From the NCBI RefSeq assembly GCF_007744675.1, contig NZ_CP036269.1:558001-622000 (forward strand): DNA of 64,000 nucleotides. Direction: 5' to 3'. Under the pieces are notes generated by a model that saw only the letters and a program-made list of their open reading frames with translations, searched no databases and was not told the DNA's origin. Source of the DNA: Gimesia alba (GTDB taxonomy: Bacteria > Planctomycetota > Planctomycetia > Planctomycetales > Planctomycetaceae). Both the position numbers and the translations under genes were made by a program. This document shows, piece after piece, positions 1 through 64,000 of the stretch. Each line of letters starts with the position of its first letter. The stretch's first letter is position 1.

Positions 1-346
1 CAGACTGAATGATGGACTGTTTCCAATAGGAATCAAATCGTGATTTCAGCGGGCCTTCCGTGATTGCCGATTCCGAGAGCGAAAAACTCAAAGCCAAAGA
101 AGTGACCACCATAGTTCCCAGCAGGGGAACGGCCCGTTCAATCCCTTTGCATTCAGATCTCAAACCAAAAAATGAAGAATTACTGGCTTTCAATATTTTA
201 GCAGTAATCGCAGGATCTGCTTTGATCGTCTCAATTACTTCCTTAATATCCGTGTCCGGATTTTTTGATAGATCCAACAACCGCACTGCGACAGCTGGTA
301 AGGTTGGTAGTTGATCGGAAGACCAAATTTTTTCAGGCGAAATCAT
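1..346 (-). CDS. HDOD domain signalling protein (3' end off the left edge)
   Basis: Only the first 115 codons lie in the window; the gene continues past position 1. They read as the start of an HDOD domain, a non-catalytic relative of HD phosphohydrolases that works as a scaffold in bacterial signalling. Family landmarks are [12 protein letters not shown] (residues 13-24), [15 protein letters not shown] (44-58) followed by FFG, and IERAVPLLG (69-77). The ATG at 346-344 is the only possible start because an in-frame TAG lies two codons upstream. A modest AAAGG precedes it. The gene follows a CheY-like and a CheX-like gene on the same strand, 142 nt after the former, so it is probably an output or partner of that receiver. 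The remaining domain content cannot be seen. Confidence 0.85.
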
Positions 347-488
347 TATCTAAGACCTTTGCGGTAATGCAATTCAATGAAAATACAGTCATTTTCAAGA
401 CTCGAATTTCTCTGAGTGACGCCGCGTTTTTCAAAGCGCATTCAAAGTTAACCAAGGTGGAATCAATTACAGATTATTTGACTTAACT

Positions 489-854
489 TTATGCGTTTGA
501 AGTGACCCAACGCTCCAGTTTGCTTTTCAAACTGTCCGGTGTGAATGGTTTTACCAGATAATCAGAAACACCAGCTTGAATTGCCGTGACCACACGAGCA
601 CGTTCTGCTTCGGTTGTAATCATAATCACGGGAATGTCTTTGTTCCGCTGACGAATCTCTTTCAGGAGTTGCAGACCGTCCATATTTGGCATGTTCCAAT
701 CGCTCAGAACAATATCAAATGTGGAAGCCTGGAATATCTCTAACGCCTGAACTCCATCTTCTGCTTCAGTCACATCTTCGATACCCAGTTTCGACAAACA
801 TCGCTTCTGGATTGTTCTCATTGTTCCTGAGTCATCAACAAGTAATACTTTCAT
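489..854 (-). CDS. Single-domain CheY-like response regulator
   Basis: A 121-residue protein that is only a receiver domain. The phosphorylation pocket is intact: acidic pair D7/D8, phospho-acceptor D52 (in LSDWNMPNMDG), T80 and K102 (in VKPF). It has no DNA-binding or enzymatic output, so signalling must pass through a partner protein. The frame is open further upstream, but the ATG at 854 is preferred: it has AAAGG eight bases upstream and gives the standard CheY length. The gene lies 74 nt after a CheX-like gene and 142 nt before an HDOD gene on the same strand, which suggests one transcript. The neighbouring CheX-like protein is the obvious candidate to dephosphorylate it (inference). Confidence 0.92.
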   Translation of the reverse strand: MKVLLVDDSGTMRTIQKRCLSKLGIEDVTEAEDGVQALEIFQASTFDIVLSDWNMPNMDGLQLLKEIRQRNKDIPVIMITTEAERARVVTAIQAGVSDYLVKPFTPDSLKSKLERWVTSNA

Positions 855-928
855 TGGAATGGCCTTTATCTTTAAGTCAGTAATTCGTTCAAAAACAAGT
901 ATTAGTCTATTAGTCAAACAGGGGCGTT

Positions 929-1417
929 TTAGCGATCAGAAAATCCTGCTTCAATAGTGAAGGTTCCGATTTCCGAATCGAACGCGATACAAATTGGCAC
1001 AACATTCGAAGGATAATGAACAGTGTGCCCTTTTCCGGTAATAATATTGGGAATACTAATAGATGCTTCCAGGTGCTCCAGTTGAGCTTTAGCTGATCCA
1101 GCAATCATATTCGCTAATTCACAAACGGCATCACAGACTTCGTCATTGATTTCATCGGACGAAATCCCAACGAGACGATCTAAAATTCCAATGCCTACAC
1201 TTTTTGATAAACTGAGAACGAGCGTTCCAGCTGCCTTTCCAGAAATCCCAATCACTGCACTTAACTCGTGTTCTGGAAGGTGGTCTGCTTTCAAACTCAA
1301 TCCAGTACGTTTCGGCGTGCAACCCAGCATCATTTCAAAAACAGAGATTGTTGAGCTGATGATTGGATTCACAAATTCTGCAGTGAGCTCCGATTTACCT
1401 GTAGTTGTTGACGTCAT
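929..1417 (-). CDS. CheX-like CheY-P phosphatase
   Basis: A 162-residue protein of the CheC/CheX/FliY phosphatase family, which removes phosphate from CheY-type receivers. The active-site helix fits the family pattern: D96, E100, N103 and G107 in DAVCELANMIAG. In CheX the Glu and Asn are the catalytic pair. There is a single such helix, as in CheX rather than CheC. The ATG at 1417 is preferred over a TTG two codons upstream because AGGAAC sits six bases before it. It heads the minus-strand group followed by a lone receiver and an HDOD protein. No cheA, cheW or receptor gene is in view, so a classic chemotaxis role is not supported here. Confidence 0.88.
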   Translation of the reverse strand: MTSTTTGKSELTAEFVNPIISSTISVFEMMLGCTPKRTGLSLKADHLPEHELSAVIGISGKAAGTLVLSLSKSVGIGILDRLVGISSDEINDEVCDAVCELANMIAGSAKAQLEHLEASISIPNIITGKGHTVHYPSNVVPICIAFDSEIGTFTIEAGFSDR

Positions 1418-2206
1418 TATCAAGTTCCTGTTTCCTGGGAATAATTCAAAATCTATAAATCGATTCTTCTGAGGTATTTCTCGTTCGTCTTGCTGGCTTA
1501 TCGAATTTCAATGTTGAACGGTTGTTTCTGCTCAACTCTTTGATGACTGCCTGACAAATCGTGTGTTTCAATAATTGTTCACTTAGAACATAGATCACGA
1601 AAAATTACATGTGCCAAAATATCAACACGATATTGGAAATAATAATTGTACGGTCCCTAGACCATTTCTGAGTATTCCGACTTTGTCGACTGTACTGGAG
1701 GCCTTGTCCTGCAGAGATACAGTGAAATCCCTCCTAATAATAGCCAGGCAATAGACTAAGACAGATCGATACTGCTACACATAAGTCAGATAAGAGGCCT
1801 TTTGAATGTGGAGCAAAGAGAAACCTGTAGTTTCTGTCTTAAGTTACGTGAAGAGGAAATGAAACAGGATAAAAAGATCCGGATTTCTGCAGTGAGGTGC
1901 TTCACTCATATCGATCGTTTAGATTCGTGAAAGTATTGGTGTGTAAAGGCTTCTACTAAAGAATTCTCTCGATTTGCAGTTGAGTCCATGAATGAAATTC
2001 GTATACGATGTGTGATAAGAATGGCAGGTAGAAAGTCTAACTGATGATTCGTCTGTCTCTTCTTATGATACGAAGAAATCGTATTATCATTTCAATAATA
2101 CTTTATTCATCATTTCTCAGAAGTAAGATCGAGAAACTCGTTCAGTTCTTTCTTCCTACATGCTGATATAATTAAATAGCTGCCGTGTTATCTAGCAAAA
2201 GCGCAA
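1418..2206. other. 789-nt intergenic region between signalling genes
   Basis: This AT-rich stretch separates the minus-strand CheX/CheY/HDOD group from the plus-strand DHp-like/NarL pair, so it should hold divergent promoters. I see no convincing gene, tRNA or repeat. A short stem (TACGA/TCGTA, loop of five) near 2070-2082 and the palindrome GGTCCCTAGACC near 1650 are the only symmetrical elements noticed. The length is large compared with most gaps here. Confidence 0.5.
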
Positions 2207-2467
2207 ATGCCAATGGCACAATCATTTCAACAAGATCACTTTGAGTTCGCTCAAGATGTCCGTACTACATGTCATCGATTGAATAACTTCTTGACCATTT
2301 TACAGTGTCAACACGATTGCCTTGGGGCATTGCCCTCCAAGAATATTGAGTCAGAGTTAGCTGGCATATTAAAAGAATTAGATCCATTAGTTGAATCCGT
2401 TACGAGTGACGTACATGAACTCTCTAAGAAATGCAGAGAGATATTGGAAGGGGCTAATAATAAATAG
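2207..2467 (+). CDS. Small histidine-kinase DHp-like helical hairpin protein
   Basis: An 86-residue protein that appears to be one helical hairpin. Helix 1 carries CHRLNNFLTIL (residues 22-32), which resembles the phospho-acceptor box of hybrid histidine kinases (usually H-D/R-x-N-N-x-L-T), with H23, N26 and N27. The second helix spans roughly residues 46-80. No ATP-binding domain, sensor or membrane segment follows. The start could be the ATG at 2207 or the one at 2213; neither has a strong ribosome site. It ends 78 nt before a NarL-type regulator on the same strand, which supports a phosphorelay or dimeric docking role. This is inference from the motif; the helix pattern also fits a generic coiled coil. 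Confidence 0.65.
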   Translation: MPMAQSFQQDHFEFAQDVRTTCHRLNNFLTILQCQHDCLGALPSKNIESELAGILKELDPLVESVTSDVHELSKKCREILEGANNK

Positions 2468-2545
2468 ACAATGGTGGAAAGTAGATTGAACCATTAGTTA
2501 ATTGATATCTATAATTTCTAGCACTTATTTTTTCCGGGGGCCAGC

Positions 2546-3211
2546 ATGCTTACTTCAACAGATACAATCCGCGTCGTTTTAGTCGATGACCACTTGATGC
2601 TCGTTGATTCATTGGTGACACGATTTCAACGAGACTCAGATATTGAAGTCGTCGGGACGGCGACTAATGCCGATGATGGTCTGGCTCTGATTCTTGAAAC
2701 GGAACCGGATGTTGTGATTTTGGATGTTGAGTTGCCAGGACGCGGTTCGTTTGATATTGGCGAAGAAATTTCATCCCGCTTGAAGAACACCAAAATGATT
2801 TTTCTTACCGGTTATCTCTCCGATATCTTTATTGAATTGGCGCTCAGGGTAAATGCGGTCGGTTATTTGTTGAAGGGTGAGCCAATTGAATCTTTGATTC
2901 ACGCCATCAAAAAAGCGGCTCGGGGTGAATATTGTTTTTCGCAATCCGTTCAGGAACGGTTGATTTTCGATCATAAAAAGAATCGGTATTCGATCCAATC
3001 AGAAAGTATGTTGGCATCACTGACCTCTCGGCAAATCGAAGTGCTTCGGCATCTGGCACGGGGGAAGAGTGTCAAAGAAGTCGCACGCTCTATGCATCTT
3101 TCTGAAAAATCAATCGACAGTCACAAATACCGAATCATGCACAAGCTGGGAATTCATGATCGCGTTGAACTTGCTCGCTATTCGATTCGCGAAGGATTGA
3201 CTCTTCCTTAA
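2546..3211 (+). CDS. NarL/FixJ-family response regulator
   Basis: A 221-residue transcription regulator. The receiver (about 8-125) has D14/D15, phospho-acceptor D60 (in VVILDVELPG), T88 and K110. The LuxR-type helix-turn-helix covers about 158-215 (TSRQIEVLRHLARGKSVKEVA, then a recognition helix around SEKSIDSHKYRIMHKL). A GGGGG stretch lies just upstream of the ATG. The regulator follows the DHp-like small protein by 78 nt and probably shares its transcript. Its cognate kinase is not in the window. Target genes cannot be told from the sequence. Confidence 0.93.
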   Translation: MLTSTDTIRVVLVDDHLMLVDSLVTRFQRDSDIEVVGTATNADDGLALILETEPDVVILDVELPGRGSFDIGEEISSRLKNTKMIFLTGYLSDIFIELALRVNAVGYLLKGEPIESLIHAIKKAARGEYCFSQSVQERLIFDHKKNRYSIQSESMLASLTSRQIEVLRHLARGKSVKEVARSMHLSEKSIDSHKYRIMHKLGIHDRVELARYSIREGLTLP

Positions 3212-3227
3212 ACAGGAGCTGTTTTTT
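3210..3227 (+). terminator. Short terminator-like hairpin after the NarL gene
   Basis: AAACAG/CTGTTT forms a 6-bp stem with a 3-base loop, and the stem runs into a six-T tract. It sits at the stop codon of the response regulator. The stem is short, so termination may be inefficient. Confidence 0.4.
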
Positions 3228-3232
3228 GATAC

Positions 3233-4186
3233 TCAGGAGTCAATCGGACCACGTTTTTGAATCAGACGATTGATTGACTCCGTTTGCGAGTCCGATAGTT
3301 CAAAGTTCATGGTTTCCGCATTTTCGATAATCTGCTCAGGGCGCTTAGCGCCACATAACGCACACGTAATTCCTGTCTGCTGAATCGTCCAGCGTATGAC
3401 AACCTGAGCTACCGTATGATTCAAGTCTCTTGCCAACATTCGTAACTCATCCAGAAAGTTCTGGTTTTTTTCCCATTCTTCGCCATGAAACATGGGATAC
3501 TTTTGCCGTCCATCTTCGGGGGCGAATTGATGATCGCGGGAAAGTTTGCCGGCCAGTAATCCTTTCATCAGCGGCCAATAAACCATCACAGAGACCTGAT
3601 TCTCAATGCACCAGGGGAGACGATCTAGTTCAATCTCACGCTGCAGCATATTATACCGTGGTTGATACGCTGAGATCGGGCAGACAGCAGCGAACTCTTG
3701 TAGTTGTTCCAGAGTAAAATTTGAGACGCCGACCGAAAGTATTTTTCCGGCCTCCAGCAGTTCTTTAAACGCCCCCGCTGATTCACTGACAGGAATTTCG
3801 GGGTCAGGTCCGTGTAAATAATAGAGCTCTACCCTGTCTGTATTCAGACGCGACAGACTTTCATCGCATTCCTGTTTGATTCTGGCGGGTGAGGCATTGC
3901 GAACCTGTTTCCTGTCGGACCAGTGAATGCCACCCTTTGTGGCAATCACAATTTGATCTCGTTTTTCTCCCAGAGCTTTCGCGATCAGACGCTCACTTTC
4001 TCCCTCATAACCGTAGCAATAGGCGGTATCGAAAAAGTTGATGCCTGATTCAAAAGCTGCATTCAAGGTCGCCAGGCTTGCCTCTTCAGTTACATCAACA
4101 CTCGTAACGCCGGAAATCGGCCAGCAGCCCATCGCGATGGGGGTCACTTGAATATTTGTATTTCCAATAGTTCGCAAGGCAGTCAT
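3233..4186 (-). CDS. Aldo/keto reductase
   Basis: A 317-residue NAD(P)H-dependent oxidoreductase of the aldo/keto reductase superfamily. The catalytic tetrad is complete: D53 and Y58 (in FFDTAYCYG), K84 (ATKGG) and H125 (YYLHGPDP). The length is normal. AGGAA lies eight bases before the ATG at 4186. It converges on the NarL gene and diverges from the SRAP gene, with no partner enzyme to indicate the substrate. Family members reduce or oxidise a wide range of carbonyls and sugars, so specificity is not assigned. Confidence 0.93.
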   Translation of the reverse strand: MTALRTIGNTNIQVTPIAMGCWPISGVTSVDVTEEASLATLNAAFESGINFFDTAYCYGYEGESERLIAKALGEKRDQIVIATKGGIHWSDRKQVRNASPARIKQECDESLSRLNTDRVELYYLHGPDPEIPVSESAGAFKELLEAGKILSVGVSNFTLEQLQEFAAVCPISAYQPRYNMLQREIELDRLPWCIENQVSVMVYWPLMKGLLAGKLSRDHQFAPEDGRQKYPMFHGEEWEKNQNFLDELRMLARDLNHTVAQVVIRWTIQQTGITCALCGAKRPEQIIENAETMNFELSDSQTESINRLIQKRGPIDS

Positions 4187-4335
4187 GGCATCAGTTCCTG
4201 TAGGAGATTATAGAGTAGCGTCATGTCTTGTAGTGGATGAATGGAGATTCAGCCCAGAACGAGCTATGATAGTGTACCGTTGGCTTAGAGAACATCATAT
4301 TGTTTGCACGAAACAAGTGAAGGCGAATCGAGATT

Positions 4336-5022
4336 ATGTGTGCACGGTTTTTCTTATTTTCACCTGACGAAGAGATCATGAAATTATTTCACATGGTCAA
4401 TTTTCCGCGAATCTCTCCCCGTTTCAACATTGCACCTTCTCAGCCAGTGCTGGCAATGACCAGAGGCCAGGACGGTTTTAACGTGAACCATTTTCAATGG
4501 GGGCTGATTCCCAGCTGGATGAAAGATCCTGCGCCGGGGCAGGCAATGATTAACGCCCGCTCAGAAACGGCGTCCTCTAAGCCGGCATTCAAGAATGCAT
4601 TTCGCTATCGCAGGTGCCTGATTCCCGCTAACGGATTTTATGAATGGAAGAGTGCCGGGAATCGTTCGAAGCAAGCGATGTGTGTCCGAATCAATGAGGC
4701 ACCTCTGTTTGCGATGGCAGGGATCTGGGAGCAGTGGCACAGCCCTGACGGAACAGAGCTGGAAACCTGCTCTGTATTGACGACGGCCGCCAATGCGCTG
4801 TTGGAATCCATTCACCCCCGCATGCCCGTGATTCTGCGCCCGGAACAATATGAGCGTTGGCTGAGTGCGGATACCACTCCCATTCCTCAGTTGGAGCGGT
4901 TACTTCAGACCTATCCCGCAGAGGAGATGCAGGTTTTTCCTGTCAGCTCCCATGTGAATAAAGTTGCCCATGATTCCCCGGAATGCATCGCGCCAATTCA
5001 GGAACAGAAAACGCTGTTTTAG
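4336..5022 (+). CDS. SRAP-domain abasic-site DNA-protein crosslinking protein (YedK/HMCES family)
   Basis: A 228-residue SRAP protein. The family covalently traps abasic sites in single-stranded DNA through the alpha-amino group and thiol of Cys2 exposed after Met removal. Here the N-terminus is MCAR (most family members have MCGR), which also fixes the start at 4336. Other active-site residues are present: N31 in NIAPSQ, E103 in NGFYEWK and H160 in IHPRMPVIL. A Cys2-dependent self-crosslinking role is therefore well supported. The stop codon overlaps the stop of the convergent HAD phosphatase gene by 4 nt. No SOS-type operator was recognised upstream. Confidence 0.93.
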   Translation: MCARFFLFSPDEEIMKLFHMVNFPRISPRFNIAPSQPVLAMTRGQDGFNVNHFQWGLIPSWMKDPAPGQAMINARSETASSKPAFKNAFRYRRCLIPANGFYEWKSAGNRSKQAMCVRINEAPLFAMAGIWEQWHSPDGTELETCSVLTTAANALLESIHPRMPVILRPEQYERWLSADTTPIPQLERLLQTYPAEEMQVFPVSSHVNKVAHDSPECIAPIQEQKTLF

Positions 5023-5714
5023 TCAGCTGTTTCGGGGGCCGCGAAGAGTGAGAGAAGGGGTTCGATTTCTTCGAAATGCTCAAACAGGTAGTCTGGTTCA
5101 CATGCGCGGAGTTCTTCCAGCGGGTAAACACCGGTCGCGACGGCAATCACTTTGGCGCCAATCGCCCGCGCACAGTAAATATCGCTGGGCGTATCTCCAA
5201 TCACCCAGATCGAAGTTTCTGTCAATGACTCGGAGGTGTGGCGTTGTTGGATCTGTTTGATTGCCTCGTGTGCCACGTCATTTCGATCGGCGTGATGATC
5301 TCCATACGCACCGAATTCAAAGAAGTGATTCAGGTCGTAGTGTTCCAGCTTCTGACGGGCACCATGTTCAAAATTGCCGGTCAGTAGACCGAGGTCGATG
5401 TGCGTGTGCTGGGACAGTTGTTCCAGGATCGGTTTGATGCCCGGCAAGACGCGGCCTTGCCGTTCTTTCAGTTTTTCGGCAAGCAGTTTGAGATAGGCGG
5501 ATTCAAAGCGTTGCCGATTCTGGCTGGTATTCGGAATGCCAAAGTATTCGAAGAGATCCACCATGATGGCATGGTCCGTTCGCCCGGCTGTCGGAATGCC
5601 TTCCACGGGCGCAGAAACCTGAAATTCTTCTTCCAGCATATGCAGGATCGATCGTTGTCCGGCACCACCGGTATCGATCAATGTGCCATCAATATCAAAC
5701 AGACAAATATGCAT
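5019..5714 (-). CDS. HAD-superfamily hydrolase (phosphoglycolate phosphatase-like)
   Basis: A 231-residue HAD phosphatase. Motif I is FDIDGTLID with nucleophile D7 and general acid D9; motif II is LLTGN around residue 117; motif IV is GDTPSDI near residue 177. A helical cap lies between motifs I and II, as in the Gph/beta-phosphoglucomutase group. The ATG at 5714 is chosen over a TTG six codons earlier. It follows the ExeA-like ATPase gene by 50 nt on the same strand and could be co-transcribed. The substrate is unknown; a small phosphorylated metabolite is usual for this family. Confidence 0.88.
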   Translation of the reverse strand: MHICLFDIDGTLIDTGGAGQRSILHMLEEEFQVSAPVEGIPTAGRTDHAIMVDLFEYFGIPNTSQNRQRFESAYLKLLAEKLKERQGRVLPGIKPILEQLSQHTHIDLGLLTGNFEHGARQKLEHYDLNHFFEFGAYGDHHADRNDVAHEAIKQIQQRHTSESLTETSIWVIGDTPSDIYCARAIGAKVIAVATGVYPLEELRACEPDYLFEHFEEIEPLLSLFAAPETAD

Positions 5715-5764
5715 TTTCCGCCAGTGATTCAAAAGTGATGAAAGTGGTTGTTGTCACCACTATT

Positions 5765-6601
5765 CTATACACCATGCATGACTTCGGAAATGCGGTTTGT
5801 TGTATGGGACGTGCCTTTTATTTCAAATCCTGCTCTGGTGATCACATCTGAGTCAATTTCCTGCAGGTTTTGTTCGTATCCCGCCAACAAGGCCAGATCA
5901 CAGATTTGATTGATATTCTCTGGTATTCCTTCGGTCGCTTTTTGAATTTCTCGAAATGCGTCAGCCGTGAAAGGGGATTTGGAACAACCCGAACAATTCA
6001 GGCGATACCTGATATAATTTTCTGTTGTTTCCTGATCAAATGGTCCGAGTTCAATCGCCAAGTCTGAGAATTGAGAGACAGCTGCCGCTTCCCCGGAATT
6101 CAGATTCTCTAATGCCGTCACGATTGTTAATGAAGGAAATCGTTGATTTCCGGTGTGCAGCAAGCGTTCAATTGATTTCAGACATTCGGCGCGGCTCTGA
6201 TCAACATGGTCCAGAAGCAGAATCAAGCGGCCCTGCGTCAGTTGCAGTCCCATCAGGTAATCAGTCAATTGTCGCCAGAGCTGAGGCAACTGAGTGGTAT
6301 ATGCGGGTCCCAGGCGTAATTGCGCACAGAGCTGCCAGAGGAATTCTTCTTCTCCCAGGCCGAATAGATCAATCGATTCACACTGATAGGGGCTTCTTTT
6401 CAGGATCGTCTCGAAAACCTTGAGTGTAAACGACTTGCCCGTTCCTTCAGGGCCTGTGAACACGGCGCATTTCTTTTGCTCTTCTGCCACAAACAATAAG
6501 CGGGCCAGCGCTTCCTCGTGGAATTCACTTTCAAAAAAGTATTCCAGATCCAATTGTTGGTCGAACGGTGCTTGTGACAAATTCCAGAAATCGCAATACA
6601 T
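5765..6601 (-). CDS. ExeA/GspA-like AAA ATPase
   Basis: A 278-residue P-loop ATPase of the ExeA/TniB-like group. The N-terminus MYCDFWNLSQAPFDQQ matches the family opening, which supports the ATG at 6601 although another ATG 30 codons upstream is in frame. Walker A is GPEGTGKS (50-57), Walker B is LILLLDHVDQ ending near residue 135, and a winged-helix-like region follows. Family members help assemble type II secretion complexes or act in transposition. No transposase or gsp gene is nearby and there is no peptidoglycan-binding tail, so the role is open. It precedes the HAD gene in the same direction. Confidence 0.82.
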   Translation of the reverse strand: MYCDFWNLSQAPFDQQLDLEYFFESEFHEEALARLLFVAEEQKKCAVFTGPEGTGKSFTLKVFETILKRSPYQCESIDLFGLGEEEFLWQLCAQLRLGPAYTTQLPQLWRQLTDYLMGLQLTQGRLILLLDHVDQSRAECLKSIERLLHTGNQRFPSLTIVTALENLNSGEAAAVSQFSDLAIELGPFDQETTENYIRYRLNCSGCSKSPFTADAFREIQKATEGIPENINQICDLALLAGYEQNLQEIDSDVITRAGFEIKGTSHTTNRISEVMHGV

Positions 6602-6859
6602 GATTCGCTTTTGACCTGTTGTCTTTTGAGTTAGAACCGATGTGTTCAGATTCTCTGCTCCTTGCAGAAAGCACACGGAGCGAGATACCATCCATCAATG
6701 GGGAGCATCGTGCCAAAGTATTGGTGACAACCATCTTCTGGACTCGAAACTCCCCTTATTGTTAAAATCGGTCTTTCGGTGTCATCGGCATGACCGAACC
6801 CCGTCCGTCTGTTCTTTTTTTCCTCAACTTACGTATTTTGAAGAGCTTGAAATAATTTT

Positions 6860-7591
6860 ATGCCCCACCGATTTTACGTTGAAGGTTCTTTTGCCCCGGA
6901 TTTTCTCCTTATAGAAGGTAGTGAAGCGCACCATTTTCTGCACGTTTTACGACTGCGGGTCGGTGATTCTGTGGAAGTCTTTAATGGGACGGGGGCGGAA
7001 GCAGACGCGGTGATTACGAACACGACGCGAAAAACGGTTGAAGTCAAAGTCACCGCGCGACGCGAATCGCAGGCAAATTCCCAGATACCAGTGATATTAG
7101 CGACCGCAGTTCCCAAGGGAGACCGCTTTCGCTGGCTGGTAGAGAAGGCGACGGAATTGGGCGTCAGCAGGCTGGTGCCTTTGATCACGGAACGTAGTAG
7201 TGTTGATCCAGGCGAGAATCGATTGAAAAAATTACAACAAACGATCGTCGCTGCCGCGAAACAATCGGGCCAGACGCGGCTGATGGATTTGGCTCCGCTA
7301 CAGAAATGGGATGAGTTTCTGGAAGAAGTCAGCCAGACCGGTCATCGTATATTGATTGCAGACCCATCTGGTAGCCCGTTAGATTTGTTAAACTCCACTT
7401 TGATAGATGCAGCCACGAGTTCCGTGATTCTATTGATCGGACCAGAAGGAGGCTTTTCTTCTGAAGAACTTCAGGCCGCGTTGGATCGAGGGGCGTCACC
7501 GGTCAAACTGGGTGAGGCCATTTTACGAATTGAAACCGCTGCGATTTTATTCGCCGGGTTGGTGCGCCTCACCACCATGCAAACAGAGTAA
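6860..7591 (+). CDS. rsmE: 16S rRNA (uracil1498-N3)-methyltransferase
   Basis: A 243-residue RsmE, which methylates N3 of U1498 in 16S rRNA using S-adenosylmethionine. The N-terminal PUA-like domain starts MPHRFYVEG, with HHFLHVLRLRVGD at about 24-36. The C-terminal SPOUT knot is marked by LIGPEGGFSSEE near 192-203 and LGEAILRIETA near 216-226. The length is typical. It is divergent from the ExeA-like gene and convergent with a small membrane protein gene. Confidence 0.96.
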   Translation: MPHRFYVEGSFAPDFLLIEGSEAHHFLHVLRLRVGDSVEVFNGTGAEADAVITNTTRKTVEVKVTARRESQANSQIPVILATAVPKGDRFRWLVEKATELGVSRLVPLITERSSVDPGENRLKKLQQTIVAAAKQSGQTRLMDLAPLQKWDEFLEEVSQTGHRILIADPSGSPLDLLNSTLIDAATSSVILLIGPEGGFSSEELQAALDRGASPVKLGEAILRIETAAILFAGLVRLTTMQTE

Positions 7592-7615
7592 TCCTGGTCT
7601 ACAGGCTGCATCAGG

Positions 7616-7996
7616 TCATTGAAACATGTGCCCTGAGCGGAGAAATAGCACAAAACTGTAAATCACGACGCCAGCAACAATCAAAGAACCAAAGTTGAGC
7701 AGATTACGACCCGTCGTCATTTTTTTTCTGGCAACAATTTGTGCGATCACGGTGACAACTGCAACCAGGGCGAACTTAAAGTACACCATGCCTTTGATAC
7801 CCCAGCGCGCGATAAAAAAGTTGGCAAGCTGGTTGGATTCTCTGAAGCCACCTGTCACCAGCAGTAGATAGGTCATGAACACGTCTAACGCATTGACCAG
7901 AATAAAGACACAGGTCTCTCGTTCCAGAGGCAATTGATGGCTCCAGAACGAGCGTCCTTTTTCCTGTTCAGGGGGTTCAGGCTGAGCTTCTTCCAT
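7616..7996 (-). CDS. Small three-helix membrane protein (DUF5658-like)
   Basis: A 126-residue integral membrane protein. A charged cytosolic N-terminus of about 28 residues is followed by three predicted membrane helices: VFILVNALDVFMTYLLL, VYFKFALVAVVTVIAQI and FGSLIVAGVVIYSFVLF. The pattern N-A-L-D...T...G...E-S-N then a conserved Lys in helix 2 resembles DUF5658, a family without assigned function. It lies 45 nt downstream of the Tat-signal TIM-barrel gene on the same strand. Function is not assigned. Confidence 0.78.
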   Translation of the reverse strand: MEEAQPEPPEQEKGRSFWSHQLPLERETCVFILVNALDVFMTYLLLVTGGFRESNQLANFFIARWGIKGMVYFKFALVAVVTVIAQIVARKKMTTGRNLLNFGSLIVAGVVIYSFVLFLRSGHMFQ

Positions 7997-8041
7997 GATC
8001 GTCTCTTACTAAACGGTAACTGAAATTGAAAACAGAGTGCC

Positions 8042-9007
8042 TCAAACAAGTTTCCGCAGTTGTTTAATATAGCCGGGAATCGCTTCCTTGGGTTCTTCTT
8101 TGGCTTCATATTCCAGCACAATGAAGTTTTTGTAGTGTGCGTCTTTCAAAATTTTAACGATCCGCGGAATATCCGCGGGCACTTCTTTTCCACGTACTCC
8201 CATTTCCACTTTGATCTGGGCGTTGATTGCCAGTGGCGCAATTTTGGCAAGATCTTCATACGGGTGTTCTGTGCGGAAGTTTCCACTGTCGAAGTTGATC
8301 CCGAAATTGGGTGATTTGTTGACGCCATCAATGATTCGCATCATCTGTTCCGGAGTCGATGTGATGCCGCCATGATTTTCAAGTGCCAGGCTGACACCTT
8401 TCTTCTCGGCATATTTCAGCGATTCATTGATGCCTTTCTGGCACATGCGAATCGCTTCGGCTTCGTTGCCTCCCTTAGGCACTCGGCCTGCAAAGATACG
8501 AATGACTGGCGCGCCCAGAATTGCAGAATAATCGATCCACTTCCGCGTCATTTCCAGTTGCTCATCTCGGGCAGCTCCTTGGGGAAGGCAGAAATCGTTA
8601 CCAATGGCGGTGCCCGAAACTTCCAGTCCCAGAGAACCGGCGAGATCGCGTGTCTGTTTCAGATAATCATCGCTGACCGGGTTGGGAAAATAGTAACTGG
8701 TCAATTCGCAACCATCGAGTTTCAACTTTCCGCAGTAGCGGACGAAATCCTGAATATCCATCGTCGCGGGAATCTTTTTAGGACGTGGTTTGGGCCAGCT
8801 TTGTTTCAGGTAGCGATGAAAAGAATAGGCGGCCAGGCTCAGTTTGAGTTTTTCAGATGCTTTTTTGTCCTGAACTCCTGCTGCCATTGTCGTGTCTGTG
8901 ATCAATGAGCCTGCAGTCAGTGCTCCCAAGCTCCACAAAGATGATGTTTTCAGGAAGTCACGTCGATGGGATTCCTGTTCGAACGGAGAGGGTGAATTAA
9001 CTGCCAT
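8042..9007 (-). CDS. Tat-exported sugar phosphate isomerase/epimerase-like TIM barrel
   Basis: A 321-residue protein of the xylose isomerase-like TIM-barrel superfamily, widespread in planctomycetes. It begins with a twin-arginine signal, RRDFLKTSS at 15-23, followed by a hydrophobic stretch to about residue 42, so it should be exported folded. Metal-ligand candidates are in LALENHGG, INFDSGN and IVLEYEAKEE. The ATG at 9007 has CTGGAG about eight bases upstream; an open frame 30 codons longer lacks such support. The substrate is unknown. A related gene is cut by the right edge of this window but is not close enough to be linked. Confidence 0.88.
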   Translation of the reverse strand: MAVNSPSPFEQESHRRDFLKTSSLWSLGALTAGSLITDTTMAAGVQDKKASEKLKLSLAAYSFHRYLKQSWPKPRPKKIPATMDIQDFVRYCGKLKLDGCELTSYYFPNPVSDDYLKQTRDLAGSLGLEVSGTAIGNDFCLPQGAARDEQLEMTRKWIDYSAILGAPVIRIFAGRVPKGGNEAEAIRMCQKGINESLKYAEKKGVSLALENHGGITSTPEQMMRIIDGVNKSPNFGINFDSGNFRTEHPYEDLAKIAPLAINAQIKVEMGVRGKEVPADIPRIVKILKDAHYKNFIVLEYEAKEEPKEAIPGYIKQLRKLV

Positions 9008-9324
9008 TATGTTTACTCCAGGACTAAGCCGAATAATAGGAATGCGCTGATACTGGTAACGGGTAAGTTCAGAATCGAGGAGCTCCCATTTTGACAAATC
9101 ATAGACTGTAAAGAAACCCTCGATATCAAAAACAGGCAGAATTGCAAAGTTTCTGAGGATGGCTAAACTTACTCTATTGCTAAAGATAACACTGACAGTT
9201 TACCTGTCTGTTTGTTACGATGTGCGGCCGGGGAATGAACCCTGTCAGACTGTAAATCAAATTGCTGTAAATCATTATTGACCGGGCCTTGGTGCCCATG
9301 ACCTATTTAGGAAGACCGGACACA
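9008..9324. other. Divergent intergenic region upstream of leuS
   Basis: A 317-nt gap between the Tat-exported TIM-barrel gene (minus) and leuS (plus). A weak promoter-like pair, CTGACA at 9192-9197 and TACGAT at 9216-9221 with an 18-nt spacer, faces leuS. No T-box-like leader was recognised. In-frame TTG and ATG codons at 9289 and 9298 are possible alternative leuS starts. Confidence 0.35.
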
Positions 9325-12249
9325 ATGCCTCGTTACGACGCCAAGCGGATTGAAACCAAATGGCAAACCTTTTGGGACCAGCACGAAACATTCAAGACAG
9401 GCGAATTCGTTGAGGGTAAAGACAAGCTCTATGTGCTGGATATGTTCCCTTACCCGTCGGGCGATGGTTTACACGTGGGTCATCCCGAAGGCTATACGGC
9501 GACCGATATTGTCTGTCGGCATGCCCGTATGCAGGGCAAGCAGGTCTTGCATCCGATGGGTTGGGATGCTTTTGGGTTACCCGCCGAGCAACACGCAATC
9601 AAGACAGGCACTCCCCCCCGAATCACGACGCAGAAGAATATCGATACATTCCGTCGCCAGTTAAAGATGTTGGGTTTCAGTTACGACTGGAGCCGCGAAT
9701 TTTCGACCACCGATCCGGACTACTTCCGCTGGACGCAATGGATCTTTCTCCAGTTATTTCATTCCTGGTTTGACAGTGACTGTGAATGGACGGGCCCCGA
9801 TGGCAAACAACGCGTGGGGCGAGCCCGGCCGATCAGCGAATTGCCGATTCCTGAAAAAGTAAAAGCAGCGGGGGAAGAAACGACCCGCCGATATCAGGAC
9901 CGCCAGCGGTTAGCCTATCAGCATGAAGCGCCCGTGAACTGGTGCCCTGCTTTGGGAACCGTGTTAGCGAACGAAGAAATTATCGACGGCAAGAGCGAAC
10001 GTGGAGGCCACCCGGTCGAACGCATTCCGTTACGCCAGTGGATGCTCCGTATCACAAAATACGGCGACCGCTTGATTGATGGTCTCGAAGGGTTGGACTG
10101 GTCGGACTCAATCAAGTCGTTGCAAAAAAACTGGATCGGTCGCAGCGAAGGGGCAGAACTCGATTTCTTTATTGGTTCTGAAGAGTCTGGTTCAGATTTG
10201 GATCAGGCATTTGCAGACTGGCAAACGGCGCGGGCTGAATCCGGTTTTCCGGAAGAGTCTGAAGAAGATGTCTTGCGGGTTTATACAACCCGCCCGGATA
10301 CTTTGTATGGTGCCACCTACATGGTGTTGTCGCCGGAGCATCCATTTGTGGATCGGTTAACGGTTGCTGACCAGAAAGCCGCCGTTGAAGCATACCGGAA
10401 GCAGGCCGCACTCAAAAGCGATTTGGATCGGACCGATTTGGCGAAAGAAAAAACAGGCGTCTTTACCGGCAGCTATGCGGTGAATCCAGTGAATGGCGAG
10501 AAAGTTCCGGTCTGGATTGCCGACTATGTTTTGATCAGCTACGGGACGGGGGCGATCATGGCGGTTCCTGCGCATGATTTGCGCGACTGGGAATTTGCTG
10601 TTGAGTTTCACTTGCCGATCATTCCCGTTGTCGAACCACCGGCCGGGTATGAGCCTTCGAAAGACGAGTTGGCACTCGAAACGGAAATTGAAGGAGAAAA
10701 ACGAACACCGTTTTCCGGCTTGGGGACAGCTATCAATTCTGGTGAATTTGACGGCACACCAACCGCGGACTTCAAAAAACAGATCACCGCGAATTTGGTC
10801 GAGCAGGGTGTTGGGAAAGGCGCCGTTAACTATCGTTTGCGGGACTGGCTCTTCAGTCGCCAGCATTTCTGGGGTGAGCCATTTCCGATCTGGCATGAAT
10901 TGGATGCGGATGGCAAGATCACCGGTTTAATGCGTGCTGATTCGGAAGAGAGTTTGCCCGTTGAACTTCCCGAGTTGAAAGAATTCAAGCCGGCTGGAAC
11001 ACCCGATCCCCCGCTTTCTGTCGCACCGGACGAATGGTTGTATAAAACCGATAGCGACGGAACCCGTTTATATCGTGAAGTCAACAGTATGCCGCAATGG
11101 GCGGGTTCGTGCTGGTATTATTTACGGTTCGCAGATCCGAAGAATAACGAATGTTTTATTGATCCGGAGAACGAAAAAAACTGGTTGCCCGTGGACCTTT
11201 ATATTGGTGGTGGTGAGCATGCGGTGTTGCATTTGCTCTATGCCCGTTTCTGGCATCAGGTATTGTTTGACCGTGGCTTTGTGACCTGCCCCGAACCATT
11301 CCAGAAGTTAGTCAATCAGGGCATGATTTTAGGCGATGTCGAATTGACGGGCTTTCAGACGACAGAGGGTGCCTGGGTCTCTTCCAAGGAAGTTGAAGAA
11401 TCGGATGAGTCCGAAACAAAGTGGATCGAGACAGCTTCGGGCAAGCCCGTGAATAGCATCAGCTTAACTTCGGATCAGGTGCAAAAACAGGGTGAAGATT
11501 TTGTACTTGTGGATGATCCCACCATTTTTGTGAATAGCCGCGCTCATAAGATGTCGAAGTCACGGGGCAACGTTGTGAATCCGGACTTTGTGGTCGAACA
11601 GTACGGTGCCGATGCCTTACGCATGTATGAGATGTTTATGGGGCCGTTGGAAGCAACGAAACCCTGGAGCATGAGCGGCGTGGAAGGAGTCAGTCGATTT
11701 CTCGGTCGTGTCTGGCGGTTGATGATTGAGGAACGCGCTGAAGAAGTCATATTGAATGAAGCGGTTTCGGAAGAGCCACCGGCCGAAGAACAGTTACGGA
11801 TTTTGCACAAAACGATCAAAGCCGTCACTGAGGACATCGAGAAATTATCCTTCAATACGGCGATCAGCCGCATGATGGAATTCACGAATGCGATGGGACA
11901 GCAGAAAGTTCGATCGAAGTCTGTCTTGTCTGACTTTGTGTTACTTCTTTCGCCGTTTGCACCACATATTGCAGAAGAACTCTGGAGTGTGTTGGGGCAT
12001 ACCGGCTCGTTGGCCTATCAGTCGTGGCCTCAATACGACGAAGCATTATTGCAGGAGTCGGTTGTCGAAATACCGGTGCAGGTCAACGGAAAGTTACGCT
12101 CCAAAGTTTCCATCGCAGCCGACGCCGATCAGGCAGCGATGCAGCAGGCAGCTGAGCAGGACGAGACCATCGCCAAGTACCTGGAAGGAAAAACGATTGT
12201 AAAAGCAGTCGTGATCCCAGGCCGCATGATTAACTTTGTGGTAAAATAA
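9325..12249 (+). CDS. leuS: Leucine--tRNA ligase
   Basis: A 974-residue class I aminoacyl-tRNA synthetase charging tRNA-Leu. The HIGH-type motif is HVGH (50-53, in [16 protein letters not shown]) and the KMSKS motif is at 742-746. The CP1 editing region has [14 protein letters not shown]. Escherichia coli LeuRS is 860 residues with KMSKS near 619, so about 120 extra residues lie between the two catalytic motifs. One insert (about 155-195) precedes HEAPVNWCP, and the leucine-specific region just before KMSKS is also enlarged. The ATG at 9325 has GGAAG upstream and gives the usual synthetase N-terminus. It ends at a strong terminator. Confidence 0.96.
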
Positions 12250-12255
12250 GCTTTC

Positions 12256-12297
12256 AAACAGGAGCGAAGCGTGAATGGCGTCGCTCCTGTTTTGTTT
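12256..12297 (+). terminator. Intrinsic terminator after leuS
   Basis: AAACAGGAGCGA (12256-12267) pairs perfectly with TCGCTCCTGTTT (12281-12292), giving a 12-bp stem and a 13-base loop, followed by TGTTTT. It starts 7 nt after the leuS stop and lies between convergent genes, so it may also slow transcription from the ATPase gene. Confidence 0.85.
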
Positions 12298-12310
12298 TAC
12301 ACATCTCGTG

Positions 12311-14770
12311 TTATTCTCCGTCCAGTCGATAGAGTGGCTGGCTGATGCCGGTCGCATCGACGGACCAGGGGAGCCAGGCGAATGCCACTTCATTTACCAT
12401 CAGGTCTGACTTGCGCGGCCGGACCGGGTATTCTTCGATTTCGAGGTCTTCAGGATGAATGGGCTCTGCCAGTTTATCTAATTCCTGTTGGAACTGGTCT
12501 TCGAGGTCCGCGTATTTTTGCTGTTGCACTTCCAGTGCTTCCTTGGCGCGACCAATGTCGCCGTGTTCTTTGGCGGCACGGCCCACGTTGCGCGCTGCAG
12601 TAGAAGCTTTGCGAACATTGGTCGCGCTGGCGACTTTTCGGCCCATGATGGCGCCGAATATGGTCGTGCCGATTGAAAGGAAGGTACTCAGCTTTTTATC
12701 GCTGTATTGAGATTCTTCACGTGCTACACGCTCTTCGGCAGTTCGGATGCGGTTTTTAATCGTTTCAAATTTGGACGCATATTTTGTGCGCAATTTTTCA
12801 ATCTGCAAATCGCGTTCTTCACGCATCAGTTGTTTGAGTCGGGCGCGAAACGCGGCTTCGTTTTCTTCAGGATCCGAATAGAGTTTGGGGTCCGCACTGA
12901 ACCACAGGTTCAAAGAACGTTCCTGGTAGAGATACGTTTTTAAATTCTTTTCCCAGGTTTTGTATTGTGTCTTCCGTGTCAGTGCGCTATCGACTTCAGC
13001 AAATTGTGCTTGTGCAGCGGGTTCATTGTCATACTCCAGATTACCAGGGGGAATGGATACGGCTTCTTCCCAGAGTGATTCGGGAAGTGTGCCCGTAATT
13101 GTGGTCAGCATGGCGACGTCCTGCCAGAGATCAACTTTCGACTTGGCGTCAGCATATCTTAGTTTTGCCAGGCCGATGATGCCGGGACGATACACGAGAC
13201 GGCTCCCTTGAGGCAACAATGTGGAAGCGGTGAAAATTCGCTGTTTGATATCAAGGGGAATTAATGGCGGCTGACTCGGGCTCTGTTTTGTGACGGTGGC
13301 GATCGTTGGCGCAGTCGTCGTTGATTCTGTTGCGGATTCGGCAAGTGCCTCCTTGCGGGGTTCCATCAGCTCTTTGATCTGTGTGCGCGTGAGTGGGCCG
13401 CGGAGATAAGAGAGGGCCCATCTCGTGTGGAATACGACGGGTGCATTTTCATGGACATTGTGTAACAAGAAGACGCGGCTTCCCAAGTCAGACAGAATCG
13501 CTTCCATCTCTTGACGATGTAACTGACTGCCGGCGGAACCGGACGCGCTTTCCAGTCCGTCCAGAACGCGTGCTTTGTCCCGTTCGGTCTGCAGGCGACC
13601 GATGAACCAGGTTCCCGTATTGGAGAGGCCTTTATAGTCGAGGTCGACCGGGTTTTGTGTTGAGAGTACGACCCCCAATCCAAAAGCGCGGGCTTGTTTC
13701 AGCAGTGTCAGCATCGGTGTTTTGGAAGGGGGATTCGCGGTGGGAGGAAAGTAGCCGAAGACTTCATCCATATATAAAATCGCTCGCAGGCTTGATGTTC
13801 CCGACTGACTTCGAACCCAGGCCAGCACCTCATTGAGCAAGACCGTCACGAAAAACATACGCTCTGATTCGGACAAGTGGGCGATTGAGAGAATGGAAAT
13901 ACGTGGTTTTCCCTGTTTCGTCATGAGCAGATTTTCGATGTTCAATGCCTCTCCCTCCATCCAGGCTTCAAATCCCGGAGAAGCCAGCAGGTTATTGAGT
14001 TGCATTGAGAGCTGCAGACGATCTTTCGAAGGATAAAACGTTTCCAGATCCAGGAAGCCGATCTTATCAAACGGTGGAACCTGGATTTCCTGGATCAGAC
14101 TGGCGATGGAGAGATTGCGTTTTTCTTTCCAGGCACTGCTGAGTATGTTCGAGAGCAGAATATGTTCGCGGCTGTTGATCGGGTCTGCATTGATTTTGAG
14201 TAATGCTAATAAGCCTGAAACAGCTGACATGATCCGATCTCGAAAGGCATCGCTGTCCTTCAAAACAGCATCACTGGGTGCATCGAACGATTTTAAAACA
14301 GAGATCGGTAAACCGGCGTTGCTGCCTGGTGTGTAGATGGCCATGTCGACAGCAGAGCACAGCCGCTGAATCCGGTCGCCGTCCTGTTGCCAGTCGGCTA
14401 ATCCTTTTTTCCAGAGGTCGGCTGTCCAGCGGGCATATTCATCCGGCGTTTTCCCTTTGCGGACTGCTTCACTTTCTTCGATCCAGGGGCGAAAATCAGC
14501 GGGTTTCAATTCCGGGAAGTTGAGCAGCAGGTTCCCCAGGTCCCCTTTGGGATCGATGGCGATGACGGGAATATCATCGATGGCAGCTTCTTCGAGAAGT
14601 GACAGACAGAGCCCCGTTTTACCACTGCCGGTCATGCCGACACAGACAGCGTGCGTTGTCAGGTCTTTGCTGTCATACAGAACCAGGTCGTCTTTAATCG
14701 TGTCGTTGGGGAGATCGTATTCTCGGCCTAGATAGAATGCGCCAAGCGTTTCGTAGGGTTGATCCGTCAT
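12311..14770 (-). CDS. HerA/VirB4-like ATPase with C-terminal coiled coil
   Basis: An 819-residue P-loop ATPase of the HerA/FtsK superfamily. Walker A is GMTGSGKT (45-52), the following [11 protein letters not shown] (72-82) is typical of HerA-like proteins, and Walker B is ILYMDE (331-336). [17 protein letters not shown] near 375-391 matches the sensor region. Residues from about 490 to the end form a separate part rich in charged helices; about 640-750 looks like coiled coil with a short hydrophobic or Ala/Gly-rich interruption. There is no NurA-like nuclease or conjugation gene beside it, so its job (DNA pumping, repair or something else) is open. Confidence 0.82.
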
Positions 14771-14931
14771 TGCTCACCATGAACTGGAAGAAAGGAAAAT
14801 GAAATCGAATTCGAGTCAAGAACTGCCCGCAATGGAATTGTTTATAGCGTAACATGCGGGAACGTCGATTTCACGTTTGAGTGGAAAAACTTCACTAGGA
14901 TTTTGGCCGTCGAATCAAAAGTGATTGATCT

Positions 14932-15360
14932 TCAGGCGGGTTCATCTTGCTCGGGAACGATTGAAAAACAGGAAGCGACTTCTTCCGGAATGCGGCGTGG
15001 CGTGAGATTTTCATAATTCACAAACGCCCAGTTAGTTTCTGCGCGAACCAGCAGCTCCGAATCAGTGGGCCGAATGATCCGGTATTTTCGGAGGGATTTG
15101 ACTTTTTGCAGCGTGGAAATCCAGGTTTGAACCACAATTTCCTGATCCACAAATGCGGGCTGCAAATATTCGATGTAGTGACTCCTGGCCACCCAGCCGA
15201 TTTTCATTTCCCGATAACGGCGGCCGGACCAGCCATTGGCGGTGGAGTGGGCAACCGCCGCATCCTGCAGCCATTTTAAGTAAACGACATTATTGACGTG
15301 TCCCAGCCCGTCTATTTCCTCGGGGGTGACTAAATGACGGTATTCATAAATGCGATGCAT
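14932..15360 (-). CDS. Acyl-CoA thioesterase, hot-dog fold (4HBT/FcbC type)
   Basis: A 142-residue hot-dog fold thioesterase. The N-terminal active-site segment is D17-G-L-G-H-V-N-N (17-24), as in 4-hydroxybenzoyl-CoA thioesterase and YbgC-type enzymes, where the Asp is catalytic. The length is normal. It is divergent from the PfkB kinase gene with 132 nt between starts. The acyl substrate cannot be read from the sequence. Confidence 0.88.
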   Translation of the reverse strand: MHRIYEYRHLVTPEEIDGLGHVNNVVYLKWLQDAAVAHSTANGWSGRRYREMKIGWVARSHYIEYLQPAFVDQEIVVQTWISTLQKVKSLRKYRIIRPTDSELLVRAETNWAFVNYENLTPRRIPEEVASCFSIVPEQDEPA

Positions 15361-15492
15361 GGAATTTGTATCCCGGGTTATGGTATGGTATGCCCAGACA
15401 GGAGCAATTGCTGAGTGAACGACATGAGAGTCGTCGGTTCATTCGCTTTGAATTAGTGTAATTGAATTGAATGAGAATTGAATCAGAGTTCC

Positions 15493-16410
15493 ATGAATAA
15501 TTTAACATCGCTTCCACTGGTAATCGGTTTAGGTGAATTGCTGTGGGACTGTTTTGGTGATGAGAGACGTCCCGGCGGTGCACCGGCGAACGTTGCCTTT
15601 CAGGCGAATCAACTGGGTTGTCAGGGGACTGTTGTGACCCGCGTCGGGGACGATGCATTGGGGACAGAGTTACTTGAATTTTTAAAGCAGCAGCAGCTCT
15701 CCACTGAGTACGTCCAGATTGATGAGACCCATCCGACGGGAACCGTGACCGTCGAATTCAGTGATGCCAACGATCCGCAGTATACGATTCATGAGCAGGT
15801 TGCCTGGGATCATTTGGAATTCAATGACCAACTGGCTGCGTTGATGAAACAGGCGCAAGCCGTCTGCTTCGGCACGCTGGCGCAGCGTGAGGCAGACTCG
15901 CGCGAGTCAATCCATCAGTGTCTGGCAGCGACGAGTTCAGCCTGTCTGGTCGTGTATGATATTAATCTGCGTCAGAAGTACTACGACCGTGATTGGATTG
16001 AACGGTCGTTGACAGCAGCGAAGATTGTCAAACTGAATCAGGATGAGGTGCAGGTTTTATCTGAACTGCTGGCCATTTCTGCCGAAGACCTGCAGGCGTT
16101 TGCACTACATCTTCAACAGGCATATGGAGTGGACGCAATCTGTATCACGCGCGGTGCGGAAGGATGTTTGATTTTCGCCGACGATCGGCAATATGATATT
16201 CCGGGTACTCCTGTAGAGGTGGCAGATGCGGTGGGAGCCGGTGATGCGTTTACCGCCGCTCTGATTTCCCGACGTCTGTTAGGATGGGGCTGGGAACAGG
16301 CGGTGCTGTTTGCCAATCGGGTGGGAGGTCTGGTTGCCAGTCAAGCGGGGGCGATGCCCGTTCTGCGGGCCGAGTTTGAACAGCTCAGTCAGGAGCTTCA
16401 GAAAACTTAA
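15493..16410 (+). CDS. PfkB-family carbohydrate kinase (fructokinase-like)
   Basis: A 305-residue ribokinase/PfkB kinase. The sugar-binding signature GLGELLWDCF with RRPGGAPANVAFQANQLG near the N-terminus and the ATP/anion-hole signature DAVGAGDAFTAA near residues 240-251 are intact; D247 in GAGD is the expected catalytic base. The GELLWD opening is typical of fructokinases, but substrate choice is inference. The ATG at 15493 is preferred over a TTG five codons upstream. The cyclophilin gene follows after 56 nt. Confidence 0.92.
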   Translation: MNNLTSLPLVIGLGELLWDCFGDERRPGGAPANVAFQANQLGCQGTVVTRVGDDALGTELLEFLKQQQLSTEYVQIDETHPTGTVTVEFSDANDPQYTIHEQVAWDHLEFNDQLAALMKQAQAVCFGTLAQREADSRESIHQCLAATSSACLVVYDINLRQKYYDRDWIERSLTAAKIVKLNQDEVQVLSELLAISAEDLQAFALHLQQAYGVDAICITRGAEGCLIFADDRQYDIPGTPVEVADAVGAGDAFTAALISRRLLGWGWEQAVLFANRVGGLVASQAGAMPVLRAEFEQLSQELQKT

Positions 16411-16466
16411 ATCAGGTTGAGTTCATACACATTTTCATTACTTCAGATAGCTTAAGGAAATATTAA

Positions 16467-17276
16467 ATGTCACGTTTTACTTTGTTCGCGCTGTGTCTGG
16501 TTGCAGTCAATTTTGTAGGATGTAACAGTGAAACTCCGACAGGCGGAGATGCGGAAGTTCCCGAGGCGGCTTCCAAAGGTGGAACGTCTACTACATCAGC
16601 GGATGATTATCAGGTCCTATTAAAAACCACCAAGGGTGATGTTTTGCTGGAAGTCCATCCGGAATGGTCGCCTAAAGGGGCTGCACGATTCAAGGAACTG
16701 GTTGAATTAGGATTTTATGATAACTGTGCTTTCTTTCGCGTGCTTGATGGTTTCATGGCACAGGTGGGGATCAATGGTGATCCTGCCTTGCATGCCAAAT
16801 GGCGCGACAATAACATTCCAGACGACCCCGTCGTGGAATCGAATAAACGGGGATATGTCTCTTTCGCAAATGCCGGTCCCGATACTCGGTCCACTCAGTT
16901 CTTTATCAATTATGGTGACAACTCAAATTTGGATTATGGCTTCTCTCCCTTTGCAAAAGTCATTGAAGGCATGGAAGTGGTCGATTCCCTTTACAACGGA
17001 TATGGTGAAGGCGCTCCCAGTGGCCCCGGGCCCTCTCAAGGCAGAATTGTGGGAGAAGGCAATGCGTACCTGAAAAAAGAGTTTCCGATGCTGGACTACA
17101 TCGTCAAGGCAACAATTGTCGAAGAGGAGCCTGCTAAGACAGATGCGAAGTCTGAGACTGCTGAACCAGAGGCAAAGGATGACAAGCAGCCTGCTGAACC
17201 GGCGGCTGAAAAGTCTGAGAAGAAAGAGGCCGCTGACGACAAACCCAAAGAAGCAGCAGCTAAGAAAGACGAATAG
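16467..17276 (+). CDS. Cyclophilin-type peptidyl-prolyl isomerase lipoprotein
   Basis: A 269-residue cyclophilin predicted to be lipid-anchored outside the cytoplasmic membrane. The signal ends in a lipobox with C19 (NFVGC). The cyclophilin domain spans about 48-215, with the catalytic arginine R91 in FFRVLDGFMAQVG and STQFFINYGDN downstream. The last 55 or so residues are a low-complexity Lys/Glu/Ala/Pro tail with no fold expected. AAGGAAA lies about nine bases before the ATG. The protein probably helps fold periplasmic or surface proteins. It converges on hom with only 7 nt between. Confidence 0.93.
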   Translation: MSRFTLFALCLVAVNFVGCNSETPTGGDAEVPEAASKGGTSTTSADDYQVLLKTTKGDVLLEVHPEWSPKGAARFKELVELGFYDNCAFFRVLDGFMAQVGINGDPALHAKWRDNNIPDDPVVESNKRGYVSFANAGPDTRSTQFFINYGDNSNLDYGFSPFAKVIEGMEVVDSLYNGYGEGAPSGPGPSQGRIVGEGNAYLKKEFPMLDYIVKATIVEEEPAKTDAKSETAEPEAKDDKQPAEPAAEKSEKKEAADDKPKEAAAKKDE

Positions 17277-17283
17277 ATCTGGT

Positions 17284-18597
17284 TCAATCGTTGACCGGCA
17301 TACGCACAAAGGGAGCTCGGATACAAGTCAGTTGATCCAGCTCCCTGCTGGCTGCCTGGAAGCGGCCTTCTGTGGTGCGGTGTGTCATAATTACCAACGG
17401 CACAATCGGGTAGTCCTCGGTCTGATCGACTTCAGGCGCTTCGTGTTGGACCAGGCTGGCGATGCTGATTTCGTGGTCTCCCAGTACATTGGTGATATCT
17501 GCCAAAACATGCGGGCGGTCTTCCACATTCAATCGCAGGAAGTAGCGCCGGGAGATCTCTTCACGGGGCATGATGTTGATATCCGGGCGAGGATTCCAGA
17601 GGTCCAGCCGTGGGAAGGTGATTGCGGCGCGGCCGACGGCGACATCAATCAGGTTGGCCACCACGGCAGAAGCGGTTGCCATCTGACCTGCTCCCATGCC
17701 TGACAGCCAGATTTTCCCCACCGCGTCCCCTTCCAGGGCGATTTTGTTGTAGGCGTCTTCTACATGGGCCAGGGGGTTATCATTGCGGATCAGCGTGGGC
17801 TGAGCATGCATTTCCAGTTGGCCATCCAGCAGTTTGGCGACTGCCAGTAATTTGACGGTATATCCCAGCTCATGGGCGTATTGCAAATCGGCTAAAGAGA
17901 GGGAGTCGATTCCCTGCCTGAGGAACTGATCCAGGTTGACTTTGACGCCGAGTGCCAGCTGCACCAGGATTCCCAGTTTCTGGGCGGCATCAGTACCGTC
18001 CACATCCATCGCGGGATCCGCTTCTGCATATCCAATTTCCTGCGCACTGCTGACCGCGTCTGCATAACTCACGTTATGAGAAAACATCTGCGTCAGGATG
18101 TAATTGCTGGTTCCATTCAGGATGGCTTCAATCGAAGTAATCTGATTGGCTGACATCGCCTGAGTCACGGTTTCGATTAACGGTACTCCACCTGCAACGG
18201 CTGCTTCAAAGCTGATGCAGCGTCCCAGTTCTTTAGCACGTTGAAACAGGCTTTCCCCTTTTTCGCAGAGCAGCGCTTTATTCGCGGTTACGACATCTTT
18301 ACCGCTTTCGAGGGTACGCAACATGATATCGTAAGCCGGATCAATTCCGCCGACGAGTTGAATCACGACGTCGATCGAGGAATCATTGATGACCGCTTCA
18401 ATATCGTCGGTGAGTACTTCTGCTGCCAGGTCAATCTCGCGTGGTCTGGAAAGATCTCTCACGACAGCTCGCTTCAGGTGAATCGGACGGCCGGCGCGTG
18501 TGGTCATTTGTTCGGCGCGGTTGAGCAAGATTTTCGCGACACCAGTACCAACGGTTCCCATACCGATAATGGCCACGTTTAAAGGAGAAGACGACAT
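17284..18597 (-). CDS. hom: Homoserine dehydrogenase with ACT domain
   Basis: A 437-residue enzyme reducing aspartate semialdehyde to homoserine for threonine and methionine synthesis. The nucleotide-binding loop is GMGTVG (12-17), VTANKALL and AGGVPLIETV mark the catalytic domain, and the C-terminal 90 or so residues form an ACT domain (FLRLNVEDRPHVLADI), consistent with feedback control by an amino acid such as threonine. It stands alone, without an aspartokinase or threonine synthase gene next to it. Confidence 0.96.
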   Translation of the reverse strand: MSSSPLNVAIIGMGTVGTGVAKILLNRAEQMTTRAGRPIHLKRAVVRDLSRPREIDLAAEVLTDDIEAVINDSSIDVVIQLVGGIDPAYDIMLRTLESGKDVVTANKALLCEKGESLFQRAKELGRCISFEAAVAGGVPLIETVTQAMSANQITSIEAILNGTSNYILTQMFSHNVSYADAVSSAQEIGYAEADPAMDVDGTDAAQKLGILVQLALGVKVNLDQFLRQGIDSLSLADLQYAHELGYTVKLLAVAKLLDGQLEMHAQPTLIRNDNPLAHVEDAYNKIALEGDAVGKIWLSGMGAGQMATASAVVANLIDVAVGRAAITFPRLDLWNPRPDINIMPREEISRRYFLRLNVEDRPHVLADITNVLGDHEISIASLVQHEAPEVDQTEDYPIVPLVIMTHRTTEGRFQAASRELDQLTCIRAPFVRMPVND

Positions 18598-18828
18598 TCC
18601 AGATTCCTGAATTTGTAAACACGGTGAATTGTAGCGAGGGGCTTAAATATCAGCACCGTACTATAGACGGTCCTCGGGGTGAGTGGAACCATGGCTAGAG
18701 AAATCAGTTGATTTCATCGTCATAATATCGGGGAATATGTCGATTTTATGGATCAGTTTATGACAAATGTGTCAAGATTCCAGTGGGGAGAAAGTGTTCA
18801 ATCACTTGTATGATGTGAGAAAGCGAAG

Positions 18829-19479
18829 TCAGTCGCAGGAGAGTAACTCTTTACCGCCAACAAAATTTTTCCAGCAAGCATATTTTTCATGCTTTACTTG
18901 TTGGAGCAGAACCGGATTACGACTGGGTTTTGCCGGTTTCTGCAGCAGTTTCATGCCAGCCTGAGAGGGAGTGCGACCTCCTTTTTTGGTATTACAACGG
19001 CGACAGGCACTGACAATATTTTCCCAGCTCATGCCGCCTCCGTGAGAGCGGGGGACAACGTGATCCAGACTAAGCTGCTTCACGCCGAATTTCTTCTGGC
19101 AGTACTGGCAGCGATAGCTGTCTCGGATAAAGATGTTGCGGCGGTTAAACTTGATGGTATTGTTGGGGATGCGATCATAGCGAAGCAGGCGAACGACACG
19201 GGGAACCTGGATTTCAAAATTGACGGTGAGAATCCAGTCTTCCAGTTCCGTTCGTTCATTGAACTCTGACCTGAGCCCACTGATTTCAATCCAGGAACCG
19301 AAGTCATAGTTCATGTAGGTGCCATCTTCTACGCTGATGACTTCCGCAATGTCTTTACTGAGCAGACAGAAGGCACGCTTGGCGGAGATCACGTGGACCG
19401 GCGAATAAGTCTTGTTCAGCGCCAACACGCTCGCCTGCATGGCGCTGGACTGTGCCTTACCGGTAGTTGCAGATATCAT
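18829..19479 (-). CDS. HNH endonuclease-family protein
   Basis: A 216-residue protein with a C-terminal HNH nuclease fold. The zinc-binding pairs C124/C127 (CQYC) and C159/C162 (CRRC) bracket the D139-H140 of LSLDHVVPRS and N154 of SWENI. The N-terminal 100 residues (LNKTYSPVHVISAKRAFCLL) match a widely conserved bacterial HNH subfamily of unknown target. The ATG at 19479 is preferred over an upstream TTG; a GGAGG lies 13 bases before it. No restriction, toxin or phage gene is adjacent, so a housekeeping DNA role is as likely as defence. Confidence 0.9.
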   Translation of the reverse strand: MISATTGKAQSSAMQASVLALNKTYSPVHVISAKRAFCLLSKDIAEVISVEDGTYMNYDFGSWIEISGLRSEFNERTELEDWILTVNFEIQVPRVVRLLRYDRIPNNTIKFNRRNIFIRDSYRCQYCQKKFGVKQLSLDHVVPRSHGGGMSWENIVSACRRCNTKKGGRTPSQAGMKLLQKPAKPSRNPVLLQQVKHEKYACWKNFVGGKELLSCD

Positions 19480-19791
19480 ATGCCGCCCACCCTCCAGATC
19501 TCTTAGCAAGGTTATGGCAATATTGGGGAACGATGAAAATCGAAGCGACTCATAAGTAAAGAAACATTTGAATTGACGGGCATAATACCTTAACAGATGC
19601 TGCAGTCAATTAAAATTTGCAAATTCTTTACTTGATTTAAGCGCGTACCCTCACCTTTGATATTTTATACCTTGGGGGGCCTCCCAATCAACTGTTTCCG
19701 GGGGGATGGGGCAAAATGTATACTGAAATGGCTCTGTCGCTTCATCGAACTCGATCAGCTTTGATGAAGCGACGGTTAAGCCAATATGAAC
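19480..19791. other. 312-nt gap between the HNH and serA genes
   Basis: Both flanking genes are on the minus strand. The gap holds the HNH gene's upstream region and, next to serA, the inverted repeat listed separately. No further gene is seen. Confidence 0.5.
19736..19773 (-). terminator. Hairpin downstream of serA
   Basis: An 11-bp perfect inverted repeat, GTCGCTTCATC (19736-19746) and GATGAAGCGAC (19763-19773), with a 16-base loop. It begins 18 nt past the serA stop. The T-tract on the minus strand is weak, so Rho-independent termination is probable but not certain. Confidence 0.55.
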
Positions 19792-21417
19792 TTATTGCAA
19801 CCAGGACAGTGGAGCGGTCGCGGGTGGCATTTTAATGAGTTTCACGCAGGAAACATCTTTGTGGCTGGAAACTTCCTCGATCGCTGCATCGGGGACTTCA
19901 CCATCCACATTCAAGACTGCGATGGCTTCGCCACCGGGCTGGTTTTGCAGTCGGCCAAGCGCCATGTGGGCGATATTGACATTGTGATTTCCCAGAACGG
20001 TGCCGATGTAGCCGATCAGGCCGGGAACGTCATGGTGCCGGTAAATCAGCAGATTTCCATCAAGGTAAGCGTCGAGATAGAACTCGTCCAGTTTGGTCAG
20101 ACGCAGGAAATCCTGGCCGAAGATGGTGCCAGCAGCTGAGCACGTTCCCTCTTCGGTTTCAATCGTCGCTGAAATCAGTGTGGACAGCGTTCCCGCTTCG
20201 GTGGAGCGTGATTCCGAAATTTCGATGCCACGTTCTTTCGCGAATACGGTCGCGTTTACGATATTGACGTCCGCTTCAAAAGCGTTGGAGAGCAGGCCTG
20301 CAGCGAAGCTGGAGGTAATCAGCTTGGTTTGTTTTTCAGCGACTTCACCGCGGTACTGAAGCTGAACGCTCTTTAAACTGCCTTTGGTCTGTTGTGACAA
20401 AAACAGGCCTAACCGGTGTCCGAGTTCGATGTGTGGTTTGAGGTCTGCCATCTCTGCACCTGAGACGGGAATCATGTTGATGGCGTGGCGAATTTCATTC
20501 TTCGTCAGAAAGTCGGAAATGATTTCCGCGGCTTCCAGTGCGACCATTTCCTGAGCTTCATCTGTGGAAGCACCCAGGTGTGGAGTTGCCAGCATGTTGG
20601 GGGCGTCGATCAGACGTCGGTTTTCCGGGGGCTCCTGTGTGAAGACGTCGCAAGCAGCGCCGGCGACTTTACCAGATTCCAAGGCATCAGCCAGATCGTC
20701 TTCGTTGACGATGCCTCCCCGGGCACAGTTGATGATTCGGACTCCGGGACGCATGGTGGCGATCCGCTCGGCATTGATCAGGTCGCGTGTTTCGTCTGTC
20801 AGAGGAGTATGCACGGTCAGGAAGTCACAATGCTTTACCAGCTCATCAACTTCCTTATAAAGTTCGATGCCATACTCGGCTGCGCGTTCTGCGGACATGA
20901 AAGGATCATATCCGATGACTTTCATTTCCAGTCCTTGTGCGCGTTGTGCGACAGAAAGCCCGATGCGACCGAGGCCGATAATCGCCAGTGTTTTGCCGGC
21001 GACCTGGGTGCCCGTTAATTTTTTACGTTCCCATTTTCCCTCTTTCATGGTGGCGTAAGCCGGGCCGATATTACGGGCCAGTGACATCATTAAGGCAATC
21101 GTCTGTTCCGCCGTACTGGTTGTATTTCCAGCCGGCGTATTCATCACGACGATTCCTTCACGCGTGGCGGCGGCACGGTCAATGTTATCGACGCCCACAC
21201 CAGCTCGTACGATCGCCTTCAATCTTGGCTGATCTTTCAGAACCTCTTCCGTCAGTTTCGTAGCACTGCGGATGATGATTCCGTCTGCTGACTTGAGTGC
21301 TTCCCGTACTTCTTCCGGCGAGAGTCCGGAACGAATATCCAATTCAATTTCCGGGTTGTCTTCGAGAATTTTAAGACCAGCTGGCGAAAGGTTGTCCGTG
21401 ATCAGGACTCGGTACAT
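19792..21417 (-). CDS. serA: D-3-phosphoglycerate dehydrogenase
   Basis: A 541-residue long-form SerA, oxidising 3-phosphoglycerate in the first committed step of serine synthesis. The NAD-binding motif is IIGLGRIG (near 147-154), the catalytic His is in ATPHLGAST, an intervening allosteric domain covers about 315-450, and a C-terminal ACT domain ends the protein (VPGLIGYIGTVLGNHNVNIAHMALGR region), suggesting serine feedback. The ATG at 21417 is chosen; a GTG three codons upstream is an alternative. It is divergent from the TAXI protein gene. Confidence 0.95.
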   Translation of the reverse strand: MYRVLITDNLSPAGLKILEDNPEIELDIRSGLSPEEVREALKSADGIIIRSATKLTEEVLKDQPRLKAIVRAGVGVDNIDRAAATREGIVVMNTPAGNTTSTAEQTIALMMSLARNIGPAYATMKEGKWERKKLTGTQVAGKTLAIIGLGRIGLSVAQRAQGLEMKVIGYDPFMSAERAAEYGIELYKEVDELVKHCDFLTVHTPLTDETRDLINAERIATMRPGVRIINCARGGIVNEDDLADALESGKVAGAACDVFTQEPPENRRLIDAPNMLATPHLGASTDEAQEMVALEAAEIISDFLTKNEIRHAINMIPVSGAEMADLKPHIELGHRLGLFLSQQTKGSLKSVQLQYRGEVAEKQTKLITSSFAAGLLSNAFEADVNIVNATVFAKERGIEISESRSTEAGTLSTLISATIETEEGTCSAAGTIFGQDFLRLTKLDEFYLDAYLDGNLLIYRHHDVPGLIGYIGTVLGNHNVNIAHMALGRLQNQPGGEAIAVLNVDGEVPDAAIEEVSSHKDVSCVKLIKMPPATAPLSWLQ

Positions 21418-21728
21418 GGAACTCACTCGCTTAATAATTACATGGAAAAAAGGTCAGGGAAATCACAACGACTTCCTAATGATACAGAGGTATCGTCCCT
21501 TAGCATAGTTCGCCAAAAAATCGCGCCAAGGCAAACAGCACTGCAAAGTCGGGAAATCCAAAAACAGTTTGACACTCGTGGGGATGAGTTTCGTTCTTTG
21601 AGAAGGAAACGCTGATTTTCCGCCTGTAAAGGGGATAACCTCAGTCAAAATGAGTATGATATTCTGTGCACATTCTGCTGAGATAATCAGGCATTACTAT
21701 TTTTGAGAATTCATCGAAGAAGATAGAT
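21418..21728. other. Divergent intergenic region serA / TAXI gene
   Basis: A 311-nt gap expected to hold promoters for serA (minus) and the TAXI gene (plus). On the minus strand TTGGCG and TATGCT, 16 nt apart, lie near 21503-21530 and could serve serA, but the match is weak. No riboswitch or operator was recognised. Confidence 0.3.
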
Positions 21729-23123
21729 ATGAAGCGTTCTTTATTAAAAATTCTGGTTGTGATCCTGCTGATTTTCCTGCCAGTGATCCTGCATCAAACC
21801 TATCGCTGGATGACCGCCTTACCGAGGCAGATCACCATTGCCGCCGGTCATCCGGAAGGCCGATATCATGGAATGGCGGTGCAACTCAAAACCATGCTGG
21901 AGCAACGTCTGCCTGTCGATGTAAAGGTTCTGGAAACAAAAGGCTCATTGGAAAACCTGGAGTTAGTACGTCAAGGAAAAGTAGATCTGGGTTTTTATCA
22001 ACCGGGTACCGAGTATGCCCTGGCGGCACTCGAACCTGCGAAGCAGGCGCAACCAAAGTTGCTGGTGAGCCCGGAGGATCAGATCGGTTTCATTGCCAAT
22101 TTGTATTCGCAGGTGATGCATGTCATTGTGCCCGCTGACTCCGGCATTGAAAGTGTAAGGGATCTGAAGGGGCGCAGGATTGCGATTGGTGATCAGGGAT
22201 CGGGAGATCTGGCAGCCAGTCTTCCGCTTTTACGACACCTACAACTCAGTTTGGATCAAATCGAACCTGCGTACCTTTCCTATCAGGAAATCGAAGAACA
22301 GTTTGGAAAGAAAACACTGGATGCTGCGATTGTGACAGTGGGGATTGAAGCACCCGTATTGCATGATTTACTGGAAACAGGCAACTATCGTATTCTGGAG
22401 ATTCCCTTTACCGGCGCTCTGACTCGCAAGGCGTCTCACTTTTATGAATACGAAATACCAGCAGGCATGTTTCGAACTCAAGAACCGATTGTGCCTGAAA
22501 ATAATCTACAGACCGTTGCCTGTGGCGCGCATTTGCTGACAAAGGGATCGACGCCTGATGCTCTGATTGCTGAAGTGACTGCGATTATTCTGCATCAGAA
22601 TTTTTCGCGGCAGATGCATTTGAACGAACTATTTGCTGCAGGACATGAATTTGCACAAGATAATCAGGGCTTCCCCGTGCATTCGGGGGCTGACCATGTT
22701 TATAACCCTGAGCTAAAACCATTTCTGAATTCCGATTTTGTTGAAGCGACGGAGGGGATGCGGTCGTTTCTGGTATCGGTGTTGATTGCCGCTTATTTAT
22801 TATTTCGATGGTTTCAGAAGCGGCGCTCCAAAGCCAAGGAGCACAGGCTGGACCGCTTTATCAGACAGCTTGTCGAGATCGAAAATAAACAAATGCAACT
22901 GGATGGGAACAATCAGGATGATGGTCCCGCGTTGCAGAGGTTGCTTGATGATGTGACCAGTTTGCGTCAGGGGACACTGGAGCAATTTTCAGCGCACGAA
23001 TTGAATGAGGATCGTGCGACTGATGCATTTCTGGAGATGTGCCATGCGTTGAGTGATAAAATTAACGCCAAGCTTTTAGGCTGGAAAATTGATCGCCTGG
23101 GTGAGAAGATAAGTAAATCTTAG
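21729..23123 (+). CDS. TAXI-family substrate-binding protein with two membrane anchors
   Basis: A 464-residue protein related to TAXI solute-binding proteins of TRAP transporters. Residues 8-24 form a membrane helix. The binding fold follows (ITIAAGHPEGRYHGMAVQL near 35-53, KVDLGFYQPGTEYALA, and LKGRRIAIGDQGSGDLAA). A second helix near 340-356 (FLVSVLIAAYLLFRWF) is followed by a basic stop and about 100 predicted cytoplasmic helical residues. Normal TAXI proteins are free in the periplasm. No TRAP membrane subunit is adjacent, so it may sense rather than transport. It is followed 62 nt later by a membrane protein of unknown function. Confidence 0.85.
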   Translation: MKRSLLKILVVILLIFLPVILHQTYRWMTALPRQITIAAGHPEGRYHGMAVQLKTMLEQRLPVDVKVLETKGSLENLELVRQGKVDLGFYQPGTEYALAALEPAKQAQPKLLVSPEDQIGFIANLYSQVMHVIVPADSGIESVRDLKGRRIAIGDQGSGDLAASLPLLRHLQLSLDQIEPAYLSYQEIEEQFGKKTLDAAIVTVGIEAPVLHDLLETGNYRILEIPFTGALTRKASHFYEYEIPAGMFRTQEPIVPENNLQTVACGAHLLTKGSTPDALIAEVTAIILHQNFSRQMHLNELFAAGHEFAQDNQGFPVHSGADHVYNPELKPFLNSDFVEATEGMRSFLVSVLIAAYLLFRWFQKRRSKAKEHRLDRFIRQLVEIENKQMQLDGNNQDDGPALQRLLDDVTSLRQGTLEQFSAHELNEDRATDAFLEMCHALSDKINAKLLGWKIDRLGEKISKS

Positions 23124-23185
23124 ACGCGCAAAAGAGCCGTGAATCTTTCACCGATGGTCATACCTACTTTTTCCGGAAGCGGATT

Positions 23186-23860
23186 ATGCTGGCTAACGCC
23201 AATTTTATCAATGGTTTATGGATCTTGCTGGTAATCATTGTCTGTTATCTGTTCGTGCTGATTCCCATTTTGATTTATTATGCGATTCAGCATATGAGAT
23301 CTCCACAATTGATCTTGTTGCCTGAAGAAGACGGGAATGAACTTCTGACAGAAAAATGTGGGATCGAGTCCGGTTGGGCTCAGTCAATGCATTATGAAAT
23401 GGTGGGCGTTTATCGTTGGCAGCAGAATTTCATTCTGGCCTGGGAGAGCGTGAATGACGCGACATTTTTTCAAGTCACGCTGTCACCCTACGGACGCTTT
23501 CACAGTTTTACGACTGTCTTTGAAGAAGACTATTCCCTGGTGACGGCCAATGATCGGGAGTCGTTAATTTTTCCTGCGCCGCCCCGGCGTTTTGTGCAGT
23601 CATTTGGGATTGAACAGACTGATCTCTTAAGCGAAAGACACCAGTCTGCTGTCGCTGACCTGATGAAAATTAAACATCTTCAATTACAAGATCAACTGCC
23701 GTGCTTTGAAGAAGCTTATCTCAGCAGTATTCAGCAACAGCACGAGCATGTCCGGTCAGTGCTGTTTTATCCGATTCGAGGGATCTGGTGGTATCATATC
23801 GGACGTCGGGCCAAATTTAATCGACCGATCGATTTGCAGCAGGCGGTCTTAGACAACTGA
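23186..23860 (+). CDS. Membrane-anchored protein of unknown function
   Basis: A 224-residue protein with one long N-terminal membrane helix (about 10-35, GLWILLVIIVCYLFVLIPILIYY region) and a soluble remainder rich in aromatic residues (for example MVGVYRWQQNFILAWESVND). I do not recognise a family. It follows the TAXI gene by 62 nt on the same strand, so the two are probably expressed together and may work together. It converges on trmB. Confidence 0.75.
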   Translation: MLANANFINGLWILLVIIVCYLFVLIPILIYYAIQHMRSPQLILLPEEDGNELLTEKCGIESGWAQSMHYEMVGVYRWQQNFILAWESVNDATFFQVTLSPYGRFHSFTTVFEEDYSLVTANDRESLIFPAPPRRFVQSFGIEQTDLLSERHQSAVADLMKIKHLQLQDQLPCFEEAYLSSIQQQHEHVRSVLFYPIRGIWWYHIGRRAKFNRPIDLQQAVLDN

Positions 23861-23883
23861 CGCGGATACTGTGGGGACGTGTT

Positions 23884-24513
23884 TTACTTTTGAAGTACCC
23901 AGAGACCGCGGTGGATTTTCCAGCCCTCGTTTCGTTTTTTCCTTTCGAAACTGGTCTGGTAATCCATGTCGTGTTCGGGCAGACTCTCTTGCGGTGCTTC
24001 TCGCTGGATGAACTGGGACGCATGGTCCATTAAATTTTTGACCCGTTCGAAATATTCTTCTACGTCAGTCCAGAAATGAAGCTCCCCACCATTCTTGAGT
24101 GCCTTGGTGATCCGGTTGACAAAGACGTCCGTAAAGATGCGGCGTTTATGATGGCGTTTTTTCCACCAGGGATCGGGGAAGTAAACATGAACTTCTGAGA
24201 TGGATGAGTCCGGGATGAATTTATCAAAGGCAATGCGTGCATCGCCGCCGAGTACACGGGCATTCGGCCGTTCGGCTTTCAGTAATCTCGTAGCGGCCCG
24301 CCGTCCTTCACGGTAATCAATTTCCATGCCCAGAAAATTCTTATCTGGTGTAGCGCCACTGGCATTGAACAGGAACAAACCGCGGCCGGCTCCTACATCC
24401 AGCACCACCGGATTGTCATTGCCAAAAAAATCAGACCAGTCGAAGGGGCCTTCCAGATCTTCCAGAGTTCGAAAATAGGGTTTGAGATCTTTGGTGGGTT
24501 TGGAACGCGACAT
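23884..24513 (-). CDS. trmB: tRNA (guanine46-N7)-methyltransferase
   Basis: A 209-residue TrmB that uses S-adenosylmethionine to methylate G46 in the variable loop of tRNA. Motif I is VLDVGAGRGLF (37-47); the characteristic VYFPDPWWKKRHHKRR lies near 119-134; the C-terminus has TSFERKKRNEG, the family's tRNA-binding element. The length is normal. It is divergent from the CinA-like gene. Confidence 0.95.
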   Translation of the reverse strand: MSRSKPTKDLKPYFRTLEDLEGPFDWSDFFGNDNPVVLDVGAGRGLFLFNASGATPDKNFLGMEIDYREGRRAATRLLKAERPNARVLGGDARIAFDKFIPDSSISEVHVYFPDPWWKKRHHKRRIFTDVFVNRITKALKNGGELHFWTDVEEYFERVKNLMDHASQFIQREAPQESLPEHDMDYQTSFERKKRNEGWKIHRGLWVLQK

Positions 24514-24639
24514 GATTTGGGGAGTAGAACTTTCAGTTTCTGCGAGAAGGTAATAATTACAACGACCACACTGTAGAATAGATAGCGTGATGTGTAAATT
24601 ATCAATCGTGGGCAGAAGGTTGTTTTTTGGGAGATCCGG

Positions 24640-25200
24640 ATGGTACCCGAGTTTTTAATCCAGGTTGCGACACAAGTTAAAGAGGCGCTCACACTACGGG
24701 GCCAAAGGCTGGTGATTGCCGAGAGCTGTACCGGAGGCCTGGTTGCGACCTCATTCACAAGCTTGCCCGGAATTTCGGAGTACTTTTGCGGTTCCGCAGT
24801 GGTTTACCGCTGGGATACTAAAATGAAATGGCTGGGGGTGAAACCGGAGACACTCGAAAAATATACGGATGTGAGCGTTGAGACAGCCCGCGAGATGGCG
24901 CTGGGAGTTTTGAAACAGACTCCGGAAGCGTCACTGGCTGCATCAATTACGGGGCATCTGGGCCCCGATGCACCCCAGCAGCAGGACGGAATGATTTGTA
25001 TCGCAGTTGCAGTTCGAACTGCGTCGGGTCTGGACAGTTCGCCGGAATTATTTGCTGTGGAAACCTTTCAATGTGACAGGCTGATGGAAGAAGTGCCACT
25101 CGATTTTCAGCCCAGCGTAGATTTTACACTTCGTCAATACAGGCAGCTTACCGCCGCCCGTCAGATGTTGAAGCTGATTTTGGCTGCTTTAGAATCATAA
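24640..25200 (+). CDS. CinA C-terminal domain protein (PncC-like amidohydrolase)
   Basis: A 186-residue stand-alone CinA C-terminal domain. The family includes PncC, which deamidates nicotinamide mononucleotide. The hallmark ESCTGG is at 28-33 and the second motif is SITGHLGPDAPQ near 106-117 (usually ITGxAGPxGG, so somewhat diverged). There is no N-terminal MoCF-like domain. Enzyme activity is likely but the altered second loop leaves some doubt. A nadE gene 3.5 kb away is a loose link to NAD metabolism. Confidence 0.85.
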   Translation: MVPEFLIQVATQVKEALTLRGQRLVIAESCTGGLVATSFTSLPGISEYFCGSAVVYRWDTKMKWLGVKPETLEKYTDVSVETAREMALGVLKQTPEASLAASITGHLGPDAPQQQDGMICIAVAVRTASGLDSSPELFAVETFQCDRLMEEVPLDFQPSVDFTLRQYRQLTAARQMLKLILAALES

Positions 25201-25580
25201 AGCGTAGACTTTGATAGAAGCGTTTCAATGAGCCGGCGGTAGATTCCGGATAATCGTTAAACTTTGACTTTTCGGAAAACGCCGCCTTGTTTTTTTACGC
25301 GGTACAATCAGTTCTTCCGGCACGATCTTCGTTATGAGCACGATATTCTGTAGTTCCCTTTGCATCAGCACAACGTGAATAACCGAACTATTCATTAAGC
25401 CGTGAGTGGTCGTTCAAAGCATTTCATTTGACATGATCCATGTAAATGGAATGACATCCGGTAGAGTGATCTAGTCGGACGAGAATTGAACTGGCTCTCA
25501 GATGTTTCCAGGGAATCGTATTCACGAAACGGCTAAAGCAAACTAATCGCTCTCGACGTGTCTTTTTCGAGGATTTCATA
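25201..25580. other. 380-nt intergenic region before the TPR/HEAT lipoprotein gene
   Basis: No gene is seen. An imperfect hairpin at 25422-25451 (listed separately) is the main structure. A TACAAT at 25303-25308 has no properly spaced -35 partner. Confidence 0.4.
25422..25451. repeat. Hairpin-forming inverted repeat upstream of the TPR/HEAT gene
   Basis: CATTTGACATG (25425-25435) pairs with CATGTAAATG (25439-25448) around a 3-base loop, with one bulged G; flanking TTT/GAA extends the stem. It lies about 130 nt before the start codon. There is no T-tract, so an operator or leader-RNA element is more likely than a terminator. Confidence 0.45.
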
Positions 25581-27956
25581 ATGAAGCGCTGCAGTATTTG
25601 GGCCGCAGTTCTTTCAGCGTCTGTCGCTGTACCGTTCGCTGGTTGTTCACACATGCCCACAGCCATGCTCCCCTCATCCACCCGACAAAAAGTCCTGGAT
25701 AGCAAAATGGTTGCTGCGCAGGATCTGGAAAATAAAAAAGAATTGGAGAAGGCGAAAAAAGCCTACGAAACAATTCATAAAGCAGATCCGAAACGCGCCT
25801 TTGCCTGTCACAGGCTGGCTATTGTCAGTTATCGACTGGGTGACCGTGAAGAAGCGTTGGGGTATTTCAAAAAAGCCCAGGAACTGACTCCTGAAAATCC
25901 AGAACTGTTGAGTGACTATGGTTATGCACTCTATAAAATGAAAAAGTATCAGCAGGCGGAAGAGATTTTGCGTGAGTCGGTTGATCTTGATCCGAAGAGT
26001 GAGCGTGCGGTAACGCGTCTGGCAACCGTGCTTGGCATTCAGGGAAAAATGTCAGAAAGCTATACACAGCTCTGTAAGATCAGCACGCCTGCAGAAGCGC
26101 ATGAAATTGTCGCACATTTGCATTCACAGCGTGGAGAAAAACAACAAGCGTTGAAGCAATATCAGAAGGCTCTGGCGAGCAGCAAAATGGCTGTCGGTGG
26201 AGATTTAAAGAAAGGTTCCAAAGCCTTTCAGCAGAATGAGCAATTGTTGAAGCGTGTCGAGCAGAACATCGCCCAGCTTTCGACAGATCCGGCTTTAAAA
26301 GCAGCTCAAACAGACATGAAGATGGTCAATCATTCTCAATCTCAGCAGAGAAAGCAGAAGCTGAGTACGGCAGGAATGGAGAAAGACTTCTTTCGAAAAG
26401 TCACGGAAAAATCGGTGGCTCAGTCTGATCAGAAAAAGCAGCTTCCACAGCCGAAGATCGAAGTTGCTGATACAAAGGATTCTCCGTTCCGCGTGATTCA
26501 GGACAACCTTGTCAAAAAGAATGCCGGAAAGGAAATCGAAAACCCATTTTTAACAGATCCGGCTTTGGCTGAATCGGCGTTTGAAAAACCGCAGGCGGAA
26601 GTGGCTCAGACACAGGAAGTCAAACCACAAACGAAAAGAGAAACAGTCGACTTTGAAAAGCTACTGGCCAAAACGGAAGCCCGTTCTGAAGCAAAACAAG
26701 AAGTGGCATTCAGAAAACTGACCGATGATGACCTGAATCGGCTGGAGCAAACTGTCGCGAGAGAGAAAAAGACAGTCGAAGTTGCTCGTGAACAGCAGGT
26801 CGCCCGGGTTGAGTCAAAACCTGTTCAGAAGCAAGAGAAAAAGAAACGTTCTGCCTATGAACTGATGCGTGAATTACAGAACGAGTTGATTGCTGATTTC
26901 ACACCTCCGGAAGCAGAATTGCCCAGCGAGCAGCCCACGTTCCAACTGGTTGAACAGTCGGTCCCAGAAGTTCAACAGGAAAATCCGTTCGAAAAACAAT
27001 ATCAGCATTCGAATCAGGTCGCGGCCGTTGAATCGCCGTTTGAAGGACGTGCTGTAACTCGGATTGGTAAGTGGAATCCGATTGATCCCGAGATGAAAAC
27101 AACGACGATCAGTCCTGTGTCTCGCCAGGTCGAAGTGCAGCCTGTTGTGCAGAGCAAACCATCTCTCGTGCAGAACGCGGTTGTGAGTCAACCAAAACTG
27201 GAAGTCACTCAGCCGATGACAGCTGTTGGCATGTGTCCGGATGCGAAAGGTGAAGTACGAAGACTGGTCGCGCAGCTCGATTCGATTGAAGTACCGATGC
27301 TGAAGCAGGCCATTCAACGTCTGGGATCAATGGAAGGGGAAGCGGTTGCTGCTGTCCCCGCACTGCGATCACTGTCGCTGCATGAGAATATGGGAGTACG
27401 GATTCAGTCTGCATTTTCCTTGTGGAAAATCGAAGGGAACACCGATGATTCCGTTCCCACATTGATTGATGCCATGAATTCTTCTGTGGAAAGCGATCGT
27501 TCCTTTGCTGCAGCGGTCCTGGCTCAGATTGGATTCCAATCTCAGGAGTTGACGCCGATTCTGGTTCGATCTCTGTCGGATAATAATGAGTATGTTCGTC
27601 TGCATACCGCGGAATTACTGGCTCGGAACTCTGATTGGAAATACCAGGCTAATAAAACACTGGCAGATTGTCTGCTGTCCAAGGATGTGAATATCCGTTG
27701 GTTAGCCAGTTACAGTCTGGCTGATCTTAAGCCGGAAGATGATCGGGTGATTGCAGCGTTATCCATTGCTCTGCAGGATAAAGCCAGCCAGGTTCGTGCG
27801 GGAGCCGCCTATGCTTTGGGAGAAATCGGGCCTTATGCTCACAAGTCGATTCCCGAACTCCAGAAGGCTCGATTTGATACGAACTCGGAAGTCAGAACTG
27901 CTGCGAAGAATGCCTTAAGCCGCGTTCGTCGAGTCAGTCCGCCTTCGGCCAACTAA
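25581..27956 (+). CDS. TPR and HEAT repeat lipoprotein of unknown function
   Basis: A 791-residue protein. Its N-terminal signal ends in a lipobox with C22 (PFAGC). Residues about 40-210 hold tetratricopeptide repeats (for example PENPELLSDYGYALYKMKKY). A long Gln/Lys/Glu-rich linker (about 215-545) contains several similar short blocks of the type ENPF or SPF. The C-terminal 240 residues form HEAT repeats (AAAVLAQIG, AGAAYALGEIGP). All parts suggest an extracytoplasmic scaffold. No enzyme motif is visible. A strong terminator follows, so it is probably a single-gene unit. Confidence 0.85.
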   Translation: MKRCSIWAAVLSASVAVPFAGCSHMPTAMLPSSTRQKVLDSKMVAAQDLENKKELEKAKKAYETIHKADPKRAFACHRLAIVSYRLGDREEALGYFKKAQELTPENPELLSDYGYALYKMKKYQQAEEILRESVDLDPKSERAVTRLATVLGIQGKMSESYTQLCKISTPAEAHEIVAHLHSQRGEKQQALKQYQKALASSKMAVGGDLKKGSKAFQQNEQLLKRVEQNIAQLSTDPALKAAQTDMKMVNHSQSQQRKQKLSTAGMEKDFFRKVTEKSVAQSDQKKQLPQPKIEVADTKDSPFRVIQDNLVKKNAGKEIENPFLTDPALAESAFEKPQAEVAQTQEVKPQTKRETVDFEKLLAKTEARSEAKQEVAFRKLTDDDLNRLEQTVAREKKTVEVAREQQVARVESKPVQKQEKKKRSAYELMRELQNELIADFTPPEAELPSEQPTFQLVEQSVPEVQQENPFEKQYQHSNQVAAVESPFEGRAVTRIGKWNPIDPEMKTTTISPVSRQVEVQPVVQSKPSLVQNAVVSQPKLEVTQPMTAVGMCPDAKGEVRRLVAQLDSIEVPMLKQAIQRLGSMEGEAVAAVPALRSLSLHENMGVRIQSAFSLWKIEGNTDDSVPTLIDAMNSSVESDRSFAAAVLAQIGFQSQELTPILVRSLSDNNEYVRLHTAELLARNSDWKYQANKTLADCLLSKDVNIRWLASYSLADLKPEDDRVIAALSIALQDKASQVRAGAAYALGEIGPYAHKSIPELQKARFDTNSEVRTAAKNALSRVRRVSPPSAN

Positions 27957-27968
27957 AAGTTTAGACCC

Positions 27969-28019
27969 AAAAAAATGAAACGGCTCTAAGCCGGCGTTCA
28001 TGCCGCTTAGAGCCGTTTT
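27969..28019. terminator. Bidirectional terminator
   Basis: AAACGGCTCTAAGC (27978-27991) and GCTTAGAGCCGTTT (28005-28018) form a perfect 14-bp stem with a 13-base loop. A T-run follows on the plus strand and a seven-A run precedes it (T-run on the minus strand), so it can serve both the TPR/HEAT gene and the convergent membrane protein gene. Confidence 0.85.
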
Positions 28020-28042
28020 GATTTAAACTGGCAGGCAGAAAC

Positions 28043-28435
28043 TTAAAAGCGGTTTTGATACGGGAAGGGTTGTGTGTTGACCGTCTGGTATTGACTGCTG
28101 GTCTGATCGGGGGCTGCAGAGGCTACTTGTTGGGGCGAGTTGGTTTGGGTGTCGTTGGTCAGATGACGTTCCAGCCGTCCTTCCAGCGCCTCTCCTTTTT
28201 GCTCCAGGATTTGCTTTCTTCGCTTCCGTTCTCTCGTGGAAGCCAGGGCACCTAGTCCAAAATAAGAAACCAGACCAAACACGCCCATCATCAGAAAGGT
28301 GCTGTCTGCGGGCAGTGTAGAAAGCTCTCCCGTTGCCATTCCGAGTATGAAGATACTGATAATCAGTATCGAAGTATGACTCAGTAAAGGTCGTGTGCCT
28401 GTTTCTGTTGACGCTCTTTTTCTAGAATGTGCCAT
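28043..28435 (-). CDS. Small two-helix membrane protein, unknown function
   Basis: A 130-residue protein with a basic N-terminus, two predicted membrane helices (about 20-36 and 46-64) and a charged then Gln/Ser/Thr-rich C-terminal tail of about 65 residues. No family is recognised. It converges on the TPR/HEAT gene and shares its bidirectional terminator, which supports it as a transcribed gene. The terminator and the clear membrane topology are the main reasons for calling it. Confidence 0.65.
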   Translation of the reverse strand: MAHSRKRASTETGTRPLLSHTSILIISIFILGMATGELSTLPADSTFLMMGVFGLVSYFGLGALASTRERKRRKQILEQKGEALEGRLERHLTNDTQTNSPQQVASAAPDQTSSQYQTVNTQPFPYQNRF

Positions 28436-28705
28436 AAGAGATCTCAGTCCCGGGATGATTCGAGGTGGGGAATCGATACAAAGTGGGCATAGACAACTAG
28501 CCCTGTTCCCTTGAGAGATATGGATCTGCTCACCTAAACTTAGTTCGCGACTCTCTGCAGGTCAAAAAAAAGTCAGTAATTCGTCTCGTTTTTATTGAAG
28601 TACCATTGAAAGTGCGCTGTTTTTCGGCGAGTTTTGGTGCTACAGCCAGAACGAGCGTTAAAATCGCTATTCCGATAGCATCTGTTTCAGGAGTAAAGAA
28701 CGTCT

Positions 28706-30382
28706 GTGAAAATTGCCTTGGCACAACTGAATCCAACAGTAGGAGATCTCTCTGGAAATTGTCAGCGAATACGGGAAGTGATACAGCAGGCAGAACAAGC
28801 GGGCGCTGATCTGGTCCTCTTTTCAGAACTGGTCGTTTGTGGTTATCCTCCCAAAGATATTCTATTGCGGGAAGGGTTTGTCGAAGCCTGTGACCGGGCC
28901 GTCGAACGACTGGCGCGCGAGATCAAATCGGAGATTGGTGTCATCCTGGGGCATCCTACCGGACGGGACCTGCCACCAGGCCGGATCGCCAACGCGGCGA
29001 GTTTACTGCATCAGGGTCAGGTGGTGTCTCGCGTTCATAAATTGCTGCTTCCGAATTATGACGTGTTTGATGAACAGCGTTATTTTCGTCATGCCGATTT
29101 GAGTCGCATCAAGCCGATCGAGTTTCAGGGACTCAAACTGGGATTGCATATTTGTGAAGATGCCTGGTGGGGGCAGCCGGATACATTTTATCACAATCAG
29201 CCGCTGGAGTTACCCGATCCGGTGAAGATCCTGGCAGGCGCCGGTTCAGATTTATTAATCAATATTTCTGCAAGTCCGTTTGAAATTGATAAACGAGAGC
29301 GCCGCCATCAAATTGTGCAGACACACGTTGATCGATATGCGATTCCCTATCTGTTTGTGAATCAAGTCGGTGGCAACGATGACCTGGTATTTGACGGCCA
29401 CAGTTTTGTGACCGATGGGAAAAATCAGATCGTGCTGCAGATGCCTGGGTTTCAAGAAGGCCTGCAAATGTATGATACAGAGTCGCCTCAGGAAGCGGTC
29501 TCACTTGAAATCGAAACGAGTTCCCGCGAGGAACAATTATTTCAGGCGCTTGTCCTCGGCTTGCGGGATTACATGCAGAAGTGCGGCTTCACTGACTGTG
29601 TACTGGGCTTATCGGGGGGAATCGACAGCGCCCTGGCATGTGCGATCGCTGCTGAGGCGATCGCTCCCGAACGCGTGCATGCACTGTTACTGCCCAGCCG
29701 CTATAGTAGCGAGCATAGCGTGGCTGATTCATTGGAACTGGTGAAGAATCTGGGGTTGGACTATGAAATCATTCCCATCGATGAAGTACATCGGGCTTTT
29801 GAAAATCTGCCTGTGATCGGAGACGATTTAAAGATCGAGCCGGCAGGACTGGCCGACCAGAATCTGCAGGCTCGGATTCGTGGGGCGAATGTCATGGTCC
29901 GCAGCAACCAACATGGCTGGATGGCCCTGGCGACCGGTAATAAGAGCGAACTGGCGGTAGGTTACTGCACTCTATATGGCGATATGGCAGGCGGCTTTGC
30001 CGTGCTGAGTGATGTTTTCAAACGCGATGTCTATCGAGTTGCTCAGTATGTAAACCAAAGAGCGGGACGCACGCTGATTCCCGAGCACATTCTGAAAAAA
30101 GCACCCAGTGCGGAATTAGCGCCGAATCAACTCGACCAGGACTCATTGCCCGAATATGATTTACTGGACGCGATTCTAAAAGGCTTGATTGAAGACGAGC
30201 TTTCCGTTAAGAGCCTGGCCAAAGAATATCCCATTGAAACGGTTCGCTGGGTTGCCAATAAACTGGATCGAAATGAATTTAAACGACGTCAGATGCCGCC
30301 GGGGATTAAACTTTCCAACCGCGCTTTTGGGTCGGGACGCCGAATGCCGATGGCAGCTCGATTTCAATGGGAACTGGATTAA
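28706..30382 (+). CDS. nadE: Glutamine-dependent NAD+ synthetase
   Basis: A 558-residue two-domain enzyme making NAD from nicotinate adenine dinucleotide. The N-terminal nitrilase-type glutaminase has the complete triad E41 ([10 protein letters not shown]), K112 ([11 protein letters not shown]) and C150 (HICEDAWW). The C-terminal synthetase has the ATP-pyrophosphatase loop SGGIDS (303-308). The start is a GTG with AGGAG about 12 bases upstream; it places the first residues [13 protein letters not shown] where the family begins. A serine hydrolase/NamZ fusion gene follows after 50 nt on the same strand. Confidence 0.95.
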
Positions 30383-30432
30383 TTGCTGTCATGGCATATC
30401 ACTCAAATTGAGTCACGCAGTGGGATGAATCG

Positions 30433-32778
30433 ATGAAGAGCCACACGTTAAATGCAGTTTGTTTTCTGTTTCTTGTTATTAGTTTGCAGAACGGGCATGC
30501 AGAAGCCCCACCGCGACTGCCTCACGTCAAGCCGGAAGCCGTCGGCATGGATCCGGGGCGACTGGCATTGATTGACTTTGTGGTTCAACGTGGCCTGGAA
30601 CGGAATTCGATGCCCGGAGCCGTCGTGCTGGTAGGCTATCAGGGCAAGGTTGTGTTTCTCAAAGCCTTTGGCGATCGTCAGCTGCTACCTGAAAAAATCG
30701 CAATGACCACCGACACGGTGTTTGATATGGCTTCGTTGACAAAGCCGGTCGCGACTGCGACGAGCGTGATGCAGCTGGTGGAGCAGGGCAAGATTAAACT
30801 CAGCGATCCCGTTTCGAAGTACATCCCGGAATTTGCTGCGAACGGCAAACAGGATGTGACCGTTTATCAGTTATTGACCCATCAGGGAGGCCTGATTCCC
30901 GATAACTCAATGAAGGATTATCAGGATGGCCCCGAGAAAGCGATGGAGCGGATTTATGCGCTCAAGTTGTATTACGAGCCGGGAACCCGTTTTGCTTATA
31001 CCGACGTCGGTTTCATCTTGCTGGCAGAGATTGTGAAACGGGTGACGGGGCAGACGGTTCATGAATATTCGAGCAAGCATATCTTTCAACCTCTGGGAAT
31101 GAAAGAGACTGGTTATCTGCCCGGACCGGAGTTGCAGAAACGGGCGGCGACAACCCAGCAACGTAAAAAACGCTGGATGCAAGGCGAAGTACATGATCCG
31201 CGGGCCTACGCATTAGGTGGGGTTGCCGGGCATGCAGGGTTATTCTCGACTGCGGAAGATCTGGCCGTTTATGCACAGGCGTTGCTCAAACAGGGCACTT
31301 ATGAGGGAGCTCAGATTTTAAAACCGGAGACCGTGGACATCATGACCCGCGGTTATCCTGTAGTGGATGTGATCCGTGGTTTGGGATGGGATAAATTGTC
31401 GCGTTATTCTTCCAATCGAGGCGATTTCTTTTCACGTCATGCGTTTGGGCATGGCGGTTTCACAGGGACGTCCATGTGGATTGATCCTGCGCAGGACCTG
31501 TTTGTGATTTTTCTCAGCAATCGAGTTCACCCGGACGGAAAAGGTTCGGTCAATTCGCTGGCAGGCCGCATCGGAACGATCGCGGCCGCGGCGATCGATC
31601 AACGTACGCAGTCGCGAACGGGGAAAGCTGCTGTTTCAAGCGACAGTTTAGAAGTACTGTCCGGCATTGATGTTTTGCGGCAGCAGCAGTTTCAAGCATT
31701 GAAAGGCTTACGGATTGGATTGATTACCAATCACACCGGTTTAAGCCGCGATGGAAAGAGCACAGTGCAACTTCTGCAAGAGGCGCCCGGCGTTCAATTG
31801 AAAACCTTATTCAGTCCCGAGCATGGTTTCGCCGGTAAACTGGACGTGTCGAAAATCGGTGATTCCACTGATCAGAAAACCGGCTTGAAAATCTTCAGCC
31901 TTTATGGAAAAACGCGCACGCCTACGCCAGAGAGCTTGCAGGAACTGGATGCACTGGTGTTCGATATTCAGGATATCGGCACACGGTTTTATACCTATAT
32001 TTCCACAATGGGAAATGCGATGCAGGCAGCTAAAAAGCAGGGCATCAAATTCATTGTGCTCGATCGTCCGAACCCGATTAACGGTGTCGATTTTGCCGGG
32101 CCTGTCCTTGATGAAGGATCTCAGTCGTTTGTGGGCTATCATCGCATTCCCGTTCGCCATGGTATGACAGCCGGAGAATTGGCACGGATGTTTAACGAGG
32201 AGTTGAAGCTCAATGTGGAGTTGCAGGTAGTTCCCCTCAAGAACTGGAAACGGCACATGTATTACGACGAGACCGGTCTGACCTGGGTGAATCCCTCTCC
32301 CAACATGCGGAACTTGAATGAAGCGGTTCTTTATCCCGGCATCGGCCTCCTGGAAACAACCAATCTCTCGGTGGGGCGGGGAACGGATACTCCCTTTGAA
32401 TGGATTGGTGCTCCCTGGCTGGATGGGATGAAACTGGCGCGGCAGTTAAATCGGTCTGGTTTACCCGGAGTACGTTTTGTGCCCGTTCAATTTACACCGG
32501 AGTCCAGTAAGTTTGCGGGAGAGTTATGTGGCGGGGTGAATTTCATTATCACCGATCGGCGGCAGTTTCAATCGGTGCGTACGGGGCTGGAAGTGGCCCA
32601 TCAATTACGATTGTTGTTTCCTGATCAGTGGGAGACAAAACGTTTTAACCGTTTGCTGGCAAATCAGCGTGTGTTTGATGCTGTCGTTGCTGGTAAATCT
32701 GTATTTGCAATCCAAGCTTTGTATCAACAGGAACTGGCGGAATTTGCGATCAGGCGCGCAAAGTTTTTATTGTATTGA
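30433..32778 (+). CDS. Secreted serine hydrolase fused to NamZ-type (DUF1343) domain
   Basis: A 781-residue exported two-domain protein. A signal peptide ends near A23. Residues about 35-385 are a class C beta-lactamase/esterase-like serine hydrolase with S101-x-x-K104 (SLTK), Y189 (FAYTD) and HGGFTG (340-345) in place of the third motif. Residues about 408-781 match DUF1343, now known from NamZ as an exo-beta-N-acetylmuramidase (GLRIGLITNHTGLSRDG opening). Both activities suit peptidoglycan or muropeptide breakdown. Fusion of the two is the notable point. It may share a transcript with nadE, 50 nt upstream. Confidence 0.88.
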   Translation: MKSHTLNAVCFLFLVISLQNGHAEAPPRLPHVKPEAVGMDPGRLALIDFVVQRGLERNSMPGAVVLVGYQGKVVFLKAFGDRQLLPEKIAMTTDTVFDMASLTKPVATATSVMQLVEQGKIKLSDPVSKYIPEFAANGKQDVTVYQLLTHQGGLIPDNSMKDYQDGPEKAMERIYALKLYYEPGTRFAYTDVGFILLAEIVKRVTGQTVHEYSSKHIFQPLGMKETGYLPGPELQKRAATTQQRKKRWMQGEVHDPRAYALGGVAGHAGLFSTAEDLAVYAQALLKQGTYEGAQILKPETVDIMTRGYPVVDVIRGLGWDKLSRYSSNRGDFFSRHAFGHGGFTGTSMWIDPAQDLFVIFLSNRVHPDGKGSVNSLAGRIGTIAAAAIDQRTQSRTGKAAVSSDSLEVLSGIDVLRQQQFQALKGLRIGLITNHTGLSRDGKSTVQLLQEAPGVQLKTLFSPEHGFAGKLDVSKIGDSTDQKTGLKIFSLYGKTRTPTPESLQELDALVFDIQDIGTRFYTYISTMGNAMQAAKKQGIKFIVLDRPNPINGVDFAGPVLDEGSQSFVGYHRIPVRHGMTAGELARMFNEELKLNVELQVVPLKNWKRHMYYDETGLTWVNPSPNMRNLNEAVLYPGIGLLETTNLSVGRGTDTPFEWIGAPWLDGMKLARQLNRSGLPGVRFVPVQFTPESSKFAGELCGGVNFIITDRRQFQSVRTGLEVAHQLRLLFPDQWETKRFNRLLANQRVFDAVVAGKSVFAIQALYQQELAEFAIRRAKFLLY

Positions 32779-32810
32779 ATGACTTGCCGTTTGGCAGAGT
32801 AGAATGTGGC

Positions 32811-33725
32811 TTACCATTCACTTGTATCATAAATGACTTCTTTCGGCCCGATGATTTGAGTGTCATAATCTTCGACCAGGGCCTCGTCTTTGTTGGGATA
32901 ATTGAGGTGATTCAGCACGTATCGCAGGCAGTTCAGGCGAGCGCGTTTTTTGTCATCTGATCGAATCACCGTCCAGGGACAGGCTTTGGTATCGGTGGCC
33001 ATGAACATGGCATTCTGAGCCTTGGTGTATTCGTCCCAGAGGCTGAGCCCTTGAATATCAATCGGACTCAGTTTCCATTGTTTTAATTGATCGGTCTCGC
33101 GAGCTTTGAATCGGCGGAACTGTTCTTCACGGCTGACTGAGAACCAGAGCTTAAACAGGTGAATCCCGGAATTGATCAGCATGTTTTCAAACTGCGGCGC
33201 TTCGCGGAGAAATGTATGGTGTTCGGTAGGGCGGCAAAAACCCATCACCGGTTCCACCACGCCTCGGTTATACCAGGAGCGGTCGAAGAAGACGATTTCC
33301 CCTTTGGTGGGCAAATGCTGAATGTAGCGCTGAAAGTACCATTGGCCCCGTTCGGTTTCTGTCGGTTTGGGTAACGCGACGATCCGCGCATCGCGCGGAT
33401 TCAAGTGTTCCATAAAGCGTTTGATGGTACCTCCCTTACCGGCCGCGTCACGTCCTTCAAACAGGATCACGATTCGTTCTCGATTTAACTTTACCCATTT
33501 TTGCAGCTTCAAGAGTTCGATCTGTAACGGTTTGATTTCCCGTTCATATTTCTTCCGATCCATTTTCATTCGGTAGGGATAGGATTCACAGAGAACATAT
33601 CCTTTCTCCGCTGATTTCACTTTCTGCTGAATTTCCTCCGGCACAATATCCTTGGGAAGTTTCAGGTGATAGGTGACTGGCAAGAGAGCGGGGTCTTGTG
33701 ATTTTTTTCCGGACTGGGAACCCAT
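32811..33725 (-). CDS. ppk2: Polyphosphate kinase 2
   Basis: A 304-residue PPK2, which moves phosphate between polyphosphate and nucleotides. Walker A is GRDAAGKGGT (91-100), Walker B is FFDRSWYNR near 153-161, and LNPRDARIVALPKPTETERGQ lid-region residues lie between. A single PPK2 domain with about 60 N-terminal residues fits class I, usually ADP-phosphorylating, but that is inference. The ATG at 33725 has AGGA eight bases upstream; an open frame extends 37 codons further without such support. It converges on the NamZ fusion gene. Confidence 0.93.
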   Translation of the reverse strand: MGSQSGKKSQDPALLPVTYHLKLPKDIVPEEIQQKVKSAEKGYVLCESYPYRMKMDRKKYEREIKPLQIELLKLQKWVKLNRERIVILFEGRDAAGKGGTIKRFMEHLNPRDARIVALPKPTETERGQWYFQRYIQHLPTKGEIVFFDRSWYNRGVVEPVMGFCRPTEHHTFLREAPQFENMLINSGIHLFKLWFSVSREEQFRRFKARETDQLKQWKLSPIDIQGLSLWDEYTKAQNAMFMATDTKACPWTVIRSDDKKRARLNCLRYVLNHLNYPNKDEALVEDYDTQIIGPKEVIYDTSEW

Positions 33726-34136
33726 GTGTGATCCTGTTTCTGTGCGAAATCGAGTTGAAAAATGGTTCGCGGAATCGTGCGAATGGACTCCTATTATGAA
33801 GTTCCGATGAGAAAAGAGAAACCGGGGCCTGCTCAAGGCAAAAGAAGATCGGGTGAATCAACGAAGGGTAGTGCTTGTAAGTGTAATGAATGAAATAAGT
33901 TAGGTTTTCTTGTTTTGAGTGGTGCTTTTAGTGCAAGTAAGTTGCGGACAGGAGCCTGACTCAGAGGCAAAATTCCTCTTGCAGCAAAACCGGCTTTTTT
34001 TTAGTCTTCTGCTCTCTTCTCTCAATTCTCAATCCATTTTCAAACAATCATTCTCCGAATCATCGCTGGTCAATTCACATTTTGTGAAGGCGATCATTGT
34101 TCGTAAATATTATTATCACAGGAAAGTTAAGCCGAT
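33726..34136. other. 411-nt divergent intergenic region
   Basis: The gap between ppk2 (minus) and a secreted-protein gene (plus). It is AT-rich with poly-T stretches. The only symmetrical element noticed is TTCACA-TTT-TGTGAA at 34074-34088, a possible operator about 50 nt before the plus-strand start. No gene or RNA is evident. Confidence 0.4.
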
Positions 34137-34958
34137 ATGTGGAGATCATTTCTCGTCATTGGCATGTTTGCAGTCGCGCATGTTGTGGGAATTCCTACCT
34201 GCATGGCACAGGAATTTCGGATTCGCACCACCGTTTATCATCATCAAACGGATGTGGATCCGACGATTGTTTCCCGTAGCGTCTCGATTTTTCACGCAGA
34301 AAAAGTCTACGACCATGTGGATGGTTTGGGAGAAGTTACCATCTTCGATCCAGTACAGAAACGCTTAATCATTCTCAATGAATCTCGCATGATCAAAGCG
34401 GTGATCAACTTTGATGAAATTAAGAACCTGCTGAATGTGGCGCGGCATCAGACCCAGGAATATATCCACGATCGAATCAAAAAACAGAAATCGTCGGGTA
34501 AAGAAATCGCTGAACAATTGAAATTTCAACTCGACCCGGTTTTTGATGTCGAGTTTGATGATTCCAGAAACCAACTGACTCTGGACAGTAAGCTGATCAA
34601 CTATCGCGTGCAGTGTGTTGCCCCCGATCAGAAGGCATCAGTTGAAACGTATCTACGGTTTGCAGACTGGATGGCCCGATTGAATTATGTGTTGCATCCC
34701 TACACATTACCCCCTGGCTCGCGGATTTCCCTGAATCAGGAACTTCGCTCGCGCGATCTGATTCCCATTGAAGTGGAATTACAGACCCGGCTCGAAGAGA
34801 AACTGCATTTAAGGGCAGAGCACAAAATCCATTGGAAACTGGACAGTAAAGATCGTGGACTCATTCATCACTGGGAAACTCTGCGCAAGAACAAAGACGT
34901 AAATACGATCACCGTTCAGGAGTATCTGCGCAATCAGTTTGCCAATTTGCGAAAATAA
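34137..34958 (+). CDS. Secreted protein of unknown function
   Basis: A 273-residue protein with a signal peptide cleaved about after residue 24 (CMA|QEF). The mature part is hydrophilic, with a helical region around 95-125 (basic, KKQKSSGKEIAEQL) and no recognised domain. AGGAAAG lies nine bases before the ATG, making the start firm. An overlapping open frame in another phase is taken as chance. It converges on the membrane-anchored phosphatase gene. Confidence 0.78.
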   Translation: MWRSFLVIGMFAVAHVVGIPTCMAQEFRIRTTVYHHQTDVDPTIVSRSVSIFHAEKVYDHVDGLGEVTIFDPVQKRLIILNESRMIKAVINFDEIKNLLNVARHQTQEYIHDRIKKQKSSGKEIAEQLKFQLDPVFDVEFDDSRNQLTLDSKLINYRVQCVAPDQKASVETYLRFADWMARLNYVLHPYTLPPGSRISLNQELRSRDLIPIEVELQTRLEEKLHLRAEHKIHWKLDSKDRGLIHHWETLRKNKDVNTITVQEYLRNQFANLRK

Positions 34959-35004
34959 TATCTCGCGAATTGAATTCTCTGTCCAGTCATGGCAGGACTT
35001 CAGC

Positions 35005-35679
35005 CTATTTGCCGATGACTGGAATCGTGGCCGGTGGTTCGTACCATTCGATTTTCTGTTCCAGTAGTTTGGAAAGTGCGGCCAGGTTTTGATTGAGATA
35101 ATCAATCAACGCCTGGTCTTTATGGGGCTTCCAGTCGTACTGTAACAGTTCGCGATAGGCTTCTTCTGGTGTCTTCTTTTGAACCAGCATTCGATATGCG
35201 GCGACAACGCCGCCAGTCCGTTGAGCGCCTGCAGCACAGTGTACGAGAACGGGTTTGCCAGCTTTTTCACAACGCATGATTTCAGCGACGGCCTCGGCAT
35301 AGTCTTCTACATCGCCGGTGCCGTCTCCAATCAGATGTAAGACCTGATGGTCAATTTTCAGTTTCCGGGCCGTTTCCACTTCGGTCTTGAGATAAGGCTT
35401 GTTCAAGTCACTTCCGTTTAAGGCGATGACTTTTTCGATTTTATTTTCACGGAGCATCGGCTCAATCAGGTAGCTGGAAACCTGACCGCTACGATAGATT
35501 TTGCCCGGTTCGACCACACCCCAGCGTTTGGCGACCAGTCGATCCTCCAGAAATTCCTCCCAGATCAGGACGCCGGCGGCAATCATCAAGCAGACGGCGA
35601 GTGAGATTTTGAGGAATTTCTTATTCTTGGTCGGCGCGGCAGCCGATTCGACGACAGATTCCGGATCAGGAGTATTCAT
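35005..35679 (-). CDS. Membrane-anchored tyrosine/dual-specificity protein phosphatase
   Basis: A 224-residue cysteine phosphatase. The P-loop HCAAGAQRTG (147-156) has nucleophile C148 and R154. D119 or D123 in IGDGTGDVED may be the general acid. A membrane helix at about 23-40 precedes the catalytic domain, with about 20 residues before it, which would place the domain outside the cytoplasm if the positive-inside rule holds. The ATG at 35679 has GAGG seven bases upstream. The fold could equally act on phospholipids or inositol phosphates. It lies 126 nt downstream of tatC on the same strand. Confidence 0.88.
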   Translation of the reverse strand: MNTPDPESVVESAAAPTKNKKFLKISLAVCLMIAAGVLIWEEFLEDRLVAKRWGVVEPGKIYRSGQVSSYLIEPMLRENKIEKVIALNGSDLNKPYLKTEVETARKLKIDHQVLHLIGDGTGDVEDYAEAVAEIMRCEKAGKPVLVHCAAGAQRTGGVVAAYRMLVQKKTPEEAYRELLQYDWKPHKDQALIDYLNQNLAALSKLLEQKIEWYEPPATIPVIGK

Positions 35680-35805
35680 ATTCAACCTCAGTGGTCTGGT
35701 ATCAGATACAAGCTTTACTTCGGAAACCAATGTTCCGGAGGGCAGGCATTGTAATGAAACTTGTCAAACCATGAACAGAGGAAAATGAGCCTGGAATCAG
35801 CCGGT

Positions 35806-36744
35806 TTAAGCTGCTTCAAAAGGGCTGGCGTTAGCACTCGGGAAATATTTGCACATCAGAATCCCGAGTACATACAGCAGAATCAAGGGGATCATCATCA
35901 GGAGCATACTCATGGGATCGGCGGGGGTCATCAGCATAGAGATAATCGAAATAATCAAAATCGCCATCCGACTTTTTTCTTTGTAGTCTTTCACCGTAAA
36001 TATGGAAATGCGTTCCAGGAATAACATAATTAGTGGTAACTGAAAGCTGAGCCCAAACATCAGCGGCAATGTGATCGCGAAGCTGATCCATTCCGAGAGC
36101 CGGATCTGGGGATTCACGCCGAGTAGTTTGTTAAAGCCCAGCAGGAAGTTGAGCACAAACGGGAACACGGCGTAAAAACAGAATAGAGCTCCTCCCAGGA
36201 ACAGAAAGATACTGATGGGGAGATAGACATAGACATATTTTCGTTCGTGCGGGTAGAGCCCGGCCGCCACAAATTGCCAGATCTGATAGATGACCCAGGG
36301 ACTGGCAAATACCAGGCCTGCAACGAAGGAGACTTTCAGATAAATCGTGGTAAATGCTTCCTGCACTGCCAGAGTGACCGGCTCTGACATTTTATCTTCC
36401 AGATTATCAATCCGGCGCTGATAATCCAGCAGGATTTTTTGCAGAGCTTTGGTTTCCGCTGTCTGTTCTGGTTGTTTTTCGAGGCTGGCGATCAGTTCAG
36501 CGACCGTCTTTTGCTCTTTCTTTTCTGAATCTTCTTCAGTCACAGGATCCAGATTGTATTCTTTGAGAGCCGCATCAATGGGAGCACGGACAACGGCGAC
36601 AATTTTATGGCCAATAAATAAAGCGCCTACCACACAGATGGCAAGGCCGATCAACGCTTTCCACAAGTGAATGCGAAGGGCTTCGAGGTGATCCCCGAAA
36701 CTCATGGTGGATTCATCAAATAGATCGTGGGAATGTGGTTTCAT
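35806..36744 (-). CDS. tatC: Sec-independent protein translocase TatC with enlarged periplasmic loop
   Basis: A 312-residue TatC, the signal-binding core of twin-arginine export. The N-terminus MSFGDHLEALR (14-24), the segment LYPHERKYVYVYLP with E167, and six membrane helices are recognisable. Compared with about 258 residues in Escherichia coli, roughly 50 extra acidic, helical residues (about 66-118) sit in the first periplasmic loop, before EPVTLAVQEAFTTIYLK. No tatA or tatB gene is adjacent. At least one exported Tat substrate (the TIM barrel at 8042-9007) is in the same window. Confidence 0.94.
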   Translation of the reverse strand: MKPHSHDLFDESTMSFGDHLEALRIHLWKALIGLAICVVGALFIGHKIVAVVRAPIDAALKEYNLDPVTEEDSEKKEQKTVAELIASLEKQPEQTAETKALQKILLDYQRRIDNLEDKMSEPVTLAVQEAFTTIYLKVSFVAGLVFASPWVIYQIWQFVAAGLYPHERKYVYVYLPISIFLFLGGALFCFYAVFPFVLNFLLGFNKLLGVNPQIRLSEWISFAITLPLMFGLSFQLPLIMLFLERISIFTVKDYKEKSRMAILIISIISMLMTPADPMSMLLMMIPLILLYVLGILMCKYFPSANASPFEAA

Positions 36745-37037
36745 GGAACTTTATCATTCTGGAGAGACCAATTTCAAACAGCATCACCACGGATTGCGCT
36801 ATACAAGATGAGCGACAACGACATCGAGTGGATGAGTGGGGCACTGTTCAGAACAAATGGAACACTGTCAATTGGCTCCCGATGATATCACGTCGTTGCA
36901 GGAGAGTGAATCAGGAGTACCCACTCCATTTGCCCGCTGGGATGAGCAGGAGGGAAGAGCGGTGAAAACTTTCTCTATTGTAAACAACCAGACAGGGCTG
37001 TCAACCAGAGGCTTTCTGCTGACACAGAATTCGGGGA

Positions 37038-38756
37038 TTAAGGAGCCGCTTCGCCTACAGGAACTTCAGCAGGTGCATTGGCGGCTGGAGGCTTCTCTTT
37101 ATCGTTTAGGAGTCCATGATGATCCATTCCCAGAACTAAAATGTTCCCAGCAATCAAGGATAGGGTCCATGTGAGCATTACCGAGCCCATTTCCTTGTCT
37201 TTCTCAGCGTAAACCCATCCTTTTCCATAAGCATATAGTGAGATAAAAAAGCCAAGTACGCATTGTCCGACCCCGTCTGCCTGCTTTATCTTTACAAGTG
37301 TTGTCCCAAAACAACCCAAGTTCGTTAAGCCAAATATACCAATAAAAACATATAGAAGCATTTCTGGTAGCATGGGAATGAGGAAGTAGAGCCCGGTTCC
37401 TACACCTGAGCCTGCGAGCACTCCAATTGTCGCCAGTTTCCAGCGGGCTGTAGCGGGACCTGTTTGTGCTCTCTCTGCCTTAGAAACATACTTCGTTTCT
37501 TGAGTTTTGGTAATCAGGCCCAGGTCTGGTTTGCTGTGTAATGCCAATAAACCATTCACGCGTGCATTATAGATCATGGCCGGAGCATAGAAAAGACAGG
37601 CAAGAAACCAGAGAATGGAAGGGACGATCAAAACCTTCGGTTTCAGTTCAGCGGGAGTTTTGCCCACCATGGGTCCTGGCTGGAAGTCTTTCACTTTATT
37701 TTCATCAGCCCACTCTTTTGCAGAATTATCCGCGGCAATTGTCGAGTTATAGCGGACGTTCGAGAAAAATTTATTCAGGTCGTTACCATAAGCAGCACCG
37801 ATACCTGCCAGGCAGCCAATGGCAGGCAGGTTCGTGATCAGAAATACAAAACACCAGAAGATCGCGGGTTTGAACAGTACCAGAAATACTTTTCCCAGTT
37901 TATGTGGCATCCAGCCGGGAGTGGTATCCACCATCGTCATGTGCGGTATTGCGAGAGGGAACATGAGGAAGGTGGGAATAAAGCCGACGGCGATCAGGAT
38001 CGCACCGACGGGTGTGGAACCGTTCGAGATATAATAGTAACCCAGTGAACCGAAGATGGCTTGCGCAGGCAGGCTGAACAGGATGGTCCAGAAAATAAAT
38101 TTAATACCCAGGGCGGAACATAAGAAGAAGTCGAAGTTGATCCGTTTCAGTTTATCTTTTTTCTGTAATGCAAAGCGGACCACTTCGGTCTGGATGAACC
38201 AGATCCAACCCGGGATTGCCATGATCGACACAAAGGCGATAAATCCCCAGAATGCGCGTGGCGGCGTGCGATGGCACCAGAACATCATAAAGATGGAGCT
38301 GAAAAACAGGCAACTGGCGATCACAGAGTAGATGGCCGTTTTTATCGCCAGCCCTTTGTGATTCCCTAGAAAACGATACGCATCTCCCCATGCTTTTGAG
38401 TAGAACTCTTCAACGGCAGGGCCTTTACGTTTTCGTTTTCGACGCGTCGCTTCACTCATGCGCCCTGTGCTGAGGTCGACTCCACAATTGGCGCACTCGA
38501 TATCTTCTTCATCGACATCATATCCACAACGGGGACAGATTTTCGATTCTTTGTCCTCGATTTTATCGATGTCAAAACTAGCTAAAAAGTCATCGGTATC
38601 AGCAGAGTCACTGGAAGAACGGCGTTTCTTTTTGGGTTGGCCTGAAGGAACTTTGACCGGGGCACTGCATGCTTTACAACGAACCCGTTTGCCTGCCGCT
38701 TCATCTTTGACGGAAAATGAAGCATTACATTCTTTACAGCGAACCTTAATGGGCAT
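37038..38756 (-). CDS. Zinc-ribbon polytopic membrane protein, unknown function
   Basis: A 572-residue protein. Two small zinc ribbons start it: C7-x2-C10 with C27-x2-C30, and CPRCG with CANCG (about 74-93), separated by a Ser/Asp-rich linker. A basic segment (RRKRKRKG) is followed by about eight to ten membrane helices through to residue 555. The ATG at 38756 has AAAGG seven bases upstream; the open frame extends 54 codons further without support. Zinc-ribbon plus polytopic proteins are common in planctomycetes but functionally uncharacterised as far as I know. The tail is Ala/Pro-rich. Confidence 0.82.
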   Translation of the reverse strand: MPIKVRCKECNASFSVKDEAAGKRVRCKACSAPVKVPSGQPKKKRRSSSDSADTDDFLASFDIDKIEDKESKICPRCGYDVDEEDIECANCGVDLSTGRMSEATRRKRKRKGPAVEEFYSKAWGDAYRFLGNHKGLAIKTAIYSVIASCLFFSSIFMMFWCHRTPPRAFWGFIAFVSIMAIPGWIWFIQTEVVRFALQKKDKLKRINFDFFLCSALGIKFIFWTILFSLPAQAIFGSLGYYYISNGSTPVGAILIAVGFIPTFLMFPLAIPHMTMVDTTPGWMPHKLGKVFLVLFKPAIFWCFVFLITNLPAIGCLAGIGAAYGNDLNKFFSNVRYNSTIAADNSAKEWADENKVKDFQPGPMVGKTPAELKPKVLIVPSILWFLACLFYAPAMIYNARVNGLLALHSKPDLGLITKTQETKYVSKAERAQTGPATARWKLATIGVLAGSGVGTGLYFLIPMLPEMLLYVFIGIFGLTNLGCFGTTLVKIKQADGVGQCVLGFFISLYAYGKGWVYAEKDKEMGSVMLTWTLSLIAGNILVLGMDHHGLLNDKEKPPAANAPAEVPVGEAAP

Positions 38757-38968
38757 GAATGACCTTTGAGATGTCTTTGGGAAATCGCTCGAATTCTTTG
38801 AGAGTCGATCAACCTCGGAACAGATCATCTGGCTCCGGATCAGGATGTGGAAGGTATGATTCGACCTCGCTCGTTTCTTAATTATCAACAGACAGGGGGG
38901 CAATTCGCAAGTGGACAATACCTGAAATTCATGTCGTCCCCCTCTTTATCTTCCTGAGACCAATATAG

Positions 38969-39826
38969 TTAATTCAGAAGGGGGTTGTGTTGCTTGACCT
39001 GTAACAGGCGCTGAAATTCGTGTAATCGGGCAGACGCTGTTTGTGCGTCGGCTGTCTGATCACAGAGTGAAAAATAGTGAATCGAGCGCGAAAGGCAGCG
39101 TGTTGCACGTTGAAAACGTCCCAATGCCCAGAAGATTTCGGCAAGATGAGTCAGGTCCTGTCCCATCGCAGGCAGATTTGTCGTCTGTTTATGCAGCAGA
39201 TAGGCTTTCCATAGATAAGTGATGGCGCGCGTGTGGTTCCCCTGCAAACCATGAAGGATTCCCAGATTTCCCCAGTCTGCCGCCTGGGCATCGGGGCTGC
39301 CATAAAGAATCTCTCGAGTCAGAGAAATGTTCAGTAGTTGTTCCGCCAATTGGTAATCCTGCTGGAGAATCGCATCATTGGCGCGGCCTGTCAGATCGCA
39401 GGCTGCATCATCAGAGAGTTGATCAACTTCCTGTTCCAGTGTGAGGTGATTTGCCGATCGCAGGTCACCCCAGGAGATGGAATATTGCTGGAACTGAGCT
39501 GCCAGCTCAAAGTAACCTAATTTGCGATAAGCAATCGCAAGGTTATGGCAGACGACTGACCGTAATTGGTTTTCCTGTTGTTGATGTGCATAATCCAGCA
39601 CGATCGAAAGTGGTTCAATTGCCTCTGATGCATAACCAGTTTCTATTAGAAACTGGCCCAGGTGCAGGCAGCGCTCCCATTCCGCCGCTTCTATTTCCGG
39701 AGAGTAGAACAAGGCCCGGGCCTCAGTTCTTTTGCCTTGTAAAACCAACTCATGCGCCCATCGAACTCGATGTGTCAGGGTTGGAATCTCGTTTGATGGG
39801 GAGGGGGAACAATTTGGCTCAGACAC
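38969..39826 (-). CDS. TPR-repeat protein
   Basis: A 285-residue cytosolic protein made of helical TPR-like repeats, for example SVVCHNLAIAYRKLGYFELA, QAADWGNLGILHGLQGNHTRA and LTHLAEIFWALGRFQRATR. No enzyme motif is seen. The start is a GTG at 39826 chosen because a perfect GAGGAG sits six to seven bases upstream; an in-frame ATG 11 codons earlier has no ribosome site. It lies upstream of, and is divergent from, groES. The binding partner is unknown. Confidence 0.78.
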   Translation of the reverse strand: MSEPNCSPSPSNEIPTLTHRVRWAHELVLQGKRTEARALFYSPEIEAAEWERCLHLGQFLIETGYASEAIEPLSIVLDYAHQQQENQLRSVVCHNLAIAYRKLGYFELAAQFQQYSISWGDLRSANHLTLEQEVDQLSDDAACDLTGRANDAILQQDYQLAEQLLNISLTREILYGSPDAQAADWGNLGILHGLQGNHTRAITYLWKAYLLHKQTTNLPAMGQDLTHLAEIFWALGRFQRATRCLSRSIHYFSLCDQTADAQTASARLHEFQRLLQVKQHNPLLN

Positions 39827-39832
39827 GTCAAA

Positions 39833-39838
39833 CTCCTC
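39833..39838 (-). promoter_or_regulatory. Ribosome binding site fixing a GTG start
   Basis: GAGGAG on the minus strand, followed by TTTGAC and then GTG at 39826. It decides the start of the TPR protein in favour of GTG. Confidence 0.8.
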
Positions 39839-40081
39839 TCGTAGTCTTATCTCAATCATTTGAAGACGAATACATTGAGAGAGAGTGTGTAGAGCTGACA
39901 GAAGGAGAATCGAGGGAGAGAAGCCCTCTGCCCTGAACGAGAGTTTCAGGGAGGTGTTTCGTGTGTCGATATTACCTATTTTAACAGTTGTGTCAATTAT
40001 AAATATTCAGATTTTCAATAAGTTTTGAAAAGGGAGAGCCTATCGGGGGCCAATAGGGTGATCTCAACACTCGATTTCAAC

Positions 40082-40102
40082 CTGCTGCCAATATGGCAGC
40101 AG
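40082..40102. repeat. Perfect inverted repeat upstream of groES
   Basis: CTGCTGCCA-ATA-TGGCAGCAG: nine-base arms and a three-base centre, about 268 nt before groES. There is no T-tract on either side, so it is more like a dimeric protein-binding site than a terminator. Confidence 0.55.
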
Positions 40103-40369
40103 AATTGAAGTCCCGTCAGACTGTCCGGCAGGAAACGACATGGCTTCGAATCAGAGGGTTTGAAGTTAAATGTAAATTGTGATTGAAGTTATGAATTATT
40201 ATCGAAATAGGCACGGCGTTCGCACCTAGGGAGAGCACGCTGAGGTCTCTGTATGTGATCTCAGTAGCAGTAGCGTTGTTGTGGAATGGCTTTGGGCCAC
40301 CACAGATTATAAATACATTCGATGTGAAGACATTTGAGTCAGAAATCAAAGAAAATCTAGGAGATCCCA

Positions 40370-40687
40370 ATGGCGAAGAAGGCTGCCAAGGCAAGTAAAG
40401 GCGCCCGGATTGTCCCTCTTGGTGACAAAGTCGTTCTGAAAAGAGAAGTCGCAGAATCAACCACCGCCGGTGGAATTGTTCTGCCAGACAGTGCACAGGA
40501 CAAGCCACAGCGTGGCGAAGTTGTTGCCGTCGGAGATGGACATGTCAAATCAGATGGAACAAAGCTTCCATTGACCGTTAAAGAAGGGGATCGTGTAATT
40601 TTCAGTCCCTACGGCGGGGACGAAATTAAAATTGGCGGAGAAGAATATCTGTTGCTCCGCGAAAGTGACATTTTGGCAACTTATTAA
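40370..40687 (+). CDS. groES: Co-chaperonin GroES
   Basis: A 105-residue GroES, the lid of the GroEL folding chamber. It has a short basic N-terminal extension ([11 protein letters not shown]) before the conserved [12 protein letters not shown]. The mobile loop [21 protein letters not shown] (about 26-46) and the C-terminal [12 protein letters not shown] are intact. AGGAG is placed well before the ATG. groEL follows after 99 nt, forming the usual bicistronic unit. Confidence 0.97.
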
Positions 40688-40786
40688 GCTGTCAAATTCT
40701 GTATTTAGCAGTAATCGCCCCTGTTTCAGGTGGGCTGGTTACTCTTCCTTTCAAATTTCATACTGAGTACATGGAGATATAGTGAA

Positions 40787-42385
40787 ATGGCAAAGATGAT
40801 TGCCTTCGATCAGGAAGCTCAGGAAGCAATGCGACGTGGTATCAGCAAGTTGGCGAAAGCCGTTCGCGTGACGCTGGGCCCTAAAGGTCGTAATGTTATT
40901 CTGGAAAAGAGCTTTGGCTCCCCCACTGTTACTAAAGACGGTGTTTCTGTTGCCCGCGAAATCGAACTGTCTGACAAGTTTGAAGACATGGGGGCCCGCA
41001 TGGTTCGCGAAGTGGCCAGCAAAACATCTGATATTGCCGGAGATGGAACCACGACTGCCACAATTATGGCAGAAGCAATCTACAACGAAGGTTTGAAGTC
41101 GGTTGTTGCCGGCGTCAGTCCGATCGCAATGAAGCGTGGTATGGACAAAGCGGTCGATGACATTGTGGGAAAACTCCAGAAAATGTCGATCGAGTGCAAA
41201 AATAAGAAAGCGATTTCTCAGGTTGGTAAAGTCGCCTCCAATGGCGATGAAGAAATCGGAAAAATTCTGGCAGACGCCATGGAACAGGTTGGCAAAGATG
41301 GTGTGATTACCGTTGAAGAAGGCCAGAGCCTGCAGACCAGTTTTGAAGTCGTCGAAGGGATGCAGTTTGACCGCGGTTACCTTTCGCCTTACTTCGTGAC
41401 CGATCCTCAAAGCATGTCTTGTGATCTGGAAGATGCTTATGTATTGGTTCATGAAAAGAAGATTTCCAACATCAAGGACCTGGTTCCTGTTCTGGAAAAA
41501 GTTGTCAACGCCGGCAAGCCGCTGTTGATTATCGCAGAAGACATCGAAGGGGAAGCCCTGTCGACTCTCGTGATCAACAAACTGCGTGGTACGTTCCGCT
41601 GCTGTGCCGTGAAAGCACCCGGCTATGGTGATCGTCGTAAAGCGATGCTGCAGGACATTGCCATCATGGTTGGCGGTCAGGCAATTTTCGAAGATCTGGG
41701 AATTCAGCTGGAAAATCTGCAGCTTTCTGATCTTGGTACTGCCAAGAAAATTTCTGTCGATAAAGACAACGCCACAATCATTGAAGGTGGTGGAAAGCCT
41801 GGGGAAATTAAATCCCGTATCGAACAGATTCGCCGCGAACTGGAAAATTCGACCAGCGATTACGATAAAGAAAAGCTGGAAGAACGAATCGCAAAACTTT
41901 CCGGCGGTGTTGCACAAATTAACGTTGGTGCCGCAACTGAAAGTGAAATGAAAGAAAAGAAAGCCCGCGTTGAAGATGCTCTGCACGCTGTTCGTGCTGC
42001 TGTGGCAGAAGGTATTCTTCCCGGTGGTGGTGTGGCATTGCTTCGCTGTTCTGCAGCCTGCAAACCGACCGGTCTTTCTCAGGAAGAAAAAGTGGGTTAC
42101 GAAATTATCCTGCGTGCTTGCCGTGCTCCGCTGACTTCCATCGCCAACAATGCCGGCGATGATGGCAGCGTCGTCTGCGAAAAGGTCTCTGAACTTGATG
42201 GCAGCATGGGTTACAATGCTGCCACTTCGAAGTACGAAGACCTGGTCAAGACCGGTATCATCGATCCGACTCGGGTGACACGCTCTGCTCTGCAGAATTC
42301 TGCCAGTGTTTCAACATTGCTGCTGACCAGCGATGCTTTGATCGCTGAAAAGGGTAAGGACGATCATGACGACGACCTGCACTAA
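40787..42385 (+). CDS. groEL: Chaperonin GroEL
   Basis: A 532-residue 60-kDa chaperonin. The N-terminus [18 protein letters not shown], the ATP loop GDGTTT near 86-91, and the GGGVALL region near 410 are present. The C-terminus ends in an acidic His/Asp stretch ([11 protein letters not shown]) instead of the Gly-Gly-Met repeats of most bacterial GroELs; that tail normally lines the cavity floor. The ATG at 40787 is used since the family starts there. It is followed by a strong terminator, closing the groES-groEL unit. Confidence 0.97.
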
Positions 42386-42415
42386 GGTCACATGTCGTCC
42401 GTTTTCTAATAGATT

Positions 42416-42457
42416 GAAACGCACCCGGCGGGTTTCCTGTCGGGTGCGTTTCGTTTT
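42416..42457 (+). terminator. Intrinsic terminator after groEL
   Basis: GAAACGCACCCG (42416-42427) pairs perfectly with CGGGTGCGTTTC (42441-42452), giving a 12-bp stem and a 13-base loop, followed by GTTTT. It lies 30 nt after the groEL stop. Confidence 0.9.
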
Positions 42458-42677
42458 ACCCTGACCCTGGCTTGCATCTCAGTGACAGATGTGCCGTTCA
42501 GACTTTCATTCTCGAGCGGAATCGCTCTGGATTGGCTTTAATAAACCGGGCGAGGGACTAGAATGTTAGAAGGTGCGCATTGCGGACAGGCACTGATAAT
42601 AGTAACATTTGCATCATTCGCAGATTCCATCAAATAGAATCTTTACTCCTTCAATTCCAGAAGATTGGTAGAATTTC

Positions 42678-43934
42678 GTGGCAAGAGAAAAAGTAGTTTT
42701 GGCTTACAGTGGCGGCCTGGATACTTCCGTGGCTGTTAAGTGGATCAATGAAAAATATGACATGGACGTGATCACTTATACCTGTGATCTCGGCCAGGGT
42801 CGCGATGTGGATGGAATCAAAGAAAAAGCGATCAAAACCGGTGCTGTGGAAGCAGTCATCGAAGATACAAAAAACATGTTTGTTGATTTCTTCGTCTGGC
42901 CTTCGCTGATGGCGGGGACCATGTATGAAGGCAAGTATCCACTGGCGACCGCACTTGGACGGCCGCTGATTGCACACCGTATGGTCGAAGTCGCCAAGGA
43001 ACATGGTGCGACGGCTGTAGCCCATGGTTGTACGGGAAAAGGGAACGACCAGGTCCGGTTTGATGTTTCCTTTCAAACCCTGGCACCACAGTTGAAAATC
43101 ATTGCTCCCGTGCGTGAATGGAAATGGACGCGAACGGAAGAACTGCAGTACGCGAAAGAGCATGGCATTGAAGTCGAAGCGACGAAAGAGAGCATCTTCA
43201 GTATCGATCAGAATCTGTGGGGGCGTTCTGTGGAAGCCGGGATTTTGGAAGATCCCTGGGTGGCACCTCCCAAAGAAGCTTACAAATGGACGGTGGCGCC
43301 AGAAGAGGCTCCTGATCAGCCTGTAGAAGTGACGATTGAATTCGAACAGGGACGTCCGATTGCCGTTGATGGCAAGGAGATGGATGGCGCTGATCTGATT
43401 CTGCACTTGAACAAAATTGGCGGAGAAAATGGCGTCGGTCGGATCGACCATGTTGAAAACCGTCTGGTAGGGATCAAGAGCCGCGAAATTTATGAAGCTC
43501 CGGCTGCTGTGATTCTGCATAACGCACATCGTGAACTGGAATACCTGACGCTCAGCAGGCAGGCACTACGGTTCAAAACGTTTATCAGTCAGACCTGTAG
43601 CGACATCATTTATGACGGTCTCTGGTATAGCTCTTTCCATCAGGACTTAATGGGATTTGTTGAAAAGAACCAGCGATTTGTCTCGGGTACGGTGCGTGTT
43701 TCTCTGTATAAAGGAAACCACACAGTCACCGGTTTGAAGAGTGAGCATAGTCTCTATAGCCCGGAACTGGCCACGTATGAGGAAGGCGATCAGTTTCCTC
43801 ATGAGACGGCACTGGGATTCATCCGGATTCATGGACTGGCACAACAGACTCAGGCACGTCAACAGTTATTGAAAGGGGAGCCCAGTTCAAAGCCAACTCG
43901 GATTATGCCTCCCAGTCAATCTGACAAATCCTGA
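42678..43934 (+). CDS. argG: Argininosuccinate synthase
   Basis: A 418-residue ArgG, joining citrulline and aspartate with ATP in arginine synthesis. The PP-loop is AYSGGLDTS (9-17), HGCTGKGNDQVRF near 114-126 is the substrate site, and DQNLWGRSVE follows. The start is GTG at 42678. The length is slightly above the usual 400 because of a short C-terminal Ser/Pro/Lys extension. It has its own upstream region after the groEL terminator, and a PPP phosphatase gene follows 35 nt later. Confidence 0.96.
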   Translation: MAREKVVLAYSGGLDTSVAVKWINEKYDMDVITYTCDLGQGRDVDGIKEKAIKTGAVEAVIEDTKNMFVDFFVWPSLMAGTMYEGKYPLATALGRPLIAHRMVEVAKEHGATAVAHGCTGKGNDQVRFDVSFQTLAPQLKIIAPVREWKWTRTEELQYAKEHGIEVEATKESIFSIDQNLWGRSVEAGILEDPWVAPPKEAYKWTVAPEEAPDQPVEVTIEFEQGRPIAVDGKEMDGADLILHLNKIGGENGVGRIDHVENRLVGIKSREIYEAPAAVILHNAHRELEYLTLSRQALRFKTFISQTCSDIIYDGLWYSSFHQDLMGFVEKNQRFVSGTVRVSLYKGNHTVTGLKSEHSLYSPELATYEEGDQFPHETALGFIRIHGLAQQTQARQQLLKGEPSSKPTRIMPPSQSDKS

Positions 43935-43969
43935 TACAGGAAACTTTACCTTTGAATTAATGCGGTCGC

Positions 43970-44668
43970 ATGATGGATCAAACGACACAGAAAGGACGGA
44001 CGTTTGCAATCGGTGATATTCACGGTTGCGATGTTGCGTTGGGAACGATTCTGTATCATCTCGAGTTGACTCGGGATGATACCTTTATCTGTCTGGGTGA
44101 TGCCGTTGATCGCGGTCCCGGTACGAAGCATGTCATTGAGATTCTGCTCGATCTGAAGGCGACCTGCAAATTAGTGATGATCAAAGGTAATCACGAAGAG
44201 ATGATGCTGGACGGTATGAACGGCGGTCATTGGGAGTCAACGTGGTTGCAGCATGGCGGCAAGGAAGCCCTCGATTCCTACGGCGGCCGTTACGATCTGG
44301 TTCCTGAAGAGCATCGTATTTTTATGGCGACGGCTCTGGATTACTATCAGACCGAGACAGATATTTTTGTGCATGCGACGGCTGTACCCGGCGTGCCTTT
44401 GGAAGATCTGACTCCTCAGGAACTGCGTTGGGACCGTCTCAAAGGTGACGAAGAGCCGGACCCGTCCGGACGACGTATCATTTGCGGGCATACGGCGCAG
44501 AAATCTGGGAAGCCGCTGGTGTTCGATGGTTGGGTCTGTCTCGATACCGCCGCCTATCGCGGGAATTATTTAACCGCGATTGATGTACACACCAACGAAC
44601 TTTTCCAGGCCAAGCAGAGCGGGAAATATCGTGATGGCAGAACGCTGAAACGCTACCAGATGAAGTAG
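43970..44668 (+). CDS. PPP-family metallophosphatase (PrpA/ApaH-like)
   Basis: A 232-residue calcineurin-like phosphatase. The three metal-binding motifs are GDIHG (15-19), GDAVDRG (near 43-49) and GNHEE (near 73-77), with the later His in ICGHTAQKSGKP. This matches bacterial serine/threonine PrpA-type phosphatases and symmetrical diadenosine tetraphosphatases; the two cannot be separated by eye. It starts 35 nt after argG on the same strand and is probably co-transcribed, though no functional link is obvious. Confidence 0.88.
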   Translation: MMDQTTQKGRTFAIGDIHGCDVALGTILYHLELTRDDTFICLGDAVDRGPGTKHVIEILLDLKATCKLVMIKGNHEEMMLDGMNGGHWESTWLQHGGKEALDSYGGRYDLVPEEHRIFMATALDYYQTETDIFVHATAVPGVPLEDLTPQELRWDRLKGDEEPDPSGRRIICGHTAQKSGKPLVFDGWVCLDTAAYRGNYLTAIDVHTNELFQAKQSGKYRDGRTLKRYQMK

Positions 44669-44704
44669 GATAACGCTGTAGCGGTTCTGCTTGTCTACCG
44701 GTTT

Positions 44705-46123
44705 TTAATCGGCCAGATGCATGACCACCATCTTTTCTTCGCTCATTTCCTGAATCGCATATTTAGGACCTTCTTTGCCGGTTCCGCTATGCTTTAAACC
44801 GCCGTAAGGCATCGCGTCGGCTCGCCACTGACTGGACCAGTTGATGTGGATGTTTCCACTGTCAACTTGCCGGGCGAATTTCATGGCCCGGTCAATGTCC
44901 TGGGTAAAGATGCCGGCAGAAAGTCCGTAGGTCGTATCGTTGGCCATGGCGATGGCTTCGTTGACATCGTTGAAGTAGGAGAGTGCGACGGCAGGTCCAA
45001 AAATTTCATCTTTGACGACCAGCATGTCCGGCTTGGTTTCATCCAGAATCGTCGGGGCAAAAATGGCACCCTGTCGCTGTCCGCCACAGACTAAACGGGC
45101 TCCCTGGCTGACGGCTTCATTAACCCATTCTTCGACACGGGTCGCATCTGATTCACGAACCATCGGGCCGATTTTGGTCGAATCTTCCAGCTGATTGCCG
45201 GTGGTCAGATTCTCGACTTTGGACTTCAGCAGATCGACAAAATCTGATTTGACCGCTGAAGACGTCAAAATGCGTTGTGCGGAAATACAAACCTGACCGG
45301 CATTCGCATATCCAGCCATCGTAATTGCAGTCGTCGCTTTGTCGAGATCGGCATCATCCATTATGACAACCGGGCTGTTGCTGCCCAGTTCCATCGTCAC
45401 CCGTTTCATACCGGCCATTTCGCAGATTTTGGTTCCCACTTCATAGCTGCCAGTGAAACTGATTTTTCGAATCCTGGTATCGGTGCAGATGGCGCGTCCG
45501 ATTTCTCCTCCCGGCCCTGTGACGCAGGCAATCGCTTCCGGAGGCAGGCCGGCTTCGAGCAGAATCTCCGTGAGTTTCAAAGCTGAGAGTGGCGTATCAC
45601 TGGCGGGCTTAATCAAAATCGCATTTCCAGCGGCAATCGCGGGACCCACTTTGTGACAGACCAGGTTCAGAGGGAAGTTGAACGGTGTAATCGCGGCCAC
45701 AATACCACAGGGGACGCGGAGCGTGAAACCAACTTTATTATTTCCCCCGGCATTTCCTTCCAGGGGAATCATTTCACCGGTCATGCGGCGGGCTTCTTCA
45801 CCTGACAGTCGAATCACTTCGGCGCTGCGACTGGTTTCGACCTGACTCTCTGCCAGAACCTTGCCGACTTCCAGACTGATCGTGCGGGCAAATTCGTCTT
45901 GATGCTGGAGCAGCAGATCAGCTGCTTTTTGCAAAATCAGACTGCGATCATAGGGAGTCATGGCTTTCATGATGCGGGCGCCCTGCTCCAGCACTGTGAC
46001 CGCCTTTGCGATGTCTTCACCACTCCCCTTGGGAACAGTGTCTATGATCGATTGATCGAATGAGTTGGTGACGTTGATGGTCTGTTTGGTATCCTGCCAT
46101 TGGCCAGCACAAAACATTTTCAT
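44705..46123 (-). CDS. NAD(P)-dependent aldehyde dehydrogenase
   Basis: A 472-residue aldehyde dehydrogenase. Catalytic residues are all present: N149 (TPFNFPLN), E245 (TMELGSNSP) and nucleophile C279 (GQVCIS). The NAD loop FTGSYEVG lies near 223-230. The sequence resembles the lactaldehyde/glyceraldehyde-3-phosphate (non-phosphorylating) group, but the substrate is inference. It stands alone, convergent with the phosphatase gene and divergent from a small lipoprotein gene. Confidence 0.93.
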   Translation of the reverse strand: MKMFCAGQWQDTKQTINVTNSFDQSIIDTVPKGSGEDIAKAVTVLEQGARIMKAMTPYDRSLILQKAADLLLQHQDEFARTISLEVGKVLAESQVETSRSAEVIRLSGEEARRMTGEMIPLEGNAGGNNKVGFTLRVPCGIVAAITPFNFPLNLVCHKVGPAIAAGNAILIKPASDTPLSALKLTEILLEAGLPPEAIACVTGPGGEIGRAICTDTRIRKISFTGSYEVGTKICEMAGMKRVTMELGSNSPVVIMDDADLDKATTAITMAGYANAGQVCISAQRILTSSAVKSDFVDLLKSKVENLTTGNQLEDSTKIGPMVRESDATRVEEWVNEAVSQGARLVCGGQRQGAIFAPTILDETKPDMLVVKDEIFGPAVALSYFNDVNEAIAMANDTTYGLSAGIFTQDIDRAMKFARQVDSGNIHINWSSQWRADAMPYGGLKHSGTGKEGPKYAIQEMSEEKMVVMHLAD

Positions 46124-46466
46124 ATTGATTTAAACCTTGTGGGAAATACGTTGCCGACTGAGAACGAAAAAGCAAACAATTTCAGGATAGACGTGCGCAG
46201 GGAATCTGACAACCCAGTGAAAGATTCGATTTTGATTTTGGGGCAGTATTAGTGACTTAAAGGATTTGAAAACAGCAGGTTAAGGCGACATTTTGCTGGC
46301 CGAGATTGCCCTTGGCATAGTTGGCACGATTTGCTAAAAAGCACCACACTTCACAGAGCAATTCACCCTCCCGAATCACTTCTCTCAAGTAATTTGCCAC
46401 TGCAGACGCATCCTGGCAGTTACATGCTCTCACAACTTTTTTACTTTCAATCAGGTGGACAGGATC
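46124..46466. other. 343-nt divergent intergenic region
   Basis: Lies between the aldehyde dehydrogenase and lipoprotein genes. A tandem TTGGCA at 46312 and 46321 is the only notable element; it resembles half of a sigma-54 promoter, but the spacing is wrong. No gene is seen. Confidence 0.4.
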
Positions 46467-46898
46467 ATGGCCAACCTTCGATGTATGGTGCCGTGGATGG
46501 TATGCAGTATTGCAGTCATTCTTTTGAGCTCAGGGTGTGAGACGATGCCCGAATGGGATTCAAAAGCGATGTCTGGTTCACATCGTGTCGAGAAAAAAGT
46601 GAATTCGGCAGAAAAATACCGGATGCGGTTTCAGACAGAGCGAGACTCTAAAGCATTGGACTGGATTCTCAAAAACCGCTTGTATTCTGGAATGACACGT
46701 GCCACCGTTGAGAAAGAGCTTGGTGAAGAAGGTGAGTACCAGGAATCTTCCAAATGGTTGAAAGCAACTGGCGGGACATTTCGGACCACCGATGAAGCTT
46801 ACAAGTGGGGACCGGATGAAAGCGGTCGTAGTGTGTATCTCATTTTCCGGGATGATGTGCTGGTCAATTTTAACCCGGAAGATTTCGAACTGGACTAG
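46467..46898 (+). CDS. Small lipoprotein of unknown function
   Basis: A 143-residue protein with a signal peptide ending in a lipobox, C24 (LLSSGC). The mature part is hydrophilic. NRLYSGMTRATVEKELGEEGEY resembles the SmpA/BamE-type pattern, a short motif in which a small fold begins with G-M-T-R-x-x-V; the resemblance is weak and partial. The ATG at 46467 has AGGTGG eight bases upstream, better than an in-frame GTG four codons earlier. It converges on rlmN. Confidence 0.78.
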   Translation: MANLRCMVPWMVCSIAVILLSSGCETMPEWDSKAMSGSHRVEKKVNSAEKYRMRFQTERDSKALDWILKNRLYSGMTRATVEKELGEEGEYQESSKWLKATGGTFRTTDEAYKWGPDESGRSVYLIFRDDVLVNFNPEDFELD

Positions 46899-46915
46899 CG
46901 GCATTCCGGTTTGAG

Positions 46916-48022
46916 TTATTGAACCTGAACCAGGTCTTTTTCTTTCTCGCGGTTTAAACGTAGTTGACCGCAGGCGGCGTCGATATCGTCCCCTTTTCGT
47001 TTACGGACGGTTACGTTGACACCTCCCTTGGCGAGCGTCATGAAGAAACGATCCACGTCGGCCGTTGTGGGGCTCTGGTAGCCTGTTTCTTCGACTCCGT
47101 TCGCAGGGATCAGATTCACATGGGCATTGCGATGTTTTAACAGGCCGGCCAACTCGTGTGCATGTGCAGGGCTGTCATTGACGCCTGCCAGCAAAATGTA
47201 TTCAAAGGTGACGCGCCTGCCAGTGGTGACGTAATAATAGTCGGTTGCATCCATGATTTTCTGGATGCCGATTTTATTGTTCGTGGGAACGATCTGATCG
47301 CGCAGCTTATCGTTGGGAGCATGCAGGGAAACGGCGAGAATATACGATTTATTGACGTCCGCCAGTTCTCGAATTTTAGCTGGAAGTCCTACAGTCGAGA
47401 CAGTAATTTTCCTCGCACCAATTCCCATGCCGCCTTTGTGATTCAAAGTATCCAGCGCGGGGATCAAAGCGGGCAAATTGGCCAATGGTTCTCCAATACC
47501 CATCACGACGATATTCGAGATGCGTTCATCTTCGCCGATCACCCGGTCCAGCCGCAGGATCTGTTCCAGGATTTCTCCCATGGTCAGATTGCGGGTCAGC
47601 CCCAGTAAACCGCTGGCACAGAAGACACAGCCCATTGCACAGCCGACCTGCGTACTGATACAGACGGTATTTCGCTTGGGCTCGCGCATCAGCACACATT
47701 CCACATGATGACCGTCGTGAAGCTCAAGTAGTAGTTTTTCTGTGCGATCCTTTGACGTTTGATGTTTGACGATGGTGGTGGAAAACAGGCGAAAGTTCTC
47801 TTTGAGCAGATCACGAAACTTCTTGGAAATGTCGTGCATCGCATCAAAATCGTTCACGCGTTTGGTGAAGATCCAGCGTCGAATCTGGTCTGCGCGATAA
47901 GAGGAAGAGTCGTGCTCAATGCACCACTGGGCAAGCTGATCGCGGGTCAGGTCAGTAATCAACGGAAGTGAACAGGCTTCTATTGAGGAAGGCTGTGTGA
48001 CATCATTTTCGGAGGGCAGCAT
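46916..48022 (-). CDS. rlmN: Dual-specificity 23S rRNA/tRNA adenine-C2 methyltransferase
   Basis: A 368-residue radical-SAM methyltransferase acting on A2503 of 23S rRNA and A37 of tRNA. The iron-sulfur cysteines are C128, C132 and C135 (C-x3-C-x2-C in GCAMGCVFC). The C-terminal methyl-carrying cysteine is in DAACGQLR, and the other reactive position is VSTVG-side conserved. The length is normal. The ATG at 48022 is favoured over a TTG six codons upstream, but neither has a clear ribosome site. Confidence 0.95.
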   Translation of the reverse strand: MLPSENDVTQPSSIEACSLPLITDLTRDQLAQWCIEHDSSSYRADQIRRWIFTKRVNDFDAMHDISKKFRDLLKENFRLFSTTIVKHQTSKDRTEKLLLELHDGHHVECVLMREPKRNTVCISTQVGCAMGCVFCASGLLGLTRNLTMGEILEQILRLDRVIGEDERISNIVVMGIGEPLANLPALIPALDTLNHKGGMGIGARKITVSTVGLPAKIRELADVNKSYILAVSLHAPNDKLRDQIVPTNNKIGIQKIMDATDYYYVTTGRRVTFEYILLAGVNDSPAHAHELAGLLKHRNAHVNLIPANGVEETGYQSPTTADVDRFFMTLAKGGVNVTVRKRKGDDIDAACGQLRLNREKEKDLVQVQ

Positions 48023-48240
48023 GTTTTCTGGCTCAAGCAAGAGTGTTCGCAGTCGCTTCAGGTTGCTGCAAACAGGTTACGGAAATTATTCCGATCGCGG
48101 GAAACAGCCCGGAAACTTAGATAGGGGCTGAGGAATCTGTACAAGTATCATACCGGGCTACCGGGCCGAAGACCACTATTTCTCGCCGCGGTTTTTCAAT
48201 TCCAGCGCAGGCAGCCATTATAAAACGAGGTTACGATACA

Positions 48241-50148
48241 TTAGTCATCTTCCGGCGGGGCCGGGAAACTCACGACAGTCCCTTTTTTCTTCTTACTCCC
48301 TTTCTTGTCGTCCGTTCTTTCTTCGAGGTCAAACGAAAGGGCAGGGATGGGAGGAGGCGAATTGGGGATCGGCAGTTCGGGAGCTTCCAGAGTGGGAAGT
48401 TTCGGGGTCGTTTGCGCCTGCAGAGGTTGTTCGTTGATGGGACCCTGCGGAAGCTGTTTTCCTTGCGACATCCGAGGTGTATCTGGTGTGACCGTTGGTT
48501 TTTGCCGGACAATCCGACGACCATCGTCTTCGATGGCGTTTCGATGGAAGGCTATGGTTTGTCCTTGAATTTCCGCGCCGACAATTTTGTAATGTTGCCC
48601 GGGTGGGGCTTTGAGGGCACTGATTAAATTATTCCCTTCCAGGGAGGCACGGTCTTGTGGTGCCGTGGCCAGCTTCAGTTCCAGGCTGGAACCATCCGGG
48701 TATTTCAGTCGTAGTTTTGGTTGAGAGGCCAATTGGTTCGAAGCGCCAAATGGATTTCCAAACTCGGCGACGCGTTCAAACCGCGCATGAATTTCATTTT
48801 TACCGGACGCCAGTTTCGGTCGGGAATACGTTTTATTCGCCATGACCAGCTCTGCTTGCGACATATGCAAATGCCAGTTGCCCGTAGAAGCGATGACGAT
48901 GTCGTCCGCTCCAAAATGGAGTTGTTTGTAGACATAGAGTGAAGACTCAATCTGTGCTGTCGCGATCGGGGGCGTTCGTTCTGCTCCCAGGAACATGGCG
49001 CACTGAATCAGAGTCGGCACGGGGACCGATTGCACTATCTTAGGTTGGTTCAACTGGGCCATCATTTTTTGTTTATTGTTGGTTGCATAATAGTGCGAGA
49101 GCAGGGCGACCGAACTCTGTTTGGTTTCAAGGTCCACATCGAGATTACGGAGAATGGCTTCTTCTGCTTCCTCGTGTTGTTGGTACTTTTGCAAAATCCG
49201 CGAGCAGAGCAGGTTGGCTTCCCAGACTTCACTGGAATAGGTTTGCGATTTCAGAGCCATTTGTGCGGCTCCGGGCTGTCCGAGATAGTCACGAATGCCA
49301 GCCAGGTTTGCTGTACCGGAAGCCAGCATATCATCGCGACGGAAATAGCCTTCGCCACGGTCTGCCAGCTCAGAATAGGTGTTGGAGGCGGCGAAGAGTT
49401 GTCCCTGTGCCTGCTGGGTCCGTGCGACGTAATACCAGTAAGGCGGGTAATGACTCATAAAGCGTTCCAGACGTTTTAAAATCCGTAAACGAATACGGGG
49501 GTTCCGTTCCTTCATCGCTTCGTCAAGCGATGCCAGATCGTCATCACGGATCAACCAGTCATCGGGGATATTTTTTTCTTGTGCCAATTTCCAGAATGTA
49601 TCCAGAAACAGCGTTGATTTGGAAACGACCGTTTCCATGCGTTTTTTATCGACCTTCCAGAGATCCAGATCTTTTTGCGCTTCCACATTTCGATAATCCC
49701 ACCAACTGTTGGCACCCGTTCGGATGGCATTGCCAAACTGGAAGGTGAGGACATCAGTTGTCAGAGCGAGCGCATTGGTGGCTAACTTTTGGCGTGAATG
49801 GTAGTTGTGTTTATTTTTGAAGTACTCCCGTTCCTGTTCAGCGATCTCAACCTGGCCGATCTCATCAAGGACCGATGAGTAGAGCTTGATGACTTTCTCG
49901 TCTCCTACGCCGTTCAGATTCAGGTTGTTCAAAATCTTCTCGCGCTCTTCGAACATGACTTCTTTGGAGCCGGATTTTTTGATGCGGTAGAACGAGGCAC
50001 GGCAGTAATTGAGCGCGATGGCTGTTTTGCCGGCGGTAGGATCAGGTTCTTTCTTGTTTTCTTCAGCAGGTAACAGGCGCAGAGTTGACCCGCTGAGGAT
50101 CAAGATTACCAGGAATCGAACTGTTGTTTTTTGAAAAAGAGTCGGCAT
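48241..50148 (-). CDS. Secreted TPR-like protein with proline-rich tail, unknown function
   Basis: A 635-residue protein with a signal peptide (about 1-28, hydrophobic FLVILILSGSTLRLLPA). Residues about 190-400 look like helical TPR-type repeats (for example YWYYVARTQQAQGQLFAASNTYSELADRG). A beta-rich region follows to about 540 with AELVMANKTYSRP. The last 90 residues are Pro/Gln-rich with a Lys/Asp cluster. AAGGAG lies directly before the ATG, so the start is firm. No family is recognised and no neighbour suggests a function. Confidence 0.8.
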   Translation of the reverse strand: MPTLFQKTTVRFLVILILSGSTLRLLPAEENKKEPDPTAGKTAIALNYCRASFYRIKKSGSKEVMFEEREKILNNLNLNGVGDEKVIKLYSSVLDEIGQVEIAEQEREYFKNKHNYHSRQKLATNALALTTDVLTFQFGNAIRTGANSWWDYRNVEAQKDLDLWKVDKKRMETVVSKSTLFLDTFWKLAQEKNIPDDWLIRDDDLASLDEAMKERNPRIRLRILKRLERFMSHYPPYWYYVARTQQAQGQLFAASNTYSELADRGEGYFRRDDMLASGTANLAGIRDYLGQPGAAQMALKSQTYSSEVWEANLLCSRILQKYQQHEEAEEAILRNLDVDLETKQSSVALLSHYYATNNKQKMMAQLNQPKIVQSVPVPTLIQCAMFLGAERTPPIATAQIESSLYVYKQLHFGADDIVIASTGNWHLHMSQAELVMANKTYSRPKLASGKNEIHARFERVAEFGNPFGASNQLASQPKLRLKYPDGSSLELKLATAPQDRASLEGNNLISALKAPPGQHYKIVGAEIQGQTIAFHRNAIEDDGRRIVRQKPTVTPDTPRMSQGKQLPQGPINEQPLQAQTTPKLPTLEAPELPIPNSPPPIPALSFDLEERTDDKKGSKKKKGTVVSFPAPPEDD

Positions 50149-50472
50149 GTGATCTCCTTAACTGCCGATCAGTGTCAATATTTTGGCAGGAGTTTGGATT
50201 TGGTCGTGGATGCTTTGCACATCAATGCAGGAAATTAATTTCATTACTATCAATTTACACGACAAATCAAACACGTGTGGGGACTACTTGAGTTTTTACA
50301 CGATTTTCAGGGGGAGAGAGTTGCTGGAGGTCCGGTTGGGTAAAACAGGATAACTTTTGTATGTTTTCCACTTGGGAAAAGCGGAAAAACAGGATTGTGG
50401 GCAATAAAAAAATCCCCCTGATTCGTAAAGGAATCAGGGGGATGATTGTTTGCATCAGTTCAGTTTGGCTGA
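50149..50472. other. 324-nt intergenic region
   Basis: Between two minus-strand genes. It holds the terminator of the DegT gene (listed separately) and the upstream region of the secreted TPR-like gene. Nothing else is seen. Confidence 0.5.
50406..50443 (-). terminator. Intrinsic terminator after the DegT gene
   Basis: A perfect 13-bp stem, ATCCCCCTGATTC (50412-50424) and GAATCAGGGGGAT (50431-50443), with a 6-base loop. On the minus strand it runs into seven Ts. It lies 30 nt past the aminotransferase stop. Confidence 0.92.
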
Positions 50473-51672
50473 TTAAGCAGCTTTTGAAGCCGGGGGTGTT
50501 TCAGAATAGAGTGTTGGGAACTGCGAAGAGGAAAGACGTCCCAAGCTTTCTGCGATTCCTCGTACCACCGTCTCCTGTTGAAATTCATTCAGTTCCGAGA
50601 AGATCGGCAGTGCCAGGCACTCGCTGGTAATGAGTTCTGTTGCCGGCAGATCTCCCTGCTGATATCCCAGGTATTGGAAGCATTGCTGCATATGTAATGG
50701 ACGGGGATAGTAGATAGCACAGCCGGTGTGCTTTTCTCTCAAGTCCTGGAGAACCTGATCCCGCTGCCCGCCTTTGACGCGAATACTGTACTGGTTGTAA
50801 ACGTGTCGCCGATCGGGGAGTACCGTTGGCGGTTCGATGCAATCCAGCAGCTGATAATGGCGGAACAAAGCATTGTAGCGTCGTGCGTTTTCCTGGCGCT
50901 CAGCGGTCCACTGATCCAGGTGTCGCAGTTTGACTCGCAGCACAGCAGCCTGCAGTGCGTCAAGGCGGCTGTTGATGCCGATTTCCGCGTGCTGGTATCC
51001 GCCCAGGTCTCCATGAACGCGTAGGCGTCTGATGCGTGTGGCCAGATCGGGATCGTCAGTTGTGACGAGCCCGCCATCTCCGGCACCTCCCAGGTTTTTC
51101 GTGGGGAAAAAGCTGAAGCAGCCAATGGTTCCGAGAACACCGGCACGTCGCCCGCGGTATTCGGCACCGATGGCTTGAGCGGCATCTTCAATCACCGGAA
51201 TGCCATTGCGAACCGCATTTCGCCAGATCGGTTCCATATCTGCACATTGCCCGAAGATATGGACCGGCATGATGGCTTTGGTGCGTTCCGTAATTTTGTC
51301 TTCAATCGAATTGGGACACAGGTTGAAGCTGACAGGATCAATGTCAGCAAAGACCGGCGTGGCACCAACGCGTGCGATGGAACTTCCCGTCGCGAAAAAG
51401 GTAAAGGGGCTGGTGATGACTTCATCACCAGGGCCGATTTCCAATGCCATTAATGCCAGCACAAGTGCATCTGTACCAGAGGCGACTCCAATGGCATTTC
51501 GGGAATCGCAATATTCGGCGATATCACATTCAAATTCTGCCACTTCGTCACCCAGGACGAATGCCTGATCATCAAATACTTTCAGGACTGCTTCCTGAAC
51601 TTCGTCTTTAATTCTCTGGTATTGGGCGACAAGATTGATGAAGGGGACAGGGGTGGGGGTCTCGTTTGTCAT
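50473..51672 (-). CDS. DegT/DnrJ/EryC1/StrS-family aminotransferase
   Basis: A 399-residue PLP enzyme of the sugar aminotransferase family. The Schiff-base lysine is K192 in FFPTKNLGGAGDGG; D163 in IEDAAQAIGA holds the pyridine nitrogen; GTDALVLALMAL binds phosphate. The family makes amino sugars for surface polysaccharides. GGAG lies seven bases before the ATG. No other sugar-nucleotide gene is adjacent, so the substrate is unassigned. A strong terminator follows, so it is a monocistronic unit. Confidence 0.94.
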   Translation of the reverse strand: MTNETPTPVPFINLVAQYQRIKDEVQEAVLKVFDDQAFVLGDEVAEFECDIAEYCDSRNAIGVASGTDALVLALMALEIGPGDEVITSPFTFFATGSSIARVGATPVFADIDPVSFNLCPNSIEDKITERTKAIMPVHIFGQCADMEPIWRNAVRNGIPVIEDAAQAIGAEYRGRRAGVLGTIGCFSFFPTKNLGGAGDGGLVTTDDPDLATRIRRLRVHGDLGGYQHAEIGINSRLDALQAAVLRVKLRHLDQWTAERQENARRYNALFRHYQLLDCIEPPTVLPDRRHVYNQYSIRVKGGQRDQVLQDLREKHTGCAIYYPRPLHMQQCFQYLGYQQGDLPATELITSECLALPIFSELNEFQQETVVRGIAESLGRLSSSQFPTLYSETPPASKAA

Positions 51673-52250
51673 TCAGCGACTCCATTCGCTATGGGAATCC
51701 GGGGAGTTCCGTGCTCAAAAACAGGTAAGGTTGGTGGTTTTGAGAGATTTGGTACACCTTATTTTCAGGTAAGATGTGTCTGTTCCGGTCACTTTGGCTA
51801 ATCCCCATCTTGGGTTTCACAGAAGTGATTCGAAATTTCGTGCGTAGATTATGTCGAGAACCGTTTCCTGTCAATATGTGTCGATCTGAAAAGTAGAGAC
51901 TCTGGAATGTTGGTTTCAGGAAGTGGACGGCCCAGGACCGTAAGGTCTTATTTTACAAACAGCAAATGATTGCCCTGGGGATTGCCGATAGTAGAAGCAT
52001 TGACGGGTTTCAGGCGGGTTTTGTAGTCTTGACACCTGTTTTTATGCCTTTTACGATGAAGCATCAGTTCCAACTGGAACCGTATTCCAAAATCGACTAT
52101 ATACGTAAATGATGGCCTGACGGGCATGGTTTCACCCGAATTGGTCAAGCTTAACAGCTGTTTTTTTGATCTTTGAAGCCTATACTCAATGAAACGGCTT
52201 TGAGCGGTTTCACAGAATTTTTTTAGAGCAACGTCCAGAAAGGAAAACTC
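51673..52250. other. 578-nt intergenic region upstream of fdxA
   Basis: No gene with a good ribosome site or recognisable product was found on either strand; a 103-codon minus-strand frame at 51948-52259 looks accidental. TATACT at 52181-52186 is a possible -10 box for fdxA without a clear -35 partner. Confidence 0.45.
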
Positions 52251-52529
52251 ATGGCACACGTGGTTACAGAGGCTTGCTTCAATTGCAAATATACGGATTG
52301 TGTCGTGGTTTGCCCCGTAGAGTGCTTCTACGAAGGGGAATCAATGGTATATATCAATCCCGATGAGTGCATCGACTGCGAAGCATGCGTGCCTGAATGC
52401 CCGGTAGAAGCAATTTTTCATGAGGACAATGTTCCAGAAAAATGGCAGGAATACACTCAGATCAACGCCGAAAAATCACAGGAACTGCCCGTGATTACCG
52501 AAAAGAAAGATCCTTTGGCTGATTGCTAA
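52251..52529 (+). CDS. fdxA: 7Fe ferredoxin (FdxA type)
   Basis: A 92-residue ferredoxin with one 3Fe-4S and one 4Fe-4S cluster. The expected ligands are C9, C17 and C50 for the 3Fe cluster and C21, C40, C43 and C46 for the 4Fe cluster. C12 and C25 are additional. The N-terminus [16 protein letters not shown] is typical of FdxA. AGAAAGGA precedes the ATG. It would act as a cytosolic electron carrier; the redox partner is unknown. A bidirectional terminator follows. Confidence 0.95.
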
Positions 52530-52575
52530 ACACGATCTGACTCTTTTTTCGGCTTGTTTCTCTAATAAAAAATAG

Positions 52576-52613
52576 AAGAAGCCCCAATCTCCGACAGGGA
52601 TTGGGGCTTCTTT
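52576..52613. terminator. Bidirectional terminator after fdxA
   Basis: AAGAAGCCCCAATC (52576-52589) pairs with GATTGGGGCTTCTT (52599-52612) around a 9-base loop. A TTT lies at the plus-strand end and an A-rich stretch before it (T-rich on the minus strand), so it can serve both fdxA and the convergent DapA-family gene. Confidence 0.85.
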
Positions 52614-52615
52614 GA

Positions 52616-53572
52616 TTAATCGATGACATTGAGTCGCTGTCCCAATTCACGTAAGACTTCGATATCGGTGTCGGGTCTGGTGGGGCTTTGGGGATGGGTC
52701 AAATTCGTTTTGGTCCAGCCTCGCAGGTGCAGAAACTGAGCTGCTGAGTGCTTGTAAGCCGGGGAAGGGTTGCGAAACGTGAAATATCCCAGATATTGCA
52801 GCTGATCGTTCAATTCATAAAACGCAGGGTCGCCGGCAGCCCAGTAGGCGTCCCGTTTGGCAAACAGGTCGGGGGCAAATGTGCTCAGGCCCAGTAGGTA
52901 GTCACTGCCGTATTGGACCATATCGATGCCGAAGTCGTTGCCTGTGAAAACTTTGAAATCGGGCCGTTTCTGATCTCTCAGCTGTAGCCGCTCCCACTCT
53001 GGTTCCCGATGGAAGGACGAGTGTTTAGCGCCGATGCATTGCGGAATTTCCATCAGGGCGGCATAGGTGTCCAGATCGTAGACGGAGCCGAAGGGAGCCA
53101 GATCTTTGGTTAATTCAAAACCGATAAAACGATCAGTATTGGCGGCGATCGTCTGATAGGATTCAATAATCTCTGCGGGCGACTGTTCGATCAGACCGAA
53201 TGACTGAAAGATGACCGGGGTGCCGCCGTGCTCCTGGATCAGGTCCGTTTTTCTCTGATAACCGGCGGCATCAAAGTTGGCTCCCGTTTGATCGCTGACA
53301 AAAGCACCTGCCACAAACGGTCCGCCGCTCAGCGTCTGTTGTGCGATCTTCAGGACCTCAATAAAAGTCGGCTCGTCAATCAGATTCACATAACCGGTGT
53401 CCATATTGACGGCGGGGGTGATTCCCACTTCAGCGGTGCGGGCGATGTGGGCACTTAATGAATCTCGATCGATTTCCCCGGATTCCAGATAGGGGAGCAA
53501 AACGGCTGAAATTCCCGTCAATTTCCGGCGTGGTTTGATCATGCTGACGGGATCATAGGCTGCTTCTGGCAT
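52616..53572 (-). CDS. Dihydrodipicolinate synthase-family protein (not DapA)
   Basis: A 318-residue TIM-barrel of the DapA/NanA class I aldolase family. A Schiff-base lysine candidate is K183 in IGAKHSS. However, the tyrosine-bearing loop (canonical Y-N-x-P) reads [10 protein letters not shown] (123-132), so the catalytic Tyr is not in place and the GExxxL motif is replaced by [10 protein letters not shown]. It is therefore unlikely to make dihydrodipicolinate; another aldolase or lyase role is possible. AAGGA is about eight bases before the ATG at 53572. It is divergent from the sulfatase gene with 100 nt between. Confidence 0.85.
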
Positions 53573-53672
53573 TTGGGTGGTCCTTGCTATATATTTGAAG
53601 TTTAAAGCTGGATTCAATTGTGTTCCATCGACCATCAGGATACCAGATTCGCGCTCAATCTTGGAGGCATTC

Positions 53673-55094
53673 ATGAGTTTTCGACAGAGAGTTTCTCTTG
53701 CTTTGTTTTTTATGCTGTGTTGTTTTGGATTCCGCCTGGGAATTTTAGAAGCCGCTGATCAGCAGCAAAAACCGAATGTTCTGTTTTTATTTACGGATGA
53801 CCAACGTGCCGACACCATTCATGCGTTGGGGAACTCACTGATCCAGACGCCGAACCTGGATCAACTCGTGCGGAACGGGTTTGTGTTTAACAATGCCTAC
53901 TGCCTGGGAAGTAACTCCGGTGCTGTTTGTGTCTGCAGTCGGAACATGCTACTCAGCGGACGCACCTATTTCCGCTGGACGGGGCGTTACGCTTCGGCTA
54001 AGAAACCGAATTTTCCAGACTCCATGAAACAAGCCGGGTATTACACTTACCATCATGGTAAAAAAGGGAACACGGCGATGGAGATCCATAAGCGGTTCGA
54101 TCAGTCCCAATATCTGAATGATCAACAGGCACGTCTATTGGGCCAGCCCGGAAAAGAAATCGTCGATAATGCAATTCAGTTTTTGAAAACAAAAGAAGAC
54201 AAACCGTTCTTTATGTATCTGGCGTTTGCCTGCCCGCATGACCCTCGCGTGGCAGATCAGGAATATATGGATCTCTATCAGCGCGACCAAATTCCCTTAC
54301 CAGAAAATTATCTGCCTTTGCATCCATTCAATAATGGAGAACAGGTCGTACGTGATGAATTACTGGCCGGGTTCCCGCGCAGCAAAGCGGAAGTGAAAAA
54401 GCACCTGCATGATTACTATGCCGACATCACGGGCCTGGATGGTCATATTGGTCGATTGCTGAACGCGCTTAAAGAGAGTGGCGAATATGAGAATACCGTG
54501 ATTATCTTTTCATCCGATCATGGTCTGGCTGTTGGCAGTCATGGATTGATGGGGAAACAGAGCTTGTATGAACACAGTATGAAATCGCCCCTCATCTTCA
54601 GTGGTCCGGGGATTCCACACGGCCAGAGTGATGCGCTCGTTTATCTGTATGATATCTTTCCGACTGTCTGTGAAATGGTGGGAACTGAAGTCCCGCAAGG
54701 ACTGGACGCCTCTAGCATGTGGCCTGTGATCAGCGGCAAGAAACCAGAAATTCGTGAGACCCTGTTTACTGCTTACAAAGACGTGCAACGTTCGGTTCGC
54801 GATGACAGATGGAAACTGATTACCTACCCACAGATCAATAAGTCACAACTGTTTGACCTGAAAAATGATCCAGCGGAAACGAAGAATCTGTTTGGGCAGT
54901 CGGCCTGTCAGAGTCATTCAGACCGCTTGCTGGCGGCGATGAAAGACTGGCAGAAAAAAGCCGGCGATACGAGCCCGCTTGCATCTGATACGCCTCAGGA
55001 CGCGACCTTTAAGGCGCCAACGCCTGAAGAACTGAAACAATTGAAACAGCGTTGGAAGCCGAAAAAGAAGAAAACCAAGAAGAAGTCATCCTAA
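53673..55094 (+). CDS. Secreted sulfatase with atypical C-x-C-x-R active-site motif
   Basis: A 473-residue sulfatase with an N-terminal signal (cleavage near A28). Metal ligands D42/D43 (FTDDQRAD), a later SSDHG, and the HHGK and CPHDPR segments match family-I sulfatases. The site of the formylglycine residue reads C86-V-C-S-R90, where the usual signature is C/S-x-P/A-x-R; proline is replaced by cysteine. GGAGG six bases before the ATG at 53673 makes this start firm. The C-terminus is very basic (Lys-rich). The natural substrate, probably a sulfated polysaccharide, is inference. Confidence 0.92.
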
Positions 55095-55109
55095 GAGAGA
55101 TTAAACCGC

Positions 55110-55325
55110 ATGGTATCAGAAACACGCCCACCGATCCGTTTAGATCAGTTTTTAAAACAGCAGGCTGCGGTCGGGACGGGCGGTCATGCCAAGATCGTGA
55201 TCCAGGCAGGAGAAGTGACCGTTAATGGAATCGTCGAGACCAGACGACGCAAGCAACTGTCGCCGGGAGATGTGATATCTTACGCCGGCGAACAGTGGTG
55301 CGTTGAAGTCACTCAGGACGAGTGA
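55110..55325 (+). CDS. Small S4-domain RNA-binding protein (YbcJ-like)
   Basis: A 71-residue protein consisting of one S4 RNA-binding domain: IRLDQFLKQQ at the N-terminus, then GHAKIVIQAGEVTVNGIVETRRRKQLSPGD, which is the classic S4 loop with G-x-V-x-V-N-G and basic residues. Such proteins bind structured RNA, often ribosomal. It starts 15 nt after the sulfatase stop and may be co-transcribed. The stop codon abuts the stop of a convergent small gene. Confidence 0.9.
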   Translation: MVSETRPPIRLDQFLKQQAAVGTGGHAKIVIQAGEVTVNGIVETRRRKQLSPGDVISYAGEQWCVEVTQDE

Positions 55326-55466
55326 TTATTTGAGATTGCTTCGGTGAACGTTAAATAAGCCACCGACCACAATCACGCAGAGAAGCAGTTTAAGATAATC
55401 TGAAGTTGTTGCGTTGTGCCAGATATCAAGTAAGTAGTACATCCAGCCATCAATCCAGAGTTCCAT
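55326..55466 (-). CDS. 46-residue single-helix membrane protein
   Basis: A very small protein with an acidic/aromatic N-terminus (MELWIDGWMYYLLDIWHN) and one membrane helix (LKLLLCVIVVGGLFNV, about 26-41) ending in a basic tail. A perfect GGAGG lies seven bases before the ATG at 55466, the main reason to call it. A longer open frame upstream exists but lacks a ribosome site. It begins 116 nt after the end of the glycosyltransferase gene on the same strand. Function is unknown. Confidence 0.62.
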   Translation of the reverse strand: MELWIDGWMYYLLDIWHNATTSDYLKLLLCVIVVGGLFNVHRSNLK

Positions 55467-55473
55467 GAGAAGT

Positions 55474-55478
55474 CCTCC
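55474..55478 (-). promoter_or_regulatory. Shine-Dalgarno site of the 46-residue protein gene
   Basis: GGAGG on the minus strand, seven bases before ATG at 55466. It supports the short reading of this frame. Confidence 0.75.
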
Positions 55479-55582
55479 GTTTTGACTCGCAACAAAATGC
55501 GGTATCGAAATTCTACATTCTATTCGGCGGCATGTCGGATTGGCACGCGAATAACGCATCCAGCGGTGTTGATGGTTGACTT

Positions 55583-58177
55583 TTAGAAACGGGGCGTCTG
55601 TTTTCGCCACTCAATCATTTCGGCGCGCTCTGCCAGATCGGGATCGTGGGGAGCCAATTTTCGCAGCTGTAATAATGTTTCTTCTGCCTCAGGAATCAGT
55701 GCATAAAACAGCTGGTACTTGAGAAGTAACTTCAACAGTTGTGGCTCGTTGGGCAGGCATGTATTCGCCCGTTCAATGAGAGACAATGCTTTCCCGGGAA
55801 CGCCCGTATTTGCGTAAAACTGAGCGAGTGCCCCTAATTCCTGCAGTATCACGGTTGTCTGTTGTGTGCTTTTATCATCATGATTATTTTCCCGGTTTTT
55901 TAGAAAAACTTCTACTCGTGCCTCCAGTTCCAGCATGTCTAACAGCTGGCGGGCTTCGGAATTTCCGGATTGGAAGGCCAGGTCCAGTTGTGCCAATGCC
56001 TCTGTTTTGCGGCCTTCGGCGAGATAGACTTTGGCCAGCAATGTGTGCAATTCTGCCTGATGATTCTGATAGGAAGCTGGTTGATTCAAGGCTTCGCTGA
56101 GAATTTGTTCCGCCTTCTGAATGTACGACAAACGCAAATAGGTTTTCGCCAGCTGGAGATCTTTGTTTTCAATAACGTCTTCTGATGGCTGTTTCTCGCT
56201 GGTGGGCTGGTAGCTGGCCTGCAATGTTTCCTGAGCGAGATTGATTCCCTGGACCAGATCGCGGCGGAGCATTTTCTGGTCGGGCATGGAGAAGGCCCGC
56301 TCAAACTCACGTATGGCTTTCTGGTAACGTTTGGTTTTGATGTAAGACCAGGCCAGCAGATTGGTCAGCCTGACGTCTTCAATTTTTTGTTCCTGCAACT
56401 GTTCTACATATTCAATCAATTCGGCATAGTGACCGGCTTCGAACAGCTGTTGTGTGAAGGCGACTTGAAATGAAAGACGATGCGGAAATCGTTCGATGGC
56501 TTTTTTGGCGATCTTCAGCGAATCGTCGGCATTCCAGTATTCCTGGCGAATCGTGCCAGTTCTGTTGGGTTCCAGTTTCAGGATCATCACACCCTGTTCG
56601 TCATACACGGGCGTCATCCGATACACGAGATCTTGATCCAGCAGGTGCCAGGGAAAAGCCGAGACGGTGTCGCGACTGAAGGTGACCAGATAGTTGGCCG
56701 AAAAGTCCTGAATCGCCTGATGCAGCTTTTCTGCATTGGTCGTTTCAAAAAAGTTCAGACGCTGATAACGCTGTCCGGTGGTTGCAACATCGGCGCGGCG
56801 TGTGATCAGGCGGCTGTCCGGGCGGGTATGCTGTTTGATCCAGTCGCCGGCGGCGTTCCAGTGACTGAATTGATTTGGAGGCAATTGATCCGTATAGAAC
56901 TGATTCGCCTGCGAGATCATTTTCAGATTGGCGCTGATCAGCGACGCATCCGTTTTGATTTGCCAGCCGCAATACAATAGTAAGAGTATTGAGAACATAG
57001 CCAATGACACCTTACGCGTCATAGGTCGGGCAACTTCGATATGTCCCACAAATGCGTTCCAACCAGCGGGGATAAAGGCCAGGGCTACGGGAATGAGCGG
57101 CAGAGTAAACCGCTGTTGCATCCACGGCCAGAGAGAGAGGATTCCCAGACTGAAAATAAGATACAACAAAGCAACGGTTCCCCCTTGTTGTCTGCGTTTG
57201 AGCATTCCATAACAGGACAGTATGAGGACCAGCGCTCCTATTGCGAGATAGATCCAGGTGGGGCCGGGAAGCAAGGCGTTTTCGTCTAGAATCATGCGGG
57301 TATAGCGGGGTGTTGAGCCGGGCATGTCCGGGAAGAGCTTCTGACAGAAACTTTCAAAGTGTGTGGTGCATCTTTGCATGATGCTCATTAGTGTTCCGAC
57401 GATTCCCTGTGATTGCAGCTCTTTCAACGCGACGGACGCATAACCACTGTGCTCCAACGCGGAATTTCGAACCATCCAGATGCCCGTTGCCAGAAGAGAG
57501 CAGGCGACGCCCGATAACCAGGGCCAACGTTGGCGTCGTATTATGGCCCAGCATCCGACAGCCAGAACCAGAGCGATGCCGATTGTCCTCAGAAACGGGA
57601 GGAAGACCAAGAGCCCGGTGAACAGCAGAAGATCTGTTTTACCGGGACGATCCTGTCGATTGGCCAGGAGAAAGAGAATCGCCAGAGAACAAGCCATGAA
57701 CGGAATTTCGCTCATGACAATTGTCGAAAAAAACAGGGTATAGGGATTGATGGCAATCAGAAAGGCAATCAAAAACGCAGGCCAGTAGAAGTGCCGCGAA
57801 TGCCGGGGATCAGCGTCCGGTGATGGTTCCTGTAAACGCATTACATACAGGTAGAGCAGTGTAATCAGCGCCAGGGCCGTGAGCAGGACCGTCGCTTTGG
57901 CAAGTAAGATATTGTAGGGAGCGATCAGCGCTGCGGGTGACAGCAGCAGCGACATGCCGGGAGGACGATGTGCGTAGAGCGGTTCTCCCGGCGTATCAAT
58001 GAGTCGATATCCCGCACCGCTGACAAGTGATTTCGCCATCATGACATAGCGGGCACTGTCGGGAGTGAAAAAATAAAGCTGGTTCCAGCGGGCCACAGCC
58101 AGGCTCGAAAAGACGATCAGCAAGGCGATGAGACCTGTTTTGGGGGATCGAATCATAGATGACAAGGCAGATTTCAT
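55583..58177 (-). CDS. ArnT/PMT-like membrane glycosyltransferase fused to TPR repeats
   Basis: An 864-residue protein. After a first helix (about 14-30), D40 in TPDSARY lies where GT39/ArnT-type enzymes carry their essential Asp, and ten or so further membrane helices run to about residue 405. These enzymes use lipid-linked sugars at the outer face of the membrane. A globular region follows (about 405-540), then TPR repeats to the end (SFQVAFTQQLFEAGHYAELIEY type). The fusion suggests a scaffolded enzyme. The start is likely ATG at 58177, but the ribosome site is weak. Confidence 0.82.
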   Translation of the reverse strand: MKSALSSMIRSPKTGLIALLIVFSSLAVARWNQLYFFTPDSARYVMMAKSLVSGAGYRLIDTPGEPLYAHRPPGMSLLLSPAALIAPYNILLAKATVLLTALALITLLYLYVMRLQEPSPDADPRHSRHFYWPAFLIAFLIAINPYTLFFSTIVMSEIPFMACSLAILFLLANRQDRPGKTDLLLFTGLLVFLPFLRTIGIALVLAVGCWAIIRRQRWPWLSGVACSLLATGIWMVRNSALEHSGYASVALKELQSQGIVGTLMSIMQRCTTHFESFCQKLFPDMPGSTPRYTRMILDENALLPGPTWIYLAIGALVLILSCYGMLKRRQQGGTVALLYLIFSLGILSLWPWMQQRFTLPLIPVALAFIPAGWNAFVGHIEVARPMTRKVSLAMFSILLLLYCGWQIKTDASLISANLKMISQANQFYTDQLPPNQFSHWNAAGDWIKQHTRPDSRLITRRADVATTGQRYQRLNFFETTNAEKLHQAIQDFSANYLVTFSRDTVSAFPWHLLDQDLVYRMTPVYDEQGVMILKLEPNRTGTIRQEYWNADDSLKIAKKAIERFPHRLSFQVAFTQQLFEAGHYAELIEYVEQLQEQKIEDVRLTNLLAWSYIKTKRYQKAIREFERAFSMPDQKMLRRDLVQGINLAQETLQASYQPTSEKQPSEDVIENKDLQLAKTYLRLSYIQKAEQILSEALNQPASYQNHQAELHTLLAKVYLAEGRKTEALAQLDLAFQSGNSEARQLLDMLELEARVEVFLKNRENNHDDKSTQQTTVILQELGALAQFYANTGVPGKALSLIERANTCLPNEPQLLKLLLKYQLFYALIPEAEETLLQLRKLAPHDPDLAERAEMIEWRKQTPRF

Positions 58178-58594
58178 GAACCAGACCGACGCTTAAAAGG
58201 CTGTGTGAAGATGGAAGAGTTCTACAGAAAGAGAGAAATGCAAATCTTATTCCCGCTGATGAGATAACGGGGGAGACGTTTGAAGTTGGTTCCGTATGCA
58301 GGAGACTAGGATGATGCTGCAGATTATAGAGGTTTCAGATGGTGTTGAGGGGCTGATTTCAGTGGAATGTGCTCCTCTCGGTCATGGACTCGACTTAGGA
58401 AATGATGCAGAAATGCAACGCTGTTGTTTTTTGGAAACAAGCGAGAATGCAGGTTCCCGTCTGTCTGCCGTTGCATTTTGAAGCCAATTGTTTCACAATT
58501 CGTTGCGCGCGGCTCGACGCATTTTTTAATGAGACAAATCGATGGTTCCAGGGATGAATCATTTTAAGAAACTATTTCAAGTCAGGTGTTTATC
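58178..58594. other. 417-nt divergent intergenic region
   Basis: Between the glycosyltransferase (minus) and the GH15-like gene (plus). It contains a 10-bp inverted repeat (58411-58420 with 58469-58478) enclosing 48 nt. A 61-codon plus-strand frame here has no ribosome site and looks accidental. Confidence 0.4.
58411..58478. repeat. Inverted repeat with 48-nt loop
   Basis: AAATGCAACG (58411-58420) and CGTTGCATTT (58469-58478) are perfect complements. They could form a stem in a leader RNA of the GH15-like gene (start at 58595) or a paired binding site. Significance is uncertain. Confidence 0.35.
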
Positions 58595-59890
58595 ATGGAT
58601 GGCAGTCAACTCCCCTCTTTAAATCAGGTTCCAGAAACAATCGAGGAAACCGATCAGCTGGTTTCTTTTCTGGAAGCACAGAATACGTTTTCGTTTCCTG
58701 CTTTGGAAAACGGTTTGTTTCCGGCAGCAATCGCTCATGAATCGACGGGTTATCAGAGTATCTGGGTTCGTGATAATATTCATGTTGCGCATGCCCTGAA
58801 TGCGGTCGGAAAAACAGAGCCAGCCTGCAAAGCAGCAGCGACATTGACCGATTATTTCATCAAACACAGAGATCGTTTTGACAACATCATTTCCGGAAAA
58901 CATCACGCAACGGAAGTGATGAAGCGCCCACACATCCGCTTTGACGGCAACACGCTGGGGGAAATTGATGAAAAGTGGGCACACGCCCAAAATGATGCAC
59001 TGGGTTATTATCTCTGGTTTTATAGTCTGTTGGCATTACAGGGGAAATTGACGCCCACGCATGATTCCATCGAGTTATTGGCGGCTTTTGTGCATTATTT
59101 CGGGAAGATCCGTTTCTGGGAAGATGCAGACAGTGGTCACTGGGAAGAGGCACGCAAGGTAGAGGCGTCCAGCATCGGCACTGTCGTCAGTGGATTACTG
59201 ACTTTGAAACAGTATCTTGATCAAAGCCAGAATTGGAGCCAGCTTAAGTATGGGAAAAAACTGGTTGCTTCTGAGATGGTCGATGAGTTAATTCAACAGG
59301 GGCAAGCGACACTGTCAGAAATTCTACCAGCTGAGTGTATTCAAGCCGATCCTTTGTTGGCGCGAAAATACGATGGCGCGCTGTTATTCCTGATCTATCC
59401 ACTGGGACTGGTACAGGGCGAGATGGCCGAGAGGATTTTGGAAGATACCAGAAATCACCTGATGGGCGATTATGGCATCCGCCGTTATCTGGGAGATTCG
59501 TACTGGTGTGCCGACTATAAAGATATGCTCAGCGAAGATGACCGGACCAGCGACTTCAGCGAGGATCAGGCCAGCCGGGATAAGCTGTTAAAACCGGGGC
59601 AGGAAGCACAGTGGTGCATTTTCGATTCGATTATGTCAGTGATCTACGGACAACGATTTCTCGAGTCAGACAAGTCGGACGATTTTGAAAAACAGCGTTT
59701 CCATCTGGAGCGTTCGTTGAATCAGTTGACAACTGAGGAATGCCGCTTTGGTCCTTATCTCTGTCCGGAGTCGTACTTCCTCGAAAAAGGGAAATACATT
59801 CCCAACGATATTACGCCGTTATTGTGGACTCAGGGTAATTTGATGATGGCGTTGCATCAGTGGAAACAGACAGTTAAGGCGCGTCGTTGA
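58595..59890 (+). CDS. GH15-like glycoside hydrolase
   Basis: A 431-residue protein with an all-helical (alpha/alpha)6-barrel character related to glucoamylase/phosphorylase-kinase GH15 proteins. Recognisable segments are SIWVRDNIHVAHAL (about 53-66), HAQNDALGYYLWFYSLL (about 127-143) and EDADSGHWEEARKVEASSIGTV (about 168-189), with acidic residues suited to catalysis. No signal peptide is seen, so it is probably cytosolic. CAGGTG is eight bases before the ATG at 58595. Its substrate is likely an alpha-glucan (inference). It overlaps the convergent mnmE-like gene by 17 nt. Confidence 0.85.
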   Translation: MDGSQLPSLNQVPETIEETDQLVSFLEAQNTFSFPALENGLFPAAIAHESTGYQSIWVRDNIHVAHALNAVGKTEPACKAAATLTDYFIKHRDRFDNIISGKHHATEVMKRPHIRFDGNTLGEIDEKWAHAQNDALGYYLWFYSLLALQGKLTPTHDSIELLAAFVHYFGKIRFWEDADSGHWEEARKVEASSIGTVVSGLLTLKQYLDQSQNWSQLKYGKKLVASEMVDELIQQGQATLSEILPAECIQADPLLARKYDGALLFLIYPLGLVQGEMAERILEDTRNHLMGDYGIRRYLGDSYWCADYKDMLSEDDRTSDFSEDQASRDKLLKPGQEAQWCIFDSIMSVIYGQRFLESDKSDDFEKQRFHLERSLNQLTTEECRFGPYLCPESYFLEKGKYIPNDITPLLWTQGNLMMALHQWKQTVKARR

Positions 59891-61073
59891 GTGTTTCGCG
59901 GTTTGATTCCTGCAGCAGCAACTGATGGATCAGACTGCGATATGCGGTCGGATCCTGGTTCGTGAGTGCTGCAGTTGCCTGATGTAACAAGTCAATCTGC
60001 CGTTTGGTAACGGGGACTGCAGTCGTTTCGGGAGGCACTTCCGGGATCAGGCGTTTTACCAGCGTCTCTAACAGAGCTTCGATGCCGGCTTTGGTTTTGG
60101 AAGAAACTAGAATTGCCTGTTCGGGGAGCCGTTCATCCCAGAGTTGCGGGAGATCAGTTTTATGGGCGACCACGATGGAATCATTCCATTGTGAGAGCAG
60201 TCGCTGATCGTCCGGATGTGCCGGCTGACTGGTGTCAATCAGGATTACACGACAGTCAGCCTGGCTGAGGGTTTGTTCGGCTCGCTGGATGCCTGCTGCT
60301 TCCAAGTCATCGGCTTGTTCGCGGATGCCTGCGGTATCGGAGAATTGAAAAGGCCAGCCTTCAATGGCTGTGGTTGCGGTCAGGACATCGCGGGTTGTGC
60401 CTGCTTCATCGTACACAATTGAGCGGTCGTATCCCAGGATCGCGTTGATCAGACTCGATTTGCCCACATTCGGTCGGCCCGCGAGTACCACTCGCCAGGG
60501 AGCCGTTAAATGCAGCCCCAGGTGTTCCCAGCGGAGCAGGTTTTGAATTTGTGACTGAAAAAACTCCGCATCGAAGTCTGCAGTTTCGTCGGGAATCAGC
60601 GCTTCGAAGGTGGTGCGCAAGATTCCCTGCGACTGGCGCAGCAGAATTTCTGCGGCGCGGAATGTCGTGGCAGCAGTCAGTGCTGCCTGTAATTCTACTT
60701 CCAGTGCAGGCTCTGTCTGACAGGCTAATTCCTGCCATGATTGAATTGTGCAGCCTTGCACTTGCAGGTCGGCTAGAATTCGTTCGACGGCTGCCATACC
60801 GCCGTGACAGTGAATGTCGACAGTCTCATGTTCGATGCGGCAGAGTACCAGATCTTCGTTGTTGGTTTGTCCCCAGAGTCCATATACAATGCGATTGAGG
60901 GGCTGCTCTGTTAATGATTTTCTGTTTGCGGGCGAGAAGCAGGCATCAATGGCATGAGTCAGCGCGGGGAGTGTGCCGTGAACGCGAATGGTGGCGACGG
61001 CGCCTCTGCCACGGGGCGTTAACAGCGCGGCTGTGCACGAGGATTGTGACTTTGGCTGGAGACGATCTGACAT
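59874..61073 (-). CDS. mnmE: MnmE-like tRNA-modification GTPase lacking the C-terminal cysteine motif
   Basis: A 399-residue GTPase related to MnmE (about 454 residues), which with MnmG modifies wobble uridine 34. The N-terminal tetrahydrofolate-binding part is recognisable (HCHGGMAAVERIL, 88-100). G1 is GRPNVGKS (199-206), G2 GTTRD (225-229) and G3 DTAG (246-249). G4 reads HKTD (304-307) instead of NKxD. The protein ends in LNDAP without the CIGK terminus. It starts 5 nt after coaX and shares its transcript. It may be a functional divergent MnmE or a paralogue. Confidence 0.88.
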   Translation of the reverse strand: MSDRLQPKSQSSCTAALLTPRGRGAVATIRVHGTLPALTHAIDACFSPANRKSLTEQPLNRIVYGLWGQTNNEDLVLCRIEHETVDIHCHGGMAAVERILADLQVQGCTIQSWQELACQTEPALEVELQAALTAATTFRAAEILLRQSQGILRTTFEALIPDETADFDAEFFQSQIQNLLRWEHLGLHLTAPWRVVLAGRPNVGKSSLINAILGYDRSIVYDEAGTTRDVLTATTAIEGWPFQFSDTAGIREQADDLEAAGIQRAEQTLSQADCRVILIDTSQPAHPDDQRLLSQWNDSIVVAHKTDLPQLWDERLPEQAILVSSKTKAGIEALLETLVKRLIPEVPPETTAVPVTKRQIDLLHQATAALTNQDPTAYRSLIHQLLLQESNRETLNDAP

Positions 61074-61078
61074 GCCGG

Positions 61079-61909
61079 TTATTGATCCCCACTGATTTTT
61101 TGTGCCACCAGTGCCAGTCCCTGTAATGAGAGCAAAGGCTCAAACTGCACGGCTTCGATCAGGTGCGGTGCCAACAGGGCTGAACCGCCGCCCGTTAATA
61201 AGACGAGGGGATGAACCTGTCTGGCATTTGGCAGCGATTGCTGCAGAAGCTGGTTGACGAGTTCACGTACCGCGCCCAGTTGTCCCCAGAAGAGTCCGCT
61301 ACGAATCGCGTCGGTGGTGTTTTTTCCCAGCACAATCGGTTCTGTTTGATGTAGATCATCGACGGGGATCAAGGGGAGTAAAGCCGTGTAGTCATTTAGT
61401 GCTTTGGCAGAGAGTTCAAAGCCCGGTAGAATCGCACCGCCGGCAAAACTGCCATCAGTTGACACGACATCCACAGTGGTTGCGGTTCCGGTATCAATGA
61501 TAATGGCGGCCTGGTCGGTTGTGCGTAGAGCATTCGCGGCGACTGCATTCAGCAAGCGGTCAATGCCGACTTTACGTGGTTCATCGACGCAAATTTCCAG
61601 AGGGAAGCTGTCTGTGTTGAGAACTTCGATGGGGACCGGCAGATTTCCCTGCGGCCAATCTTGCACAACCCGTGCGATGCCGCGCGGATTGGAACCGGCG
61701 ACGACTGTCTGGCATGTTAATTCCTGTTGTTCCTCAAACCAGGCGTTGATTTGCTCCCAGGGAAGAGAGCCGTCGATCAATGTGGAAATGGAATGCACAA
61801 CCTGCGGTAGAGGGCTGTTCTCTTCCGCGAGGACATCAGTCTTGAGTAAGACAAATTTGATCCGGCTGTTGCCGACATCAATGGCCAATTGTAGAAATGG
61901 TTGTGACAT
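61079..61909 (-). CDS. coaX: Type III pantothenate kinase
   Basis: A 276-residue CoaX, the first step of coenzyme A synthesis. Features include LAIDVGNSRIKF (8-19, phosphate loop of the acetate/sugar kinase fold), KVGIDRLLNAVAA (substrate region), and IDTGTATTVDVVSTDGSFAGGAILPG near 138-163. Length and motifs are typical. xseB lies 45 nt upstream, and the mnmE-like gene follows after 5 nt, so these are probably translated from one mRNA. Confidence 0.95.
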   Translation of the reverse strand: MSQPFLQLAIDVGNSRIKFVLLKTDVLAEENSPLPQVVHSISTLIDGSLPWEQINAWFEEQQELTCQTVVAGSNPRGIARVVQDWPQGNLPVPIEVLNTDSFPLEICVDEPRKVGIDRLLNAVAANALRTTDQAAIIIDTGTATTVDVVSTDGSFAGGAILPGFELSAKALNDYTALLPLIPVDDLHQTEPIVLGKNTTDAIRSGLFWGQLGAVRELVNQLLQQSLPNARQVHPLVLLTGGGSALLAPHLIEAVQFEPLLSLQGLALVAQKISGDQ

Positions 61910-61954
61910 GTGAATTTCTTTGAAACTTACAGAGAATGCGTCGTCATCTGTTTT

Positions 61955-62299
61955 TTAAAACAGAGTCCGATCAGTGTCTTCTTCGTCATTCTTTTTTGAA
62001 CTGCTTTTGCGTCGTCCGGTTTTGGAAGGACCTTTGGTTTCAATGGAAGCGGTCGCATCAAAGTCTTCCAGGACCGGGTTTCCGTCTGCGTCAACACGCG
62101 TCAGAATTTCGATTTTCTGTTCGGCTGATTCAAGAGACTGGTAACAGGATCGTAACAGTTTAACGCCCCGTTCGAATTGCTCCATCGATTCTTCCAGACC
62201 GGCTGTCCCTTCTTCGAGGGTATTGACGATCTCCTGTAGTTCTGCCAGTGAGTCTTCAAACAGAGGTATTTCCGATTTTGCTGCTTTTTTCTTTGCCAT
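61955..62299 (-). CDS. xseB: Exodeoxyribonuclease VII small subunit
   Basis: A 114-residue XseB, the small subunit of the single-strand DNA exonuclease VII. FEDSLAELQEIVNTLEEGTAGLEESMEQFERGVKLL-type helices (about 14-50) are the family core, here followed by a longer charged tail (Ser/Lys/Glu-rich, about 70-114) than in the 80-residue Escherichia coli protein. It follows xseA by 55 nt and precedes coaX. Confidence 0.95.
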   Translation of the reverse strand: MAKKKAAKSEIPLFEDSLAELQEIVNTLEEGTAGLEESMEQFERGVKLLRSCYQSLESAEQKIEILTRVDADGNPVLEDFDATASIETKGPSKTGRRKSSSKKNDEEDTDRTLF

Positions 62300-62354
62300 G
62301 TGATCAGGTCTTATTCAAATGAGAGTTTTCTGCTGGTTGAAAAACAGTGGTGAT

Positions 62355-63590
62355 TTACTTGATTGTGTTTGATTCCGGTTCTGTTTTTTGAACCTGGCTG
62401 GTGATGGTACCATCAGTCACATGCGTTTGCAGGACATCCCCGGCGTTGATTTGTCGAATTGATTTGACGATTTCTGTTTCTTGTTTTCCGGTTTCAACGC
62501 GCGTGATGCTATAGCCGCGGCTTAACACTTTCAAAGGACTGAGTGCATCCAGCGCAGAAGAAAGATGTTTGGTTTCTGATTGATACCGGGAGAGAATTTC
62601 GCGCGTGCTGCGTTTCAAGCGGCGGTCCAGTTCGTCCAGTTGTGCCGCACGGTTGTGAATCAAATCCAAAGGTCGGGTCAGTGCAGGGCGAGCCGCGAGT
62701 GCATCCAGTTGCAGGCGGGCTTGTCGGGCACGTTGTTTCAGGTTTGCGGTTAGCTGGTCTTTCCAGTGTGTCAACGTTGCCAGCACATCCGACTGCAGCG
62801 GAACTGCCAGTTCAGCCGCCTCGCTGGGGGTGAGCGCGCGACGGTCTGCGACGAGGTCGGAGATGCTGATATCAATTTCGTGACCGACGGCACTGATGAT
62901 CGGTATCGGGCAGTCAAAAATTGCGCGGGCGACGACTTCTTCGTTAAACGCCCAAAGATCTTCCAGGCTGCCACCACCGCGTCCGGTGATTATGGTTTCC
63001 ACACCTGGAATTCGGGCGGCGATTTCAATTCCTGCGGCAATTTGTTCTGCTGCACCTTCTCCCTGAACGGCGACGGGGACGATCACCAGATCGACGGCTT
63101 TCCAGCGGCGGGTGATGACTTGCAGCATATCGCGGACGGCGGCACTGGTGGGGCTGGTGACCAGTGCGATCTTGCGCGGAAATTGAGGAATGGGTCGTTT
63201 GTGCTCGGGGCTGAACAGTCCTTCCGCGGCCAGTTTTTCCTGCATCTGGCGGAAGGCCAGTTCGAGCGCACCGACTCCCTGTGGCAGGAGTTGTTCGATA
63301 TTCAGCTGGTACGTGCCGCGTGCCTGATAGACTTCAATCGGTCCAGCCGCGACGACTTCCATGCCGTCTTCGAGTTGAAACTTCAGTCGCGAGGCCGTTC
63401 GTTTCCAGATCACGGCGCGGAGTTGGGCGGCATCGTCTTTCAATGTGAGGTAGACGTGTCCCGAACTGGCGATTGTGCAGTTCGAAATTTCGCCGATCAC
63501 CCAAGTATACGGAAAATTGGCTTCGACCAGATTTTTAATCTGACGCGTGGTTTCCGTGACAGACAGGATTTCAGGTTCCAGTGATGACAT
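62355..63590 (-). CDS. xseA: Exodeoxyribonuclease VII large subunit
   Basis: A 411-residue XseA, catalytic subunit of exonuclease VII. The N-terminal OB fold (about 10-100) includes WVIGEISNCTIASSGHVYLTLKDD. The catalytic domain carries FPRKIALVTSPTSAAVRDML, TIITGRGGGSLEDLWAFNEE and ISAVGHEIDISISDLVADRRA-type motifs. A coiled-coil region leads to the C-terminal RGYSITR beta element. It is slightly shorter than the 456-residue Escherichia coli enzyme. It is next to xseB, and the TIM-barrel gene lies 33 nt upstream on the same strand. Confidence 0.95.
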   Translation of the reverse strand: MSSLEPEILSVTETTRQIKNLVEANFPYTWVIGEISNCTIASSGHVYLTLKDDAAQLRAVIWKRTASRLKFQLEDGMEVVAAGPIEVYQARGTYQLNIEQLLPQGVGALELAFRQMQEKLAAEGLFSPEHKRPIPQFPRKIALVTSPTSAAVRDMLQVITRRWKAVDLVIVPVAVQGEGAAEQIAAGIEIAARIPGVETIITGRGGGSLEDLWAFNEEVVARAIFDCPIPIISAVGHEIDISISDLVADRRALTPSEAAELAVPLQSDVLATLTHWKDQLTANLKQRARQARLQLDALAARPALTRPLDLIHNRAAQLDELDRRLKRSTREILSRYQSETKHLSSALDALSPLKVLSRGYSITRVETGKQETEIVKSIRQINAGDVLQTHVTDGTITSQVQKTEPESNTIK

Positions 63591-63623
63591 GATCTCACTT
63601 TAATTGCTGGTAAACGGTTGAAA

Positions 63624-64000
63624 TCAGGGGAGCAGTGAATTCAGATACGAGATGCCCCGCTGGCAGTCTTCGAGTTTCTGATCGCCTTGCGTACGATCGA
63701 CGGTTAGCCAGCCTTGATAGCCGGTTTCCATCACAAGCGGCAGAAACTGGTCCCACATGACCATGCCTTGCCCGATCGGAACTTCCGAACCACCCCGGTC
63801 CATTTCTCGAATCGCATCCCGCAGACGATAGGACTTGATCCACGTATGCAGTTCGCGAATGGCGGATTCCTGATTCTGATGACTGAAAACCATATCCGCA
63901 GTATCAAAATCGATTCCCACAAATCCCGCATTAACCTTTGAAACTAACTCGCGGATGGTCGATGTGGAATTGGTTTCGCAGGCAATACACAGTTCTGTTC
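63624..64000 (-). CDS. Sugar phosphate isomerase/epimerase-like TIM barrel (5' end off the right edge)
   Basis: The C-terminal 124 or so residues of a xylose isomerase-like TIM-barrel protein, open to the window edge. The last barrel strands are visible: VGIDFDTADMVFSH (metal-site Asp and His), followed by the helical segment LHTWIKSYRLRDAIRE and GWLTVDRTQGD, and ending at LP. The gene continues upstream beyond 64000, so its start and signal peptide are unseen. It ends 33 nt before xseA on the same strand and may be the first visible gene of that transcript. Confidence 0.85.
   Translation of the reverse strand, partial: TELCIACETNSTSTIRELVSKVNAGFVGIDFDTADMVFSHQNQESAIRELHTWIKSYRLRDAIREMDRGGSEVPIGQGMVMWDQFLPLVMETGYQGWLTVDRTQGDQKLEDCQRGISYLNSLLP

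Follow-up and report, generated by a model that had tools for sequence, protein, structure and literature searches.

A free-standing histidine-kinase-like helical hairpin, probably derived from a HisKA module, beside a NarL-type response regulator in Gimesia

We analysed a stretch of 64,000 nucleotides (the window) from the genome of the planctomycete Gimesia alba, a single contig of 7.77 Mb. A short open reading frame in the window (ORF; 2207-2467, + strand) ends exactly 78 nt before the gene of a NarL/LuxR-type response regulator (2546-3211, + strand), as a sequence-only reading of this DNA had stated. The regulator matched Response_reg (3.3e-17) and GerE (6e-19) in Pfam, and the Asp, Thr and Lys of its receiver were found by eye. 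On the other side of the ORF, both on the - strand, lie the genes for a CheX-type phosphatase with an E-L-A-N (ExxN) motif (932-1417; CheX at 1.9e-22 in Pfam and 2.2e-22 in NCBIfam) and for a CheY-like single-domain receiver (489-854; Response_reg at 1e-34 in Pfam), on which the CheX protein presumably acts. The CheY-like receiver is a candidate phosphoryl donor or acceptor for the product of the short ORF, or else a mere neighbour. Throughout Gimesia the gene order was cheX (-), short gene (+), regulator (+) and an aldo/keto reductase gene (-); the only exception was the locus L018, which is cut by a contig end, with the end of the short gene and the regulator on another contig. A non-coding block upstream of cheX (window 1560-1640) was ∼80% identical within the genus, above the surrounding intergenic DNA; Rfam gave no match to this block or elsewhere in positions 1-6000 of the window.

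Counted from its first ATG (2207), the short gene encodes the 86 residues originally given, but the genomes of the genus share the second ATG (2213) as a start, which is probably the true one and would yield a protein of 84 aa (2213-2467, + strand). The protein, which we call the hairpin, carries a phospho-acceptor-like His (H23; 2273-2275, + strand), followed by Asn-Asn at His+3 and His+4 (N26 and N27; 2282-2287, + strand) and by a Cys at His+11 (C34; 2306-2308, + strand). Orthologues were present in 17 of 17 Gimesia genomes, and H23, N26, N27 and C34 were invariant among them. The dN/dS of the hairpin gene against its nearest relative was 0.05, and seven of eight other gene pairs gave values of 0.04-0.25 (one close pair, 0.53); judged from these substitution ratios, the gene is under purifying selection. 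As it is found in every genome of the genus, in a kept gene order and with a low dN/dS, we conclude that the ORF is a real gene and more than a chance ORF.

Pfam and NCBIfam did not recognize the hairpin (DUF948 at 0.27 and LIC10012 at 0.015, both far under cut-off). Consistent with the earlier claim that the protein has no ATP-binding or sensor domain, neither a HATPase nor a sensor match was obtained with these two libraries in its 84 aa. A PDB sequence search gave no match. An AF2 monomer model, made with an alignment of 18 rows, consisted of two long helices that span residues 2-38 and 42-82, with a mean pLDDT of 87. Foldseek and VIA-align searches of the PDB returned many unrelated, generic helical hairpins and nothing significant, and these fold searches are uninformative because helical hairpins occur everywhere. 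Such results, together with the silence of Pfam, would also fit a regulator-binding helical adaptor or inhibitor with no enzymatic activity, or a hairpin that resembles a DHp only superficially. The residues of the H-box speak against this reading: the His and the Asn-Asn, including the Asn at His+4, were kept in 18 of 18 alignment rows, a specific conservation that bears out the H23 and N26-N27 box of the sequence-only reading.

We then compared the hairpin profile by hhalign with 20 HisKA domains of the same genome that had been picked irrespective of their likeness to the query. The match scored 95.2% (E 2.8e-8), with His aligned to His and similarity along both helices, and 91% when the genus rows alone were used, while a reversed profile reached 2.8% and 100 column shuffles gave 5.8% or less. 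When the domains were divided by H-box type, the HDFNN/HEFNN subset scored 92% and the RTP-type rows 28%. The closest H-box type is thus that of the HisKA DHp (PF00512) of HDFNN/HEFNN hybrid kinases (e.g. G000:C1:2464592-2464789 in the same genome), in which H-D-F-N-N-L-L aligns with H-x-L-N-N-x-L of the hairpin. The Pfam HisKA model itself gave no score to the hairpin of the window. A family-wide whole-genome profile scan returned, beyond the genus orthologues, mostly histidine-kinase H-boxes or ATPase-less relatives; among the matches was a hybrid kinase of the same genome (HDFNNLLTVITCELEL) that lies above the Pfam HisKA cut-off. An origin from HisKA_2/HWE, considered because of the HRxxN H-box, was rejected: hhalign gave 0.3% against a thin profile of two HisKA_2 domains from planctomycetes, and HisKA_2 was absent from all 13 genus genomes searched. 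The hairpin had no match to Hpt (PF01627) and its locus was not among the six Hpt matches of the genome, a missing match that is compatible with a distant relation. Like Hpt proteins, the hairpin could serve as a His-bearing protein without an ATPase; unlike these usually monomeric four-helix bundles, it is an 84-aa two-helix protein with a HisKA-like H-box.

Relatives were sought around orthologues of the regulator, which (at E 1e-35) were matched in 31 of the 58 genera of the family; the DNA around 40 of these matches was taken, and a hairpin profile built from the genus only was used to search 2527 ORFs of 45 loci. The top matches outside the genus came from three different genera, each directly upstream of an orthologous regulator: L063 (G072; E 7e-5), a protein of 234-239 aa with a weak PAS match followed by the hairpin, 222 nt from the regulator; L051 (G073; E 2e-4), a stand-alone short hairpin of 79 aa with a gap of 57 nt; and L090 (G070; E 1e-3), a stand-alone short hairpin of 88 aa with a gap of 89 nt. 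None of the three has an ATPase domain, and the L090 locus shows the full Gimesia order cheY-cheX-hairpin-regulator. For the PAS-DHp protein of L063, AF2 without an alignment gave no confident model (pLDDT 38). A marginal match, L096 (G074; 111 aa, E 0.03-0.05, 48 nt from the regulator), has Ser at His+4 instead of Asn/Thr. A match of the G070 protein to SSFA2_C (1.5e-4, under its cut-off) was treated as chance, and L054 (G056) was a false match inside a non-kinase protein. In a class-wide sample of 397 genomes we found no further stand-alone hairpin beyond the family. Elsewhere, two genomes of another genus encode proteins in which a receiver is joined to a HisKA-like H-box (HDINNLLLVISC) and an ATPase domain is absent (L052:1054-1725, - strand; L055:1363-2103, + strand), near a FixJ-like regulator gene, a further ATPase-less DHp architecture.

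No homologue lacking the His was found among the significant ones. In G059, a regulator orthologue is preceded by a very divergent ORF of 129 aa (L094:1673-2059, - strand), which is hairpin-like and seems to have Asn for His; it keeps the Cys and the Asn at His+4, and the regulator at this locus clusters with the L096 one. This ORF is not significant in its own right, so that its homology is not established and it was not accepted as a His-less homologue; if it were one, it would favour the adaptor or superficial reading. That reading is nevertheless improbable in view of the H-box, the His-to-His profile alignment unmatched by shuffled or reversed controls and the orthologous regulators that lie beside the relatives from other genera. 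The conserved His and Asn-Asn, the controlled similarity to HisKA, the predicted hairpin and the linked homologues instead uphold the original description of a histidine-kinase-like hairpin. On these grounds, together with orthology and dN/dS, we assign 2213-2467 to a stand-alone DHp-like protein, which is very probably a free-standing, reduced DHp module derived from a HisKA-type histidine kinase without its ATP-binding half.

The regulator adjoins the hairpin gene throughout the genus, and its orthologues do likewise in G070, G072, G073 and G074; from this linkage, the regulator at 2546-3211 is the likely partner of the hairpin. Nine other loci keep the CheY-like gene (76-86% identity) and cheX (51-61%) beside the regulator orthologue, which indicates that the locus is a signalling unit of long standing, with the hairpin as one of its parts in some genera. 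In eight other loci, the gap between cheX and the regulator contained no conserved hairpin ORF. For most regulator orthologues in the family, a hairpin gene could not be detected next door, so that the regulator can function without the hairpin or with an unlinked partner. On the regulator tree the label 'hairpin present' changed six times, with most deep forks weak, and the hairpin was likely gained or lost repeatedly. Second copies of the regulator, 89-91% identical and without a hairpin gene, were seen in two Gimesia genomes (L061 and L062).

What could a DHp without a catalytic domain do? The acid that follows the His in HisKA proteins is needed for kinase activity only, and the T/N at His+4 for phosphatase activity only (PMC3510030). 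The HisKA kinases inspected in the same genome have E or D after the His, except for one in which the His itself is replaced by Gln (L134, G000:C1:4702385-4702579; SQEVRTPL), possibly a pseudokinase as far as its sequence tells. In the hairpin, the residue at His+1 was R in 12 rows, Q in 3 and D, K and N in one each, so that an acid was missing in 17 of 18 rows (the sole D is in L004). The hairpin, of HisKA DHp descent, may therefore work like a DHp, yet without the kinase-specific residue. It further differs from HisKA kinases in its length of only 84 aa and in the lack of an ATPase domain and, in Gimesia, of a sensor. Rv0600c and Rv0601c of M. tuberculosis are split halves of a kinase. By analogy, a CA protein encoded elsewhere might phosphorylate H23 in trans and the hairpin might then phosphorylate the regulator; Rv0600c and Rv0601c are reported as two separate histidine kinases that cooperate with TcrA (PMC9274095). 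For the hairpin we consider such a split kinase very improbable, since the kinase-specific acid (PMC3510030) has been lost in most orthologues and a CA gene is absent at the locus.

The loss of the autokinase acid, the lack of an ATPase and the Asn at His+4 that is invariant in the genus favour instead a role as a phosphatase. Two copies of the hairpin would form a four-helix bundle, which, as the gene linkage suggests, would dock the receiver of the NarL-type regulator encoded next to it and drain phosphate from that regulator, which would then stay off except when driven by an unlinked kinase. We tentatively put forward this activity, a phosphatase or phosphoryl sink for the adjacent regulator, as the main one, though at somewhat less than even confidence. 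The hairpin resembles the DHp of EnvZ or HK853 without CA, constructs that have been assayed as phosphatases; those are laboratory truncations, whereas the hairpin is a natural conserved gene. For EnvZ, the title of a reference cited in PMC7005713 reports the DHp without its CA domain as a phosphatase. Against this role, the marginal L096 protein has its Ser at His+4, most regulator orthologues of the family show no hairpin gene beside them, and the His is kept in all significant homologues, though a pure phosphatase does not strictly require it.

The His, invariant wherever homology is significant, would fit a dimeric histidine phosphotransferase, in which a phosphorylated CheY-like neighbour or a hybrid kinase would pass its phosphoryl group to H23 and from there to the NarL-type regulator. 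The histidine-kinase-like phosphotransferases ChpT, Spo0B and PhyT do not use ATP to make phospho-His or possess a degenerate ATPase domain, and like them the hairpin is a His-bearing DHp-type protein without a working autokinase. The H-box of PhyT is HRxxN, as in most Gimesia copies, and a CheY-like receiver is present within the same conserved locus. However, transfer alone leaves the invariant Asn at His+4 unexplained, no donor has been identified, and ChpT and PhyT retain a C-terminal domain (an ATPase-like fold and a degenerate ATPase domain, respectively) where the hairpin has no residues at all. Spo0B too keeps a degenerate ATPase domain. We regard a phosphotransferase as possible though rather unlikely; it ranks close behind the phosphatase role, nearly level with it because of the conserved His and the ChpT, Spo0B and PhyT precedents.

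Kinase-derived phosphotransferases are already known, and in those compared here an ATPase-like domain is retained; in the open-access literature we found no description of a natural DHp-only protein. We lean, with modest confidence, towards the view that the hairpins form an unnamed family of natural DHp-only proteins (∼75-110 aa, with one relative having a PAS-like N-terminus) that is dedicated to a single lineage of NarL-type regulators in Planctomycetaceae and acts as phosphatase or phosphotransferase with no ATPase-like domain at all. Pfam and NCBIfam miss such genes. The hairpin would be a small system for telling phosphatase from transfer chemistry. A natural DHp-only protein would demonstrate that a small part of a kinase suffices to control a regulator, and such proteins could account for the handling of some 'orphan' regulators that have no kinase next to them.
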